Assembly: GCF_017939705.1 (NCBI RefSeq)
Contig: NZ_JAGKSQ010000001.1
Span: 186,001 to 250,000 of the forward strand
Length of the DNA stretch: 64,000 bases
Origin: Halalkalibacter suaedae
GTDB lineage: Bacteria > Bacillota > Bacilli > Bacillales > Bacillaceae_D
Direction: 5' to 3'
The notes beneath the pieces were generated by a model, which saw only the letters and a list, made by a program, of their open reading frames with translations, did not search any database and was not told where the DNA came from. The translations under genes were made by a program, and so were the position numbers. Positions 1 through 64,000 of this stretch are shown here, piece after piece (positions within the stretch are counted from its first letter, which is position 1; every line of letters starts with the position of its first letter).

Positions 1-602
1 AAATGTTTCGCAGTAAGCTCACTCATTTTCCCTGCACCTAAAATAACGACATGCTTCCCAGCGAAATTGCCAAAAATATTCTTTCCAAGCTCTACAGCTG
101 CATAACTAACTGAAACGGCATGCTCGCCGATCTCCGTCTCAGTATGTGCTCTCTTTCCTAATGTGATTGCTTGCTTAAATAACTGGTTAAAAATTGTACC
201 AGTCGCTTGTTGTTCCTGTGCTAATAGGAAACTTGTTTTCACTTGACCCAAGATTTGAGTTTCACCCAAGATCATTGAGTCGAGTCCACAGGACACACGA
301 AATAGATGCTCAATAGCATGTTCATTTTCACGGATATCTAAATAAGGAAGAAATGCTTCCTTCGATAAATCAAACCAATCTGCTAAAAATGTCTTTGTGT
401 AATGGCGACCTGTATGCAATTGGTCTGCCACAACATAGACTTCCGTACGGTTACATGTCGAAACAATCGTACATTCTAAAATGCTTTTCATTTTCCGTAA
501 TTGAGACAACGCCTCTGGAAGCTCTGATTCTTGAAATGCGAACTTCTCTCTCATTTCGACAGGAGCCGTTTTATAATTGAACCCAACAACAAGAATATGC
601 AT
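1..602 (-). CDS. hemA: Glutamyl-tRNA reductase, N-terminal part (gene runs off the window)
   Basis: Reduces glutamyl-tRNA(Glu) to glutamate-1-semialdehyde, the first step of tetrapyrrole synthesis by the C5 route. Only the first 200 residues lie in the window. The start [20 protein letters not shown] is typical of HemA. The catalytic cysteine lies in STCNRTEVY near residue 50, and a Rossmann glycine motif ([12 protein letters not shown]) begins just before the window edge. The start is an ATG at 602 preceded by an AGGGGGTGA ribosome binding site. It lies downstream of ysxC, as in B. subtilis, where hemAXCDBL forms an operon. A sigma-A-like promoter lies about 110 bases upstream. Confidence 0.95.
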
Positions 603-710
603 CCTGACGTTCACCCCCTAAATCTTTTCCATACAAATAACATCATTTTTTATCTATATTTGTCATTTCACGTTTGTAAGTAACAGACTATATTATAATA
701 ACACGTCTAC

Positions 711-738
711 ATTATAACATGTCTAATCTAAAGCTCAA
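711..738 (-). promoter_or_regulatory. Putative sigma-A promoter of hemA
   Basis: On the minus strand TTGAGC (733–738) and TATAAT (711–716) are separated by 16 bases, reading toward hemA. A second A/T-rich -10-like stretch lies a little downstream. I looked for a PerR box, known for hemA in B. subtilis, and could not find a convincing one. Confidence 0.5.
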
Positions 739-885
739 AAAAAATTTGTGAACAGATGATGAAGCCTATGCTATGATGATAATGTTTCTAATATTGGATA
801 GCAAATGGTTTGCTTCCTGCTATCTATATTCTAACCAATGGTTGGCAATGTATGAGAATAACTTGATATACATAGGAGTGATAGG

Positions 886-1341
886 ATGCAACAAAGATTG
901 TTTTTAGGGAGCCTTTTACTCGGGGTGGGCTGCTACTATCTTCTTCAGCAATTTTCTTTCCCAATGCTTAATCGCTACTTAACATGGCCAACATTATTAC
1001 TAGTGTTCGGAATCGCTTTTCTAATACAGGCATATCGTGGAAAGGAATATTCCTTTCTATTCCCTGGAGCATTACTAACTGGTTTAGCCATTCATTTCCA
1101 TAGTGTAGATCAGTTTCACTGGTGGCCCTCTCATTGGGGAGCTTACTGTCTTATTATCGGCGTTTCCTTTTTATTATCTTATTTAAAAACAAAAAAGGAC
1201 GGACTGGTCCCTGGACTCATTTTTATATGTCTTTCATTAGTTGCCTTTTTGTCATTACAAGATATCTTTTCATTTGCAAGCTCGCTTTGGCCTGTTATTT
1301 TAATTGTTATTGGTTTCTATCTATTGGTGAAGAAAAAATAA
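886..1341 (+). CDS. Small polytopic membrane protein, LiaI/LiaF-type transmembrane region
   Basis: A 151-residue protein that is almost entirely hydrophobic, with about five or six short membrane spans and a C-terminal KKK. The opening (LFLGSLLLGVGCYYLLQQF, then a WPTLLLVFGIAFLIQ span) resembles the transmembrane domain of LiaI/LiaF-like proteins (DUF5668). There is no soluble sensor domain. It is a single gene transcribed against its neighbours hemA and ysxC. A good AGGAGTG ribosome binding site precedes the ATG, and a strong terminator shared with ysxC follows. A 7-bp inverted repeat (GATAGCA/TGCTATC) lies about 60–85 bases upstream and could be an operator. Exact function is unknown. Confidence 0.8.
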   Translation: MQQRLFLGSLLLGVGCYYLLQQFSFPMLNRYLTWPTLLLVFGIAFLIQAYRGKEYSFLFPGALLTGLAIHFHSVDQFHWWPSHWGAYCLIIGVSFLLSYLKTKKDGLVPGLIFICLSLVAFLSLQDIFSFASSLWPVILIVIGFYLLVKKK

Positions 1342-1390
1342 TTTTCTGTATTAAATAAGAAGACAATCGCTTAGAAACGAATGCCTAAAT

Positions 1391-1430
1391 TAAAAACGTC
1401 TTTGAGAATCAATTCTCAAAGACGTTTTTA
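1391..1430. terminator. Bidirectional intrinsic terminator
   Basis: A perfect 19-bp inverted repeat with a 2-base loop (arms 1391–1409 and 1412–1430) ends in T runs on both strands. It sits between the convergent membrane-protein gene and ysxC. Confidence 0.95.
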
Positions 1431-1473
1431 CTATAGACTTGAGCCGTGTCCGAAACCCACTATCAATCAATCT

Positions 1474-2109
1474 TTATTCTGGATTTTCAGTCGTTTCAAA
1501 CTCAGTTGTCACAGTCTCTTTTTTATTTTGAATATAATATTGAATCGTCTTCCATACTTGCTCTTTTCCTTGAGCCGTTTCGGAAGAGAATAATAGAAGC
1601 GGATCTGACTCTACCTTTTCTAAGTCTTTTTCAATGATTTTAAGATGCTTTTGCCACTTCCCTTTTGGGATTTTATCACACTTCGTAGCGACTAAAATAA
1701 CTGGGATCTCAAAGTGCTTGAGCCACTTATACATCATCTTATCGTCCGCAGAAGGGGCATGTCTAAGATCGACTAGCTGAACGACAGCCTTTAATACTTC
1801 TCGATCCTCTAGATAATTTTCGATCATTCTTCCCCATGCTTCTCTTTCTGGTTTAGGAGCACGAGCGAACCCATAACCAGGAACATCTACGAAATAAAGT
1901 TGCTCATTTATTTCGTAGAAGTTTAATGTTTGCGTTTTGCCGGGACGTTGTGATGTACGTGCTAATCCTTTGCGGTTAATCATCTTATTAATAAACGATG
2001 ATTTCCCTACATTTGAACGACCCGATAAGGCGATCTCTGGATATCTTGTTTTAGGGTATTGTTCCCTCTTTACAGCCACATGGGCCAAGTCAACCTTTGT
2101 TACTTTCAT
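1474..2109 (-). CDS. ysxC: Ribosome biogenesis GTPase YsxC (EngB family)
   Basis: Essential GTPase of the TrmE-Era-EngA-EngB-Septin class that takes part in late 50S subunit assembly. Motifs are visible in order: G1 GRSNVGKSS near residue 31, G3 DVPGYG near 75, and G4 TKCDK near 142. At 211 residues it is slightly longer than most homologues because of an acidic C-terminal tail. Its ATG overlaps the lonA stop by four bases (ATGA), so the two are translationally coupled, as in B. subtilis. Confidence 0.95.
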
Positions 2110-4427
2110 TCCATTTCTCCTAACGCATGCTCAAGAACTTCATCTAAATGGGAAACAAGAATGTAGGTCAAGTCACTTCTAACAGAGTCTGGTACATCCT
2201 CTAAATCCTTTTCATTGTCTTTTGGAATAATGATTGTTCGAAGTCCAGCTCTATGAGCACTCATTGATTTTTCTTTTAAACCTCCGATAGGAAGTACGCG
2301 CCCTCTCAAAGTCATCTCGCCTGTCATTCCTACTTCTTTCTTAACTTTTCGACCAGTTAACGCCGAAACAAGGGCAGTTGCCATTGTAATGCCCGCAGAC
2401 GGTCCATCCTTTGGCGTGGCTCCTTCAGGAACATGAATATGAATGTCATTCTTCTCGTTAAAGTTTGGATCAATATTGAGATCCCCAGAACGAGAGCGAA
2501 TATAACTGAATGCAGCCTGAGCTGATTCTTTCATGACATCACCGAGTTGCCCTGTAAGTGTCAGCTTCCCTTTACCAGGTGCAACAGAAACTTCAATAGA
2601 GAGAGTATCTCCACCAGCCGAAGTATAAGCAAGTCCTGTTACTGCCCCTACCTGATCCTCTTCCTCTGCCATCCCGTAGCGGAATCTTGGCTTTCCTAGA
2701 AGGTCTTCTACTGTCTTTGCAGTTAAAACGACACGCTTCTTTTCTTGAGAGACAATGCGTTTAGCTGTTTTCCGGCATAACGTCGCCATTTGTCTTTCTA
2801 AACTACGTACCCCGGCTTCTCTCGTATAATAGCGAACGACCTTTTGAATCGCTTCATCCTTAACTTGAAGCATTCCTTTAGTTAAACCATGGTCTTTCAT
2901 CTGCTTAGGAAGTAAGTAATCCTTCGCAATTTCTATCTTCTCTACTTCTGTGTACCCGGCTATAGAGATAATTTCCATACGATCTAGCAGTGGTCCTGGA
3001 ATTGTCCCAATATTATTCGCTGTCGTGACAAACATGACCTTTGATAAATCGTACGCTTCTTCAATATAGTGATCACTAAACGTATTATTTTGTTCAGGAT
3101 CCAACACTTCGAGAAGAGCAGCAGATGGATCACCTCTGAAATCATTAGCCATTTTGTCGATTTCATCAAGAAGGAATACAGGGTTAATTGAACCTGCCTT
3201 TTTCATTCCTTGGATGACTCTTCCTGGCATTGCCCCTACATACGTACGGCGATGTCCGCGAATTTCTGCTTCATCACGAACTCCACCTAATGAAATGCGG
3301 ACGAATTTACGATTCAATGAACGAGCAATTGATTTCGCAAGCGATGTTTTCCCAACACCCGGAGGGCCCGCTAAGCAGAGAATGGGTCCTTTTAATTCAC
3401 GAGTTAATTGTTGAACAGCTAAGTACTCTAATACCCGTTCTTTGACCTTCTCTAGTCCGTGATGATCTTCATTTAAGATTTCTTCGGCACGAATAACATC
3501 TAATTGGTCCTCAGTTTCAAACGTCCATGGTAATTGGATGAGCCAATCTAAGTATGTTCTTAACACCGAACTTTCAGCGGAGTTCGCTGGCATTTTCTCA
3601 AAACGGTCTAATTCCTTTAAGGCTTTTTCTTTAATATTTTCAGGCATGTCCAACTCTTCAATTTTTTCACGAAGTGTTGAGACCTCTCCAGAACGCCCTT
3701 CTTTGTCACCAAGCTCTTTTTGGATTGCTTTTAATTGTTCACGCAGGTAGTATTCCTTCTGTGTTTTTTCCATTGATTTCTTAACACGCTGCCCAATCTT
3801 CTTCTCAAGACCGAGGACCTCTTGTTCATTATTGAGGATCTCAATTAACTGAAGCAAACGGTCTTCCACCGAAGTAAGTTCAAGTAATGTTTGCTTTTGA
3901 GCTAACTTTAGAGGTAAATTTGCTGAAATAACATCTGCAAATCTACTTGGGTCTTGAATATCCTTAACGATCGTTACTGTTTCAGCAGAAACCTTTTTTG
4001 AAACCTTCGTATACTGCTCAAACATCGTTAATAGATTTCTCATTAAAGCTTGTAACTCAGTTGTTGGCGATACATCTTCTTCATCTTCAATAACCGCTTC
4101 TACATATAAATACTCATCCATTTCTAAGTATTTCTCAATGCGTGCCCGCTTCAGACCTTCTACATGGATTCGAACAGTTCCATTCGGTAATTTAAGAAGA
4201 TTTTTCACTTTTGCAAGTGTTCCTACACGATATATTTCTTCCTCTGTCGGATCATCGATTGAAATTTCCTTCTGAGTTGCTAATAAAATTTGTTGGTCCT
4301 CTTCCATGACCTTTTCTATCGCTTGAACGGACTTTTGTCTTCCTACATCCAAATGCAACACCATTGACGGGAAAACGAGTAAACCGCGTAACGGTAGAAG
4401 CGGAATTTGTCGTTTATTTTCGACCAT
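2106..4427 (-). CDS. lonA: ATP-dependent Lon protease (LonA)
   Basis: Cytosolic AAA+ serine protease that degrades misfolded and some regulatory proteins. The domains are an N-terminal substrate-binding LAN domain ([15 protein letters not shown]), a coiled-coil middle, an AAA+ module with Walker [10 protein letters not shown] near residue 355 and Walker B FLLDEIDK, and a C-terminal protease domain with the catalytic Ser in PKDGPSAGI and the Lys in GGLKEK. I chose the ATG at 4427 because GGAGG lies nine bases upstream. A TTG at 4433 would sit only three bases from the same site. Length 773 residues is normal. It is upstream of and overlaps ysxC, and follows lonB. Confidence 0.96.
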
Positions 4428-4570
4428 CCGCAAACACCTCCATCTATCCTATTTCCAAACCCATACTAAATCACCTTTAATCGTTTGAGACCAAGTGGCA
4501 GTTGAGTTGGTGATTATTATTGGATTTGATCTTGTTCAATTCTATCTTATCACTAATCCTTTGTCTAATC

Positions 4571-6241
4571 TTACACAGGTGCAATCGTTGGATTAAATTC
4601 ACTGCTAGCAGGAATCGTCTCTTCCTCTTCCTGCTCTTGCTCAATCGCAAGCTCAAGAACCTCATCTAAATGTTCGACAGAAATGACTTCAACTCCTGTC
4701 ACCTTTTGTAATATTGCTTGCTCATTCTCTTTTGGAATAATGACAACTTTTGCTCCAGCAAGCTTAGCCGCTTCAACTTTCGCAACAACTCCACCAATCG
4801 GTTTTACCTTACCATGAATCCCTAGCTCACCTGTCATCGCAACCGTATTCTTTACTTTTTCTTTCCGGATTGCCGAATAGATCCCTGTTGCGATCGCTAT
4901 ACCTGCAGATGGACCATCAACTGGTCCTCCACCAGGAAAGTTGACATGAATATCAAAGTCTTGAGTTGGAATTCCCATACGCCGAAGAACAGTAACGACA
5001 TTCTCAACTGAACCTTTCGCCATACTTTTTCTTCTAATTGAACGTGCCTGGTTTCCGGTACTCTCCTCCTCTGCAATCCCAGTTACATTTACTGTACCCT
5101 TTCCTTCGTTTTCTAGAACATTTACTTCAATTTCAAGTAGGGCACCTAAATTGGGACCATACACAGCTAGTCCATTAACAAGACCAATCGTTGAATCATC
5201 ATGAATCGCTCTTTCTGGTCTAGGAGCTAATTGACTTGCATGCAGGACCCATTCAATATCCGCAATAGTCAGTTCGTTTCTTCCATCAGCATTCGCAATC
5301 CCCGCAGAGATCTGAATAATATTAACCGCCTCACGACCATTTGTTGCATAACGAGAAATTCTTTCTAAGGCTCCCTCTTCTGTTGAAAAGTTAATTTTTT
5401 CTGCGGCTTTTTTCGCAATTGAAATGATTTCTGCTGGTTTTAATGCACGAAAATATACTTCGAGACAACGTGAGCGAATCGCCGGTGGTAATTCATCAGG
5501 ATTTCTTGTTGTTGCACCAATCATTCTAAAATCTGCAGGTAAACCCTTTTGAAAGATCTCATGAATATGTCTTGGTATTTGTTGATTCTCTTCACTATAA
5601 TAAGCACTTTCCAAAAATACTTTGCGATCTTCTAATACCTTAAGTAATTTATTCAACTGAATTGAATGCAACTCACCAATTTCATCAATAAATAATACCC
5701 CACCGTGTGCTTTCGTTACTGCACCATGCTTTGGTTGAGGTATACCCGCTTGTCCCATCGCTCCTGCCCCTTGGTAGATTGGGTCATGGACAGAACCAAT
5801 GAGTGGGTCTGCAATTCCGCGCTCATCAAAGCGTGCAGTAGTCCCATCTAATTCAACAAACACTGCCTCTTGTGAAAACGGAGACTGAGCATTTTTCTTC
5901 GCTTCTTCTAAAACAAGACGAGCAGCCGCTGTCTTACCAACACCAGGTGGTCCATAAATGATCACATGTTGAGGATTTGGACCACATAGTGCAGCTCTTA
6001 AAGAGCGAATTCCTTCTTCTTGGCCAACGATGTCGTCAAATGTCACAGGACGTACTTTCTCTGCCAATGGTTCACTTAAAGACACTGAGCGCATTTTACG
6101 TAGTTGCTCCATCTCTTTCCGTGATTCCCGGTCAATAGAAACCTTTTGATTACGTTGGCTTTTTAATAAATTCCAAAAATACACGCCAATGATGATACCA
6201 AAAAACAATTGAATCACCAAAGCAATTCCTGTCCAATTCAT
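4571..6241 (-). CDS. lonB: Membrane-anchored Lon-like protease, sporulation type (LonB)
   Basis: Lon family protease that lacks the large N-terminal domain of LonA and has a hydrophobic anchor instead (GIALVIQLFFGIIIGVYFW, residues 4–22). It is followed by an AAA+ module ([20 protein letters not shown]) and a Lon protease domain with Ser in VDGPSAGIAIA and Lys in GGVVAKVEAAK. The start MNWTGIA at 6241 has GGGAGGT upstream and matches the family start. A longer in-frame reading to 6304 has no such support. In B. subtilis LonB acts in the forespore, and the promoter found here fits sigma-F. The protein is 556 residues. Confidence 0.95.
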   Translation of the reverse strand: MNWTGIALVIQLFFGIIIGVYFWNLLKSQRNQKVSIDRESRKEMEQLRKMRSVSLSEPLAEKVRPVTFDDIVGQEEGIRSLRAALCGPNPQHVIIYGPPGVGKTAAARLVLEEAKKNAQSPFSQEAVFVELDGTTARFDERGIADPLIGSVHDPIYQGAGAMGQAGIPQPKHGAVTKAHGGVLFIDEIGELHSIQLNKLLKVLEDRKVFLESAYYSEENQQIPRHIHEIFQKGLPADFRMIGATTRNPDELPPAIRSRCLEVYFRALKPAEIISIAKKAAEKINFSTEEGALERISRYATNGREAVNIIQISAGIANADGRNELTIADIEWVLHASQLAPRPERAIHDDSTIGLVNGLAVYGPNLGALLEIEVNVLENEGKGTVNVTGIAEEESTGNQARSIRRKSMAKGSVENVVTVLRRMGIPTQDFDIHVNFPGGGPVDGPSAGIAIATGIYSAIRKEKVKNTVAMTGELGIHGKVKPIGGVVAKVEAAKLAGAKVVIIPKENEQAILQKVTGVEVISVEHLDEVLELAIEQEQEEEETIPASSEFNPTIAPV

Positions 6242-6273
6242 AAGAAACCTCCCAGAAGTATCGTTGTTTATTT

Positions 6274-6302
6274 TAGTATGACCGGGAAAAACAACACTAA
6301 TC
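6274..6302 (-). promoter_or_regulatory. Candidate sigma-F promoter of lonB
   Basis: On the minus strand GATTA (6298–6302) and GGTCATACTA (6274–6283) are separated by 14 bases. The second element fits the sigma-F -10 pattern GGnnAnAHTR at every position. It lies 33 bases upstream of the lonB ATG, and B. subtilis lonB is known to be forespore-expressed. The CATACTA core could also be read by sigma-G. Confidence 0.6.
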
Positions 6303-6336
6303 AAAGAAACTTCTGTGAATGATTGGATATAAGAAA

Positions 6337-6375
6337 AGAAGATGTCCTAAAGGTCATTACCCCTGGACATCTTCT
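6337..6375 (-). terminator. Intrinsic terminator of clpX
   Basis: Arms AGAAGATGTCC (6337–6347) and GGACATCTTCT (6365–6375) form an 11-bp stem just after the clpX stop, followed on the minus strand by a T-rich stretch. Confidence 0.85.
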
Positions 6376-6379
6376 CATA

Positions 6380-7654
6380 TTATGCACTCTCTTTTGGTTC
6401 AGATTTAGACAGAGTAATTTCTTTTCCATCGTCTGTTAATAAGGTAGGATCTGCATTTTCAGTTACGCACTTATCGTGAATAATGCATTTTACAATATCC
6501 TCACGTGAAGGTAAATCGAACATCACATCAAGCATAAGTGTCTCGATGATTGAACGCAACCCACGTGCACCTGTTTTTCGCTCGATCGCTTCTTTTGCAA
6601 TTTCGCGGAGAGCTTGTTCAGTAAATTCAAGTTCGACATCGTCAAGCTCTAATAATTTCTTATATTGCTTAACTAGAGCATTTTTTGGCTTTGTTAGAAT
6701 TTCCACAAGAGTATCAACATCTAATGGTTCTAAACTTGAAATTACCGGTAAACGTCCGATAAATTCAGGAATTAAACCAAAACGTAATAAATCTTCAGGT
6801 AGAACTTTTGCTAAGTATTCACCTGGCTTTAAATCATCTTGCTTCACATCTGATCCGAAACCAATGACTTTTTTACCTAGACGACGTTTAATGATTTGCT
6901 CTACTCCATCAAAAGCACCACCACAAATGAATAGGACATTTGTTGTATCAATTTGAATGAACTCTTGATGTGGGTGCTTACGACCACCTTGAGGAGGGAC
7001 ACTTGCTGTTGTACCTTCCAGAATCTTAAGCAAGGCTTGCTGCACGCCTTCACCTGAAACGTCACGTGTAATTGATGGATTCTCTGATTTACGTGCAACC
7101 TTATCAATCTCATCAATATAGATAATTCCTTTTTCAGCCTTCTCAACATCATAATCTGCTGCTTGGATTAATTTTAACAAGATGTTCTCAACATCTTCCC
7201 CAACATACCCAGCTTCTGTTAACGATGTTGCATCAGCAATCGCAAATGGTACATTAAGAATTCTAGCTAAGGTTTGAGCTAGTAATGTCTTCCCGCTACC
7301 AGTTGGTCCAATCATACAAATATTACTCTTTGCAAGCTCAACCTCATCTGAACGATTCATTGAATTGATACGCTTATAATGATTATAAACGGCAACAGAA
7401 AGTGATTTCTTCGCACGATCCTGTCCAATTACGTAATCGTTTAGAATTTGACGAATCTCGTTAGGCTTAGGAACCTCTTGAAACTCAACTTCTTCTTCCG
7501 TTCCTAATTCCTCTTCTACAATCTCCGTACATAACTCGATACACTCATCACATATATAAACACCAGGACCAGCAACAAGCTTCCGGACTTGGTCTTGTGT
7601 TTTTCCACAGAAAGAACATTTCAACTGTCCCTTTTCCTCATTAAACTTAAACAT
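6380..7654 (-). CDS. clpX: ClpX, ATPase subunit of the ClpXP protease
   Basis: AAA+ unfoldase that feeds tagged substrates to ClpP. Visible parts are the N-terminal C4 zinc-binding domain (CSFCGK … CDEC, residues 10–40), Walker A GPTGSGKT near 120, the GYVGEDV pore loop, Walker [10 protein letters not shown], the KKVIGFGSD loop that docks on ClpP, and an arginine-finger region (IGRLPV). The start MFKFNEEKG at 7654 is preceded by GAGGGGTGA. The reading frame extends 36 bases further but without family support. The protein is 424 residues, the normal size. It lies between tig and lonB, as in B. subtilis. Confidence 0.97.
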
Positions 7655-8090
7655 GTAATCACCCCTCAGTAAATATTGTACCATCCTCAAGCATTCTTTG
7701 TCTTAATGAAGGCTTATCTAAAAAATGGACACGACGCCCTAAGTAATCACCTTATGTTTGCACATTGTAACACAATACCCCTGCTCTGCACTAAACAAAA
7801 CACTTATTGCAAAACAAGAAGCCCAACAAATTCACTAAGCCTCCTTATTATATCCTAATCATTATTATTCCTCTTTCATATGTACACGGAGGAACCATTT
7901 ATTTATTTCATATTATGTATGGATTGATTATACATTCAATATTCGTATAGAAAAACCCTTTTTCTTTTGAAAATTACGTCTTTAAACGAGATGATCAGTT
8001 AGGTTGTGTCCATTTCTTTCTTATAGCTTTCACAAATATGACGCACCTCATACATCACGACCGATACGTTCATAAGTGAAATGATTGAAA
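7655..8090. other. Non-coding gap between tig and clpX
   Basis: About 440 A/T-rich bases with no credible gene. An extended -10 element (TGTTACAAT, minus strand, 7764–7772) about 110 bases before clpX is the best promoter candidate; its -35 is poor. A TATAAT at 7847–7852 also lacks a -35. No CtsR operator could be recognised. No RNA gene was seen. Confidence 0.45.
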
Positions 8091-8121
8091 AACAAGGCAC
8101 GAACACGTTCGCGCCTTGTTT
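8091..8121 (-). terminator. Intrinsic terminator of tig
   Basis: The AACAAGGC and GCCTTGTT arms with an inner CGAAC/GTTCG stem make a hairpin about 30 bases after the tig stop. It is followed on the minus strand by T-rich sequence. Confidence 0.85.
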
Positions 8122-8151
8122 AAATAGATTATTCAAATCAAACTTGTTTTA

Positions 8152-9444
8152 TTACGCTTTTTTGCTGTTTTCTACAAGGAATTCAACAGCTTTTTGAATT
8201 TTCAAGTCACCTTTAATTCCATCAAGTCCACCTTGTGCTGCAAAGATATTCTTGATTTCATCAACAGGACGTTGATACATTTCAGCCATCTTTTCAATTT
8301 CCTTATCAACATCTTCATCAGATGCTTCTAAGTTCTCAGCGTTAGCAATAGCTTCTAGTGTTAGGTTTACACGAACACGCTTCTCGCCGTCTGTTTTGAA
8401 CTGCTCTCTCATTGCTTCTTCATCTTGACCAGAGAATTGGAAATACATATCAAGATTCATACCTTGAGCTTGAAGACGTTGCTCAAATTCTTGAAGCATA
8501 CGATCCACTTCTGTATTTACCATTGCTTCTGGAAGATCGATCGTTGCATTTTCACTAGCTTTTTCAACAAGTGTATCGCGAACTTGATGTTCAGCTTGGT
8601 GTTCCTTATCCTTTTGAAGCTTTTCTTTTAATGAAGCTTTTAACTCATCAAGAGTTTCAACTTCTTCATTAACGTCCTTAGCAAACTCATCATCTAGTAC
8701 AGGTAGCTCTTTACGCTTAATATCGTGTACTTTCACTTTGAATGTAGCAGCTTTTCCTGCTAAATTCTCTGCATGATACTCTTCAGGGAAAGTAACTTCT
8801 ACGTCTTTTTCTTCTCCTGCTTTAAGACCAACTAATTGCTCTTCAAAACCAGGGATGAATTGACCAGAACCGATTTCTAGTGAATAGTTATCAGCTTGTC
8901 CACCTTCAAATGCTTCCCCATCAACGAATCCTTCAAAATCAAACACAGCTGTATCGCCAATTTCAATTGAGCCTTCTTCAAGTACAACAAGCTCTGCTTG
9001 ACGTTCTTGAAGTGTTTTAAGTTCAGCATCTACATCTTCGTCTGTTACAGTTGTATCTGTTTCTTCAACTTCTAGACCTTTGTATTCACCTAATTGTACT
9101 TCAGGCTTTACAACTACTTTCGCAGTGAAGATAAGATTGCTTCCCTTTTCCATTGTTTCAATATCAATGTCAGGGCGATCAACTGGCTCAATCTCTGTCT
9201 CATTAATAGCAGCAGCATAAGCTTCAGGTAGCAAAATATCAAGTGCGTCTTGATATAGCGATTCTACACCAAATTGCTTTTCGAACATTGAACGTGGTAC
9301 CTTTCCTTTACGGAATCCTGGTACGTTTACTTTCTTAACAACCTTTTTAAATGCTTGGTCAAGAGCCTCGTTAACCTTTTCAGCTTCTACTTCAACTGTT
9401 AGGACTCCTTCATTTCCTTCTAATTTTTCCCATTTTGCAGTCAT
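8152..9444 (-). CDS. tig: Trigger factor, ribosome-associated chaperone and prolyl isomerase
   Basis: Binds ribosomal protein L23 at the exit tunnel and folds nascent chains. The N-terminal ribosome-binding domain carries the signature [17 protein letters not shown] (residues 43–59). A central FKBP-type isomerase domain ([19 protein letters not shown]) and a long helical C-terminal chaperone domain follow. The ATG at 9444 has GGAGGGAACG upstream. The frame is open for 33 more codons but these do not resemble the family. The 430-residue length is typical. It has its own promoter inside the end of the preceding gene. Confidence 0.96.
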
Positions 9445-9520
9445 TTCGTTCCCTCCAACTATATACATCTTCTTCGTTTCCGAACAATAGATTTCTTCTA
9501 TGATCATTGACAACCACTCT

Positions 9521-9548
9521 AGTATACCATAACGTGCGACCAATTCAA
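9521..9548 (-). promoter_or_regulatory. Sigma-A promoter of tig
   Basis: On the minus strand TTGAAT (9543–9548), a 16-base spacer and TATACT (9521–9526), with an extended TGG before the -10. It overlaps the end of the region between the TPR gene and tig and gives a leader of about 70 bases. Confidence 0.7.
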
Positions 9549-9554
9549 ATAATA

Positions 9555-10595
9555 CTATTTATCAGTTGAATTTCTACCTTGACGTTGATAGACAATCGCT
9601 TCGATTTCCTTAACCTCATTACATTTTTCATAAATATGATTCTGCTGAACGAGGTTTGTCTCAGTCTCAATAGGATTGTCAATCCCCATTCTTTCCGCAG
9701 CACAGCAATAGAAAACAGATGACCAAAATTCTTCATCAGCCGGTTCAGGTAGAAATGGATAGATTGAGAGCATATGTGACCAGGAAAGATGCTTCGCCAT
9801 TTCAAATAGAAGAGGATCTTCCTGTTCCAATCTCGCTTCTAATGCTTCTTCAATTCGTCTTCCAAATGACTCGTGTCGTTCATTATCAATCTCAGAAGGG
9901 CGAACCATTCCTTCATAACTACCCTTTTTAATATGTATTTCCTGACTACAGTCCTTGTCGTGTAGCGCTTGAAGAGCTAAACTCTGCAACGCATAATCAC
10001 GGTTTTTCCCTTCAACATATTGAATAAGTAATGTAATGGCTTCAGGATGGGAAGAATCCTTCAATAGGGTTAACGCAGTCGACTGCAATTCTACGGATGT
10101 TGATTCTAACATATGTACTATATCTTCCTGTAACGGGATCGTCTCTGGCTCGATTTGTCCCGGCCATTCTTGATCGCCTACCATTTGTCTACTGAAATGA
10201 AGAAGTTGATAGAACGACTCTGCGTATTGGGCCGGAAAACGATTTTCCGACAGTACCGCATCTAAAATATCAACAACTTCTTGGTATTTACCTAACTGGA
10301 CGAGTAAAGAAATATGTACTTGCAAGTTATCATAGTAGTCGCCAATTCCCTCACGAAGTAGATCATTTGTATAACCAACAGCTTCTTCAAGTCTACCAAG
10401 CTCAACTAGGCTTAACATTTTACCAAAGAGCACTTGTGGATGCTCTGGTTCATGCTCCTCGGCATGTAAGAAAAATTGATAAGCAGCCTCCCCGTCCTTG
10501 ACTTTTAGTGCATCCATGCCTTTTTCAATTAGTCGCTTCACAAGGCCTGGGTATAGTATAATATTTTTATCCTTCTTATGTATTCGCTTATCCAC
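9555..10595 (-). CDS. ysoA: TPR-repeat protein YsoA
   Basis: A 346-residue soluble protein without a signal peptide or membrane span. The N-terminal half has TPR-like helical pairs ([49 protein letters not shown]). The C-terminal half includes a run that resembles HEAT repeats ([27 protein letters not shown]). The start is a GTG at 10595 with GGAG ten bases upstream. It occupies the position of B. subtilis ysoA between leuD and tig. No enzymatic motif is visible; function is unknown. Confidence 0.85.
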
Positions 10596-10638
10596 GATGG
10601 AACCGCTCCACTCTTTATGAGTTTTGATGGATCACCTC

Positions 10639-10668
10639 ATCATATTCCATTAAGTTTATCAGTTTCAA
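10639..10668 (-). promoter_or_regulatory. Sigma-A promoter of ysoA
   Basis: On the minus strand TTGAAA (10663–10668), an 18-base spacer and TATGAT (10639–10644), about 45 bases before the ysoA start. Confidence 0.6.
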
Positions 10669-10711
10669 CTTAAGATAACAAATCCATCAGGGATATTTAC
10701 ATGCATTTTTG

Positions 10712-10725
10712 TTAAAACGTTTACA
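10712..10725 (+). promoter_or_regulatory. Candidate CcpA operator (cre)
   Basis: TTAAAACGTTTACA matches the cre pattern TGWAAnCGnTnWCA at 13 of 14 positions, and the reverse strand matches almost as well. It lies about 45 bases upstream of the ysoA -35 and just past the leuD terminator. That position is unusual for a repressor site, so function is uncertain. Confidence 0.4.
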
Positions 10726-10735
10726 TTATTTATGT

Positions 10736-10779
10736 TAAAAAGGGTCCATAAAGGTGAAACACCTATGGACACCTATTTG
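10736..10779 (-). terminator. Terminator of the ilv-leu operon
   Basis: Arms GTCCATA…GGTG and CACC…ATGGAC form a hairpin directly after leuD, followed by TTTTT on the minus strand. Confidence 0.9.
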
Positions 10780-10787
10780 CTACATTC

Positions 10788-11366
10788 TTATCTTTTTGCT
10801 TCATATGCAGTTATTTCCGCATCGTAATTAAGGGTAAGTCCAATTTCATCCCAGCCATTTAGAAGCATTTCTTTCCAATAAGGGTCAATAGCGAAACTAG
10901 CTTCGAATCCCTCTCCTGAAACTTTTTGCTCTTTTAGGTTAACTGATAATTCTAATTGTGAGTTGGCACCCTTTTGAAGAAGTAGAGAAACCTTTTCTTC
11001 TTCTAAACTAATTGGAAGCATACCGTTTTTCACACAGTTATTATAAAAAATATCGGCAAAGCTCGGTGCAATGATAACACGAAAACCGAAATCAGATAGA
11101 GCCCAAGGTGCATGCTCACGTGATGAACCACAACCGAAGTTATGACCCGCTACTAGAATACTTGCTCCTTTTGTATGAGGTTGATTTAGTTCAAAGTTAG
11201 GATCAGGCTCCCCATTTGCAAGGAAACGCCAGTCGAAAAATAAAAACTGACCAAAACCTGTTCGTTCAACCCTTTTCAAAAATTGTTTTGGAATGATTTG
11301 ATCTGTATCCACATTCACGCGGTCCATTGTTGCGACAATTCCTGTATGATTAACAATTGGTTCCAT
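10788..11366 (-). CDS. leuD: 3-isopropylmalate dehydratase small subunit
   Basis: Swivel-domain subunit that, with LeuC, isomerises 2- to 3-isopropylmalate in leucine synthesis. Typical motifs are [12 protein letters not shown] near residue 20 and [17 protein letters not shown] near 74. At 192 residues it is full length. It is the last gene of the ilv-leu operon, 12 bases after leuC, and is followed by a strong terminator. Confidence 0.97.
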
Positions 11367-11378
11367 CCTTTTCCCTCC

Positions 11379-12794
11379 TTAGTTAACTACTTTCTCTTTC
11401 TTCCACTCACGTATGTCAACAAAATGTCCAGCTATCGCTGCAGCAGCCGCCATTTCAGGACTAACAAGATGTGTTCTTGCTCCCTTACCTTGACGTCCCT
11501 CAAAATTCCGATTGGACGTCGATGCACATCGATCACCTTCAGGCACAATATCAGGATTCATTCCTAAGCAGGCACTGCAACCAGAATGACGCCATTCGAA
11601 ACCAGCTTCCTCGAAAATTTTATCTAAACCTTCTGCTTCAGCCATTTTCTTTACCTTTTGGGAACCAGGTACAACGATTGCACTTACATGGCTTGCCACT
11701 TGTTTTCCTTCTATAATTTTCGCGGCTGCTCTCAGATCGCTAAGTCTAGAATTTGTACAGGATCCAATAAACACATGTTGAATCTCGATGTCTTTGATTG
11801 GTGTGCCAGATTCTAGATTCATATATTCAAGAGCTTGCTTAATCGCACGTTTATCTGTTTCGTTTTCTCCATCTTCAGGATATGGTACAGTTTGAGAAAC
11901 ACCAATCCCTTGCGATGGATTAGTTCCCCAAGTAACCATCGGCTCAATTTCAGATGCGTCAATTGTTACAACACGGTCATAGCTTGCACCTTGGTCACTA
12001 GCAAGTGCCTTCCATTCCTCTACAATGGATGCATATGCTTCCCCTTTTGGAACATTAGCACGACCTTCCAAGTAATCAAACGTCACTTGATCAGGGCTGA
12101 TTAGTCCTGCTTTTGCACCTGCTTCAATTGACATATTACAAATGGTCATTCTTTCTTCCATCGTCAATCCACGAATCGCCTCACCTGTGAATTCAACAAC
12201 AGATCCGTTTCCAACGTTCACACCGAATTTACCTATGATCGCTAAGATAATATCTTTGGCAGAAAGTAAAGGGTTCAATTCCCCAGTTACTCGGATCTCA
12301 AGTGTTTGTGGTTTTGATTGCCATAATGTTTGCGTTGCTAGTACATGCTCTACCTCACTAGTCCCTATACCAAAAGCTAATGCACCAAACGCCCCGTGAG
12401 TTGACGTGTGACTGTCTCCACAAACAATTGTTTTTCCAGGCTGTGTTAAACCAAGCTCAGGACCGATAACATGAACAATACCATTCTCAGGATGCTCTAA
12501 GTCTGCTAATTCAACACCAAACTCCTTACAGTTCTTTGCTAGCGTTTCAATTTGAACACGTGAAATTTGATCGGTAATATTGTAGCGATCCACTGTCGGA
12601 ACATTATGATCCATTGTTGCAAATGTCAAATCAGGTCTACGGACTTTCCGATTTGCTAGACGAAGTCCATCAAAGGCTTGTGGGGATGTTACTTCGTGTA
12701 CTAAATGAAGATCAATATAGAGTAGACTTGGCTTCCCCTCTTCCGCCATAACCTCGTGCTTTTCCCAGATCTTTTCAATGATCGTTTTAGCCAC
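11379..12794 (-). CDS. leuC: 3-isopropylmalate dehydratase large subunit
   Basis: Aconitase-family subunit that carries the 4Fe-4S cluster of isopropylmalate isomerase. The three cluster cysteines are in GSCTNSR (about residue 346) and [10 protein letters not shown] (about 407). [27 protein letters not shown] is the family signature near 110–137. At 471 residues it is normal. A strong hairpin in the 89-base gap separates it from leuB. Confidence 0.97.
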
Positions 12795-12835
12795 TTATGA
12801 TTCCCCCTTTTTCTTTTTTTAGTTTAAGTTAGAAG

Positions 12836-12877
12836 GAAAGGTGCTCGAAAAAGGATAACCTTTTCGAGACACCTTTC
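12836..12877 (-). repeat. Strong intercistronic hairpin between leuB and leuC
   Basis: Arms 12836–12854 and 12859–12877 pair over nearly 19 bases (core CTCGAAAA/TTTTCGAG plus GAAAGGTG/CACCTTTC) with a 4-base loop. No T run follows directly on the minus strand, so it does not look like a plain terminator. It may stabilise or mark a processing point of the long operon mRNA. Confidence 0.75.
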
Positions 12878-12883
12878 TACTTT

Positions 12884-13975
12884 TTAACTAGCATTTTGTT
12901 TATTATTTTGTAATGCTTCGATTACTTTATCAGTCATTTGTATCGTTGATAGAGTATTAGAGTCATTCGTTAAATCAGCCGTACGGTAGCCTTTATTCAA
13001 GACCTCGTTAATCGCATCTTGGAGAGAGGTTGCTTCATCATACAGGTCAAATGAATACGCCAGCATCATTGCAACAGATGAAAGAGTAGCTAACGGATTG
13101 GCTAAGCCTTTTCCTGCAATATCTGGTGCAGATCCGTGGATCGGTTCAAATAGACCAGGGCCATCCTCACTTAAACTAGACGAAGGAAGCATTCCTAAAG
13201 AACCTGTAATCATTGAGGCTTCATCACTAAGGATATCTCCAAACATATTCTCCGTAACGATGACGTCAAATTGTCTAGGATTTCGAACTAGTTGCATCGC
13301 TGCATTATCAACTAACATATGTGAATAGTCTACATTAGGAAAATCCTTTGCAACTTCTTCAACAACCTCACGCCACAAGCGGCTTGATTCAAGTACATTT
13401 GCCTTATCGACTGATGTCAAATGGCCACGACGTTCACCTGCTAATTGAAACGCCTTTCTGACAATACGCTCGATTTCAAAACGAGAATATTGTAATGTAT
13501 CGATAGCAATCTCTTCGCCATCAACTATCTTTCGTTCACGAGGTTCACCAAAATAAAGACCACCTGTTAATTCACGTACAATTAACAATTCAACACCTTG
13601 AATGATTTCATCCTTTAGTGGGGAAGAATCTGCTAAAGCATCATAAATTGTGACTGGACGTAGATTGGCAAATAACTGTAGTTCTTTTCTTAACCCAAGT
13701 AATCCTTTTTCAGGTCGTTGATCCCCAGGAAGTTGATCCCATTTCGGTCCGCCAACAGCTCCAAGAAGAACTGCATCACTCTGACGACAGGCTGATAGAG
13801 TTTCCTGAGGAAGAGGGGTGCCGTTTTTATCAATGGATATTCCGCCGATATCGCCATAAATTAATTCGAATTCATGCTGATATAAAGCCTCAATTTCCTT
13901 TAACACACGAGTTGCAGCCTCACAGACTTCAGGACCAATTCCGTCACCAGGAAGAATGGCAATACGCTTTTTCAT
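12884..13975 (-). CDS. leuB: 3-isopropylmalate dehydrogenase
   Basis: NAD-dependent oxidative decarboxylation of 3-isopropylmalate, third step of leucine synthesis. The protein begins [11 protein letters not shown], has the substrate-binding [15 protein letters not shown] stretch near 135–150 and the metal and NAD site [23 protein letters not shown] near 245, and ends with the [11 protein letters not shown] nucleotide loop. At 363 residues it is full length. It lies 13 bases after leuA. Confidence 0.97.
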
Positions 13976-13988
13976 CGTTATTCCTCCC

Positions 13989-15539
13989 TTACACGTTATT
14001 TATTACATTTAATTGTTGCTCTTGATAATTTTTTCGATCAATCGTTCGATTCACTGCATTTATATAAGCTTTTGCAGATGCCTCGAGCACATCGTTCGCT
14101 GTTCCACGACCCGATGTTTCAAGCTCCTCATATTTAACGGTGACATACACCTCTGCAAGCGCATCTCGGCCACCTGATACAGATTGAATTCGATAATCAG
14201 TTAAGATAATTGGTGCATCGATGACTCTCTCTAACGTATTGTAAATTGCTTCAACACTACCAGAGCCAGTTGCCGCCTCTTGAATCGTTTCACCATTAGG
14301 ATTCTTCATCGTAATTGTGGCTGTTGGAATATTGGTTGTGCCGTAATTTACCTGAAGCGTTTCTAACTCATAGTGAGGTACAGCGACACCAACAGAAGCC
14401 TCTGTCATAAGAGAAAATAAATCATCCTCAGTAATATCTTTTTTCTTATCTGCAAGCTCCTTAAATGCAACGAAGATCGTTTGTAATTGTTCATCTGTAC
14501 CTGTAAACCCGAGTTCTGTCAGCTTTTCTTTAAACATATGGCGACCAGAATGCTTCCCTAGTACCATCCGGTTAGACGAAACACCAACAAGTTCTGGTGT
14601 AATAATTTCATAGGTTTCTTTGTTTTTCAGAACCCCATCCTGATGTATGCCAGATTCGTGGGCAAATGCATTTGCTCCAACAACTGCTTTATTATTAGGA
14701 ACGACCATGCCTGTTAACTTACTTACAAGAGCACTCGTTCTCTTAATCTCATTCAAGGTTAATCCCGTTTTTGCTTGGTAATGGTCTTGACGTATTTGAA
14801 GAGCTACTGCAATTTCTTCTAATGAAGCATTTCCAGCTCGTTCTCCAATTCCATTAAGGGTACACTCAACTTGACCAGCACCGTTTTGGATTGCCGCAAG
14901 AGAGTTAGCTACTGCCATCCCAAGATCATCATGGTTATGAGTAGAAAGGATTGCTTTGTCAATATTCTGAACATTTTTCGTAACGTATTGAAACATTTCG
15001 CCAATTTCATAAGGTGTTGTATAACCAACAGTGTCAGGTAAATTAATGACCGTTGCTCCAGCATCAATTACAGCACGAATAATTTTAGCTAGAAATGGCA
15101 ATTCTGTTCGACTCGCATCCTCTGCAGACCACTGAACATGTGGAAATTTAGCTGCTGCAAATTTCACCGAGGCTACAGCATGCTCGATGACCTGCTCAGG
15201 AGTCATACGCAACTTATACTGCATATGAATCGGTGAGGTTGCAATAAACGTATGAATCCTTGGCTCAGCACTATCTTTAAGAGCTTCCCAAGCTGTATCA
15301 ATATCACGTTCAATTGATCTCGCAAGTCCTGTAACAGAGCTCCCCTTTACAGTACGTGCAATCGCTTGAACAGAAGCAAAATCACCTTGTGAGGAGGCTG
15401 GAAAGCCAGCCTCTATAATATCTACTCCAAGTCTTTCAAGTTGTTTAGCAATTTCTACTTTTTCTTGAAAGTTTAAGTTAACCCCGGCAGATTGTTCTCC
15501 GTCACGAAGCGTCGTATCGAAAACATTAATTTTTCGCAC
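13989..15539 (-). CDS. leuA: 2-isopropylmalate synthase
   Basis: Condenses acetyl-CoA with 2-oxoisovalerate, the committed step to leucine. The catalytic TIM barrel opens with [17 protein letters not shown]. The metal-binding [18 protein letters not shown] stretch is near residue 200, and the C-terminal regulatory domain should bind leucine for feedback control. The start is a GTG at 15539 with GGAG nine bases upstream. At 516 residues it matches the bacterial LeuA type 1 length. It follows ilvC by 13 bases. Confidence 0.97.
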
Positions 15540-15552
15540 TACCGCCCACTCC

Positions 15553-16578
<1,026 letters not shown>

Positions 16579-16615
16579 TTAGTTTTTATATTTGAATATC
16601 ATTATTCAACAATTA

Positions 16616-17137
16616 TTAGTTAATCAGGGTAAGTCGATGTGGATCGATCGCTGATTTTTTTGTGCTACGATTAAAGGCTGTAATTCCTGTACGGGCGAGT
16701 TCCTTTATGCCGTAAGGACGAAGAAGATCAATTAACGCCTCAACCTTTTGGTGATCTCCAGTAATTTGAATCGTTAAACTCTCGCGACCAACATCAATTG
16801 TTGATGCACGGAATGTGTTTACAAGTGCTACTACTTCCCCACGTTGTTGTGGTGTAACAAGAATTTTTATTAAAGCAAGCTCGCGAGCAACAATCGATTC
16901 ATCGGTAATGTCTTTAACCTTTAGCACATCGACTTGTTTGTTTAATTGCTTAATCACCTGCTCAACATTTTGCATACTATCAACCGCAACAACAAAAGTC
17001 ATTCTTGAAATCGCGGGGTTTTCCGTCATACCAACTGTAATACTTTCAATATTATAATGGCGTCTTGCAAACAAACCTGTAATTCGATTTAAGACACCAG
17101 AAGAATTATTAACAAGTGCTGTTATCGTACGTTTCAT
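16616..17137 (-). CDS. ilvH: Acetolactate synthase regulatory (small) subunit
   Basis: Binds valine and activates and feedback-regulates IlvB. The N-terminal ACT domain ([30 protein letters not shown]) is followed by the C-terminal dimer domain ending [11 protein letters not shown]. At 173 residues it is the normal length. Its ATG overlaps the ilvB stop by four bases, so the two subunits are probably translationally coupled. Confidence 0.96.
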
Positions 17138-18864
17138 GGCTTAATCCCCTCCATTTGATGCTGGCCTTTTCCTGGAGAAATCATCGGATACACATTTTCT
17201 TCTTTTGCTACTCTAACATCCATGAGTACAGGTCCTGGGTATGCAATCATTTCTTCTAAAGCTGATTTTAAGTCTGAAAGCTGATCAACTCTCATCCCTT
17301 TAATATCATAAGCTTCCGCCAATTTAACAAAGTTTGGCTGGATCGGGAAAAGTGAGTTAGAATAACGCTCACCATGGAACAATTGCTGCCATTGTCTTAC
17401 CATACCTAATGACGCATTGTTGACAATAACAATTTTCACTGGAAGGTTTAGTTCCTGTAGGATTGATAATTCCTGTGCAGTCATTTGGAACCCTGCATCA
17501 CCAATTACAGCAACAACAGGAGTTTTCGGTTCTGCAAACTGTGCTCCAATCGCCGCTGGGAAACCAAAGCCCATCGTGCCCAATCCTCCAGAAGTAACCC
17601 AACGATTCGGTTTATTAAAGCGGTAAAATTGGGCAGACCACATTTGATGCTGTCCTACATCAGTTGTGACAATTGCTTCACCATTTGTCACTTCATGAAC
17701 AAGCTCAATTAATTGCTGTGGCTTAATTGTTTCACCATCTTCTACGTACCAAAGAGGGTACTCCTGCTTCAATGCTGCAAGCTTTTCACGCCACTCAGCA
17801 GTATCACCTCGTTCGCCGCCTTCTTCGATTAACATCTCTAAGGCTTGCTTTGAATCACCAACAACCGGAATCTCCGTTTCGATATTCTTACCGATCTCAG
17901 CTGGGTCAATATCGATATGGGCGACACGAGCATTAGGTGCAAAGTGAGCTAGATTCCCTGTTAAACGGTCATCAAATCTAGCACCAATACTAATTAAAAG
18001 ATCTGACTCATGAATAGCAATATTGGCTGTATATGTGCCATGCATCCCGCCCATTCCTAAGAACAGCTCATGATCACCAGGAAAACCACCAAGACCTAGT
18101 AATGTGTTAACAACTGGAATCTTATTTTTCTCTACAAAGGTTAACAGCTCACTAGAAGCTTTCCCATGTAACACCCCAGCCCCTGCAAGAATAACAGGTT
18201 GTTTCGCATCCTTAACCGCATCTAACACTTTACGAATTTGTAATCTGTTAGGAACAACAGTTGGTTGGTAACCAGGAAGATTAATTTCTTTTTCATAATC
18301 AAAGGTTCCTGTCATAAGTGAAATATCCTTCGGTAAATCAATCAGGACCGGTCCTGGTCGACCTGTTGTTGCAATATGAAATGCTTCTTTAATAATTCTC
18401 GGAAACTCATCTACAGATCGAACTTGATAGTTGTGTTTAGTAATTGGCATCGTAATTCCAATCATATCAGCCTCTTGGAAAGCATCAGTTCCAATTAAGT
18501 TCGAAGCGACCTGACCTGTGATAACAACTAGCGGGAGAGAGTCGATCATAGCATCTGCAATCCCTGTTACTACATTGGTTGCCCCCGGACCTGATGTCAC
18601 AATACAGACACCCGGTTTACCAGAAACTCTGGCATATCCCTCTGCTGCATGAATCGCACCCTGTTCGTGTCTTGCAAGGACATGATGAATTCCTGTTTTA
18701 TATATCTCATCATAAGTTGGAAGGATTGCACCACCAGGGTAACCGAATATTACATCAACACCCTCTTGTCTAAGAGCTTCAATTAACATACTCGAACCAG
18801 ACATTTCTTGATTTTGCTTAGTTACTTCTTGCTTTTGTTCAGTATCTTTCATTCTTGTACTCAT
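17134..18864 (-). CDS. ilvB: Acetolactate synthase catalytic (large) subunit
   Basis: Thiamine-diphosphate enzyme that makes acetolactate from two pyruvates, the first shared step to valine and leucine. Visible parts are the N-terminal pyrimidine-binding domain with the catalytic Glu in [15 protein letters not shown], a central FAD-binding domain, and the C-terminal ThDP motif [16 protein letters not shown]…NN. An extended N-terminus of about 25 polar residues precedes [13 protein letters not shown]. The start at 18864 has GGGAGG eight bases upstream. It is the first gene under the leucine T-box. 576 residues. Confidence 0.97.
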
Positions 18865-18921
18865 CTCCTCAGCCTCCCTAACTTATTTAATACTAGTTCG
18901 TAACATTCTGAATTTAATCAT

Positions 18922-19216
18922 AAAAAAACCTTTCCACCCCACATAAAGCCAACATGTTATTTTGCGGCTGAAGGGGTGAAAAGATTCTTTCCACGGTACC
19001 ACCCTTATTCATTGAGCAGACATGCTCAATCTTATGGATAAGTTTTCACTTATCACGTTTTGGTAACGAGTGCTGTGAAACACTCGATCAGCCTTAGTTG
19101 GGAATCCGTTCAGGCTAATGCTCAGAGGTGAGTTTCATTAATAGGGACAACACCGCATCTCAGCAAAAACGGCTCTCTGTGGAAGTCCTCTATTAACTAC
19201 TTATCCTCTTCTACGC
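18922..19216 (-). ncRNA. Leucine T-box leader upstream of ilvB
   Basis: The T-box core AAGGGTGGTACCGTGG (18991–19006, minus strand) is followed by a terminator (18922–18983) with CTTTTCACCCC/GGGGTGGAAAG arms and a run of seven T. Upstream, the stem I features AGAGAGC and a specifier loop are visible; the specifier is CTC at 19130–19132, a leucine codon. Uncharged tRNA-Leu should bind and favour antitermination. The element starts about ten bases after the ilvD stop, so it acts between ilvD and ilvB. No clear promoter was found directly upstream. Confidence 0.93.
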
Positions 19217-19225
19217 TCTTATCTA

Positions 19226-20896
19226 TTAGATTTTCATGATTCCGCCTGTATTAGCGGAAGTAACAAGCTTAGAATATCTAGCTAAATATCCTTTTTTCAC
19301 TTTAGGCTCAGGTTCTACCCAACCAATCTTTCTCTCAGCCAACTCTTCATCTGAAACAAGTAATTTAATTGTACGATTTGGTAAATCAATACGAATCTTA
19401 TCACCATTCTCAACGAATGCAATTGGACCACCCTCGGCAGCTTCTGGAGAGATATGACCAATTGAAATCCCACGAGATGCACCTGAGAAGCGCCCGTCTG
19501 TAATAAGTGCAACCTCTTTCCCAAGTCCTCTTCCAGCAATAGCTGAAGTAGGTGCTAGCATTTCTGGCATCCCAGGTCCACCTTTAGGGCCTTCATAGCG
19601 AATGACCACAACATGACCTGCTTTTACTGTTCCTGCATTGATTTCCTTTTGAGCTTCATCCTGTGATTCGAAGACAATTGCCTCACCTTCAAACACTGTA
19701 ATTGAAGGATCAACTCCCCCTACTTTAATAACTGCTCCATCTGGGGCAAGATTACCAAATAGAATTGAAAGACCTCCTACAGGACTATATGGATTATCTT
19801 TTCTACGAATAACATCATCATTCGTAATTTCAGCATGTTTTACGTTTTCGTAGAGGCTCTTACCTGTGATTGTGATTCTTTCAGGATGAATAGCTCCTTC
19901 AATAGAGCAAAGCTCCTTGATTATCGCACTTACTCCACCTGCTTGGTGGACATCATCCATTGAGTAATCCGAAGCAGGACTAATCTTACTTAAATAAGGA
20001 ACTCGTTCTGCTACTTCATTAATACGATTCAAATCATACTCAATTTCTGCCTCATTTGCGATTGCCAGTGTGTGAAGAACGGTATTTGTCGATCCACCCA
20101 TAGCCATATCAAGTGCAAAGGCATCATCAATCGTTTCCTTTGTAACAATATCTCTTGGTTTAATATCTTTTTCTATTAGATTCATTAAATGCTTAGCTGC
20201 ATCTTTAATGAGTTGATGACGTTTTTCAGATGTGGCTACTAATGTCCCGTTTCCAGGTAGTGCCAATCCAAGCATCTCCATAAGGGAATTCATTGAGTTA
20301 GCTGTGAACATTCCAGAACAGGATCCGCAGGTCGGACAAGCACTTTGTTCAATCTCAAGTAACTCTTCTCTTGTCATATTACCTGACGTAAATGCGCCTA
20401 CTCCTTCAAAAACTGATACAAGCGATAGACTCTTTCCATCTTTCGTTCGTCCAGCCTCCATCGGTCCACCTGATACGAATACTGAAGGAACATTTGTCCT
20501 TACAGCTGCCATCAACATTCCTGGTGTAATTTTATCACAGTTTGGAATAAAAAAGACACCATCAAACCAGTGGGCATTTATGACAGTTTCTGCTGCATCG
20601 CAAATGATCTCTCGACTTGGAAGTGAATATCTCATTCCAATATGCCCCATCGCAATTCCATCATCAACACCAATTGTATTGAACTCGAATGGAATGCCTC
20701 CCGCTTCTCGTATTGCTTGTTTTGCTACTTCGGCAAATTTATTAAGATGCATATGTCCCGGAATAATGTCTATATATGAATTACAGACACCGATAAATGG
20801 TTTATCCATCTCATCTTCTTTGACGCCAGCAGCCCGTAACAAGCTACGATGGGGGGCTCGATCGATCCCCTTTTTAATCATATCACTTCTCATCAT
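19226..20896 (-). CDS. ilvD: Dihydroxy-acid dehydratase
   Basis: Iron-sulfur dehydratase, the third shared step to valine and isoleucine. Cluster ligands are visible in [16 protein letters not shown] and [19 protein letters not shown]. The C-terminal GRFSGASRG motif is near residue 470. At 556 residues it is full length. The start at 20896 ([10 protein letters not shown]) has GGGGAG five bases upstream. It precedes the T-box, so its own promoter escapes the leucine attenuation that controls the rest of the operon. A candidate CodY site overlaps the promoter region. Confidence 0.96.
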
Positions 20897-21003
20897 ACCC
20901 GCTCCCCTATTTCAATGCTTCTCTATTTACTTGTATTGTCCTTTGAAAAAAAGCTCTACTCAGAGAGGACATTTGTTTTTTATATAGTAGTTGTTTGAGG
21001 TTT

Positions 21004-21032
21004 ATCATACGCTCATTCAGAGTGATGGTCAA
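21004..21032 (-). promoter_or_regulatory. Sigma-A promoter of ilvD
   Basis: On the minus strand TTGACC (21027–21032), a 17-base spacer and TATGAT (21004–21009), about 108 bases before the ilvD start. The leader has a weak 4-bp hairpin followed by seven T near 20944–20970, too weak to call as an attenuator. Confidence 0.75.
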
Positions 21033-21034
21033 CC

Positions 21035-21049
21035 ACTTTTGCGAAAATA
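21035..21049 (-). promoter_or_regulatory. Candidate CodY box
   Basis: TATTTTCGCAAAAGT on the minus strand has three mismatches to AATTTTCWGAAAATT. It lies immediately upstream of the ilvD -35, the place for a CodY-type repressor site; CodY is known to control ilv genes in B. subtilis. Confidence 0.45.
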
Positions 21050-21190
21050 ATTTGACTATTTTGATAGTTGTTTATTTTGTATACGCTTACACTATTGATA
21101 GAACTAGTCTGGAAAACTTAAAATCCACTTCTGTCTATTTTAGGCATATGTGGCTATTTTATAGGGCATCCTAGAAACGGGTGATTATAC

Positions 21191-21598
21191 ATGTTAAAGA
21201 AATCCAAAAACTGGGTTAAACTCTCAAAAAGGTTTCCATTTATTCGCGTACGAAAAACGAAAAAAGCATCATTGGTTTTAGTTGAAGAATTGTGGCAGGC
21301 CTGTTATTCAGATGCTGAAAAATATCTCTACACAGAGCTACGGGCCAAAATGTACTATCCAACCCCTCACTATTGGATTAGTAACATTAAGGCAAACATC
21401 GCACTTGTTCCTTTTAAATTAGCGTTAATCGAAAAGAAAAAAGGAATAGACGAGAAAAGAATCAGCAAAGCATTAAAGAAACAGGGCTGGAGTGTATTAT
21501 TCTATCAAGCAGATGACCTAATGAAAAATGAATTCGAATATGTCGATCGTGTTCTTGAACATGCCTCGATTCAAGGACATATCTCTACACCTTCTTGA
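21191..21598 (+). CDS. Hypothetical protein with a DUF559/Vsr-like C-terminal pattern
   Basis: A basic 135-residue protein I do not recognise. The N-terminus is rich in Lys and Arg. Residues 75–130 (ALVPFKLALIEKKKG, then KALKKQGWSVLFYQADDLM, then a final helix) recall the end of DUF559/Vsr-type restriction-like folds. There a beta strand with a conserved acidic residue and Lys is followed by a helix, the GW-x-V-L-x-F strand and a last helix. The key D/E-x-K dyad is not clear; LIEKKK is the only candidate. A GGGTGA site precedes the ATG. It is a lone plus-strand gene between ilvD and the tRNAs. Function is not known. Confidence 0.7.
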   Translation: MLKKSKNWVKLSKRFPFIRVRKTKKASLVLVEELWQACYSDAEKYLYTELRAKMYYPTPHYWISNIKANIALVPFKLALIEKKKGIDEKRISKALKKQGWSVLFYQADDLMKNEFEYVDRVLEHASIQGHISTPS

Positions 21599-21750
21599 AT
21601 CAATTTCTTCACCAGCCACTCTTAGTGCACTTCAACTGCTATGATTGCTCATTAGCAGTTGAAGTGCACTATTTACTCAACAAAAAAACGCCCCTCGTGA
21701 CTTAAGTCAACGAGAAACGTTATTTACAGATTTAAGTATGTAATTTAGTA

Positions 21751-21827
<77 letters not shown>

Positions 21828-21828
21828 A

Positions 21829-21902
21829 TGGAGCGGGTGATGAGAATCGAACTCACGACATCAGCTTGGAAGGCTGAGGTTTTACCACTAAACTACACCC
21901 GC
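21829..21902 (-). tRNA. tRNA-Gly (anticodon TCC)
   Basis: A 74-base tRNA with acceptor arms GCGGGTG/CACCCGC, anticodon stem TCAGC/GCTGA around loop CTTCCAA, T-loop GTTCGATTC and encoded CCA. One base separates it from tRNA-Arg; the two are clearly one transcript. Confidence 0.96.
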
Positions 21903-22047
21903 ATAATTAACTATTTCTGACTGTGTTCATTCACTAACATCTTGTGACGACATTTATTAATATAACTAAATTAAGTACAAATGTCAACTCAATAAATGAT
22001 TTTTTTATTAAGTTATTATAATTAATCACCGTATTAAGAGGAGACAA

Positions 22048-22078
22048 CTGAAAAAGGTGGTTACTGTACCTTTTTCAG
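22048..22078 (-). terminator. Hairpin after ysnB, probable terminator
   Basis: An 11-bp stem CTGAAAAAGGT/ACCTTTTTCAG lies 23 bases after the ysnB stop. The T run is in the stem itself rather than after it. Confidence 0.65.
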
Positions 22079-22100
22079 CATGCTACTCTATCTTCTTTAT

Positions 22101-22610
22101 CTATACCGTAAACTCATAAATCATATCCTCAACTCGTACACCATCTTTTTCAAAGAAGGTAACAGTTGTCTTATCATCTGTTCTTTCGCATATACAATAT
22201 GTACGGATACGTTTACCCATTGGTAGTTTAATGCTACCAGGGTTAATATAGATAATCCCGTTTTGCTCAAAGGTCGTTGCAATATGAGAATGACCAAAGC
22301 AGGCGATGTCAGCTTGTTTCTCCTCTGCTCGGTAGGTTAAAGGAACAGTTGTCATTTTTACATTGTACAAGTGGCCGTGAGTCACATAAATCGAAGTTGC
22401 TTCAACTGTCTCAATGATTTCCTCTTCAAAGTCATCACCAAAATCGCAATTACCCTTCACAACTTTTACCCCGGTCAAAGCCTCATTATCTCGATCTAAC
22501 TCAGAGTCACCACAATGAATAATAATATCAACTTCCGTCCTATATCGATCGACAATTTCCTTTAATTCTCGTTGCCAGCCGTGACTATCACTAATAATCA
22601 ATGCCTTCAC
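22101..22610 (-). CDS. ysnB: YfcE/MJ0936-type metallophosphoesterase
   Basis: Small calcineurin-like phosphodiesterase. Metal-binding motifs are in order: SDSHG (residues 6–10), HCGDSE near 37, KGNCD near 57, THGH near 87 and GHSH near 114. I place the start at the GTG at 22610 (VKALIISDSHG), eight bases after AAGGAGG. The longer frame to 22640 overlaps rdgB and lacks a ribosome binding site. 169 residues. It is the last gene of the ysmB–ysnB cluster; the natural substrate is unknown. Confidence 0.92.
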   Translation of the reverse strand: MKALIISDSHGWQRELKEIVDRYRTEVDIIIHCGDSELDRDNEALTGVKVVKGNCDFGDDFEEEIIETVEATSIYVTHGHLYNVKMTTVPLTYRAEEKQADIACFGHSHIATTFEQNGIIYINPGSIKLPMGKRIRTYCICERTDDKTTVTFFEKDGVRVEDMIYEFTV

Positions 22611-22630
22611 TAAGGTTTCCTCCTTCCGCG

Positions 22631-23227
22631 TTAGCTCCACTCATGCTCATGAGTAAACACCAACTGAATTGCTTTCGCTCGATGACTACGTTCATTTTTT
22701 TGCACTGGAGAAAGCTCTGCCATCGTTTTTTGAAGCTCTGGAATAAAAAAGATCGGGTCATAACCGAATCCGTTTTCACCAATGACTTCCATTGTAATTC
22801 TTCCTTCACACGTACCTTCATAAATCAAGGTTTCCTCGTTTGGCCGTGCTACAGCCATTGCACAAAAGAAACGAGCTGTTCGATCTTCACTAGGTAGGTC
22901 TGCTAATTCGTTGAGAACTTTATCAATATTAGCCTTGTCATCTTTTTCTTCCCCAGCGTATCTAGCAGAATAAATACCTGGACGACCATCTAGTGCATCA
23001 ACAATTAAACCAGAATCATCAGCAATAACCATTTTACCTAATCTATTTGAAAGAGCCTCTGCCTTCTTTTTAGCATTTTCAGCAAAAGTTTGTCCATCTT
23101 CAACTACCTCTTCAACCTCGGGGAAATCTCTTAAAGACTTAACTGACCAATTCTTACTGCCAAATAGCTGCTTAAACTCTTTGACTTTCCCTTCATTTAA
23201 GGTTGCAATAATCACTTCCTGTTCCAT
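22631..23227 (-). CDS. rdgB: dITP/XTP pyrophosphatase (RdgB/HAM1 family)
   Basis: Removes non-canonical purine triphosphates (ITP, dITP, XTP) from the nucleotide pool. It begins with the family strand and loop VIIATLNEGKVKEF. The catalytic DDSGLIVDALDGRPGIYSARYAG is near residue 70, and FGYDPIFFIPELQKTMAELS near 150 closes the base pocket. At 198 residues it is normal. It lies 11 bases after rph and equals B. subtilis ysnA. Confidence 0.96.
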   Translation of the reverse strand: MEQEVIIATLNEGKVKEFKQLFGSKNWSVKSLRDFPEVEEVVEDGQTFAENAKKKAEALSNRLGKMVIADDSGLIVDALDGRPGIYSARYAGEEKDDKANIDKVLNELADLPSEDRTARFFCAMAVARPNEETLIYEGTCEGRITMEVIGENGFGYDPIFFIPELQKTMAELSPVQKNERSHRAKAIQLVFTHEHEWS

Positions 23228-23237
23228 AGTACCCTCC

Positions 23238-23984
23238 TTATTTTTGTGCTTTCATTCGTCCATTAATCTCACCTAGTATTTCTTTTTGTGTCGAAATTAA
23301 CGATTCAATTCCTTTTTCGGCTAAATCGAGTAACGAATGTAACTGTTCCCTAGTATAGGTTGCTTCCTCACCAGTCCCTTGAAGCTCAACAAATTGCCTT
23401 GAACCAGTCATGACAACATTCATATCAACCTCAGCCGCAGCATCCTCTACATAACTTAAATCAAGAATCGGCCCATGCTGTTGATCAATCCCTACTGAAA
23501 TCGCAGCCAAATAATCCTTAATTGGCCATGCTTTGATTTTCTTTTCTGAGACAGCCTTGTCCATCGCCAAAGCAAGAGCGACAAATGCACCTGTAATTGA
23601 GGCTGTTCTTGTTCCGCCGTCAGCTTGAATCACATCACAATCAATCCAAACCGTTCGCTCTCCTAATTTTGAAAGGTCAAGTATTGAACGTAAGGAGCGT
23701 CCAATTAAGCGTTGGATTTCCATCGTCCGACCTGCGACCTTTCCTTTAGAAGATTCTCTAATCGTCCGCTTCTCTGTTGCACGCGGCAGCATCGCATATT
23801 CAGCTGTGATCCATCCTTTTCCTTGCCCACGAAGAAATGGTGGTACTCTATCTTCAATACTAGCTGTACAGATGACTTTTGTTTCACCCATTGAAATGAG
23901 AACAGAACCCTCGGGATGCTTAACGAAATTTGGCACAATCGTTACATCACGGAGATCTGTTTGGAGACGACCATCTTGCCTCAT
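23238..23984 (-). CDS. rph: RNase PH
   Basis: Phosphorolytic 3'-5' exoribonuclease that trims tRNA 3' ends. Recognisable parts are the start [34 protein letters not shown] near residue 57, and [20 protein letters not shown] near 118, the phosphate and active-site region. At 248 residues it is normal. It is followed closely by rdgB. Confidence 0.97.
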
Positions 23985-24102
23985 ACTGACACCTCCTGCT
24001 ACCTAATCAGGTAATGATTAAAAAGGAGAAGCAAATAGCTTCTCCTTTTTTTGATATTTTTTATTATAAATAAATTTATAGTCTACGTCCAATAGCTGCC
24101 AA

Positions 24103-25194
24103 TTAGTAGCTTCCTGTGTTCACCAGCTCAGGTCTTGAAACAGGCTCTGCGGGTTGTCCCGTTTCTGTTAAAACATTTGCCTCACCATTAACTTGTATCG
24201 CCACTTGCTCGACACCTTCTTGTTCAGTTAATGTTAGCGCTAGCATGTTTAGCACTTCAGAGGATACCGCTGTTGATTGCAACTGACTTAACACCGATTC
24301 ATTAAAGTTTACTGTCACAACCCCATTATCATACTTCGGTTCGTCAAGCAGTGCGACCCCTTGACGGAAATCAGTTAATAACTCAGTTTGTAGTGAAGGT
24401 CCCTTGATCAGCTCATTAACAGCTGCAGCAAGTGATTCCTCCTTAAGACTAACTCGTCTTGTCACTGGGACATAGTAAGTGTTGTCCCCATTTTGGGCAA
24501 GGAAGTAAAGGGTGACCCCTTTACTATTAACCACATCTGTTACATTTCCTGACTCAATATTGATGCCATCCTCACGACTAACACCTTCCCCAATAGGCGT
24601 TCCATTCACCGGCATCATTGCTTGATCATAACCATTTACTTTAATTTGGACTTTTTCGACGTTTTCAAACTGTGTCAATGTCCATGTAATTGATTGCAGG
24701 ATTTGCATTTCCATATTTGGATCATAGTCCTTAAACTCACTAGAGAAATCAGCAATTGCTACGCCATCCTTTAAATTAACATCAACAATCGTCCCAGCAG
24801 GAATGACTGCTTTAAATCCATTCGGTAGCATCTCAGAAATAGGCCCACCATCTACTAAATACTCTAAAGATTGACGAAGCACACTCTCTGTTTTCGGAAG
24901 TTCTATCGTTTGCGGGACAACCATACCGTTTGCATCAATCAAATATAATTCTCTCGCCACATTCTCCACTGCTGCTTCTCCATCCTCACTACCTTCTTCA
25001 CCTTCTTCGTTTCCATCCGCCGGCTCTTCTTCAGACGGTTCCTCATCAAATACTAGCTCCTCACCATCTTCTACATAGCTTGTAGGTGGTGTATCCATCT
25101 CATTCGTCGCTTCATTCGAACCAAACGAACAAGCCGTCATTGTCATCACAGTTAATGCAAGAATGGGAACCCCTCTTCGTATTACTTTTCGCAT
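24103..25194 (-). CDS. gerM: GerM, sporulation and germination lipoprotein
   Basis: A 363-residue envelope protein needed in B. subtilis for engulfment and cortex structure; there it belongs to the sigma-E regulon. The N-terminus is a lipoprotein signal peptide (VPILALTVMTMTAC, cysteine near residue 21). An acidic linker rich in Glu and Gly (about residues 35–70) and two GerMN domains (about 100–215 and 230–350) follow. The ATG at 25194 has TAGGAGGG upstream. The longer frame to 25257 runs into the upstream hairpin. The leader region carries the structured element at 25254–25366. Confidence 0.93.
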   Translation of the reverse strand: MRKVIRRGVPILALTVMTMTACSFGSNEATNEMDTPPTSYVEDGEELVFDEEPSEEEPADGNEEGEEGSEDGEAAVENVARELYLIDANGMVVPQTIELPKTESVLRQSLEYLVDGGPISEMLPNGFKAVIPAGTIVDVNLKDGVAIADFSSEFKDYDPNMEMQILQSITWTLTQFENVEKVQIKVNGYDQAMMPVNGTPIGEGVSREDGINIESGNVTDVVNSKGVTLYFLAQNGDNTYYVPVTRRVSLKEESLAAAVNELIKGPSLQTELLTDFRQGVALLDEPKYDNGVVTVNFNESVLSQLQSTAVSSEVLNMLALTLTEQEGVEQVAIQVNGEANVLTETGQPAEPVSRPELVNTGSY

Positions 25195-25253
25195 TGTTTT
25201 CCCTCCTAAGATAGTTTGTACTCTATATATACGAGCCCCCCAAAAAGAATAGA

Positions 25254-25276
25254 CCAAGTTTTTTAGAAAAACTTGG
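25254..25276. repeat. Perfect hairpin overlapping one arm of the larger structure
   Basis: CCAAGTTTTT and AAAAACTTGG arms around a 3-base loop. On the minus strand it lies about 60 bases before gerM. Its 5' arm is the same sequence that closes the larger stem at 25266–25366, so the two pairings exclude each other. Confidence 0.8.
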
Positions 25277-25366
25277 CCTCCCCCGGCTACACAATGTAAG
25301 AAATCTCATCTTAGCCTTCCTCTATTATTGCCAAGCTCCGGTGTACGGGGGAGGCCTTAGTTTTTC
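25266..25366 (-). ncRNA. Unidentified branched RNA-like structure upstream of gerM
   Basis: Arms 25266–25285 and 25346–25366 pair over about 19 bases (GAAAAACT/AGTTTTTC and GGCCTCCCCCG/CGGGGGAGGCC). Inside, TACAC/GTGTA extends the stem, TAAGA/TCTTA forms a hairpin (25297–25313) and AGCTT/AAGGCT could form a third arm. The GC-rich arm stands out in an A/T-rich intergenic gap after the murI terminator. It matches no riboswitch or small RNA family that I can recall. It may be a gerM leader, an independent RNA, or a mobile palindromic repeat. Confidence 0.55.
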
Positions 25367-25434
25367 TTACCTCCCCTAACTCCAATCTCTTTCACCCGAC
25401 GTTAATGATTCAATCAAGAAAGTCCGTTTTCAAA

Positions 25435-25471
25435 TAAAAAAACCACTAGAGCATATCACTCTAATGGTTTT
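25435..25471 (-). terminator. Intrinsic terminator of murI
   Basis: Arms AAAACCA…TAGAG and CTCTA…TGGTTTT just after the murI stop, followed by seven T on the minus strand. Confidence 0.92.
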
Positions 25472-25473
25472 CA

Positions 25474-26289
25474 CTATTTTATACCTTGGCCCAATGTGAT
25501 TGATTCCACTCTTTCAACATTGACCTCTAACCACTGATCTGCAAGCCTTTTAAATCTTTCAGCACTACCTGTTGTAAAAAAGCTGTGTCTTGGATTGCGG
25601 TCTTCAGTAAAAAGGAGATTCTTATGATAAAGAAGACTACTAACCTCTCTAGCAGTTTCGTCACCAGAAGAAATGAGATTGATATCTTCTCCGACACTCT
25701 TACTAATTACCTCACGTAGTAATGGGTAATGCGTACACCCTAATATCAATGTATCGAAGTTTCGATGATCTAAGGGCTTTAATGTCTCATTTACAATTTT
25801 CTCGGCTTCTTCACCAAAAAAGATCCCTTGTTCGACTAACGGAACAAACGGGGGACAAGCTAAGCTATCTACTTTAATTTCACTATTGATTGATTTCAGT
25901 GCCTTCTCATAGGCCTGACTTCGAATGGTGCCAGTTGTCCCAATGACTGCTACGTGATCTCGCTTTGTCACCTTCAACGCACTAATTGCACCAGGGTGTA
26001 CGACGCCTACAACAGGAATGGTTAACTCCCTCTTTACCTCTTCCAACACAACAGCCGCTGCTGTGTTACAAGCAATCACCAACATTTTCATATCTTCTTC
26101 TAGGAGACGAAAAATCATCTCCCAGGTATACGTCCGAACCTCTTCTACCGTTCTTGGGCCGTATGGACAGCGTGCTGAATCACCAATATAGACAATTTCC
26201 TCTTTAGGTAATTGCCTCATGATTTCTTTGGCTACAGTTAGACCGCCAACACCCGAATCAATAACTCCAATAGGTCTATCCAACAACAT
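25474..26289 (-). CDS. murI: Glutamate racemase
   Basis: Makes D-glutamate for peptidoglycan (and for poly-gamma-glutamate in some bacilli). The two catalytic cysteines are in [11 protein letters not shown] (about residue 74) and [11 protein letters not shown] (about 185). The N-terminal [18 protein letters not shown] and the [11 protein letters not shown] loop are also diagnostic. At 271 residues it matches RacE of B. subtilis, and the position between a MarR gene and gerM is the same. Confidence 0.96.
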
Positions 26290-26316
26290 TCCCTCAATTT
26301 CTATTTAACTATGAAC

Positions 26317-26760
26317 TTACTGATTCACTCGTGATGTTTTCATTTCCTCATGCAAGACGTGTAAGCTCTTCTCTAAGAAAGTGACTTCATCTTGCGAAAA
26401 ATTGGTTAACACATTCTCTAAATAATCTTGTCGCTTGTTAATTACTTCTTCGATAATTGTTCGTCCCTTAGTTAAAAGATGGATACGAACAACTCGTCTA
26501 TCATTTTTATCTTTAACTCGTTCAACAAGTTCATTTTTTTCCATCCGGTCTACTAGATCCGTTGTTGTACTACAAGCGAGATACATTTTTTGGGATAATT
26601 CACCAATTGTCATATCACCATATTCATTTAACCATTGTAATGCCATAAATTGTGGTGGAGTGATTGGAAATTGCGTGAGGATTTCGCGACCCTTCTGCTT
26701 GACCATTTCCGACACTCTACGTAATGAACGCTCGATCTGCTCTATTTGGCGACGGTCCAC
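26317..26760 (-). CDS. ysmB: MarR-family transcriptional regulator YsmB
   Basis: A 147-residue winged-helix regulator. ITPPQFMALQWLNEYGDMTIGELSQKMYLACSTTTDLVDRMEKNELVERVKDKNDRRVVRIHLL is a full MarR DNA-binding region (about residues 35–100) with the DRR wing. I start it at the GTG at 26760, eight bases after AGGAGG. The GTG at 26769 lies inside that ribosome binding site. It heads the ysmB–murI–gerM cluster; its ligand and targets are unknown. Confidence 0.9.
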   Translation of the reverse strand: MDRRQIEQIERSLRRVSEMVKQKGREILTQFPITPPQFMALQWLNEYGDMTIGELSQKMYLACSTTTDLVDRMEKNELVERVKDKNDRRVVRIHLLTKGRTIIEEVINKRQDYLENVLTNFSQDEVTFLEKSLHVLHEEMKTSRVNQ

Positions 26761-26803
26761 GTTGCACACCTCCTATTGCAGCTCCATAGAAGCTGTTCCT
26801 ATT

Positions 26804-26832
26804 ATTGTCGCTTTTTTCTTATAAAAATGCAA
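26804..26832 (-). promoter_or_regulatory. Candidate promoter of ysmB-murI
   Basis: On the minus strand TTGCAT (26827–26832), a 17-base spacer and GACAAT (26804–26809), about 44 bases before the ysmB start. Confidence 0.45.
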
Positions 26833-26955
26833 GTATAATTGAAAACGTGAAAAAACACCCTTTATCAAATGAGTGTTTCAGCCTAGCACAATGTCTATAT
26901 AACTAAGATTAGTCAATAAGCTTATTTGTAAGAGTGAGAATACACGTGACAAGTT

Positions 26956-27081
26956 GCTTCGACTCCGCTACCGGGATGGGGGGCAGCACCCGCCGGAGGG
27001 CATGGAACTAACCGGCTTCGCCGGTGGATTTCCATTTTGCCCTTTTTTCCTGCAGGAGTCGGCCCACCCATCCCGTCCGCT
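26956..27081 (+). repeat. Dispersed structured repeat, copy A (complete)
   Basis: A GC-rich block of about 126 bases in an A/T-rich gap, nearly identical over most of its length to the reverse complement of 50712–50839 and to the start of 63951–64000. It has a central hairpin ACCGGC…GCCGGT inside TGGAA…TTCCA, and two crossed pairs of outer arms (CGACTCC with GGAGTCG, CGGGATGGG with CCCATCCCG). There is no ORF inside. Confidence 0.85.
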
Positions 27082-27341
27082 CAATTAGAGGATAAATGAG
27101 AATTGACTTACTTTCTAAGCCCTCTTTTTTGAGTACAAGTATAAAACACCTCAAAGATTTTAACTAAAGATGCTTGAGTCCCAGGACTTCGGTGATTGAT
27201 AATACTCCACAAATAATATGAGGTCAATCCATCATATTGGTAATAGTCAGATTTAAGAATTAGTTCTATAATTTAATCCTGTTCATTTTAGTTTTACTGC
27301 TAGGTATAAAAAAGTTAACAAACAGGCACTAGTTTAAATAA
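27082..27341. other. Non-coding gap between repeat A and the ptsI terminator
   Basis: A/T-rich, no ORF with coding character and no recognised RNA. On the other side of repeat A, a small hairpin (AAACAC…GTGTTT near 26851–26879) followed by T on the minus strand may be a weak terminator. Confidence 0.4.
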
Positions 27342-27375
27342 AAACACCTTTGAGATGACCATCTCAAAGGTGTTT
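27342..27375 (-). terminator. Intrinsic terminator of ptsHI
   Basis: A perfect 16-bp stem with a 2-base loop (arms 27342–27357 and 27360–27375) 19 bases after the ptsI stop, followed by T-rich sequence on the minus strand. Confidence 0.92.
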
Positions 27376-27393
27376 CGTCTAACAATTTTCTTG

Positions 27394-29112
27394 TTACATA
27401 TCTAAATACGCTCTTACCTTTTTCTCTACTTCATCAGCTGTATCTAATGTAAGCATTTCATTGGAGAACGCACTTAGTTCTTCCTTAGAAAGAGTAAGTA
27501 ACTGACTTCTTGCAGGTAGGATTGATGTTGCACTCATGCTGAATTCATCTAATCCTAAGCCTAGAAGCAATGGAATGGCGATTTCGTCTCCGGCCATTTC
27601 ACCGCACATTCCAGCCCATTTCCCTTCCTTATGAGCTGCATCAATCACCATTTTAACAAGGCGAAGGATTGCTGGATGATAAGGCTGGTACAGATATGAC
27701 ACGCGTTCATTCATACGGTCAGCAGCCATCGTATATTGGATTAAATCATTTGTTCCAATACTGAAGAAATCAACTTCTTTAGCAAATAGATCTGCAGCTA
27801 CTGCTGTTGAAGGAATTTCTACCATCATACCAACTTCAATCTGATCAGATACATCTACTCCATCAGCAACTAACTTGTCCTTTTCTTCATTGAGCATCGA
27901 TTTCGCCGCACGTAACTCTTCTAACGTCGCAATCATTGGAAACATAATTTTTAAGTTCCCAAAAGCACTTGCACGCAACAAAGCACGCAGCTGTGTTTTA
28001 AAGATTTCTTTTTCCTCTAGACATAAGCGAATTGCACGGAATCCTAAGAATGGGTTCATCTCTTTAGGAAGATCTAAGTAAGAAAGTTCTTTGTCACCAC
28101 CGATATCTAACGTTCTGATAACGACAGGCTTTCCTTCCATTCGTTCAACAACTTCCTTGTATGCAGTGAATTGCTCTTCTTCGGTTGGAAGCTCAGTACG
28201 GTCCATATAAAGGAACTCGGTACGGTATAAGCCAACAGCTTCTCCCCCGTTATTCAGCACACCCTCTACATCTTTTGGAGTACCAATATTCGCAGCAAGC
28301 TCTACATGCACTCCATCCTTAGTCACAGTTGAATCATTGACTAATTTAGCCCACTGTTCCTTTTGCTCCTGATATCTTTTACGCTTATCAGTGTAGAATT
28401 GAATTTCTTCTTCTGTTGGATCAACAATAATATTTCCGTCTAAACCATCAACAATCACAGTTGTTCCTGTTGATATTTTAGTCGTTACTGTTTTGGCACC
28501 AACAACTGCTGGAATTTCTAATGATCTAGACATGATTGCGGAATGTGACGTACGTCCACCAATATTGGTTGCAAATCCCTTAATAAATTCAGGGTTTAAT
28601 TGAGCCGTATCAGAAGGCGTTAAATCTTCAGCAATAATAATCGTTTCTTCAGAAATTGTTGCTAAGGATTGTACCTTAACTCCTAGCAGGATACCTAGTA
28701 CGCGCTTTGAGACATCTCGAATATCAGCTGCACGTTCTTTCATATACTCATTATCCATGTTTTCAAACATCGTAACGAACATCGTTGAAACTTCTTGCAT
28801 TGCAAATTCAGCATTTTGATTATCGTTTTGAATTTTCTCTTTAACAGAATCTATTAGCTCTGGATCACTCAAAACAAGAATATGGGCAGCGAAGATCTCT
28901 GCTTTGTCTGGACCTAGGTCCTTTTCTGTCTTGTCTTTAATCTCACTAAGCTCTTGCTTCGCTTGAGTTAAAGCAGCTTCAAAACGATTTACCTCAGCTT
29001 CAATATTGCTAATTTCTTTTCGTTCAATCGTTAAATCTGGTTCCTCATGTAAAAAAGCTTTGGCAATCGCAACACCAGCTGATGCTGCGATACCAGTTAA
29101 TTTGTCATGCAT
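27394..29112 (-). CDS. ptsI: Phosphoenolpyruvate-protein phosphotransferase (Enzyme I)
   Basis: General PTS enzyme that moves phosphate from PEP to HPr. The phosphorylated His is in [21 protein letters not shown] (about residue 190). The C-terminal PEP-binding barrel shows [20 protein letters not shown] and [18 protein letters not shown], and the acid-base Cys is in GMCGEMAGD near residue 500. At 572 residues it is full length. It starts two bases after the ptsH stop. ptsG is not next to it. Confidence 0.97.
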
Positions 29113-29114
29113 TC

Positions 29115-29378
29115 TTATTCTCCTAACCCTTCCTTGATTACACCTTCTAATGCTTGTAATGCTTCATCAGCATCAGAACCTTCTGCTTTAATTGTCACTT
29201 CTGCTCCTTGACCAACGCCAAGAGACATAACGCCCATAATTGATTTTAGGTTAACTGATTTACCTTTATATTCTAATGTAATATCAGAAGAAAATTGTCC
29301 TGCCTTGTTAACTAACTGTGTTGCTGGTCTTGCGTGAATTCCTGTTTCTGCTGTAATTTTAAATGTTTTTTCTGCCAT
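29115..29378 (-). CDS. ptsH: Phosphocarrier protein HPr
   Basis: Carries phosphate on His15 ([12 protein letters not shown]) from Enzyme I to sugar permeases. Ser46 in [11 protein letters not shown] is the HPr-kinase site for CcpA-dependent catabolite control, present as in other Bacillota. 87 residues. The AGAGGT site precedes the ATG. It is preceded by a leader of about 335 bases from the candidate promoter. Confidence 0.97.
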
Positions 29379-29464
29379 GATAAATCGACCTCTTTCTAAT
29401 TATAATATGATATCCTTTTGTCCCTAACAGTATATGCACTTTTCCAGGTTCTCTTCCAAACATT

Positions 29465-29480
29465 ATGAAAACGATTAACT
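29465..29480 (+). promoter_or_regulatory. Weak cre-like site upstream of ptsH
   Basis: ATGAAAACGATTAACT matches WTGNAARCGNWWWCAW at 14 of 16 positions, with the final CA replaced by AC. It lies inside the ptsH leader. Low confidence. Confidence 0.25.
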
Positions 29481-29495
29481 TTATTTTAATAAGAT

Positions 29496-29550
29496 AAAAA
29501 AAACCAACCATAAGTAGGTATCGCACATGATGCATAAAAGGATACACTTA
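29496..29550 (-). terminator. Possible attenuator hairpin in the ptsH leader
   Basis: On the minus strand TAAGT-GTATC pairs with GATAC-CT-ACTTA (29511–29550), and eight T follow after a short GGTTGG spacer (29496–29503). The spacer is longer than in a standard terminator. No RAT-type antiterminator sequence was recognised. Confidence 0.35.
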
Positions 29551-29721
29551 CCCTTTATTTCTCATATACACTGCCTTACTCATGCCTGATCATGTCAGTA
29601 ACACGTAAAATAAGTGTAACCATTATGTATGTTATCAGAACCGTTGTTAGTTTGATTTAATGTTAGGACTTTTGGATTGCCACAACACATAAGTTTGTGG
29701 GCAATACCATCTTTACTAATT

Positions 29722-29749
29722 AGTATAGCACATCCTTTTAGATTTTCAA
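29722..29749 (-). promoter_or_regulatory. Sigma-A promoter of ptsHI
   Basis: On the minus strand TTGAAA (29744–29749), a 16-base spacer and TATACT (29722–29727), with an extended TGC before the -10. A 10-bp imperfect hairpin (ATTGCC…GGCAAT, 29675–29705) lies just downstream in the leader. Confidence 0.65.
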
Positions 29750-29800
29750 CTAATTCGCAACACTGAAAAATGTTCTACTGCAAAGTTAAAAAGAAATAAC

Positions 29801-29828
29801 ACATCAAATCAGATACAGACATATACTA
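29801..29828 (+). promoter_or_regulatory. Sigma-K promoter of gerE
   Basis: AC at 29801–29802, a 17-base spacer and CATATACTA at 29820–29828 match the sigma-K pattern AC-n16/17-CATAnnnTA exactly. It lies about 75 bases before gerE, which is a known sigma-K gene in B. subtilis. Confidence 0.75.
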
Positions 29829-29904
29829 TCGAGACTAAAACCCTTCAATACGTGGGACTGAGTCCCCACATCGCTCTCAGCCCGAGCAAGAAGGAGTGAA
29901 CTCA

Positions 29905-30129
29905 TTGAAAGGAGCAGAATTCGGACCTAAACCCTTACTTACAAAAAGAGAACGCGAAGTCTTCGAATTACTTGTTCAAGACAAGACAACAAGAGATATC
30001 GCACAAGAACTTTTTATAAGTGAGAAAACAGTCAGAAATCACATCTCGAATACGATGCAAAAGCTTGGGGTCAAGGGGCGGTCTCAAGCAGTAATCGAAC
30101 TAATTCGACTAGGAGAACTTGAAATATAA
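29905..30129 (+). CDS. gerE: GerE, late mother-cell sporulation regulator
   Basis: DNA-binding protein that works with sigma-K in the mother cell, activating late coat genes and repressing others. It consists of a LuxR-type helix-turn-helix and little else: LLTKREREVFELLVQDKTTRDIAQELFISEKTVRNHISNTMQKLGVKGRSQAV. I start it at the TTG at 29905, eight bases after AAGGAG, which gives 74 residues, the same length as B. subtilis GerE. The GTG at 29896 overlaps that ribosome binding site. It faces sdhB. Confidence 0.95.
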   Translation: MKGAEFGPKPLLTKREREVFELLVQDKTTRDIAQELFISEKTVRNHISNTMQKLGVKGRSQAVIELIRLGELEI

Positions 30130-30169
30130 ACACGCAAATTACTTTGCTCAGTGTGTTTTAGTCATGGGA

Positions 30170-30198
30170 AGAAGCGGTCTTCTCAAGAACCGCTTCTT
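30170..30198 (+). terminator. Intrinsic terminator of gerE
   Basis: AGAAGCGGT/ACCGCTTCT stem followed by TTTCTTCTT on the plus strand. Confidence 0.85.
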
Positions 30199-30212
30199 TC
30201 TTCTTCAGACAA

Positions 30213-30243
30213 AAGAGCCTTCCTGTAAAAGGAAGGCTCTTTC
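30213..30243 (-). terminator. Intrinsic terminator of sdhCAB
   Basis: AGAGCCTTCC/GGAAGGCTCT stem directly after the sdhB stop, with T on both sides; it can also work for the plus strand. Confidence 0.88.
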
Positions 30244-30245
30244 TC

Positions 30246-30995
30246 TTATGCACCAAAGAAGTTTTTGAATGATTGTAACGTCGTTGAACGATTTAATGCT
30301 GCGATAGAAGTAGTCAATGGAATACCTTTTGGACAAGACTGAACACAGTTTTGTGAGTTTCCACAGTTGGCTAGGCCACCATCGCCCATAATTGTCTCCA
30401 AACGCTCTTCTTTATTCATTTCACCCGTTGGATGTGCATTAAATAGTCGGACTTGAGAAAGAGGTGCAGGACCAATAAAATCAGATTTACTGTTTACATT
30501 TGGACATGCCTCAAGACAAACTCCACATGTCATACATTTAGACAATTCATATGCCCACTGACGCTTCGTTTCCGCCATACGTGGTCCTGGTCCTAAATCG
30601 TACGTTCCATCGATAGGGATCCATGCTTTTACTTTTTTCAATGAATCAAACATTCTACTACGATCAACCATTAAGTCACGTACAACAGGGAATGTCTTCA
30701 TCGGTTCTAAGTGAATTGGTTGAGTCAGTTGATCAACTAATGCAGTACAGGATTGACGAGGCTTCCCGTTAATTACCATTGAACAAGCACCACATACTTC
30801 CTCAAGACAGTTCATATCCCAAGCAACCGGTGTTGTTTGCTCCCCTTTTGTATTAACTGGGTTACGACGAAACTCCATTAATGCCGAAATAACATTCATA
30901 TTTTGACGATAAGGAACCTCGAACTCTTCAATATATGGAGCACTGTTTTGGTCGTCCTGTCTCGTTACTTTAAACTTTATTGTTTTTCCACTCAT
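30246..30995 (-). CDS. sdhB: Succinate dehydrogenase iron-sulfur subunit
   Basis: Carries the 2Fe-2S, 4Fe-4S and 3Fe-4S clusters that move electrons from SdhA to the cytochrome subunit. Cysteines are in CLEEVCGACSMVINGKPRQSC (about 67–87), CMTCGVCLEACP (about 153–164) and CGNSQNCVQSCPKG (about 208–221). At 249 residues it is the Bacillus type. Its start overlaps the sdhA stop by four bases. Confidence 0.97.
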   Translation of the reverse strand: MSGKTIKFKVTRQDDQNSAPYIEEFEVPYRQNMNVISALMEFRRNPVNTKGEQTTPVAWDMNCLEEVCGACSMVINGKPRQSCTALVDQLTQPIHLEPMKTFPVVRDLMVDRSRMFDSLKKVKAWIPIDGTYDLGPGPRMAETKRQWAYELSKCMTCGVCLEACPNVNSKSDFIGPAPLSQVRLFNAHPTGEMNKEERLETIMGDGGLANCGNSQNCVQSCPKGIPLTTSIAALNRSTTLQSFKNFFGA

Positions 30996-32761
30996 GATTT
31001 AACAGCTCCTTGCTTTTTTTGAGAATAATCTCGCTTACGAGGTTTAATTAACGATGTATCAACCTCTTCATACGTAAATTCAGGGCTATTAGTCGCTGCA
31101 TTATAGGTTGCCTTCGTTGTTTTTAGGAAGTCTTCATCGTTACGCTCAGGGAAGTCCGGCTTATAATGAGCCCCACGACTTTCATTACGGTTATAAGCTC
31201 CAAGCGTAATAACACGAGCTAGGCTTAACATTCCATCAAGCTGACGTGTAAATGATGCCCCTTGGTTACTCCATTTAGCTGTATCATTGATATTGATATT
31301 TTTGTAACGTTCCATTAATTCTTGGATCTTCTCATCTGTCTTCAGAAGCTTGTCATTGTATCGAACAACAGTAACGTTATCTGTCATCCATTCTCCAAGC
31401 TCTTTGTGAAGAACATATGCATTTTCTTTTCCATCCATCTTCATGATATCATCAAATGCTTGTTGCTCTTTCTTAACTTCATTTTCAAATAATGATGAAG
31501 ACATAGACTCGGCTGATTTTTCTAAGCCATTCATATACTCAACCGCCTTAGGTCCTGCAACCATCCCTCCGTAAATTGCTGAGAGTAGAGAGTTTGCTCC
31601 TAAGCGATTTCCACCGTGCTGAGAGTAGTCACATTCACCAGCAGCGAATAATCCAGGGATATTTGTCATTTGATCATAATCAATCCACATTCCACCCATT
31701 GAATAGTGAACAGCAGGGAAGATCTTCATCGGTACTTTACGTGGATCATCACCCATGAACTTTTCATAGATTTCAATGATTCCACCTAATTTAATATCAA
31801 GCTCTTTTGGATCCTTATGAGATAGATCAAGATAGACCATGTTCTCACCATTAATTCCGAGCTTTTGTTCAACACAGACGTCAAAGATTTCACGTGTCGC
31901 AATATCACGAGGTACGAGATTTCCATAGGCCGGATACTTTTCTTCAAGGAAGTACCATGGTTTTCCGTCCTTGTAAGTCCATACACGTCCACCTTCTCCA
32001 CGAGCTGACTCACTCATTAGACGAAGCTTATCATCCCCTGGGATTGCGGTTGGATGGATTTGAATAAATTCACCATTCGCATAATGTACACCTTGTTGGT
32101 ATAGCTTTGCCGCTGCATAACCTGTATTGATTACTGAGTTGGTTGACTTACCAAATATGATACCAGGTCCACCTGTTGCCATAATGACTGCATCAGCCGG
32201 AAAACTACGAATCTCAGAAGATCTTAAATCTTGTGCAGTAATTCCACGACAGGATCCTTCGTCATCAACAACAGCTGAAAGAAATTCCCATCCTTCATAC
32301 TTCGTAACTAATCCACTCACTTCATGGCGACGTACTTGCTCATCTAGTGCATATAATAACTGCTGACCTGTTGTTGCACCAGCAAATGCAGTACGATGAT
32401 GCTGCGTTCCACCGAAGCGACGAAAATCTAGTAAACCTTCAGGTGTACGGTTAAACATAACACCCATTCGATCCATTAAATGAATAATACCAGGAGCTGC
32501 TTCCGTCATTGCTTTAACAGGTGGTTGGTTTGCTAGGAAATCGCCACCATATACAGTGTCATCAAAATGCTCCCACGGAGAATCTCCTTCCCCTTTTGTA
32601 TTAACGGCTCCATTAATTCCTCCTTGTGCACAGACCGAGTGTGAACGTTTTACTGGAACTAATGAGAAAAGATCAACAGATACACCTTTTTCAGCTGCCT
32701 TAATCGCGGCCATTAAACCTGCTAAACCACCACCGACAACAATAACTCTACCTTTAGCCAT
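30992..32761 (-). CDS. sdhA: Succinate dehydrogenase flavoprotein subunit
   Basis: Oxidises succinate with covalently bound FAD. The dinucleotide fold is VVGGGLAGLMAAIKAAEKG (residues 7–25), and the FAD-linked His is in RSHSVCAQGGINGAVN near residue 41. Active-site residues lie in HPTAIPG and near SARGEGGRVW, and the FAD-binding GECDYSQHGGNRLGANSLL is near 378. At 589 residues it is normal for the Bacillus three-subunit enzyme. Confidence 0.97.
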   Translation of the reverse strand: MAKGRVIVVGGGLAGLMAAIKAAEKGVSVDLFSLVPVKRSHSVCAQGGINGAVNTKGEGDSPWEHFDDTVYGGDFLANQPPVKAMTEAAPGIIHLMDRMGVMFNRTPEGLLDFRRFGGTQHHRTAFAGATTGQQLLYALDEQVRRHEVSGLVTKYEGWEFLSAVVDDEGSCRGITAQDLRSSEIRSFPADAVIMATGGPGIIFGKSTNSVINTGYAAAKLYQQGVHYANGEFIQIHPTAIPGDDKLRLMSESARGEGGRVWTYKDGKPWYFLEEKYPAYGNLVPRDIATREIFDVCVEQKLGINGENMVYLDLSHKDPKELDIKLGGIIEIYEKFMGDDPRKVPMKIFPAVHYSMGGMWIDYDQMTNIPGLFAAGECDYSQHGGNRLGANSLLSAIYGGMVAGPKAVEYMNGLEKSAESMSSSLFENEVKKEQQAFDDIMKMDGKENAYVLHKELGEWMTDNVTVVRYNDKLLKTDEKIQELMERYKNININDTAKWSNQGASFTRQLDGMLSLARVITLGAYNRNESRGAHYKPDFPERNDEDFLKTTKATYNAATNSPEFTYEEVDTSLIKPRKRDYSQKKQGAVKS

Positions 32762-32782
32762 GCTTGACCCTCTCCTTATCTA

Positions 32783-33412
32783 TTAAATGTTTGCTAAGTC
32801 TGGATTGATAAATGCAAGAATCGCACGAATTCCTACAAACGTTAATGCGAAGAATATACCGATTGTCACATATGTTGCAATTTGTTGAGAGCGTGGAGTT
32901 ACTGTGATTCCCCAAGATACCGCAAACGACCAAAGTCCATTTGCAAAGTGGAATGTTGCTGCAACAACACCAACAATATAGAAAGCAATCATGAATGGAT
33001 TACTGAAAATGTCCGCCATCATATCAAAGTTCACTTCTGCCCCAAATGCAGCTGCAATTCTAGTTTCCCAAACATGCCAAGTAATCCAAATTAATAGAAA
33101 CACACCCGACCAGCGTTGGATTCGAAACATCCAATTCCGGAAAAATCCATATCTAGCTGTGTTATTTCTTGCCTGGAAAGCAATGTACAACCCATAAATA
33201 GCATGATAGAGGATTGGAATAAAAATAACAAAAATTTCAAGAACATAACGGAAAGGCAAATTCTCCATAAAATGGGCTGCTTGATTAAACGCACTTGCTC
33301 CCCTTGTTGCAAAATGATTAATAACAAAATGCTGGATTAGAAACACTCCAATTGGAATGACTCCGAGTAATGAATGTAACTTACGGTTAAAATACTCACG
33401 ATTACTTGCCAT
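32783..33412 (-). CDS. sdhC: Succinate dehydrogenase cytochrome b558 subunit
   Basis: Membrane anchor with two haems and five predicted spans that passes electrons to menaquinone. Histidines suitable as haem ligands lie in LHSLLGVIPIGVFLIQHFVINH, FIPILYHAIYG, WITWHVWE and FHFANGLW. The ATG at 33412 (MASNREYFNRKLHSL) has GGGGGGAAAAGG upstream; a TTG five codons earlier would start within that site. 209 residues, close to the single-anchor SdhC of B. subtilis. Confidence 0.96.
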   Translation of the reverse strand: MASNREYFNRKLHSLLGVIPIGVFLIQHFVINHFATRGASAFNQAAHFMENLPFRYVLEIFVIFIPILYHAIYGLYIAFQARNNTARYGFFRNWMFRIQRWSGVFLLIWITWHVWETRIAAAFGAEVNFDMMADIFSNPFMIAFYIVGVVAATFHFANGLWSFAVSWGITVTPRSQQIATYVTIGIFFALTFVGIRAILAFINPDLANI

Positions 33413-33563
33413 ACCTTTTCCCCCCAATTTTTATCCTATCAACATACATAATTTCAAGCTGCTGCTTTCTCTTCCTAAATGATTTCAATTTGGTTTTAAA
33501 CGATCCTATTTGTCACCAAATCTTCATCTTTATGAAACAATTAGTGAGAAAACCGACAGATTA

Positions 33564-33592
33564 ATTGTACTCTCATCATGAACAATGGTCAA
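33564..33592 (-). promoter_or_regulatory. Sigma-A promoter of sdhCAB
   Basis: On the minus strand TTGACC (33587–33592), a 17-base spacer and TACAAT (33564–33569), giving a leader of about 145 bases. B. subtilis sdh also has a long leader. The rest of the gap to ktrD holds only its terminator. Confidence 0.75.
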
Positions 33593-33662
33593 GAAAACGT
33601 ATACAAGTTTTAACGCTTATACGCACAAAACAAGCAAGTAAATAAAGGTAGTAAAAGACAAA

Positions 33663-33722
33663 AAAGGATTTGCATGTTTCCTTCTACTAAATGAAGAGAA
33701 GTAAAAGGAAACGCAAAACCTT
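33663..33722 (-). terminator. Intrinsic terminator of ktrD
   Basis: A long imperfect stem (TTTGC…TTTCCTT with AAGGAAA…GCAAA) followed by TTTTTT on the minus strand, starting at the ktrD stop. Confidence 0.8.
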
Positions 33723-35072
33723 TTAACCAATGATAATTCGTTCTGTTGGATACTTAAAATGACTCTTTGTTTCCCTTCTTCTAATTGAAAATAAGAAGGC
33801 AATCAGGCCGACTCTACCAATAAACATTAGGATCATTAAGACACATTGACTAGGGAATGATAGACTCGGGGTTATTCCCATCGAAAGACCACATGTACCA
33901 AACGCTGATGCTGTTTCAAAGATAATCGCAATTAAACTAAGGTCATTTTTAGCTTCGAAAGCAGAAATTAATGTTACAGCAACGAACAACAGTACGAGGA
34001 AGACAGATAGAACAATAAATGCCTTTTGTCGATCTTCTGGGTGGATTTCCCTTCCAAATACCTTAACATCTTCCTTACCTAGTGCAAAACTACGTATCGT
34101 TAAAAACATGACCGCAATGGTTGTTGTTCGAATCCCTCCACCCACACTAGAGGGACTTGCACCAATTATCATTAATGCCGACATAAATAAGAGGGTGGCT
34201 TTACTTAATTCAGAAACATCCATTATAGCTAAACCGCCACTTCTTGCGGTTGCGGAATTGAAGAGAGAGTGAAACAACTGCTGATGCCATTCTAACCCTA
34301 CATAATAATGCCCTGTTTCTAAAGCCCAAATCCCAATCACACCAATGATAAAAACAGCAAAGTATGTTGTTGTTGTGATTTTCGTAAATAAGCTGAACTT
34401 GAAATTCGGATTTTTTCTAGAAATATATTCTCTTAATTCCAAAAGCACTGGAAAGCCAATGGCTCCCGCAAAAATCAGTAAAATCACGACTAGTTGTACA
34501 TAATAATCATTGGCAAATGGTATTAATGATTGCCCTGTCACATCAAAACCAGCGTTCGTAAAGGCACTAAGCGAAGCGAAGGCCCCCTGATAATACGCTT
34601 CTAGAGGGGTATCAAAATAACGCATAAAATACGTTCCTAAAATAAGTGCTCCAATAAACTCAATAATTAAAGCAACAAACAAAATACCTCGCATTAAATT
34701 GACTAGTCCAGCGAAATTATTTTGATTTTGGTCAACCATAATAAGCATACGTTGTGAAAGATTGATCTTTCTTCCAAAGAGCATCCAGACAAAAGTACCC
34801 ATTGTCATAATACCAATTCCGCCTAGCTGCATCGCTAAAGCAAGAAAAAAGATGCCAATATCACTAAAAGTGTCTGGTATATTTACTACTGTTAAGCCGG
34901 TTACACTAACAGCACTTACCGAGGTAAAAAGAGCCTTAGAATACGTGACATCAGTCCCTGGAAGATGTGAAATCGGCAAATAAAGTAAAATACTGAACAG
35001 AATCATCGCTATAACATATGCAATTATTATGACTCGAAATGGTGAAAGAAACTGATTTAAACCTGACTTCAT
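33723..35072 (-). CDS. ktrD: Ktr-type potassium channel subunit (KtrD/KtrB family)
   Basis: Integral membrane K+ uptake protein of the Trk/Ktr/HKT superfamily, with four repeated M1-P-M2 units. Each P-loop filter is visible: VSVTGLTVV near residue 55, FTNAGFDV near 170, ATARSGGLA near 278 and FGTCGLSMG near 395. The glycines that set K+ selectivity are in place. At 449 residues it equals B. subtilis KtrD and sits next to sdhC and yslB. The cytosolic RCK partner (KtrC) is not in this window. Confidence 0.93.
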   Translation of the reverse strand: MKSGLNQFLSPFRVIIIAYVIAMILFSILLYLPISHLPGTDVTYSKALFTSVSAVSVTGLTVVNIPDTFSDIGIFFLALAMQLGGIGIMTMGTFVWMLFGRKINLSQRMLIMVDQNQNNFAGLVNLMRGILFVALIIEFIGALILGTYFMRYFDTPLEAYYQGAFASLSAFTNAGFDVTGQSLIPFANDYYVQLVVILLIFAGAIGFPVLLELREYISRKNPNFKFSLFTKITTTTYFAVFIIGVIGIWALETGHYYVGLEWHQQLFHSLFNSATARSGGLAIMDVSELSKATLLFMSALMIIGASPSSVGGGIRTTTIAVMFLTIRSFALGKEDVKVFGREIHPEDRQKAFIVLSVFLVLLFVAVTLISAFEAKNDLSLIAIIFETASAFGTCGLSMGITPSLSFPSQCVLMILMFIGRVGLIAFLFSIRRRETKSHFKYPTERIIIG

Positions 35073-35105
35073 CGTTTGTAAACCTCCGTAATGCGTCCGA
35101 GACTT

Positions 35106-35114
35106 AGTATATCA
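35106..35114 (-). promoter_or_regulatory. Extended -10 promoter of ktrD
   Basis: TGATATACT on the minus strand about 35 bases upstream of ktrD, without a good -35. The leader is too short for a c-di-AMP riboswitch of the type found before ktrAB. Confidence 0.5.
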
Positions 35115-35196
35115 TTTTCAAAATTACAAGGCTAGAAGTGGTAGAGAATTCTTCAGTTTCTATTTATAATAAACAAGGAGAGAGGTGCATACATAC

Positions 35197-35574
35197 ATGG
35201 AAGATAATTGGTTTGGCTATGATTTAATAAGGAATGATATATTACGGGATGTATTAGGAAAAGAGCATGACCCCATGCTTTATTGGGTTGGAAAGTCCCT
35301 TGCTCGCAAGTATCCATTACAATCAACTGAAGAACTTATTACTTTTTTTGAAAAAGCAAATTGGGGAATGCTAGAGCTTATTCAAGAAAAAAGACATGAG
35401 TATACATTTAAGTTATCAGGCCCTTGGATGGGCAAGCTTGACTCACGCTGTTATCAGCTTGAAGCTGGTTTTCTTGCTCAACAGCTTGATACATGGAAAG
35501 ATAAAAGTACAGGTGCTTCATACTCTACACATAAAGGAAACATTATTATCGAAGTCGAGATTGACCGAGGATAA
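35197..35574 (+). CDS. yslB: YslB-family protein (DUF2507)
   Basis: A soluble 125-residue protein with the family features YWVGKSLARKYPL (about 29–41), FFEKANWGML and CYQLEAGFLAQQL (about 87–99). Related in fold to V4R/TRAPP-like small-molecule-binding domains according to family descriptions I recall; no ligand can be inferred here. I favour the ATG at 35197 after GAGGTG; a GTG at 35185 is also possible. It stands alone between ktrD and lysC, as in B. subtilis. Confidence 0.88.
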   Translation: MEDNWFGYDLIRNDILRDVLGKEHDPMLYWVGKSLARKYPLQSTEELITFFEKANWGMLELIQEKRHEYTFKLSGPWMGKLDSRCYQLEAGFLAQQLDTWKDKSTGASYSTHKGNIIIEVEIDRG

Positions 35575-35577
35575 GAA

Positions 35578-35629
35578 AGAGGCCACTGAACAAGGTAGGT
35601 TTTACCTTACCTTAATTCAGTGGCCTTTT
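35578..35629. terminator. Bidirectional terminator between yslB and lysC
   Basis: AAGAGGCCACTGAA pairs with TTCAGTGGCCTTTT, with a second AAGGTA…TACCTT stem inside. It serves both convergent genes. Confidence 0.9.
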
Positions 35630-35649
35630 CTCCATTAACAAATGACATA

Positions 35650-36126
35650 CTATTCTAATTGAAAAGCTTTATGAAGCATTTCAACCGCTAGAACCATGTT
35701 TCTTTCATCAACAACCGCTGATACTTTGATTTCAGATGTACTAACCATCTTAACAGCAATCTCATATTCAGCTAATATTTCAAACATTTGAGCAGCAACA
35801 CCAGGATTTGAGACCATACCTGAACCGACAATTGAAACCTTTGCTAGTTCTTCCTCAAAGTGAATATCCTTGAAGCCTAACTCCTGTTGTACTTCTGTTA
35901 AAGCAGCTAACGTGTCTTTTAGTGTGCTTTGGGTGATTGAGAAAGATACATTCATGAAGTCTTCTGTATATTGATGTTGAATAATAATATCAACATTAAC
36001 CTTCTTATTCGACAGTGTTGTAAATAACTTTGCAAGCGTGTTTAATTTGTTTGGTAAACCCTCTACTGTCACCTTCGTTACATCATTCTCAAATGCAATT
36101 CCTCTTACTAGCAAGTTCTCTTCCAC
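35650..36126 (-). CDS. Aspartokinase II beta subunit from an internal in-frame start
   Basis: A GTG at 36124–36126 lies eight bases after GGAGG within lysC, in the same frame. It starts VEENLLVRGIAFE and gives a 158-residue product containing only the two ACT domains. B. subtilis aspartokinase II is known to be made of alpha and beta chains from such overlapping in-phase starts, and the beta start there precedes the equivalent VRGIAFE sequence. The spacing and strength of the internal ribosome binding site are seen directly; use of the start is inferred. Confidence 0.65.
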   Translation of the reverse strand: MEENLLVRGIAFENDVTKVTVEGLPNKLNTLAKLFTTLSNKKVNVDIIIQHQYTEDFMNVSFSITQSTLKDTLAALTEVQQELGFKDIHFEEELAKVSIVGSGMVSNPGVAAQMFEILAEYEIAVKMVSTSEIKVSAVVDERNMVLAVEMLHKAFQLE

Positions 36127-36858
36127 TGTCTCTTCCTCCCCAATCATTGTTCCCGCTTCATCACTCATACTTGATGCAACAAGGAGTGGCATCGAATAAT
36201 TCTTGGCAAATTCAACCGATCTTGGATGTAGTACACCAGCACCCAAATTAGCCATTTCTAACATCTCATCATAAGAAATAGAGTCTAACTTTCTCGCCTT
36301 AGCAACATAACGTGGGTCAGTAGTGAATACACCCGTTACGTCTGTATAAATTTCACAGCACTCTGCTTCGATTGCAACAGCTAACGCAACAGCTGTTGTA
36401 TCTGAACCTCCACGTCCTAATGTGGTAATTTCAGATTCACTGATCCCTTGAAATCCAGCAACGATCACAATCTTTCCAAGAGAGAGCTCTTCTACTATAC
36501 GCTCATTTACAATTGAAGTAATTTTTGCATTTCCATGGTGAGCTTCGGTTTGAATACCCGCTTGCCAACCAGTTAAAGAGATCGCATCAATGCCCTTTTC
36601 CATGAGTGCCATCGTGAGTAAGGCGATTGTAACCTGCTCACCAGTCGATAACAGCATATCCATTTCTCTCTTGCTAGGTTCAGCAGAAATTTGCCCAGCT
36701 AGATCTACTAGGTGATCTGTTGCTTTTCCCATTGCTGAGACAACAATAACTAGCTCGTGCCCCTCAGCTGCAGCCTTCTCGATTCGATTTGCGACATTCT
36801 TAATTCGTTCAACGGAGCCAACCGATGTCCCTCCATACTTATGAACTAATCTTCCCAT
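35650..36858 (-). CDS. lysC: Aspartokinase II, alpha subunit (lysine-regulated)
   Basis: Phosphorylates aspartate, the first step to lysine, diaminopimelate, threonine and methionine. The kinase domain has KYGGTSVGSVERI at the N-terminus, STGEQVTIALL near 69, LGRGGSDTTAVALA near 149 and TDVTGVFTTDPR near 173. Two ACT domains follow (VTVEGLPNKLNTLAKLF and VSIVGSGMVSNPGVAAQMF). 402 residues. It is controlled by the lysine riboswitch directly upstream. A second start within the gene probably yields a separate beta subunit. Confidence 0.96.
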   Translation of the reverse strand: MGRLVHKYGGTSVGSVERIKNVANRIEKAAAEGHELVIVVSAMGKATDHLVDLAGQISAEPSKREMDMLLSTGEQVTIALLTMALMEKGIDAISLTGWQAGIQTEAHHGNAKITSIVNERIVEELSLGKIVIVAGFQGISESEITTLGRGGSDTTAVALAVAIEAECCEIYTDVTGVFTTDPRYVAKARKLDSISYDEMLEMANLGAGVLHPRSVEFAKNYSMPLLVASSMSDEAGTMIGEEETVEENLLVRGIAFENDVTKVTVEGLPNKLNTLAKLFTTLSNKKVNVDIIIQHQYTEDFMNVSFSITQSTLKDTLAALTEVQQELGFKDIHFEEELAKVSIVGSGMVSNPGVAAQMFEILAEYEIAVKMVSTSEIKVSAVVDERNMVLAVEMLHKAFQLE

Positions 36859-36894
36859 CTATTTTCATCCTTTCTTTCTCACCTCTCTAAAGAA

Positions 36895-37121
36895 CAAAAA
36901 AAGCATCAGCAAGGAAAACCCCTCACTGATGCTAGTCATACCAATCCGGTACCACACTGCTCCCTGTTCTCTCGTGAGATAGTTCTCCACATCCATTTGG
37001 GTAACGGATGTGACAGCCCTATGCTTCTTAAACATAGGTCCAGCATCAGGACGTATGAGACGTCTTAACACTTCGGCGAATTCCCCTTTCCACTCTTGTC
37101 GTCGGTTTCTCATCTACCTCA
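36895..37121 (-). ncRNA. Lysine riboswitch (L box) with terminator
   Basis: On the minus strand the aptamer opens with GAGGTAGATGAG, contains CGAAGTG, CTGATGCTGGACCTATGTTTAA, the GGGCTGTCAC element and closes with GAACTATCTC. These match the conserved L-box positions. A terminator follows (GCATCAG…CTGATGC, 36903–36932, then seven T at 36895–36902). Lysine binding should stop transcription before lysC. A TATACT -10 lies at 37125–37130 with no good -35. Confidence 0.95.
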
Positions 37122-37228
37122 AAGAGTATACTGTTGGTTTTCGCGCCTCTACCATCACTTCATGATGAAGTGCGGCATATTCAATTAATTCTTATCTTAA
37201 CAAAGAGTTCTACTAACGGCAATAGACG

Positions 37229-39010
37229 TTATTCCTGTTTTAGTGATTTTACGATTTCTTCCGCTACATTTTTGGGAATAGAAAGCTCTCTGAAATCTTC
37301 TACTGACGCTTCCCTCATTTTTTTTATTGAACCGAAATGTTTAAGTAATTGCCGTTTTCGCTTTTCCCCAACACCAGGTATGTCATCAAGTGATGATTGG
37401 AAGAAGGTCTTACTTCTTGTTTGACGGTGAAACGTAATCGCAAAACGGTGGACCTCATCTTGGATTCGTTGAAGTAAATAGAATTCATGACTATCTCTTT
37501 TTAAATGGACTAATGCCGGTGGATCACCCATCATTAATTGTGACGTACGGTGTTTATCATCTTTTACTAAACCACAAACTGGAATGGATAAACCTAATTC
37601 GTCGGAGACAATTTCCTGTGCCGCACTAATTTGTCCCTTTCCCCCATCAATGACAATCAAATCGGGCAGCGGTAGCGATTCTTTTAAAAGACGAACATAG
37701 CGTCTGCGAACAACCTCACGCATCGATTCATAGTCATCCGAACCGACAACTGTCTTGATTTTGTACTTACGGTAATCTTTTCGACTCGGCTTGCCATCTA
37801 AAAAAGTGACCATTGCCGAAACCGGATCTGTCCCTTGAATGTTTGAATTATCAAAGGCTTCAATTCGATAAGGTGTAGCAATACCTAATTTTTCTCCAAG
37901 GCTCTCAATTGCTTTGATTGTTCTTTCCTCATTCCGTTCAATAAGTGAGAACTTTTCTTTTAATGCAACAGCTGCATTTTGATTGGCAAGATCAAGAAGC
38001 TCTTTTTTCTTTCCCCGAATCGGATGATGAGCTTTAACCGATAGAAGCTGTTCAACTAATTCAGTCTCAACCTCTGGGGGAATGAGCAACTCAGCAGGCT
38101 TAATATGTTCTTTCTTCATATAGAACTGACCAATGAATGTCATTAAGTCTTCCTGAGCCTCTTTATAAAATGGAAAGATTGACACATCTCGTTCAATCAG
38201 CTTCCCTTGACGGATAAAGAAGACTTGAACACACATCCAGCCTTTGTCATAGGCAAAGCCAAACACATCACGGTCAATATGATCGTTAATCGCCATTTTT
38301 TGTTTTTCCATGACTGCTTCCATATGAACCAGTGTGTCTCTTATTTCCTTCGCCCGTTCAAAATCGAGATCCTCCGATGCTTTCATCATTTTATCTGTCA
38401 GCTGTGATTTCACTTCAGAGTGTCCTGAGCGTAGAAATTTAGCGATTTCTTTGACAAGCATTTGATTTTCTTCCTTGGATACATCTTTCACACAAGGGGC
38501 CAAACATTGTCCGATATGATAATACAAACAAACCTTATCAGGAAGGGTGCGACATTTTCTTAGTGGATAGAGTCGATCTAATAGCTTCTTCGTTTCTGAA
38601 GCTGCTCCTGCATTAGGATATGGCCCGAAATACTTTCCACCATCTTTTTTAACCTGTCTAGTAATAATTAGTCGAGGATGTTCCTCGTTCGTAATTTTCA
38701 AGTAAGGATATGATTTATCGTCTTTTAGCATGACATTATATTTCGGATCATATTTTTTAATTAAATTTAATTCGAGAATAAGTGCCTCAATATTAGAAGA
38801 TGTTACGATATATTCAAAGTCAACAATTTCGCCAACAAGTCTTTGCGTTTTCGCATCATGAGATCCTGTAAAATAAGAGCGAACTCGATTTTTTAACACT
38901 TTTGCTTTTCCGACATAAATAACTGTATCCTGACGATCCTTCATTAAATAGCAACCTGGTTGATCAGGGAGAATCGCTAGTTTTTCCTTTAACTGATTCA
39001 TCGGATTCAC
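37229..39010 (-). CDS. uvrC: Excinuclease ABC subunit C
   Basis: Makes the dual incisions in nucleotide excision repair. The N-terminal GIY-YIG nuclease has [19 protein letters not shown] (about 19–37). A cysteine cluster [21 protein letters not shown] and a UVR motif near 200–235 bind UvrB. The C-terminal RNase H-like nuclease has [18 protein letters not shown] and [11 protein letters not shown]. Tandem helix-hairpin-helix motifs ([18 protein letters not shown]) end the protein. 593 residues, normal. It lies between trxA and the lysC riboswitch. Confidence 0.97.
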
Positions 39011-39082
39011 CTCACCTTCTATTGTTCGCTAGAAGTGAAAAGAATGCAAGTAAATTAACTTTAGTAATAGATGGCAACACAA

Positions 39083-39111
39083 CAAAAAAATCTGCCCATA
39101 AAAGGCAGATT
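39083..39111 (-). terminator. Intrinsic terminator of trxA
   Basis: AATCTGCC/GGCAGATT stem directly after the trxA stop, with seven T following on the minus strand. Confidence 0.92.
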
Positions 39112-39119
39112 CTTAGGAA

Positions 39120-39434
39120 TTAAAGATGCTTGTTAAGAAGCTCAGCTAAAGCGTCTTTTGGTTGGAAACCAACTACTTGATCCACAACTTCGCCATCTTT
39201 TAGAACTAGAAGTGTCGGAATACTCATTACACTGTATTTGCTAGCAGTTTCTTGGTTTTCATCCACATCTAATTTCGTGATTTTTACTTTATCGCCCATT
39301 TCTGAATCAAGTTCTTCTAAAACGGGTGCAATCATTTTACAAGGTCCGCACCAAGGTGCCCAAAAATCCGCTAGAACTACACCTTCACTCGTCTCAGAAG
39401 CAAACGTTGCATCAGTCACATTAACAATTGCCAT
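39120..39434 (-). CDS. trxA: Thioredoxin
   Basis: General disulfide reductase. The redox motif is [21 protein letters not shown] (CGPC at about 29–32) and the cis-Pro is in [14 protein letters not shown]. The ATG at 39434 has GAGGAGG upstream; the longer frame lacks family support. 104 residues. A TGGTATACT extended -10 at 39476–39484 probably drives it, about 45 bases upstream. Confidence 0.97.
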
Positions 39435-39550
39435 AATTAAAAACCTCCTCTTTCCTAATACGTTATTACACCGTAAGTATACCATCACATACAAATATTG
39501 GCGAACAACTTGCTCAATATTTACTATCCCCTATTTTAGTGATATTACTA

Positions 39551-39622
39551 TTACACCAAAAGGAACATATAAACAATACCTGCTAATATGAATGCTCCAC
39601 AGCAGACATATAGGATTTTCAT
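39551..39622 (-). CDS. Possible 23-residue single-span membrane peptide
   Basis: An ATG at 39622, six bases after GGAG, opens a 23-codon frame ending in TAA. The product is one hydrophobic helix: MKILYVCCGAFILAG followed by IVYMFLLV. A short Lys end and two adjacent cysteines would place it as a membrane peptide. It follows yshE by 32 bases on the same strand. The reading frame and ribosome binding site are seen; that it is translated is inference. It could also be chance in a short gap. Confidence 0.4.
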   Translation of the reverse strand: MKILYVCCGAFILAGIVYMFLLV

Positions 39623-39654
39623 TAATGTCTCCACTATTTTTGCTCTCCTTATTG

Positions 39655-40068
39655 CTAGCGAGCAATAATGCTAGCACCGATAACATATGATAAACCAACT
39701 GAAATGATCATCGCAATAAATCCTACAGCCCGGTTATCATTAGCGATTTCCTGATCAATTTTAAAAGTTGGGGTGAGAAATTCAAAGATAAAATAACTAA
39801 ACAAAAGTAAAACGAATCCTAAAACACCCCATCCAAGCATTGTAAGTAGTGTATCAGAATGTTCGATGGAATGTCTAAATATATTAGCAACTCCAAATAT
39901 TTTCCCACCCGTTGCTAAGGAAACGGCAATATTGCCATTCTTTATTTCTTGCCAGTTATTGTAGGTCGTTACTAATTCGAAAATCGCGAGAAATAAAATG
40001 AGTGCAAGAAGTGAAACACTATAGTAGGCAGTCGTCCGAATCCACTCATATTCAAATAATGCGTCCAT
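39655..40068 (-). CDS. yshE: DUF350 membrane protein YshE
   Basis: A 137-residue protein with four predicted membrane spans, the last being the characteristic AVGFIAMIISVGLSYVIGASIIAR. The NGNIAVSLATGGKIFGVANI stretch between the first two spans is typical of DUF350, whose members have paired two-helix units. It sits directly after mutS2, as yshE does in B. subtilis. Function is unknown. Confidence 0.85.
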   Translation of the reverse strand: MDALFEYEWIRTTAYYSVSLLALILFLAIFELVTTYNNWQEIKNGNIAVSLATGGKIFGVANIFRHSIEHSDTLLTMLGWGVLGFVLLLFSYFIFEFLTPTFKIDQEIANDNRAVGFIAMIISVGLSYVIGASIIAR

Positions 40069-40082
40069 ATTCCTCTCCTTTC

Positions 40083-42443
40083 TTATTTTAATTCAACGAC
40101 GGTATTTCCTAAACCACCTTCATTCATGCCACCATCGCGTTCATTTTTCACTTGTGGGTGCTTTTTCAGCAATTGTTTGACTCCTTTACGAAGTGCACCG
40201 CTCCCTTTACCGTGGATAATCGACACTTGATGGTAACCAGCAAGCAAGGCATCATCAATATACTTCTCCACTAGTCGCATCGCATCCTCATAACGCTCTC
40301 CTCGCAAATCGAGCTCTGCCTTTACATGATGGTCATTTCCTCGAATCATTGCCATTGGTTTCGTTTCAACTTGCTTTGGTTTATCGATTAGTTGGAGATC
40401 GTCTTTTTTTACCTTCATCTTCATAATACCGATTTGAACTTGGAATTCTTCATCACTCATTTTCTCAACGACAAATCCTTTTTGTCCAAAGCTTAGAACC
40501 TTTACCTCATCACCAGCTTCAATATTTTGCATTGCTTTTGCAGCGACTTTCTTAACTTTTTTCTGCTTTGGCGTTAAGCTAGGTGTGGCAAGATCAAGAT
40601 GCTTTTTCGCATCAATAATTTGATGTTCTTTTACTGAGATACCCTCTTTTTGAAGATCTCTTAACTCCTCAATAATCATCTCAGCTTCCTCTTTCGCTTG
40701 CTGGACGGCTTTCTCAGCTTTCTCTTCTGCCTCTTTCAATAACTGTTCTTTTCGCTCCTCAAAGCGTTCGAGTTCTTCTGTTAGTTCTCTTCGCAAGCGA
40801 TCTGCTTCATTCCGAATCGCTTGAGCCTCGCTCCACTCGCTTTCTGCAGACTTTTGGCTTGTTTCTAATGAAGCAATCATTGATTCAATTTGATTTGTTT
40901 CACTATCGATTTGTTCCTTGGCCTTATCGATGATACGTTCATCTAATCCAAGTCTTCTTGAAATCGCAAAGGCATTACTTCTCCCAGGAACACCAATTAG
41001 TAATCGGTAAGTTGGACGTAATGTCTCAACATTAAATTCGACACTTGCATTCATTGCTCCTTCTCTGTTGTATGCGTACCCTTTTAGTTCGCTATAATGA
41101 GTCGTTGCCACAACACAAGCTCCGCGATTATAGACGTCATCAAGAATAGAAATCGCTAGTGCAGCCCCTTCTGTCGGATCAGTTCCAGCACCTAATTCAT
41201 CAAATAAAACAAGACTTTGAAAATCAACTTTGCTTAGAATATCTACAATGTTAGTCATATGTGATGAAAATGTACTTAAGCTTTGCTCAATCGATTGTTC
41301 ATCACCGATATCAGCAAACACCTGCTTAAATACAGCGAGCTCAGAGTCATCTTCACCAGGAATATGGAGCCCAGATTGAGCCATAAGCGTCAGCAAGCCT
41401 ACCGTTTTTAAGGTTACTGTTTTACCACCAGTGTTAGGACCAGTGATAATCAGTGATCGGTAGCTTCCACCAAGTTCAATATCAATCGGAACAACCTCAT
41501 CATCTTCTAGTAACGGATGTCTTGCTTTTTTGATATACATATATCCTTTTTCATTTAACTTCGGTTCAGTAGCCTTAATTTGTTTTGCGTACCTAGCTTT
41601 TGCAAAGATAAAGTCTAAGCTAGCCAAGACTGAAAGATTTAGTAAGATCTCATCTGCCACGAGTGCAACTTCTTCAGAAAGCTCAGCTAAAATTCGTTCG
41701 ACTTCCCTTTCTTCCTTGCCCTTCGCTTCACGCAATTGATTATTAAGTGTAACAACTGCCTGTGGTTCAATAAACAGTGTTGCACCTGATGCAGACTGAT
41801 CGTGCACAATCCCACCGAATGAGCCACGGTATTCCTGCTTAACTGGAATAACAAATCGATCGTTTCTAATCGTAATGATTGCATCTGAGAGCATCTTTTG
41901 CGTACTCGTAGACCTAGTCATACTTTCAAGTTTAGAGCGTACACCTGATTCATAACTACGAATTTGCTGCCTGATCGTTCTAAGTGCAGGACTTGCCGAA
42001 TCTAACACATGGCCATTATCATCAATACATTGCTTAATCGCATGTTCAACATCAGTTAACGGCACTACTTGTTCTGCATACCCAAAAAGCAATGGAATAC
42101 CTATTTCTTCTTCTGCAAACATCGTAACAAGGAACTTCTTTAATCGACGTCCGCCATAGATGGTACTCGCTACTTCATTAAGCTCAGAAGCCGAAAGGGC
42201 CCCACCAATTTTCGCTCGCTTAGCATGTGCGGTTACATCAAAAATTCCACCTAAAGGTACCTGTCCTTTTAATCGTAAGACCGTCGCCCCTTCAGCGGTT
42301 TCCTTTTGCCAACGGTGCACCTCTTCTAATTCAACTGAAGGGTGCAATTCCTCAAGCCTCTGTTTACCAAGCGAAGATGAAACGTGCTCCCGAATTTGTG
42401 CCTTCACCTTCGCATATTCTAATACACGTAGTACTCGTTCCAT
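40083..42443 (-). CDS. mutS2: MutS2, ATPase and Smr-domain protein
   Basis: MutS paralogue without the mismatch-recognition domain; family members limit recombination and have been linked to rescue of collided ribosomes. The clamp and core region precedes Walker [14 protein letters not shown] near 334 and Walker [19 protein letters not shown] near 411. A long coiled coil (about 515–630) and a KOW-like segment ([15 protein letters not shown]) follow, then the C-terminal Smr nuclease-type domain [12 protein letters not shown]…[14 protein letters not shown]. 786 residues, full length. Confidence 0.96.
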
Positions 42444-42472
42444 ATGCTGTACTCCTTTTTATGCGTTCTATA

Positions 42473-44191
42473 CTAATTATGACGCTTTAAAAAAGCTTCA
42501 ATCTTCTCAAGCGGCCATGTATTCATGACAGAACTCCCTTTTAGCATTGCACTTCTAGCAACACCAGCTCCGTAATGCATATCAGTCAATGTTTCTCTTC
42601 GATGAGCATCTGTATTAATCGCAAGGATGACCCCTGCCTCTTCAGCTTTCTTTAACCAATGTGCCGCTAAATCAAAGCGATACGGACTCGCATTCAGCTC
42701 TAGAGCGGTATTCGTCTCCTTCGCTAAATTAATTAATTGCTCGACATCTACATCGTACCCTTCTCGTCGACCTAGAATTCTTCCTGTCGGATGAGCAATC
42801 AAATCAACATGTGGATTTAATAATGCTGTTTTCAAACGACTCATAATCGTCGCTTGATCCTGCTGAAACGATGAATGAATTGAAGCAATGACAAAATCAA
42901 CCTCAGCTAAAAGTTCATCATCATAATCTAATGTACCATCCGGTAAAATGTCCATTTCAATCCCTGTCAAAATCGTAATATCGTCGTATTGTTCGTTTAA
43001 ATCGCGAATTAATTGATGTTGTTCTTTAAGTTGGTCAACAGATAACCCATTTGCTACTTTTAGAAACTTTGAGTGATCTGTGATCGCTATATACTCATAT
43101 CCCATACTTCTAGAAGCCTCAACCATCTCCTTGATTGAATGGGCACCATCGCTCCAAGTCGTATGCATATGTAGATCACCTTTGATATCATTCGTTGTAA
43201 TATAATAATTGGTTTCATCCTCCATCGCAAGTTCGACTTCTCCTTGATCCTCTCTTGCTTCTGGTGGGATATAGGATAGACCAAAATGATTAAAGAATTC
43301 GTCTTCTGTTGTAAACGTCTTAACTTCTCCTGTTTCGACATTTTCGACACCGTACTCACTAATTTTTTCTCCTCTTTTTTTAGCAAGCTGTCTCATTTTG
43401 ACATTATGATCCTTTGAGCCAGTAAAATGATGTAATGTCGTTGCAAATTCTTCTTCTGTAACTAAACGGAAATCAATTGAGATCGGAAAACCGGCCATCA
43501 CTTCAACAGATACCTTCGTGTCACCACTTGCTATGACTTTTGTTACAATCGGAAGTGCTAATAACTGTTCACGCACTTCGCTAACATCATCAGTCGCTAT
43601 GATAAAATCTAGGTCCTTCACACTTTCCCTTAACCGTCTAAGGCTACCTGCTAAAGAATAGCGAATAACCCCTTTCATTGAAGCCAAGCTTTCTTGTACT
43701 TGTTCGGCGACTGGCAAAACGAGGGGCAGAGCTAATCGTTCTGGTCGAACCGTCGCTTCCTCAAGGGCAATAAGGATTTTCTCCTCCGTCTTTTTACCAA
43801 AGCCAGCTAATTGCTGAACCTTTTTGTCAAGACAAGCTTGTCTTAGTGATTCGACATCAACGACTTCAAGCTCTTGGTAAAGCTTACCAATTTTCTTCCC
43901 GCCTAGTCCTTGGATGTTCAAAAGCTCCAATAAACCAGAAGGAAGCTCTTCAGTTAATTCTTCATACATACTTGATTTTCCTGTTCCTTTTAACTCCATA
44001 ATCACTTCCGCAGTCGCTTTTCCAATGCCATTCAATGTTGCCGGTTCTTCAATTTCATCTAATGTTCTCTGATCGGCTTCAAGTGCCTGTGCTGCCTTGC
44101 GATAGGCAGATATTTTAAAGGAATTCTCACCTTTTATTTCAAGATAAATCGAAATCATTTCGAGGATTTTAATAACTTCTTTTTTATTCAT
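42473..44191 (-). CDS. polX: DNA polymerase/3'-5' exonuclease PolX
   Basis: Family X repair polymerase of the bacterial type. N-terminal helix-hairpin-helix 8-kDa region (FKISAYRKAAQALEAD, LNGIGKATAEVI, IQGLGGKKIGKLYQEL), nucleotidyltransferase core with metal residues in AGSLRRLRESVKDLDFIIA, and a C-terminal PHP exonuclease (GDLHMHTTWSDGAHS, ITDHS, GIEMDI, NTDAHR). I start it at the ATG at 44191; a GTG two codons earlier is possible. 572 residues. Confidence 0.95.
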   Translation of the reverse strand: MNKKEVIKILEMISIYLEIKGENSFKISAYRKAAQALEADQRTLDEIEEPATLNGIGKATAEVIMELKGTGKSSMYEELTEELPSGLLELLNIQGLGGKKIGKLYQELEVVDVESLRQACLDKKVQQLAGFGKKTEEKILIALEEATVRPERLALPLVLPVAEQVQESLASMKGVIRYSLAGSLRRLRESVKDLDFIIATDDVSEVREQLLALPIVTKVIASGDTKVSVEVMAGFPISIDFRLVTEEEFATTLHHFTGSKDHNVKMRQLAKKRGEKISEYGVENVETGEVKTFTTEDEFFNHFGLSYIPPEAREDQGEVELAMEDETNYYITTNDIKGDLHMHTTWSDGAHSIKEMVEASRSMGYEYIAITDHSKFLKVANGLSVDQLKEQHQLIRDLNEQYDDITILTGIEMDILPDGTLDYDDELLAEVDFVIASIHSSFQQDQATIMSRLKTALLNPHVDLIAHPTGRILGRREGYDVDVEQLINLAKETNTALELNASPYRFDLAAHWLKKAEEAGVILAINTDAHRRETLTDMHYGAGVARSAMLKGSSVMNTWPLEKIEAFLKRHN

Positions 44192-44312
44192 TGTCACCCG
44201 ATCCTTTCATCTTCTCTATCATACCGATAGTTCATAGTGAAAATCAACGAAGAGGATTAACAAAAAAAGACCTGAACTCCAAAACAAAATGTTTTAGAAA
44301 GATCAGATCCAT

Positions 44313-44852
44313 CTATATAGTATTCCCTTCCCATAAATCCTTAAGCCATTCTGACAAAAATGGTGTATGGTTTAAAATAAACTGTGCTGCAATTGAGCGT
44401 TGTATCTCTGCTTGCACAAGTTCAACCGGCACAAGTGCGGCAACCAATAAGATGATAAACAAAATTAAATAAGCTTCAACAAAGCAAAATACTCCGCCAA
44501 GAAATTGATTAACAGATCTTAGAATCGGAAGATGTGCTAAGAAATCTAACATTGAACCAATTAAATGCAGGATGATCTTTGTACTAAAAAATAAAAGTGC
44601 AAAAGCAATCCCAGAATAATAAACATGTTCAGCATCAAATGAGCTAATGATCATTCCAACTGTACTATCATCTGAAATTTGTGGGTATGGAATCCAAAGA
44701 CGGATGTAGGATGCTAACTCTCTGAAATATGTATAAGCAACGAAAATAGCAACTACAAAGCTAATTAGATGGATGATCTGTAGTATAAACCCTCTTCGTA
44801 GCCCAATGAAAAAGCTACCAATCAATATAAGTATAAGAATAAAACTAAGCAT
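44313..44852 (-). CDS. yshB: CvpA-family membrane protein (YshB)
   Basis: A 179-residue protein with four predicted membrane spans and the CvpA-like N-terminus LILILIGSFFIGLRRGFILQIIHLISFVVAIFVAY. In E. coli the founder is linked to colicin V production; the role in bacilli is unknown. It follows zapA by one base, suggesting co-expression with this division gene. Confidence 0.88.
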   Translation of the reverse strand: MLSFILILILIGSFFIGLRRGFILQIIHLISFVVAIFVAYTYFRELASYIRLWIPYPQISDDSTVGMIISSFDAEHVYYSGIAFALLFFSTKIILHLIGSMLDFLAHLPILRSVNQFLGGVFCFVEAYLILFIILLVAALVPVELVQAEIQRSIAAQFILNHTPFLSEWLKDLWEGNTI

Positions 44853-44853
44853 G

Positions 44854-45114
44854 TCACTCGTCTCCTGTCGTTCTCCGTTCCTGTTTCAATTCTTCTAATT
44901 CTTGTAAAACCTTCATATAATCATCTACTACATTGACAGCTGTTAAGACAGCAAGCCTTGTTGTATCTAAATATGGGTTTAATTTCTTTATTTCTTTCAT
45001 TTTCTGATCAACAACTTTTGCCACTTTCTTCACATGTGCCGGAGGCTCTTGCCCGACAACCGTATATTGTTGACTATAAATCGTTACAGTTATCCGTTGC
45101 TTTTCATTCTGCAT
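44854..45114 (-). CDS. zapA: Cell division protein ZapA
   Basis: Promotes FtsZ bundling at the Z ring. It has the ZapA fold start RITVTIYSQQYTVVGQE, then the helical NPYLDTTRLAVLTAVNVVDDYMKVLQELEELKQ that forms the dimer coiled coil. I start it at the ATG at 45114 by family length (86 residues), with GAGGAGG 12 bases upstream, which is somewhat long. The ATG at 45135 overlaps that site. An extended -10 (TGTTATGAT, 45172–45180) lies upstream. Confidence 0.92.
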   Translation of the reverse strand: MQNEKQRITVTIYSQQYTVVGQEPPAHVKKVAKVVDQKMKEIKKLNPYLDTTRLAVLTAVNVVDDYMKVLQELEELKQERRTTGDE

Positions 45115-45205
45115 AGACTCGAAAAGCCTCCTCATCTCATTCTGCTAATCTCTGACAAAATCCTACCTTCTATCATAACACGAACTAGTAAAGATGGAAA
45201 TAAAA

Positions 45206-45243
45206 AGAGAGTGAAAAAGGTTCCTAACCTTTTTTCACTCTCT
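45206..45243 (-). terminator. Intrinsic terminator of pheST
   Basis: A 17-bp stem AGAGAGTGAAAAAGGTT with its complement, 20 bases after the pheT stop, followed by T-rich sequence on the minus strand. Confidence 0.92.
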
Positions 45244-45262
45244 AAGGAACAATTAAAGCCAA

Positions 45263-47692
45263 TTACCCTCTTAAGCTAGCTCCAATTTTTTCTTCAAGCT
45301 GCTCTAACACCTGCTGATGTATTTTCGTTACTTCATCATCAGTTAACGTTCGTTCAACATCTAAATAAGTAAGTGAAAATGCTAACGATTTCTTACCTTG
45401 TTCCATATGCTCTCCCTCATATAAATCAAACACACGGACGTTCTTTAGCAAGTCCCCACCAGCTTGTAAAATAACATCTTCTACTTCTTTAGCTGAACGC
45501 TCCTTGTCAACCACTAATGCAATGTCACGAACCATTGCCGGAAAACGAGGTAATGACTGATAAAGAACAGAATTTGTTTCAAATGATAGGATTGATTCCA
45601 AATCCAACTGGTACACATACGTCTCTTTTAAATCAAGTTCCTTCTGCTTTGCTGGATGAACCTGACCAACAAATCCAATCTCTTTTTCATTCAAAGTAAT
45701 CATTGCTGTACGACCAGGATGCATATCAGTCTTTTGAACTTGCTTAAATTGGACAGACTCACTCAGACCAAGCTCTAAGAACAAGCCTTCTAATATTCCT
45801 TTAACGACAAAGAAATCAACCGTCTTTTTCTCTCCTTGCCAAGAGTGCTCATGCCACAAACCAGTCAAAGCTCCAGCAACCATTTCCTTTTCTTTCGGTT
45901 GCTTCGTTAATGTTTCTTCCTCACTTAAGAAGATTGAACCAATTTCATATACATGGACATCTTGATTTTTGCGATTGAAATTATAGCTGAGGACATCGAA
46001 CAAGTGCGGAATTAAGCTCGTTCTCATCGTACTTCGATCTTCACTCATTGGCATAGCTAACCGAACATCAAGTAGACCTTCGGATTGTCCTGCAAAGCCT
46101 TTTGCCTTTTCAGGGCTTGTTAATGAGTACGTAATGACTTGTGATAGCCCCGATTGTTCTAAGACACGACGTACACGACGACGCTTCTTTTGATAATCAG
46201 TGAGTGCACCTTGTGTTGTTGCACCATATGGTAAGGTTGTTGGGATATGATCATACCCGTATAGGCGAGCAACCTCCTCAACCAAATCTTCTTCAATTTG
46301 AATATCAGCTCTGCGTGTCGGTGCTGTAACAAGAAGAGTTGTATCTTCTGTTTGTTCATACGTAAATCCTAAACGATCCATGAATCTTTTCACTTCATCA
46401 ATCGTGACATTCATTCCTAGTCGGTTATTCATTCTCGCAAGCTCAAGCTCAACTGTTGCAGGTTCAACGTTAAGTTGATCCTGTTCAACGACTCCAGAAA
46501 CAATTGTGCCTCCCGTAAGCTCAGCAATTAGACTCGCCGCTCGTTTTCCGGCTTCAAGGACGCGATTCGGATCAACACCCTTTTCATAACGAGCACTAGC
46601 ATCACTTCGTAGCCCAAGTTCCCGAGACGATTTACGAATGGTTGTCGGCTTGAAATAAGCAGCCTCTAATAATACAGTCGTTGTACCTGAATGAACCTCA
46701 GATGTTGCTCCGCCCATCACACCAGCAATCGCAACAGGTTCATGTCCATTTGTAATAAGAAGATGCTCACTCGATAACGTACGCTCCTGATCGTCTAATG
46801 TAACCATTTTCTCACCATCTTGAGCCCGACGAACAACGACTTGCTTTGAACCGAAACGATCATAATCGAACGCATGTAATGGTTGACCGTATTCTAAGAG
46901 TACATAATTCGTTACATCGACAACATTACTAATTGGACGAATTCCCGCAGCGATTAAACGATTTTGAAGCCAAAGTGGTGAAGGTCCTACTTTGATATCC
47001 TTTATCATAATTGCACCATAATAAGGATTATCATCAGGTACATCAACTTTTACAGAAATATAATCAGACGCCTGCTCTTCATTTGCCTTTATGTTAAGCT
47101 CTGGTAATCTTACTTCTCTTTCATACAGTGCAGCAATTTCATAGGCTACCCCAATCATATTCAAACAATCAGAGCGATTAGGTGTTAAATCAAGCTCTAG
47201 TACCTCATCGTCTAGGTTCAGTGCTGCTAATGCATCACTTCCAACTTCGACCTTTTCACTGAACACATAAATGCCTTCAGCAAATTCTTTTTGCACGAGT
47301 TTGCTCTCAATCCCTAATTCTTGCAAAGAACAAATCATCCCTTGCGAAACCTCGCCACGGAGCTTTGCCTTTTTTATTTTAAAGTTTCCTGGTAGGATCG
47401 CTCCAACTTTCGCTACAGCTACAAGTTGGCCTGCAGCTACATTTGGTGCCCCGCATACGATTTGAACTGGTTCTTCTTCACCAATATCAACAAGACAGAC
47501 ATTAAGCTTATCAGCATTTGGATGCTGATTGCATTCCTTAACATGACCGACAACTACGCCTGAAATCCCTTTATTTAACTTGTGAATGAAATCAATTTCA
47601 ATTCCTCCACGTGTCATTTTTTCTGCAATATCCTGTGGACTAACATCTTGAATATCCACGTATTCCTGTAACCATTTATATGAGACAAGCAT
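45263..47692 (-). CDS. pheT: Phenylalanyl-tRNA synthetase beta subunit
   Basis: Binds tRNA-Phe and carries the editing site. An N-terminal tRNA-binding EMAP domain (VVVGHVKECNQHPNADKLNVCLVDIG, about 45–70) is followed by the B3/B4 editing region (VDVTNYVLLEYGQPLHAFD), the B5 domain, a catalytic-like core (TPTRRADIQIEEDLVEEVARLYGYD) and the C-terminal anticodon-binding FDX-ACB domain. 809 residues, normal. It follows pheS by 14 bases. rnhC, which follows pheT in B. subtilis, is absent here. Confidence 0.97.
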   Translation of the reverse strand: MLVSYKWLQEYVDIQDVSPQDIAEKMTRGGIEIDFIHKLNKGISGVVVGHVKECNQHPNADKLNVCLVDIGEEEPVQIVCGAPNVAAGQLVAVAKVGAILPGNFKIKKAKLRGEVSQGMICSLQELGIESKLVQKEFAEGIYVFSEKVEVGSDALAALNLDDEVLELDLTPNRSDCLNMIGVAYEIAALYEREVRLPELNIKANEEQASDYISVKVDVPDDNPYYGAIMIKDIKVGPSPLWLQNRLIAAGIRPISNVVDVTNYVLLEYGQPLHAFDYDRFGSKQVVVRRAQDGEKMVTLDDQERTLSSEHLLITNGHEPVAIAGVMGGATSEVHSGTTTVLLEAAYFKPTTIRKSSRELGLRSDASARYEKGVDPNRVLEAGKRAASLIAELTGGTIVSGVVEQDQLNVEPATVELELARMNNRLGMNVTIDEVKRFMDRLGFTYEQTEDTTLLVTAPTRRADIQIEEDLVEEVARLYGYDHIPTTLPYGATTQGALTDYQKKRRRVRRVLEQSGLSQVITYSLTSPEKAKGFAGQSEGLLDVRLAMPMSEDRSTMRTSLIPHLFDVLSYNFNRKNQDVHVYEIGSIFLSEEETLTKQPKEKEMVAGALTGLWHEHSWQGEKKTVDFFVVKGILEGLFLELGLSESVQFKQVQKTDMHPGRTAMITLNEKEIGFVGQVHPAKQKELDLKETYVYQLDLESILSFETNSVLYQSLPRFPAMVRDIALVVDKERSAKEVEDVILQAGGDLLKNVRVFDLYEGEHMEQGKKSLAFSLTYLDVERTLTDDEVTKIHQQVLEQLEEKIGASLRG

Positions 47693-47706
47693 TTACATAT
47701 CCTCCT

Positions 47707-48741
47707 TTACGCCCGTTTGAATTGTGCAAGAAAACGCACATCATTTGTATAGAAATGACGAATATCATCAATATCATATTTCAGCATGGCTAGTCGCTCA
47801 GCTCCCATACCGAATGCAAATCCACTATATTTCGTTGAGTCAAACCCACTCATTTCAAGAACACGTGGGTGAACCATTCCTGCTCCTAGCACTTCAATCC
47901 AGCCAGATTGCTTACAAATACGACAGCCTTTACCAGCACACATTCCACAAGATACATCTACCTCAACTGAAGGCTCTGTAAAAGGAAAGAAGCTGGGACG
48001 AAGGCGAATTTCTCGATCTTCCCCGAAAAATGCTTTAGCGAACTGCTCTAGCACGCCTTTTAAATCGCTCATCCGAACATGTTCATCAACATACAAACCT
48101 TCAATTTGCATGAATTGATGTGAATGGGTCGCGTCATCGTCATCACGTCTGAACACTTTCCCAGGACAAATAACCTTTACTGGCCCTTTCCCTTCATGTT
48201 TCTCCATCGTACGTGCTTGTACCGGCGAAGTATGTGTGCGAAGCAGTAATTCGTCTGTGAAATAAAACGAATCCTGCATATCACGAGCCGGATGATCCTT
48301 CGGAAGATTCAATGCTTCGAAATTGTAGTAGTCAACCTCTACTTCTGGTCCTTCAGCAACAGAGAAACCAAGTCCAAGAAACGCATCCTCTACTTCCTCA
48401 ACGACAATTGTCAACGGATGTCTTGAACCAGAACTGACCGGACGGCCAGGTAATGTCACATCAATACTTTCTTCAGCAAGCTGTTGCTCAATTGCTGCTT
48501 GCTCAAGCAGCACTTCCTTTGCATCTACCTCAACCTTGATCGCATCACGAACGTCATTTGCCATTTGACCAATCACTGGTCTTTCTTCAGCTGATAATTT
48601 GCCCATACCACGTAGAACCTCGGTAATCGGCCCCTTCTTACCAAGATAGGCAACTCTAACTTCTTGCAATGACTTCACATCTTCAGCAGCCTTCACTTTA
48701 GCTAATGCTTCGTCTCGTAATTCCTCTAAACGTTCTTTCAT
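47707..48741 (-). CDS. pheS: Phenylalanyl-tRNA synthetase alpha subunit
   Basis: Catalytic subunit that activates phenylalanine and charges tRNA-Phe. N-terminal coiled coil ([18 protein letters not shown]), then class II motifs: GSRHPLT, motif 2 [30 protein letters not shown] and motif 3 [18 protein letters not shown]. The ATG at 48741 has AGGATCC upstream; the longer frame to 48819 runs through the T-box terminator and is not coding. 344 residues. Confidence 0.97.
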
Positions 48742-48770
48742 TTGGATCCTCCTTTTTTCTTTTTCCACAT

Positions 48771-49046
48771 AAAAAAGAGCCTTCGCTCCCGCAAAAGGGA
48801 CGAAGACTCGTGGTACCACCCTTAGTTACATGCAATCAGAGTGATCACAATGTTTCTTCATTGTCTTAACGGTTTAACCGGAACACCTTCACAAACCTAC
48901 GTCTGTGATCCAGTGTCTGCTCCAGAGTGAATTCAGTCCTTCCTACCATGAAGATGCTTGCAGTCTAGGACATCTTCTCCCTGTAAGGCGGTTATGGGCG
49001 TACTACTCTCTTTCGTTGCATTTTTACAATATCCACTTATCTTTGC
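48771..49046 (-). ncRNA. Phenylalanine T-box leader upstream of pheST
   Basis: T-box core AAGGGTGGTACCACGAG (48808–48824, minus strand), terminator with GAGTCTTCGTCCC/GGGAGCGAAGGCTC arms and six T (48771–48809), stem I motif GAGAGAGTAGTA, and specifier TTC at 48929–48931 in the context GAATTCACTC. TTC is a phenylalanine codon, in agreement with the downstream genes. Confidence 0.95.
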
Positions 49047-49052
49047 TTTTTC

Positions 49053-49081
49053 ATTATAGAGAAAGTTTTGAATCGTTGCAA
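49053..49081 (-). promoter_or_regulatory. Sigma-A promoter of the pheST T-box
   Basis: On the minus strand TTGCAA (49076–49081), a 17-base spacer and a perfect TATAAT (49053–49058). Confidence 0.8.
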
Positions 49082-49087
49082 CCGTTG

Positions 49088-49843
49088 TTAGCCCCTTAAA
49101 TAATACAGAAGAACGCCTGTTGCCACTGCGACATTTAGTGATTCTGCATGGCCATAAATTGGAACATATAGATTCTGGTCTGTTCGGTCAAGTATTTCCT
49201 GACTTACACCTTCTCCTTCATTCCCGACAATTAACGCAAATTGTTCTTGAGGTTCGATAGCTGAGTATGAGCTAGCTCCCTCTAATGCTGTTCCAAATAC
49301 AGGAATCCCCGCTTCCTTTAACCACTGGATCCAGACGAGCAAATCACCTTTTACTACTGGTAAATGAAAAATCGATCCTTGTGATGATCGAATAACTTTA
49401 CTATTAAAAAGATCAACACTACCTTCTCCTAAAACAACCCCTGTCATTCCAGCAGCGTCTGCGGTACGGATCATCGTTCCAAGGTTTCCTGGATCTTGGA
49501 CACGGTCTGCTAATAAATAGCGTCCTTCAAGCGTATCAATAGCAGGAGATACTGGCAGTTCACAGATCGCTGCTATCCCTTGTGGACTTTCCGTTTCAGA
49601 GATCTCTTTCATCACTTGATCACTAACAACAATCATTTCACAACCATTAATCAGTTCATTACTAGGTGCCACTATCTCCTCTGTCATAAGGACAACTTGA
49701 ACAACAATCGGCGACTTGAGAGCTTCTTCTATTAAATGATGACCTTCCACCATAAACATACCAGCTTTCTCTCTACCTTTTCTCGTATGTAATTTCTTCC
49801 ATGCCTTTATACGTTCATTTTTAATCGAATCAATTCGTTTCAT
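49088..49843 (-). CDS. ysgA: TrmH/SpoU-family RNA 2'-O-methyltransferase (YsgA)
   Basis: SAM-dependent ribose methyltransferase with the knotted SPOUT fold. The N-terminal substrate-binding part (SIKNERIKAWKKLHTRKGREKAGMFMVEGHHLI) is followed by motif 1 DRVQDPGNLGTMIRTADAAGM (about 132–152), motif 2 IVGNEGEGVSQEIL (about 210) and motif 3 VPIYGHAESLNVAVATGVLLY. 251 residues. The exact RNA target, probably 23S rRNA or a tRNA, cannot be told from sequence. Confidence 0.93.
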   Translation of the reverse strand: MKRIDSIKNERIKAWKKLHTRKGREKAGMFMVEGHHLIEEALKSPIVVQVVLMTEEIVAPSNELINGCEMIVVSDQVMKEISETESPQGIAAICELPVSPAIDTLEGRYLLADRVQDPGNLGTMIRTADAAGMTGVVLGEGSVDLFNSKVIRSSQGSIFHLPVVKGDLLVWIQWLKEAGIPVFGTALEGASSYSAIEPQEQFALIVGNEGEGVSQEILDRTDQNLYVPIYGHAESLNVAVATGVLLYYLRG

Positions 49844-49899
49844 CCCTAACTCCTTTTTTCATCTACTATCCTTAAGACATCATACCGATTTTTTTTAAC

Positions 49900-49928
49900 A
49901 TAATCCAGTAAAGGCTGAGACATACTAG
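49900..49928 (+). promoter_or_regulatory. Candidate sigma-G promoter of sspI
   Basis: CATAA at 49900–49904, a 17-base spacer and CATACTA at 49922–49928, which fits the sigma-G -10 pattern CATnMTA. It lies 43 bases before sspI, a forespore gene in B. subtilis. Confidence 0.6.
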
Positions 49929-49970
49929 CGATAGAACCATTCATTACCACATAAAAGGAGTGCGATAACT

Positions 49971-50177
49971 ATGGGTTTTAATCTACGCGGTGCCATTATG
50001 GCCAATATTCAAGGTAGCTCGGAACAAGAGGTCGAAGCAACAATTAGCGATGCCGTCTCACGCGGTGAAGAAAAAATGCTTCCAGGATTAGGTGTAATGT
50101 TTGAAGTATATTGGAAACATGCGACAGATCAACAAAAAGAACAGCTTTGCGAACAAATTAGTCAAGGACTACAATAA
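49971..50177 (+). CDS. sspI: Small acid-soluble spore protein SspI
   Basis: A 68-residue spore-core protein of the SspI family. The middle GEEKMLPGLGVMFEVYWKHA is nearly identical to what I recall of B. subtilis SspI, and NLRGAIMANIQG matches its N-terminus. AGGAG lies ten bases before the ATG. It stands alone between ysgA and a repeat-rich gap, as in B. subtilis where it also neighbours ysgA. Confidence 0.94.
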   Translation: MGFNLRGAIMANIQGSSEQEVEATISDAVSRGEEKMLPGLGVMFEVYWKHATDQQKEQLCEQISQGLQ

Positions 50178-50206
50178 ATCGGCTTGTTGTCATCGAAAGC
50201 ATACGG

Positions 50207-50373
50207 AATAACGAGGCTGGGACTAAAGTGATTTAACTATAGAAATCCGAATAATGGTATAAAACGCCCCTGAAATATAATCAGCTTTCTACGAGAGACT
50301 TATTTCAAGAGCTACGTAATACTTTATTCTGTATTTCAGTTAAACACTTTGTTATGTCCCAGTCTCGTTATTT
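50207..50373. repeat. Element of about 167 bp with 17-bp terminal inverted repeats
   Basis: AATAACGAG-G-CTGGGAC at the left end pairs with GTCCCAG-T-CTCGTTATT at the right end (one mismatch in 17), and AAAGTG/CACTTT pairs a little further in. There is no ORF inside. The GCTGGGAC-type ends recall intergenic repeats seen in other Bacillota, but I cannot name a family. It could also be a very long terminator for sspI. Confidence 0.7.
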
Positions 50374-50711
50374 TAATAATAAAAATAGCAGCTGTTGCCC
50401 AAACAAGGGAATGGTGTACTAAATATGTGGTCCTGTCTTATCGATTTCTTTATATGCCTTCCTATTTTGTGTGGATTCACTTTCCTTTATTGTATTTTAA
50501 AATAAATTTTGAAACATAACGTCTGAACCTCATTCCGGTATAGCCCTTTTCAACTTTATATTTTATCGATATTGTGACCTTTGAGGGAACCAGGATCCAC
50601 TTAATCCTGTTTGTTACAGCTTTTCATTCTTTTAGGGGAATGAGGATCCATTCATTTTTATTATTCGGACTAACAACAAAAGGAAACCAATTCTCATTTC
50701 ACTTCATACAA
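50374..50711. other. Gene-free stretch between two repeat elements
   Basis: A/T-rich sequence with no ORF that looks coding. The only open frame crosses into repeat B and has no ribosome binding site. No RNA gene or promoter was recognised. Confidence 0.5.
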
Positions 50712-50839
50712 AGCGGACGGGATGGGAGGGCCGACTCCTGCAGGATGAGACGGGCAGGTGGAAATCCACCGGCATAGCCGGTTAGTTCCACGCCCTCCTG
50801 CGGAAAGCGTGCCCCCCATCCCGGTAGCGGGATCGAAGC
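50712..50839 (-). repeat. Dispersed structured repeat, copy B (complete)
   Basis: About 128 bases, the reverse complement of the same family as copy A at 26956–27081. The shared blocks include CGCTACCGGGATGGGG, GTGGAACTAACCGGC, GCCGGTGGATTTCCA, CCTGCAGGAGTCGGCCC and CCCATCCCGTCCGC. Differences cluster in the loops. Confidence 0.85.
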
Positions 50840-50870
50840 GTCTTATTATGACTCTAGACTAATCTCACTT

Positions 50871-50918
50871 ACAAAAAAAACTTGTCGACGGCCTCTTATA
50901 GAGAATTTGTCGACAAGC
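50871..50918 (-). terminator. Intrinsic terminator of the M42 peptidase gene
   Basis: CTTGTCGAC/GTCGACAAG stem with an inner CTCTTATAGAG hairpin, followed by eight T on the minus strand. Confidence 0.9.
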
Positions 50919-50943
50919 TTCCTATATCCTATTTAAACTTAAA

Positions 50944-52020
50944 TCAATCAAACGTAATTTTCGCTACAGTGTCTTTATCAAGCTTCTTAATGACTTCAAC
51001 AATCAACTTCACTGCATTTTCATAGTCATCACGGTGAAGCATCGCTGCATGGGTATGAATATAGCGTGTTGCAATCGTAATCGAAAGAGCAGGTACTCCA
51101 TTTGCAGTTAAATGAATTGCACCAGAATCTGTTCCTCCACCAGCCATTGAATCAAACTGATATGGAATATTATTTTCATCAGCAGTGTCTGTTACAAAAT
51201 CACGCAGTCCTTTATGTGAGACCATTGATGAGTCATAAAGAACGATTTGTGGACCTTCACCCATTTTGGCTAATGCTTCTTTCTCTGTCACTCCAGGAGT
51301 GTCACCAGCAATACCCACATCAACACCAAAGCCAATATCTGGTTGGATTAAATGAGCAGATGTACGAGCCCCGCGAAGACCTATCTCCTCTTGCACGGTT
51401 CCTACACCATACACCGTATTTGGATGCTCTACTCCTTTAAGCTCTCGTAACACATCAATTGCGATAGCACAACCAATTCTGTTATCCCATGCTTTTGCCA
51501 TTAAGTATTTCTCATTCTTCATGACAGTAAATTCACAAACAGGTACAACTGAATCTCCTGGGCGTACGCCGAATTCAATCGCTTCTTCCTTACTTGATGC
51601 ACCGATATCAATAAACATATCCTTTTTATCTGTCGGCTTTTTACGTGCTTCTGGAGTTAAAATATGCGGAGGCTTTGAGCCAACAACCCCAGGAATATTA
51701 CCGTTTTTCGTCATAATCGTTACACGTTGTGCGAGCATAACTTGCTCCCACCAACCACCAACGGTCTGGAAGCGTAGGAAACCTTTATCATCGATGCTCG
51801 TTACCATGAAACCAATTTCATCTAAATGGCCAGCAATCATGATTTTTGGACCATCGGCTTTTCCAACCTTTTTTGCAACTAAACTACCAAGACCATCTGT
51901 CGTTACCTCATCAGCAAATGGAGTAATGTATTTAGCCATGACCTCACGTACTTCGCGTTCATTCCCTGGAATACCATTAGCATCTGTCAAATCTTTAAGC
52001 ATTTGTAAACGTTCATCCAT
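50944..52020 (-). CDS. ysdC: M42-family glutamyl/leucyl aminopeptidase (YsdC)
   Basis: Cytosolic dinuclear metallo-aminopeptidase that forms large tetrahedral assemblies in its family. Metal and catalytic residues are in [14 protein letters not shown] (about 61–74), [14 protein letters not shown] (about 178), [11 protein letters not shown] (about 210), [12 protein letters not shown] (about 231) and the C-terminal HTHAAMLH (about 325). 358 residues, full length. It is a single gene with its own terminator, in the same place as B. subtilis ysdC. Confidence 0.95.
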
Positions 52021-52081
52021 TATGTATCGCTCCCTTTCATTCTACTTCTACAGTATACCGAAAACTATTTCGCTACTCAAA

Positions 52082-52570
52082 CTAATATCCTTCATCCTGA
52101 CGCTGATGATTAACTTTATTCTTCTCCAAATAAGCTGCTTCTATTTCAGTAATCGTGAAATCCAATTGATCTCCTAATGATAGAAATGCAGTGAATAATT
52201 TTTGAAAGGCATCCTTCGTTTGAAATTGCTCCAATTCATGAGCACAGTTGAACACATACAAAAATTGTTCCGTTGTTGTTCTAGGTGCATCATTGCTATA
52301 ATCTAACGTAACATTTGTATGTCCTAAGGCTAGGCCAAGTGTAAGGACGAAATGAAGACCATCAACGTATTCCTCTAGAATAATTTCCTTTTCGGAGCCT
52401 GCTTTTTTGCTCCAATATTTGAAACATCTTGTTTCATTGGCAAGTTCACCTAACTCGACAAAGAAGGCAAGCATTTTTTCTGCAAATAAAGATTTTCCTT
52501 GAAGTTTGTGCTCGTCAATAATTCGATCATTAAGCTCCTGCTGAATATGGAACATTGCTTGTACATCCAT
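52082..52570 (-). CDS. Dimeric all-alpha dUTP diphosphatase (dUTPase_2/MazG-like)
   Basis: Hydrolyses dUTP (and dUDP) to dUMP, keeping uracil out of DNA. It is the all-alpha type, unrelated to trimeric Dut. The metal-binding motifs are FFVELGELANETRCFKYWS (about 38–56) and the second acidic helix ILEEYVDGLHFVLTLGLALG (about 64–83). The ATG at 52570 has GAGGAGG upstream; the seven codons before it overlap that site. 162 residues. Substrate is assigned by family only. Confidence 0.85.
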   Translation of the reverse strand: MDVQAMFHIQQELNDRIIDEHKLQGKSLFAEKMLAFFVELGELANETRCFKYWSKKAGSEKEIILEEYVDGLHFVLTLGLALGHTNVTLDYSNDAPRTTTEQFLYVFNCAHELEQFQTKDAFQKLFTAFLSLGDQLDFTITEIEAAYLEKNKVNHQRQDEGY

Positions 52571-52643
52571 GTCATTACCTCCTCTCTTCAAAAAAAATAA
52601 CTATTTTTTTAAATAAAAATGCAACCACAAGTATTCTTCATAC

Positions 52644-52657
52644 GTATTGTACAATAC
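52644..52657. repeat. Perfect 14-bp palindrome between divergent dUTPase and ysdB genes
   Basis: GTATTGTACAATAC at 52644–52657 is a perfect dyad, 74 bases upstream of the dUTPase start and 68 upstream of ysdB. It may be an operator. A TACAAT within it could be a -10, but no matching -35 was found. Confidence 0.45.
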
Positions 52658-52724
52658 AAGTCTCTTTGCTTTCATCTTTTCTTTGTGTAAACTAAAATGT
52701 AACACCTCATAAGGAGGACTGTCT

Positions 52725-53108
52725 ATGATTTATGTATTTAGAATCTTAATTCTTATTGCCTTGCTCATTCTAACGTATAGTGCCTTTAAATACCTATTTC
52801 ACCCACGCCGAAAACTTGAACAGGCTCACGAAAAAAAACAATACTTTTTCTATGATGATGATAAGGATGTCCGAAAAAATTTCTTACTCACGTATAAAGG
52901 TGTAATGTTCGAGGGCGAAAAGTATTTAGGAACAACAAATGATTCGTTTGATATTGTGACGGTCTACATTTGGGTCAAACACCCAGAGAAATTAGCTGGC
53001 CTAACTAAAGAGGATTTCACATTTATTACTGACGATGTCCAGGTTCGATACCCAAGTACAAAAGTCGAATGGAAAAGTCCAATTAAAGAATTTCTTAAAA
53101 AAAACTAG
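52725..53108 (+). CDS. ysdB: YsdB-family membrane-anchored protein
   Basis: One N-terminal span (FRILILIALLILTYSAFKYL, residues 5–24) and a soluble domain with KNFLLTYKGVMFEGEKYLGTT (about 51–71) and YPSTKVEWKSPIKEFL at the end. These agree closely with what I recall of B. subtilis YsdB, a member of the sigma-W regulon. I found no clear sigma-W promoter here. 127 residues, AAGGAGG site upstream, strong terminator after it. Function is not known. Confidence 0.88.
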   Translation: MIYVFRILILIALLILTYSAFKYLFHPRRKLEQAHEKKQYFFYDDDKDVRKNFLLTYKGVMFEGEKYLGTTNDSFDIVTVYIWVKHPEKLAGLTKEDFTFITDDVQVRYPSTKVEWKSPIKEFLKKN

Positions 53109-53137
53109 AAGATCATCGACTCACGTGATCTTCTAGT
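53104..53137 (+). terminator. Intrinsic terminator of ysdB
   Basis: ACTAGAAGATCA pairs with TGATCTTCTAGT and eight T follow. It includes the ysdB stop codon and its 3' T run overlaps the end of the convergent gene. Confidence 0.92.
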
Positions 53138-53705
53138 CTTTTTTTTGAAAAAATGCCTCCCACTCAATCGTTGTTCGCTTCTTTCTTAACCCGAAAAATA
53201 ACAACACTAAAAACAAAGCAAAAAACACCGTACCTTGTAGAGGTAACTCATGGATCATGCCACCAAATGCTGTGTAAATAATCGCTGGAGGGATGCTAAG
53301 AATGATCGACTTCTTTGAATATTGTCTAAAGGATTTCGTCGTTTCAATTACATACAAAGAAACTAGATGAAAATGCACCAACGGCATCACGCGCATGACC
53401 ATTAATTGAGCTAGATTTAATCTAGTTGTATCCTTTACAAATTTATGTTGCAATCGGCTTAATTTCTTTCTAAACCGAGGAAACAGATAAATGATGTAAT
53501 AAAACACCATACTTACTAGGGACAATCCAATTATTGAATAAAGAGAACCATAAAAGATACCGAATATATAGCCACCAACTAAACAAACAAGCAAAACAGG
53601 AATAAATAAAACTTGTCTTACTACATGAAGCATAATGAAAAAAAGGGGAGCCAGCCACCCTGATTGTTCAATGAAGTACTGTGAGCGTTCAAGATACTCT
53701 TGCAT
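53133..53705 (-). CDS. TVP38/TMEM64 (VTT/DedA-like) membrane protein
   Basis: A 190-residue polytopic protein with a VTT domain: the re-entrant GGYIFGIFYGSLYSIIGLSLVSMVFYYIIYLF (about 44–75) and the downstream RVMPLVHFHLVSLYVIETTKSFRQYS (about 104–129) correspond to the DedA/VTT core. In related families members move phospholipids or polyprenyl carriers across the membrane; the substrate here is unknown. GGAGG lies nine bases before the ATG. It overlaps a possible small upstream ORF. Confidence 0.85.
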   Translation of the reverse strand: MQEYLERSQYFIEQSGWLAPLFFIMLHVVRQVLFIPVLLVCLVGGYIFGIFYGSLYSIIGLSLVSMVFYYIIYLFPRFRKKLSRLQHKFVKDTTRLNLAQLMVMRVMPLVHFHLVSLYVIETTKSFRQYSKKSIILSIPPAIIYTAFGGMIHELPLQGTVFFALFLVLLFFGLRKKRTTIEWEAFFQKKD

Positions 53706-53886
53706 GTATTTTCGCCTCCACTCTATAACGAGGGCACTTGAAAAGGGATACTTCTTTACTTTTTTCAGCTGCCTTTAAGCATGAGAGGAACCATTTGCTT
53801 TGTCCAAAGCTCGTTTGTTTACGTTTTTCTAGTAGGAGAACAACGTATGGAACCATTTTCTCAAATCTGCTAAAGGCACTATTCAT
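53689..53886 (-). CDS. Possible 65-residue hypothetical protein
   Basis: Open frame from an ATG at 53886, three bases after GGAGG, to a TGA that overlaps the start of the VTT gene by 17 bases. Codon choice looks like that of the neighbours. The sequence (SAFSRFEKMVPYVVLLLEKR, then a basic polar end) resembles nothing I know. The short spacing to the ribosome binding site weakens the case. A 14-base direct repeat (CGCCTCCACTCTAT) lies at both ends of this stretch (53711–53724 and 53890–53903). Confidence 0.4.
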   Translation of the reverse strand: MNSAFSRFEKMVPYVVLLLEKRKQTSFGQSKWFLSCLKAAEKSKEVSLFKCPRYRVEAKIHARVS

Positions 53887-53902
53887 ACGCCTCCACTCTA
53901 TC

Positions 53903-54172
53903 CTATGCAGAAGTGGACAGGATGATGAAGGTTACGCTAATGATTTGGGCAATGATGATCATAGGTAGCCCTAATGAAAAACTTCTTTTCTTCGTTTTAT
54001 GACGAAAAAGGTTCATCCCAGTGAACACACCAATGCTTCCACCAATCAACGCAAAAAGAAATAATGTCCTTTCTGAAATGCGGTACTGGCCTTTTTTTGC
54101 ACGTTGTTTATCTATGCCCATTACACTAAATCCTATTACATTAATCAAAAGAACATACACATACCATGCCAC
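53903..54172 (-). CDS. ysdA: DUF1294 membrane protein YsdA
   Basis: An 89-residue protein with an N-terminal span, the DUF1294 core GIDKQRAKKGQYRISERTLFLFALIGGSIGVFTGMNLFRHKTKK (about 19–62), and a C-terminal span. It has the same length and place as ysdA of B. subtilis, right after rplT, but the rplT terminator separates them here. Function is unknown. Confidence 0.88.
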   Translation of the reverse strand: MAWYVYVLLINVIGFSVMGIDKQRAKKGQYRISERTLFLFALIGGSIGVFTGMNLFRHKTKKRSFSLGLPMIIIAQIISVTFIILSTSA

Positions 54173-54199
54173 AGCGATTCCCCCTAAAAATTATTTTTC

Positions 54200-54230
54200 A
54201 AAAAAAAAAGTACGACATGACGTCGTACTT
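54200..54230 (-). terminator. Intrinsic terminator of infC-rpmI-rplT
   Basis: AAGTACGAC/GTCGTACTT stem 17 bases after the rplT stop, followed by about ten T on the minus strand. Confidence 0.93.
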
Positions 54231-54246
54231 TCCTTTTATTTATCAA

Positions 54247-54606
54247 TTAAGCATTTAAGCTTGTTTTTGCTTTATCAGCAAGTTGAGCAAATGCTTGCTC
54301 ATCGTTGATTGCAAGATCAGCTAAGATCTTACGGTTAACATTGATTTCAGCAAGCTTTAAGCCATGCATGAAACGGCTATAAGAAAGACCATTCATACGA
54401 GCTGCTGCGTTGATACGTGTAATCCAAAGCTTACGGAAATCACGCTTTTTATTACGACGATCACGGTAAGCATAAAGTAATGACTTCATTACCTGACCTT
54501 GTGCTGACTTAAATAACGTATGTTTAGAACCGTAATACCCTTTTGCTAATTTTAAAACCTTCTTACGACGACGACGAGCGACATAACCGCCTTTTACTCT
54601 TGGCAT
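54247..54606 (-). CDS. rplT: 50S ribosomal protein L20
   Basis: Binds 23S rRNA early in assembly and represses its own operon by binding the mRNA leader. Signature [27 protein letters not shown] at the N-terminus and [23 protein letters not shown] near 48–70. 119 residues, normal. Confidence 0.98.
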
Positions 54607-54637
54607 CGAAGTTCCCTCCTTAATCCGAACAGATCAA

Positions 54638-54838
54638 TTATTTTTTGTACGTTAACATTGAACGAATACGCTTGAAATCACCAGAACTAACCATTCCAGC
54701 TTTACGTAACTTACGCTTTTGCTTTTGAGACTTGTTTCCGAATAAGTGACTAGTGAATGCGTGCGAACGCTTAAGCTTCCCAGATCCAGTCTTCTTAAAA
54801 CGCTTAGCAGCGCCACGGTGAGTTTTCATTTTTGGCAT
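54638..54838 (-). CDS. rpmI: 50S ribosomal protein L35
   Basis: A 66-residue basic protein with the typical [30 protein letters not shown] start. It lies between infC and rplT in the standard order. Confidence 0.98.
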
Positions 54839-54881
54839 AACTCAGGTCCTCCTTTAATCTTGTTCAAGCTATCAGCAGTAA

Positions 54882-55403
54882 TTACTTTTCAACTTTAGGA
54901 GCGAGCATTAAGAACATGCTTCGTCCTTCCATCTTAGGCATTGATTCAACTACTGCGATGTCTTCACACTCTTTTGCAAGACGCTCAAGTACTTTTCTTC
55001 CGATCTGAGAGTGAGTAATTGCACGTCCGCGGAAACGAATCGCTGCCTTTACCTTATCTCCCTTTTCAAGAAACTTACGAGCGTTACGAAGCTTCGTATT
55101 AAAGTCATTATCTTCAATTGTCGGGCTCAAACGAACCTCTTTAACATTGATGATCTTTTGCTTTTTACGAGTTTCCTTGTCTTTCTTTTGTTGCTCATAA
55201 CGGAATTTACCGTAGTCCATGATACGACACACGGGTGGTTTCGCAGTTGGGGATACACAAACTAAGTCAAGGTTGACATTTTGAGCCATTTCAAGTGCTT
55301 CTTGTTTTGGCGTAATCCCAATTTGATCTCCATTTGCTCCAATAAGACGAACTTCACGTGCACGAATCCCTTCATTGACCAACATATTGTCTTTACTAAT
55401 AAT
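54882..55403 (-). CDS. infC: Translation initiation factor IF-3 with an AUU start
   Basis: Controls start-site selection on the 30S subunit. N-terminal domain ([21 protein letters not shown]) and C-terminal domain ([41 protein letters not shown]) are complete. I place the start at the ATT at 55403, six bases after GGAGG, giving [12 protein letters not shown]. An ATG at 55385 is 24 bases from the site, too far. IF-3 genes commonly use ATT or similar rare starts, through which IF-3 limits its own translation. 173 residues. Confidence 0.95.
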
Positions 55404-55607
55404 GAGCCACCTCCAAAGGATTTTAACAAACTAAAGCAACCTCGGTTTCCCGATGCCCTCTTTTAAACAAAAAATAAGTGTGGGCATACTACGCCCACAC
55501 TTGTTGTGTCATCTAAAATGAAACTCATCATACCTGTCAACAATCCGTCAATCAGGTGAGAAGCGGGCGCTTCTTCTTGCCTTGTTCGTAATATTCAATT
55601 GATTACT
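55404..55607 (-). ncRNA. Probable L20 leader with internal attenuator
   Basis: About 200 bases of leader separate the promoter from infC. Within it a 10-bp hairpin AAGTGTGGGC/GCCCACACTT (55476–55502) is followed by TATTTTTTG on the minus strand, a terminator before the gene. A second hairpin AGAAGC/GCTTCT lies near 55560–55575. B. subtilis infC-rpmI-rplT is known to be controlled by L20 through premature termination in such a leader; the L20-binding fold was not worked out here. Confidence 0.65.
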
Positions 55608-55612
55608 GATTA

Positions 55613-55641
55613 ACTTTATCATAATCGGTAGAAGGTGTCAA
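55613..55641 (-). promoter_or_regulatory. Sigma-A promoter of infC operon
   Basis: On the minus strand a perfect TTGACA (55636–55641), a 17-base spacer and TAAAGT (55613–55618). The -35 lies in the centre of an inverted repeat AGGTGT-TG-ACACCT. Confidence 0.7.
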
Positions 55642-55735
55642 CACCTGTTAGTTATCGACTATAATAGTGTACCTTCTCTATTGTAGAAAAGCAATATCTA
55701 TTTATTGGACCATTGAAAAGATACGTTATGGATCT

Positions 55736-55785
55736 TAGGGGAACCGTCATTGGCTTAAACTTGCTATGAGTTGATTTCCCCTAAC
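55736..55785. repeat. Hairpin between thrS and the infC promoter
   Basis: TTAGGGGAA and TTCCCCTAA arms with a loop of about 32 bases. It lies about 55 bases after the thrS stop, but no T run follows, so it does not look like a standard terminator. Confidence 0.5.
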
Positions 55786-55839
55786 AGGCGTACAACGTGT
55801 GAAGCCATTGTGACTACCTCGAATCTTTTAGCCCTGATT

Positions 55840-57771
55840 TTACTTTCTTACTTCAGTTTGCATTTGAGTAATGAAGTCAGCCAAAGCAACTGAGGCAGAG
55901 TCTTGTTCGCCATACTTACGGATATTAACAGCATCTGCTTCCATTTCTTTATCCCCGAGCACAAGCATATAAGGGATTTTTTGCATTTGTGCTTCACGAA
56001 TTTTATAACCGATTTTCTCATCTCTTTCGTCAATTTCAACGCGAGCACCGGCAGCTTGAAGTTGGTCTTTTACCTTATTTGCATAGTCTAAATGTACATC
56101 TGGTGATACTGGAATAATTTGCACTTGAACAGGTGCAAGCCAAGTTGGAAAGGCACCCTTATATTCTTCAAGTAAAAAGGCAACAAATCGCTCCATTGTT
56201 GAAACAACCCCACGGTGAACAACAACCGGACGATGATGCTGACCATCCTCACCAATATACGTTAAATCAAAGCGTTCTGGTAATAGGAAGTCTAATTGTA
56301 CAGTTGATAGTGTCTCATCTTTTCCTAAAGCTGTTTTGACTTGAACATCTAATTTAGGACCATAAAAAGCCGCTTCGCCTTCAGCTTCATAATATTCAAC
56401 ATCATCCAGCTCATTCATTGCATCCTTAAGCATGCCTTGAGCCTTCTCCCACATAGCATCATCATCAAAATACTTTTCCTTATCTTCTGGGTCACGATAA
56501 GATAAGCGGAACTTATAATTTTCAATACCAAAGTCCTTGTAGACTTCACGGATTAAATGAACCACTCTTAAAAATTCGTCCTTAATTTGATCTGGACGAC
56601 AGAAAATATGAGCATCGTTCAGCGTCATTCCACGTACACGCTGCAAACCAGATACCGCTCCTGACATCTCATAACGGTGCATCATGCCAAGTTCCGCGAT
56701 TCGGAGCGGTAATTGACGATAGCTTCTCATATCTTGCTTGTACACCATCATATGGTGTGGGCAGTTCATTGGGCGGAGCACGAACTCTTCATTGTCACGT
56801 TCCATGACAGGGAACATATCATCCTTATAGTGATCCCAATGTCCAGATGTTTTATAAAGCTCTGAACTACCTAGAATTGGTGTATACACATGTTGATAGC
56901 CAAGACGTTCTTCTTTATCAACAATATAGCGTTCAATGATACGACGCACAGTAGCACCCTTTGGTAACCAAAGTGGCAGTCCCATACCGACCTTTTGAGA
57001 TAAAGCAAAAATCCCAAGCTCTTTTCCTAATTTACGGTGATCACGTTCTTTCGCTTCTTCTAGCAAACGAAGATGTTCCTGTAAATCCTCCTTGCTAAAG
57101 AAGGCCGTTCCGTAAATTCGTTGAAGCATTTTGTTTTTACTGTCACCTCTCCAGTAAGCACCAGCAAGACTAAGTAGTTTAAATTCTTTAATTTTATTTG
57201 TTGATGGAATATGGACCCCACGACATAGGTCAAAGAATTCACCTTGCTCATAGATCGTAAGCATTTCGCCCTCTGGTATCGCATCAATTAATTCTAGCTT
57301 GTATTCATCACCAATTTCTTGATAACGTTTGATCGCTTCTTCTCTTGTTACTTCAACTCGATTAAATTCAAGATTCTCTGAGACAATCTTCTTCATTTCC
57401 TTTTCAATCTTCAGCAAATCTTCTGGTGTGAGTGATTCAGGTGTATCAATGTCATAGTAAAAGCCACCCTCAATAACAGGACCTACACCAAGTTTCACAT
57501 CCTTAAATAAACGTTTAATTGCTTGTGCCATAACATGTGCCGTACTGTGTCTAACGATTTCCAATGCTTCCTCTGATGCTTGTGTGACAATAGCAATTTC
57601 TCCATCTTCATTAATTGGAGTTCGTAAATCAATCAATGTATTATTAAATTTCCCCGCAATTGCCTTCTTTTTTAAGCCTGGGCTAATTGAAGCTGCAATC
57701 TCTTCTGTTGTTGTTCCTTGAGGGAACTCTTTCACTGCTCCATCAGGGAATGTAATCTTCACATCTGCCAT
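55840..57771 (-). CDS. thrS: Threonyl-tRNA synthetase
   Basis: Class II synthetase with, in order, a TGS domain ([21 protein letters not shown]), the editing domain with [15 protein letters not shown] (about 75–89), the catalytic core with the zinc-ligand Cys in RPMNCPHHM (about 337) and motif 2 [18 protein letters not shown], and a C-terminal anticodon domain. The ATG at 57771 has AAGGAG nine bases upstream; the extension to 57804 begins in the leader terminator. 643 residues, normal. Confidence 0.97.
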
Positions 57772-57803
57772 ACTTGTCCACTCCTTAGTACTAATTTTTT
57801 TCA

Positions 57804-58066
57804 TAAAAAAACACCCATCCCTCCATATAGAAGGGACGAGTGTGGTTTCGTGGTTCCACCCTTGTTCCCACTGCAGTGCAGTGGCTCAATACAATAACGG
57901 CTGCATGCCGGCATTAGTTAATCCATCCTAGGATGTTTCCCCAATGCTGCTCTGAGGTGGTAAGTCCGTTGTCCTGTTAAGAGGCTCTCACCATTTGCCT
58001 CTCTCTCTGAAAACATTCGATCCGTCTCGTGTCCTCGTCATCACTCTTGATCATTTAATTCTGCTA
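57804..58066 (-). ncRNA. Threonine T-box leader upstream of thrS
   Basis: T-box core AAGGGTGGAACCACG (57849–57863, minus strand), terminator with arms ACACTCGTCCCT/AGGGATGGGTGT (57811–57843) and a T run, AGAGAGAGAGG in stem I, and specifier ACC at 57959–57961. ACC is a threonine codon and agrees with thrS. Confidence 0.95.
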
Positions 58067-58072
58067 TGTAGT

Positions 58073-58101
58073 ATTATAGGGAGCACGAGATAGAAAATCA
58101 A
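58073..58101 (-). promoter_or_regulatory. Sigma-A promoter of the thrS T-box
   Basis: On the minus strand TTGATT (58096–58101), a 17-base spacer and a perfect TATAAT (58073–58078). Confidence 0.8.
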
Positions 58102-58118
58102 GTAACAATCGACATTTT

Positions 58119-58979
58119 TTATTGCCATTCTTTTTCATATAGCTTTAATGGATAGAGCTTCAAGCGTTCTTGAAAAATAGATTGGATCGAAAGAACGACA
58201 CCATGATCCGGATCATCTGTAAAGACATGAACAACTCCCGGTGCCATACTTACAAGAGGACTAATTACCATATCATCTACTTCAACCTCTTGTTCAAATA
58301 TAAGATCATCTTGCAAATAAAAGAGAATCTCTTCTCTCGTTAGCTTACGGAAATGCTCATCATAGAACGTAAAGTTTTCATTATGAACAATATACAAGAC
58401 ATCAATCTTGGCACGGTTCATCTGAACATGTTGACGAAACTCTTCAATCATATTCTGATATTCCTGCTCAAGCATGTACTCATCAATTGCCATTTCAACA
58501 CAATCAATCAGAATTTCCCCATAATCACGAAGTCGAAAGGTTAAAAATGGTTCATAGTAAAAGGTTGTTTCCTCTTCTAAGTGTTTTGCAAACGCATCAT
58601 AGATATAGGCTCTACGATTAAAAAAAGGTTTCATTTGAGGGAGATCCTCTCGATCACCTTCGAGTATTGAGGTTGCCATCGCAAGAATTTGCTTTTGCTC
58701 TTCTACATCCTTAAAGTAAAACATTGTTTCAATAATGTCCAGGAGCCATTCCTCTTCTTTCGTACTAATTACATAATCGGTCAATACCGATGCGAGTAGA
58801 GGATGAAACGAATCATAAAAGTTAATCTCGTTATGTTCATAGTTGAGTAGAATCGTATCGTCCCCTTCTGCTTTTACAGCACCACCTAGACCATAATTTG
58901 CGTATTTACAAATATACGCTTGCAGTTGTTCTAATAATTGCTTGCAATCATGTTCTTGTTCAAAATGGATTGCTATCAA
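58119..58979 (-). CDS. ytxC: Sporulation-associated protein YtxC
   Basis: A 286-residue acidic, mostly helical protein without a membrane span. It is rich in aromatic and charged residues (FYYEPFLTFRLRDYGEILIDCVEMAIDEYMLEQEYQNMIEEF). Length and place, between thrS and the dnaI region, agree with B. subtilis ytxC, which is described as a putative sporulation protein. No catalytic motif is visible and its biochemical role is unknown. Confidence 0.85.
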   Translation of the reverse strand: MIAIHFEQEHDCKQLLEQLQAYICKYANYGLGGAVKAEGDDTILLNYEHNEINFYDSFHPLLASVLTDYVISTKEEEWLLDIIETMFYFKDVEEQKQILAMATSILEGDREDLPQMKPFFNRRAYIYDAFAKHLEEETTFYYEPFLTFRLRDYGEILIDCVEMAIDEYMLEQEYQNMIEEFRQHVQMNRAKIDVLYIVHNENFTFYDEHFRKLTREEILFYLQDDLIFEQEVEVDDMVISPLVSMAPGVVHVFTDDPDHGVVLSIQSIFQERLKLYPLKLYEKEWQ

Positions 58980-59147
58980 CGCTTACTCCCCCTTACATAT
59001 AACGAACACCCTTCTTCGTTTTACTTCTCGTCCATACTCAGACAGGCTCTACTTTCATCCTATGTAGATGTTTTAAAAAAATGATTATTATTTCTTCGTT
59101 TTGCCACGAATAAATAACTAATACAATCAAAGCTTTCAAACAATCAG

Positions 59148-59177
59148 AAAAAACGCCCTGGCCAGTGGCCAGAGCGT
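59148..59177 (-). terminator. Intrinsic terminator of mqnC
   Basis: ACGCCCTGGCCA/TGGCCAGAGCGT stem directly after the mqnC stop, followed by six T on the minus strand. Confidence 0.9.
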
Positions 59178-59181
59178 CCTA

Positions 59182-60291
59182 TTAATTCTGCATAACAAAG
59201 TCATTTTCAGCAATTTCTTCATCATTAAATACTTTTAGAATATTGTAACCAGTGTCGCGCTGTGCAGGTATTTTTCCAGCTTCACGAATGAGTCTTAACG
59301 TTTCATTTGTGTTAACCTTATGAGTCGCCCCAGCAGCAGAAACAACATTCTCCTCCATCATTGTGCTACCGAAGTCATTACATCCGTATTGTAATGATAA
59401 CTTCCCAACTTCTGGTCCCATCGTTACCCATGACGCTTGAAAGTTCGGAATATTATCTAGGAATAAACGAGAAATCGCGACATTCTTTAAATAATCGGTT
59501 GGCGTTAATTTCTTCGTACGATGCATCCCCGTATTTTCCGGCTGAAGTAACCATGATATAAAGGCAGTGAAACACTCTGTTTCATCCTGAGCATCACGAA
59601 CTCGCTGAAGATGCAGGGCACGTTCTTCAAATGATTCTCCAAATCCGATAACCATCGTAGCCGTACCGTGCATGCCAACTTTCTTCGTTGCCTTCATTGC
59701 TTCAATCCATTGCTCCCAAGTAACCTTAAGACGACTAACTCTAAGCCTAGTTTCCTCGGTCAGGATTTCTGCACCCCCACCTGGCATACTATCTAAGCCA
59801 GCTTCGTGAAGCTCACGAAGAACTTCTTCTACAGAAAGATTGGAAACTTCAGCAATCTTCCAGACTTCAGCTGGAGAAAATGAATGCATCCAGATATTGT
59901 AACGTTCCTTAATTTCACGAAGTAAGTCTGTATAATAACTAAGTGGTAAATCCGGATTTGTTCCACCTTGCATCAAAATTTCTGTTCCACCAACAGCTAG
60001 CGTTTCTTCAATTTTCTTAAAGATTTCATCATTACTTAATACATAACCCTCTTTATGACCAGGTGCTCTATAGAAAGCACAAAAACGGCAATACGTATCA
60101 CAGAAATTCGTATAATTGACATTACGTCCAATGATAAACGTAGCGACTGGATCTGGATGCCACTTTTTCATTACCTTATCAGCAGCCTCGCCCATTTTCT
60201 CTACTTCATCACTCTCATAAAGAGCGACAGCATCAGCCATAGACAAGCGCTCCCCGTTCACAGCACGCTCTAAAATTGCATCTATACTCAT
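59182..60291 (-). CDS. mqnC: Cyclic dehypoxanthinyl futalosine synthase, radical SAM
   Basis: Third enzyme of the futalosine route to menaquinone; it makes the spiro cyclic compound by radical chemistry. The 4Fe-4S site is NFCDTYCRFCAFYRAPG (CxxxCxxC, about 63–70). Other features are LMQGGTNPDLPLSYYTDLLREIK, HSFSPAEV and the glycine-rich DSMPGGGAEILTEETR shared by MqnC/MqnE. 369 residues, typical of MqnC. B. subtilis makes menaquinone by the Men route, so this points to a different lineage. The other mqn genes are not in the window. Confidence 0.9.
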   Translation of the reverse strand: MSIDAILERAVNGERLSMADAVALYESDEVEKMGEAADKVMKKWHPDPVATFIIGRNVNYTNFCDTYCRFCAFYRAPGHKEGYVLSNDEIFKKIEETLAVGGTEILMQGGTNPDLPLSYYTDLLREIKERYNIWMHSFSPAEVWKIAEVSNLSVEEVLRELHEAGLDSMPGGGAEILTEETRLRVSRLKVTWEQWIEAMKATKKVGMHGTATMVIGFGESFEERALHLQRVRDAQDETECFTAFISWLLQPENTGMHRTKKLTPTDYLKNVAISRLFLDNIPNFQASWVTMGPEVGKLSLQYGCNDFGSTMMEENVVSAAGATHKVNTNETLRLIREAGKIPAQRDTGYNILKVFNDEEIAENDFVMQN

Positions 60292-60395
60292 ATAATTAAC
60301 CTCCGTACTCTATCAATATAGGATAGTATCATCCTATCACAGTTCAATCATCCCGGAAAGAGAAGACAATCCTGATGGCAAAAACTACAAATCTT

Positions 60396-61325
60396 TTATC
60401 TACGACGACGATTGTCACCTTCAACAGTTACGAATGTTGTAAAATGTTTAATTCTCTCCATAATTCGCTTCGCCTTTAGCTCTTCAATTCCACCTTTATC
60501 TGAGTAAGATAAGTGATCTTCAAGTTCATCATAATCATAATTCGATGTGAAAAGAGTAGGCAATTTTTCAAGCATACGATGCTGAAGAATTGCTCCAAGA
60601 ACATCGTCGCGAATCCAACCAGAAATCGTTTCAGCCCCAATGTCATCAAGGATCAACACTTCGGCTTGTTTGACCATATCTAATTTCTTTTGGAAGGATC
60701 CATCTCCAATCGATTGTTTCATTTCTCTAAAAAAGTCAGGAGTGTACACTAAAAAGGTTTGGATGCCTTTTTCTCTAAGTTCATTGGCAATCGCACCCAT
60801 TAAATGGGTTTTGCCGACGCCAAACTTCCCATAAAAATAAAGACCATCGCCGTCCTCACCTGGTCTTGCTTCCATCGCAAAGGACAGTGCTCTTCGACTC
60901 GCTTCCTCTCTCTCTGAAATATCATCAAGTGAATCGAAGGTCGCAGAAAGGATTTCTTTTGGAACATAGAATGACTTAATTAATTGTCTCTCTTGTTTTT
61001 CCTTATCATGCTGTTCCTTCTTAGAACAGGCTTGATAGGATAGATCCAATGTACCTCTTACTACAGTTAACTTAGGTTGATACCCCTGCATCATATTTGG
61101 GCATTTAGAGAGACCAGGACACTCTGAACAATGATGAAGCTCTTTTTTATATTCATAGAGTTTCATAAGACCTTGTTCAACCATTTCTTCTGACACTTCA
61201 TCAAATTGCTGCAGTGCCTTACTAACAAATGGATCTTGTAGTAATGCTGTTCTTGCTTCATCTAGCTGCTGTTGAATGTTCTTATTTTTTGTCCATTGCT
61301 TAAGTGATGATTGTAATGACTCCAT
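60396..61325 (-). CDS. dnaI: Primosomal protein DnaI, helicase loader
   Basis: AAA+ ATPase that loads the replicative helicase together with DnaB and DnaD. The N-terminal domain has a zinc-binding cluster (HHCSECPGLSKCPN, about 66–79). Walker A YGKFGVGKTHLMGAIANEL is near 166, Walker B LILDDIGAE near 225, and SNYDYDELE follows the sensor region. 309 residues, normal. It begins 14 bases after dnaB. Confidence 0.96.
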   Translation of the reverse strand: MESLQSSLKQWTKNKNIQQQLDEARTALLQDPFVSKALQQFDEVSEEMVEQGLMKLYEYKKELHHCSECPGLSKCPNMMQGYQPKLTVVRGTLDLSYQACSKKEQHDKEKQERQLIKSFYVPKEILSATFDSLDDISEREEASRRALSFAMEARPGEDGDGLYFYGKFGVGKTHLMGAIANELREKGIQTFLVYTPDFFREMKQSIGDGSFQKKLDMVKQAEVLILDDIGAETISGWIRDDVLGAILQHRMLEKLPTLFTSNYDYDELEDHLSYSDKGGIEELKAKRIMERIKHFTTFVTVEGDNRRRR

Positions 61326-61339
61326 CCCTCTAGTCCCCC

Positions 61340-62764
61340 TTACTTTTTCATTTTCCTGCGCTCTTCAAGTAATTGTGCAAAGCTTTTTTCTTTCGCCTCT
61401 TCATCATTTGTCGGTTCTGATTTCTTTGGGACTTCAACTGATTTATCTTTTTCCTTCTCAGCTAATAGCCATTTAGGTAATTTATCCCGACGGACAGCTC
61501 CTGTTTTTCCTGGTTGCCGCTTGTATGATGATGCTGTCGACTGTTTAGGCTTGTTTTTGTTTTGTTCCTGAAGAGCTAATTTCATAGCCTCTGGCACCGT
61601 CTTTACTTTTTTTCGTGACCAATGCCCGGCAATTTTATCGATTAGTGCCTTTGAAAGCTTCATATCATGACTCCATAGCATTAAATCAAGCAGGACATTA
61701 ATTACGCCAGGATTTAAATTATGATCCATCATTAATGATTCAATAATTTTCACATCGGCCAACGCAACCTTAGCACCGTCAGATCTTATTTCTAACAAGG
61801 ACAATGGTGGTGTTGTTTCATAGAACTGAACTGTCCGTTCCTCGTCAGTCGTTGGTACTTTCCCATTCATTTGTTGATGAACAACTGGCTGGGTCCGCAT
61901 AGCTAAGGCAGGTGGCTCCGTTCCATGTTCAATCTTGTACCATTCTTGAACCTTTTTCCGTAATTCTTCTATATTCAATTGGTCATCATGCAAGAGTGCT
62001 TGAAGAACAATACTGCTCATTTCAAGTGGCTCAATTCGATAGACAAAAGCTAACCTGCTAATAGCTTGTCTTACTTCTGTAGTAAAAATTTCGCTTGGAT
62101 TAACCGATCTTGAGACACTTTTTTCTAGTGTATCAAAGTCAAAATCATGATCAAAAGTAAGAGATGATGATGATGCTTTTGTTATAAGTTCTTGCCCTGA
62201 ATCAATCGTTAGGGCATTACTCGTTTCTGATTTCAGGTTGGAAACCATTTCAGAATGATGTAGGGATGCAAAGACTTCATCAAATGCATACGTCGTTTCC
62301 GTATATTCATCCTTATCAACTGCATCAAGGATAAATCGTTCACGAAGCTGCCTATAATGGGTCTTACCAAGCCGGTTGAAAAGATAAACACTTAACACAT
62401 CATTTTCAAAAAACTGTTTTGGTGTCATCGGCGGCTGAAGTTCATATAGATAGGTTGTACCTTCATCATCCTTACGCTTAAACGTCTTCAATAGCCCAAT
62501 ACCCTCAAGCTTCTTTCGCTCTTCAAAAATAACCTCTAAAGAAGTCCCGAGAAGCAGCATCAGCTGTCTATGCGTTTGTTCACGACTCCAATACTGATCT
62601 TTCTCCAACTGAGCTAAAAGGGTTCCATAAAAGCTATTGGCAATCGCCCCAATTAACGGCTGATAGAGCAACGTTAATGTTAGCTGGTCCAACTCTGTTA
62701 TATACTGGCTTGTACGAACAGAAAAGCGATCAACTGGTAGAAGTTGCTTCCAATGCCAAGTCAT
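61340..62764 (-). CDS. dnaB: Replication initiation and membrane attachment protein DnaB
   Basis: Bacillus-type DnaB (not the helicase): helps open the origin and restart forks, and joins DnaD and DnaI in helicase loading. The N-terminal winged-helix region starts LLPVDRFSVRTSQYITELDQLTLTLLYQPLIGAIANSFY. The DnaB/DnaD domain 2 has LMMDHNLNPGVINVLLDLMLWSHDMKLSKALIDKIAGHWSRKKVKT (about 344–390). The basic C-terminal tail is variable. 474 residues. Confidence 0.95.
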   Translation of the reverse strand: MTWHWKQLLPVDRFSVRTSQYITELDQLTLTLLYQPLIGAIANSFYGTLLAQLEKDQYWSREQTHRQLMLLLGTSLEVIFEERKKLEGIGLLKTFKRKDDEGTTYLYELQPPMTPKQFFENDVLSVYLFNRLGKTHYRQLRERFILDAVDKDEYTETTYAFDEVFASLHHSEMVSNLKSETSNALTIDSGQELITKASSSSLTFDHDFDFDTLEKSVSRSVNPSEIFTTEVRQAISRLAFVYRIEPLEMSSIVLQALLHDDQLNIEELRKKVQEWYKIEHGTEPPALAMRTQPVVHQQMNGKVPTTDEERTVQFYETTPPLSLLEIRSDGAKVALADVKIIESLMMDHNLNPGVINVLLDLMLWSHDMKLSKALIDKIAGHWSRKKVKTVPEAMKLALQEQNKNKPKQSTASSYKRQPGKTGAVRRDKLPKWLLAEKEKDKSVEVPKKSEPTNDEEAKEKSFAQLLEERRKMKK

Positions 62765-62838
62765 CTTTATCCCTTCTTTCTCTTGGTGTAGAAAGAGTAA
62801 AAAGAGCTTGCAGCATTATTTTGCTTTAAGCTCCTTCG

Positions 62839-63297
62839 TTACTCACTCTTATTCATAAGCTCTGTTAATTCTTTTATAAACACATTGATGTCTTTGAATT
62901 GTCGATAAACAGAAGCAAATCGAACATAAGCCACATCGTCAACATCCGCTAATCTTTCCATAATTAGCTCACCGACATCATGACTTTCCACTTCATTCTT
63001 CCCTAAGTTACGAAGCTCACGTTCTGCTCCGTTTACAATCTGTTCTAGTGTTTCTAATGGTACCGGTCTTTTTTCACATGCACGAATCAAGCCTCTTAAT
63101 AGTTTATCTCGGTCAAATTCCTGTCGTGTACCATCTTTTTTAACGACAATAAGCGGAACTTCCTCAACCATTTCAAATGTTGTAAACCGATGGTTGCAGT
63201 CCTCACACTCACGACGGCGTCTAATTGATCGTCCTTCATGGCTTGGCCTTGAGTCGAGCACACGCGTTCCATTATATTGACAAGCTGGACATCGCAT
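62839..63297 (-). CDS. nrdR: Transcriptional repressor NrdR
   Basis: Represses ribonucleotide reductase genes according to ATP/dATP level. N-terminal zinc ribbon [15 protein letters not shown]…[12 protein letters not shown] (residues 3–42) and an ATP-cone ([29 protein letters not shown], about 51–80) are complete. 152 residues. It lies directly upstream of dnaB, as in many bacilli. Confidence 0.97.
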
Positions 63298-63368
63298 GAA
63301 ATCATCTCCACTAATTTAAACTAGCATTGTCATAATCATATAAAAAAAGATGAAATAAGACAAGTGTA

Positions 63369-63770
63369 CTACAATAGTTCTTTCCCTAATCCAGATCCAA
63401 TATATGTGAGTTCCTTATCTATCTTCTTGTACATATCTAAGACAACTTTTTGACTGTGACCTAAATCAGTAGGAAGGGACGTATCAGTTGAACATGATAA
63501 GTCAATTGCTGTTTTGAATGGTTTAACTGTAATAATGGTTAACACAAGCATCTTTCGCTTGCCTTTCTTCATTTTCGCAACAATTTCTCCACGCTCGACT
63601 TCAGATCTAGCAATTTCCCAGCCCGATTGAACTAAGATCGGTTCAAGTGCTTGCATTGCTTTATCCTTTGTTGTTTTATAATAACGTGTTTGTAGGTCCT
63701 TCACATTATGCTCTTCAGTCGTTTCAGTTCTAATACTAAAGAATCGTTTAACATTATCTAGCAATCCCAT
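63369..63770 (-). CDS. Small cytosolic protein, DUF1499-like
   Basis: A 133-residue protein without a signal peptide. From RYYKTTKDKAMQALEPIL to the final IDLSCSTDTSLPTDLGHSQKVVLDMYKKID it shows the outline of DUF1499: a helix with DKAMQAL, three beta strands, an S-T/R-rich turn and then DLG and a final helix. This assignment is from memory of the pattern. A TGGTATGAT extended -10 (63804–63812) lies about 35 bases upstream. Function is unknown. Confidence 0.75.
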   Translation of the reverse strand: MGLLDNVKRFFSIRTETTEEHNVKDLQTRYYKTTKDKAMQALEPILVQSGWEIARSEVERGEIVAKMKKGKRKMLVLTIITVKPFKTAIDLSCSTDTSLPTDLGHSQKVVLDMYKKIDKELTYIGSGLGKELL

Positions 63771-63950
63771 GAAATCGTCCCTTTCCCCTATGTTCTTATC
63801 TCTATCATACCATAATTACTATTCAAGCTGTTAGACAATCAGTATAGAAAGATTTGTAGAATCGACGTATACTAAATCCTCTTAACTTTCCCATAGCTAG
63901 GCAGTCGACAATTATGTAAGGGTAAGTTGCCAGCATGGCCATGGTAAGAT

Positions 63951-64000
63951 GCTGCGACTCCGCTACCGGGATGGGGGCACGTTTTCCGCAGGCGGGCGTG
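63951..64000 (+). repeat. Dispersed structured repeat, copy C (cut by the window end)
   Basis: The first 50 bases match the left part of copies A and B: GCGACTCCGCTACCGGGATG, then a CCGCAGGCGGGCGTG stretch close to copy B. The remainder is outside the window. Confidence 0.8.

Follow-up and report, generated by a model that had tools for sequence, protein, structure and literature searches.

A hairpin repeat of Bacilli, probably mobile and tending to lie behind intrinsic terminators, between murI and gerM of Halalkalibacter suaedae

The structured segment between murI and gerM of Halalkalibacter suaedae is probably a member of a repeat family that is dispersed in Bacilli and conserved in structure. 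The family tends to lie behind intrinsic terminators and is best explained as a mobile hairpin serving as a likely bidirectional terminator. Copies of the family are dispersed, hairpin B of its long form covaries, terminators are enriched upstream of the copies in two genomes, and in tandem arrays the canonical T-tract end is kept by the last unit only. Since the family is scattered and tends to lie behind terminators, the element is probably both a mobile hairpin and an extra stop signal rather than a gerM switch.

The window, i.e. the whole stretch of DNA analysed, comprises 64,000 nt of H. suaedae contig NZ_JAGKSQ010000001.1 (GCF_017939705.1), positions 186,001-250,000 of the forward strand, and all features described in this paragraph are on its minus strand. 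The upstream gene murI (racE), an ORF with the Pfam domain Asp_Glu_race, occupies 25474-26289. A terminator-like site with a 16-bp stem and a T tract was found 3' of it by terminator scan at 25438-25472, in agreement with the position after the murI terminator that an earlier, sequence-only reading had assigned to the structure; this site is the presumed target of the insertion. About ten bases separate the murI T tract from the element, a 5'-truncated long form at ~25263-25422. The long-form covariance model R1 matches 25263-25416 (contig 211263-211416) with an E value of 1.8e-27, whereas the 5' edge (~25422) is approximate and was placed by eye, by comparison with the second copy of the same genome (L130) and with gerM sites devoid of the element. 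Comparison with L130, where both arms of hairpin A are present, further reveals that only the right arm remains in the window (25397-25422). It is followed by a purine-rich linker, GGGTGAAAGAG...GGGGAGG (25370-25397), defined by conserved and invariant columns of alignment A1, and by hairpin B, TAAGAAAAACTAAGG-CCTCCCCCG ... CGGGGGAGG-CCAAGTTTTTCTAA (25263-25369), which is identified by sequence, folding and covariation. The stem of hairpin B runs into a T tract on both strands. Hairpin B is absent from the terminator-scan output for the window, its loop exceeding the length permitted by the scan; this counts against the terminator reading. Downstream, a gerM promoter-like block, GGTCTATT ... 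CGTATATATAG, is situated at 25222-25255, and gerM itself, an ORF with the Pfam domain Germane, occupies 24103-25194 with a likely ATG start at 25194. We also note that the minus strand of the window contains Rfam matches at gathering score to a Lysine riboswitch (36972-37159), a T-box leader (18969-19222) and an L20 leader (55466-55584), as well as two neighbouring tRNA genes at 21754-21902.

The letters at 25254-25366 match the description given in the sequence-only reading, and this stretch is structured as described; the element is longer, however, extending to ~25422, and half of the proposed alternative hairpin lies outside it. A closing stem of 19 pairs with an 11-bp GC-rich part had been proposed. 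The 11 G/C-rich pairs are present, but the stem has 20 pairs in total, 9 A/T-rich and 11 G/C-rich, with a 2x1 internal loop predicted by folding; its 5' arm (25346-25367) and 3' arm (25265-25285), both on the minus strand, are obtained by consensus as well as single-sequence folding. As for the proposed three-way junction, the GTACAC/GTGTA extension and small inner hairpins do fold, but the junction is absent from the consensus of the first seven copies, which predicts the closing stem alone. The 107-nt hairpin at 25263-25369, minus strand, folds at -44.4 kcal/mol with a z score of -4.90, and none of 200 shuffles equals it. The z scores of the 141-nt sequence are -2.58 on the minus strand (4 of 200 shuffles equally good) and -3.50 on the plus strand (1 of 200).

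A search with a 171-base query returned one copy in the own genome, and tandem arrays of related genomes matched part of the query. At E<=0.001, some match was present in 8 of 60 genomes, part of these matches being to something other than this element. Read in the gerM direction, the units of the arrays consist of GGGTGARAGAG, a 16-17-base linker, TAAGAAAAACTAAGG or a similar stretch, a stem arm, a loop, the second arm and AGTTTTTCTAA. The stem sequence differs between copies and the loop is variable. A strict pattern retrieved six stretches (Alkalihalobacillus deserti, Halalkalibacter okhensis, Halalkalibacterium ligniniphilum and Bacillus solitudinis), and the earliest patterns, which were too strict, matched 5/41 genomes of the family and, in another search, 3/397 genomes. 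R1, built on seven long-form copies, matched 11/41 genomes of the own family at E<=0.001 and 13/41 at E<=1, including another copy in H. suaedae itself (E 4.6e-6) as well as at least 30 matches in H. ligniniphilum. Across the own order it matched 15/397 genomes at E<=0.001, many of the matches being to a short form of ~90 bases; the R1 copy numbers are lower bounds, with at most 72 candidates scored per genome in the family and at most 7 in the order. For the short form, the model R2 contains only 3 base pairs and acts mainly as a sequence profile. At E<=1e-4, R2, whose source copies came from some of the genomes searched with it, matched 42/394 genomes and 25/134 genera of the own order. Within the own class, it matched 16/398 genomes and 9/145 genera at the same threshold, 5 of the 16 genomes belonging to the same order and 11 lying outside; its copy numbers in order and class are likewise lower bounds (at most 13 candidates scored per genome). 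The number of copies per genome ranges from a few to dozens. In genome G229, GGCNAAGTTTTTCTAA with up to two mismatches gave 72 matches as compared with 14 for the reversed control. The corresponding counts in the own genome are 17 and 21, so the motif is not enriched there.

No family of Rfam 15 reaches its gathering score at the element in the window search, which agrees with the remark of the earlier reading that the structure resembles no riboswitch. All matches obtained in relaxed Rfam searches with seven long-form and ten short-form sources also fall below gathering score. A weak match to group-II-D1D4-3 in locus L275, below the cut-off of that family, lies outside the element. Plasmids gave no match to three short-form queries, phages none to two short-form queries, and viral contigs none to one strict short-form pattern; an origin from phages or plasmids was set aside on the basis of these short-form searches. 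Among openly licensed papers, no earlier description of the family was recognised.

The structure of the long-form hairpin B is under selection. In alignment A3, which contains 53 long-form matches (46 distinct rows) and is biased towards the structure of R1 because it was fitted to that model, 91.0 percent of the closing-stem cells pair and 14 of the 20 closing-stem pairs show changes on both sides, so that the compensatory changes which the sequence-only reading had suggested looking for are abundant in the long form. Both-side changes occupy 121 cells, whereas shuffles give 29.4 and the slid controls no more than 23; related sequences inflate such counts. The covariation score is 0.353, in contrast to 0.120 in shuffles and at most 0.088 when the partners are slid by 1 to 3 columns. 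RNAalifold applied to A3 kept six pairs, all six with both-side changes, and for the first seven copies it is 20 pairs that are predicted, 6 of them changed on both sides. The support for the structure stands despite the biases, as the result of the slides and the outer helix AGAACCT/AGGTTCT of the second own copy, L130, would be hard to obtain otherwise. Hairpin A, in contrast, is a putative pairing read by eye. The short form is almost invariant, with both-side changes in 3 of 908 cells. Within its hairpin B, columns 38-56 of alignment A6 can form another terminator-like hairpin, ACUUGGC/GCCAAGU, which precedes the T tract and excludes the main fold. In this hairpin 97.3 percent of cells pair, but 423 of 500 shuffles score as high; the covariation is at shuffle level and therefore indicates sequence conservation only, and the alternative was set aside.

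Closely similar copies are found at unrelated sites within one genome. Neighbours of the copies include genes for a LacI-family regulator, ribosomal protein L13, a HemN-type radical SAM protein, an SRP54-type GTPase, spoIIR and a DegV protein. The count of copies proposed in the earlier reading yielded a second copy in the own genome, flanked by a response regulator that carries a LuxR-type domain and by a DegV protein, and, elsewhere, copies and tandem arrays beside unrelated genes. In 1.59 Mb of genome G357 (54 percent of the genome, with genes taken as simple ORF calls), a search with one whole copy identified 28 places, i.e. 29 less one overlapping match on the opposite strand, with one start shifted manually to the edge that could be seen; none of the 28 lies inside an ORF of at least 100 codons. 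Eight identical cores from this genome stem from equal-score hits, and the fuller census shows variation.

The position of the copies relative to terminators was compared with random positions. For G229, 36 loci were used, some of them overlapping and four (L133, L134, L135 and L145) left unscored as they do not contain the exact 16-base end; 30 copies were listed, two had no recognised start, and 28 were scored. A terminator stands directly upstream on the same strand in 23 of these 28 copies, as compared with 95 of 4320 positions drawn at random from these loci. In G357, 17 of the 28 places lie behind a terminator, as compared with 54 of 4000 random positions and with 96 of 1501 positions located up to 100 bases behind same-strand ORFs, and the upstream gene is on the same strand in 23 of the 28 places. 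A looser test covered all but the weakest of the 63 A6 matches, from 13 genomes, and found terminator adjacency in 33/62 copies, as compared with 16/62 on the opposite strand and 230/2400 random positions. The adjacency is weaker in this set than in G229 and G357. The window copy follows the pattern, whereas the second own copy has no terminator directly adjacent upstream; the latter and the weaker adjacency in the larger set count against the preferred reading. As regards the features of a MITE, no target-site duplication was noticed by eye and one inverted arm lies inside the element; nor was a fixed target word seen by eye.

Thirteen of the 17 loci examined are arrays of the element. Left out of this count are L130 and L107, which have no tandem, L064, an unrelated minisatellite, and L066, which is interrupted by N; the A. 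deserti array, which spans two contigs (L059 and L132), stands outside the array analysis. Twelve of the 13 long-form arrays open, by eye, with a unit cut at its 5' side, the cut points being different; the exception is the array of G089, and in L060 the cut unit lies just ahead of the computed array edge. In all 13 arrays, a scripted check counted a single canonical end (TTTCTAA or TTTCTAG), which follows the last 5' stem arm. This layout fits a course in which a new copy enters the T tract of its predecessor and amplification then takes place. Truncated copies are uncommon among the short forms of G357, with ~3 of 28 places affected at the 5' side and none clearly at the 3' side. The minisatellite of L064 (G001:C139) has a 104-base unit and lies near a copy of the element.

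Two mutually exclusive folds in front of a sporulation gene had been taken by the sequence-only reading as the layout of a switch, with the segment as a gerM leader. The element is very probably not a ligand-sensing or bistable gerM leader: copies elsewhere have unrelated neighbours, the gerM site is without the element in 12 of the 13 genus genomes searched, and the second fold is confined to one of the 46 copies checked. The alternative hairpin itself is real as a sequence feature, since CCAAGTTTTT (25254-25263) is perfectly complementary to AAAAACTTGG (25267-25276), and the resulting 10-bp hairpin (25254-25276, minus strand) lies half in the gerM flank. It is, however, private to the window copy: among 46 copies checked (28 of the 53 A3 matches and 18 short-form copies), the 3' end of the element pairs perfectly over 8 or more bases with the next 30 bases in one copy only, the next best reaching 7. 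A search across gerM upstream regions did not sustain the link to gerM either. All 13 genus genomes searched contain gerM, and the site carries the element in one, the own genome, and is without it in the other 12. Variants of one block, GGTCTATT...GGCTCGTATACATG, are seen ahead of gerM in the genus genomes and in G089, and this block may act as the gerM promoter. In the window the promoter-like block stands between the element and gerM, and a leader role is therefore unlikely. G089, which belongs to another family, carries the element as a short tandem at nearly the same position relative to gerM. This second occupancy is not readily explained by chance insertion and speaks against the mobile-hairpin reading. 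A cis-acting gerM leader that regulates gerM in sporulation by two mutually exclusive folds could claim this occupied site in two genomes of different families as well as the perfect hairpin, but given the private nature of that hairpin, the 12 of 13 empty sites, the promoter-like block downstream and the unrelated genes adjoining other copies, it is scarcely credible. The alternative named by the earlier reading, a mobile palindromic repeat, is instead favoured by the copies at unrelated sites and by the empty orthologous gerM sites. Other palindromes or repeats were seen by eye just before the gerM block in L215, L216, L219 and L214 (G012, G010, G001 and G004, respectively). These differ from the present element, and the spot may thus attract hairpins.

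A full unit of the family comprises the putative hairpin A, a linker (purine-rich in the long form) and hairpin B ending in a T tract, and copies in sense orientation tend to follow immediately on the T tract of an intrinsic terminator. The 5'-truncated copy of the window is placed in this way, between the terminator of murI and the promoter-like block of gerM. According to the preferred reading of a mobile terminator hairpin, the hairpin would stop transcription from both sides and so separate murI from gerM. The element may be mobile now or may have been formerly, and targeting of its own T tract could start the arrays. The stem and T tract on both strands would also suit ordinary, non-mobile bidirectional terminators kept by descent or convergence; closely similar sequences at unrelated sites within a genome and the empty orthologous site in relatives make such an origin barely conceivable. 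Multiplication and movement of a trans-acting small RNA gene as a functional unit is very unlikely. The covariation of the long form, the conserved linker outside the stem and the canonical T-tract end kept by the last array unit alone, as though each array were transcribed in one piece, would suit a small RNA gene, but the patchy distribution (the 11 or 13 of 41 family genomes given above) and the few to dozens of copies per genome do not.

No mobilising enzyme was found, and the remaining alternatives concern its nature. Movement as DNA, either by a Y1 transposase in the manner of REP or IS200/IS605 elements or as a rolling-circle element with one fixed end, is possible but unlikely. Tandem multimers and one fixed end agree with rolling-circle movement. 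Hairpins lie near both ends of the element, 18 of 20 genomes tested gave Y1_Tnp matches, and a Y1_Tnp gene lies ~0.35 kb from one G229 copy. On the other hand, G022 and G132 have copies and no Y1_Tnp match, no fixed target word is apparent by eye, and the Y1_Tnp gene near the G229 copy bears its own flanking repeat. This RAYT-like gene occupies 1933-2532 of L089 on the minus strand, beside a copy of the element; an inverted repeat of its own, GTGCCTGTCACCACCCGAAATTTGTCGAA, lies to either side of it (near 1460-1496 and 2664-2694). A RAYT was set aside as the mobiliser because of this own repeat and the two host genomes with no Y1_Tnp match. A SINE-like origin, in which an RNA copy is reverse-transcribed into terminator T tracts by a borrowed reverse transcriptase, e.g. 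that of a group IIC intron, is quite unlikely. It is suggested by the terminator target shared with group IIC introns, which follow Rho-independent terminator stem-loops or other inverted repeats (PMC7923331). If the T tracts of earlier copies served as targets too, which is equally doubtful, arrays with a truncated first unit and one intact last end would result, and 12 of 13 long-form arrays (by eye) start 5'-truncated while 13 of 13 end canonically. Against it, truncation is rare in G357, and a strict-motif scan of the intact ORFs of at least 300 codons in 54 percent of that genome detected no reverse transcriptase; the two ORFs that matched both resemble other enzymes, and a looser motif matches 60 ORFs.

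The proposed mobile terminator hairpin would add to the known repeats a widespread structured element of Bacilli that has no Rfam entry and an unusual target, the tails of terminators. Across a genome, an element of this type can copy or strengthen terminators and alter the read-through between neighbouring genes, and it can pass wrongly for a riboswitch or a gene leader. The terminator target turns the identity of the mobilising enzyme into a concrete, testable question.

We rate the element as belonging among the bacterial structured interspersed repeats. It resembles bcr1 of the Bacillus cereus group, which is intergenic and of similar length and is listed as structure-conserved and as mobile (PMC2267715, PMC3733652). 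It also shares with the REP/BIME sequences that accompany RAYTs the features of being short, intergenic, palindromic, multiplied and non-coding (PMC3733652). In contrast to these, its consensus has no GTAG end, it is built of hairpin A and hairpin B, and two host genomes have no Y1_Tnp match; membership of the REP-with-RAYT class was rejected on the grounds of the missing GTAG-tagged end and the lack of Y1_Tnp matches in G022 and G132. Group IIC introns likewise insert behind Rho-independent terminator stem-loops (PMC7923331). Unlike them, the element is ~90 to 160 nt long and has no ORF, and none of its matches to Rfam introns reaches gathering score. By current naming, H. ligniniphilum, in which copies are numerous, shares its genus with B. 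halodurans. Bhal-1 of Bacillus halodurans is described as a type I stem-loop repeat of 74 bp with 36(32) copies and conserved secondary structure (PMC2267715). The accessible text makes no mention of terminator targeting, arrays or covariation for Bhal-1 (PMC2267715). Bhal-1 may be the short form of the element.
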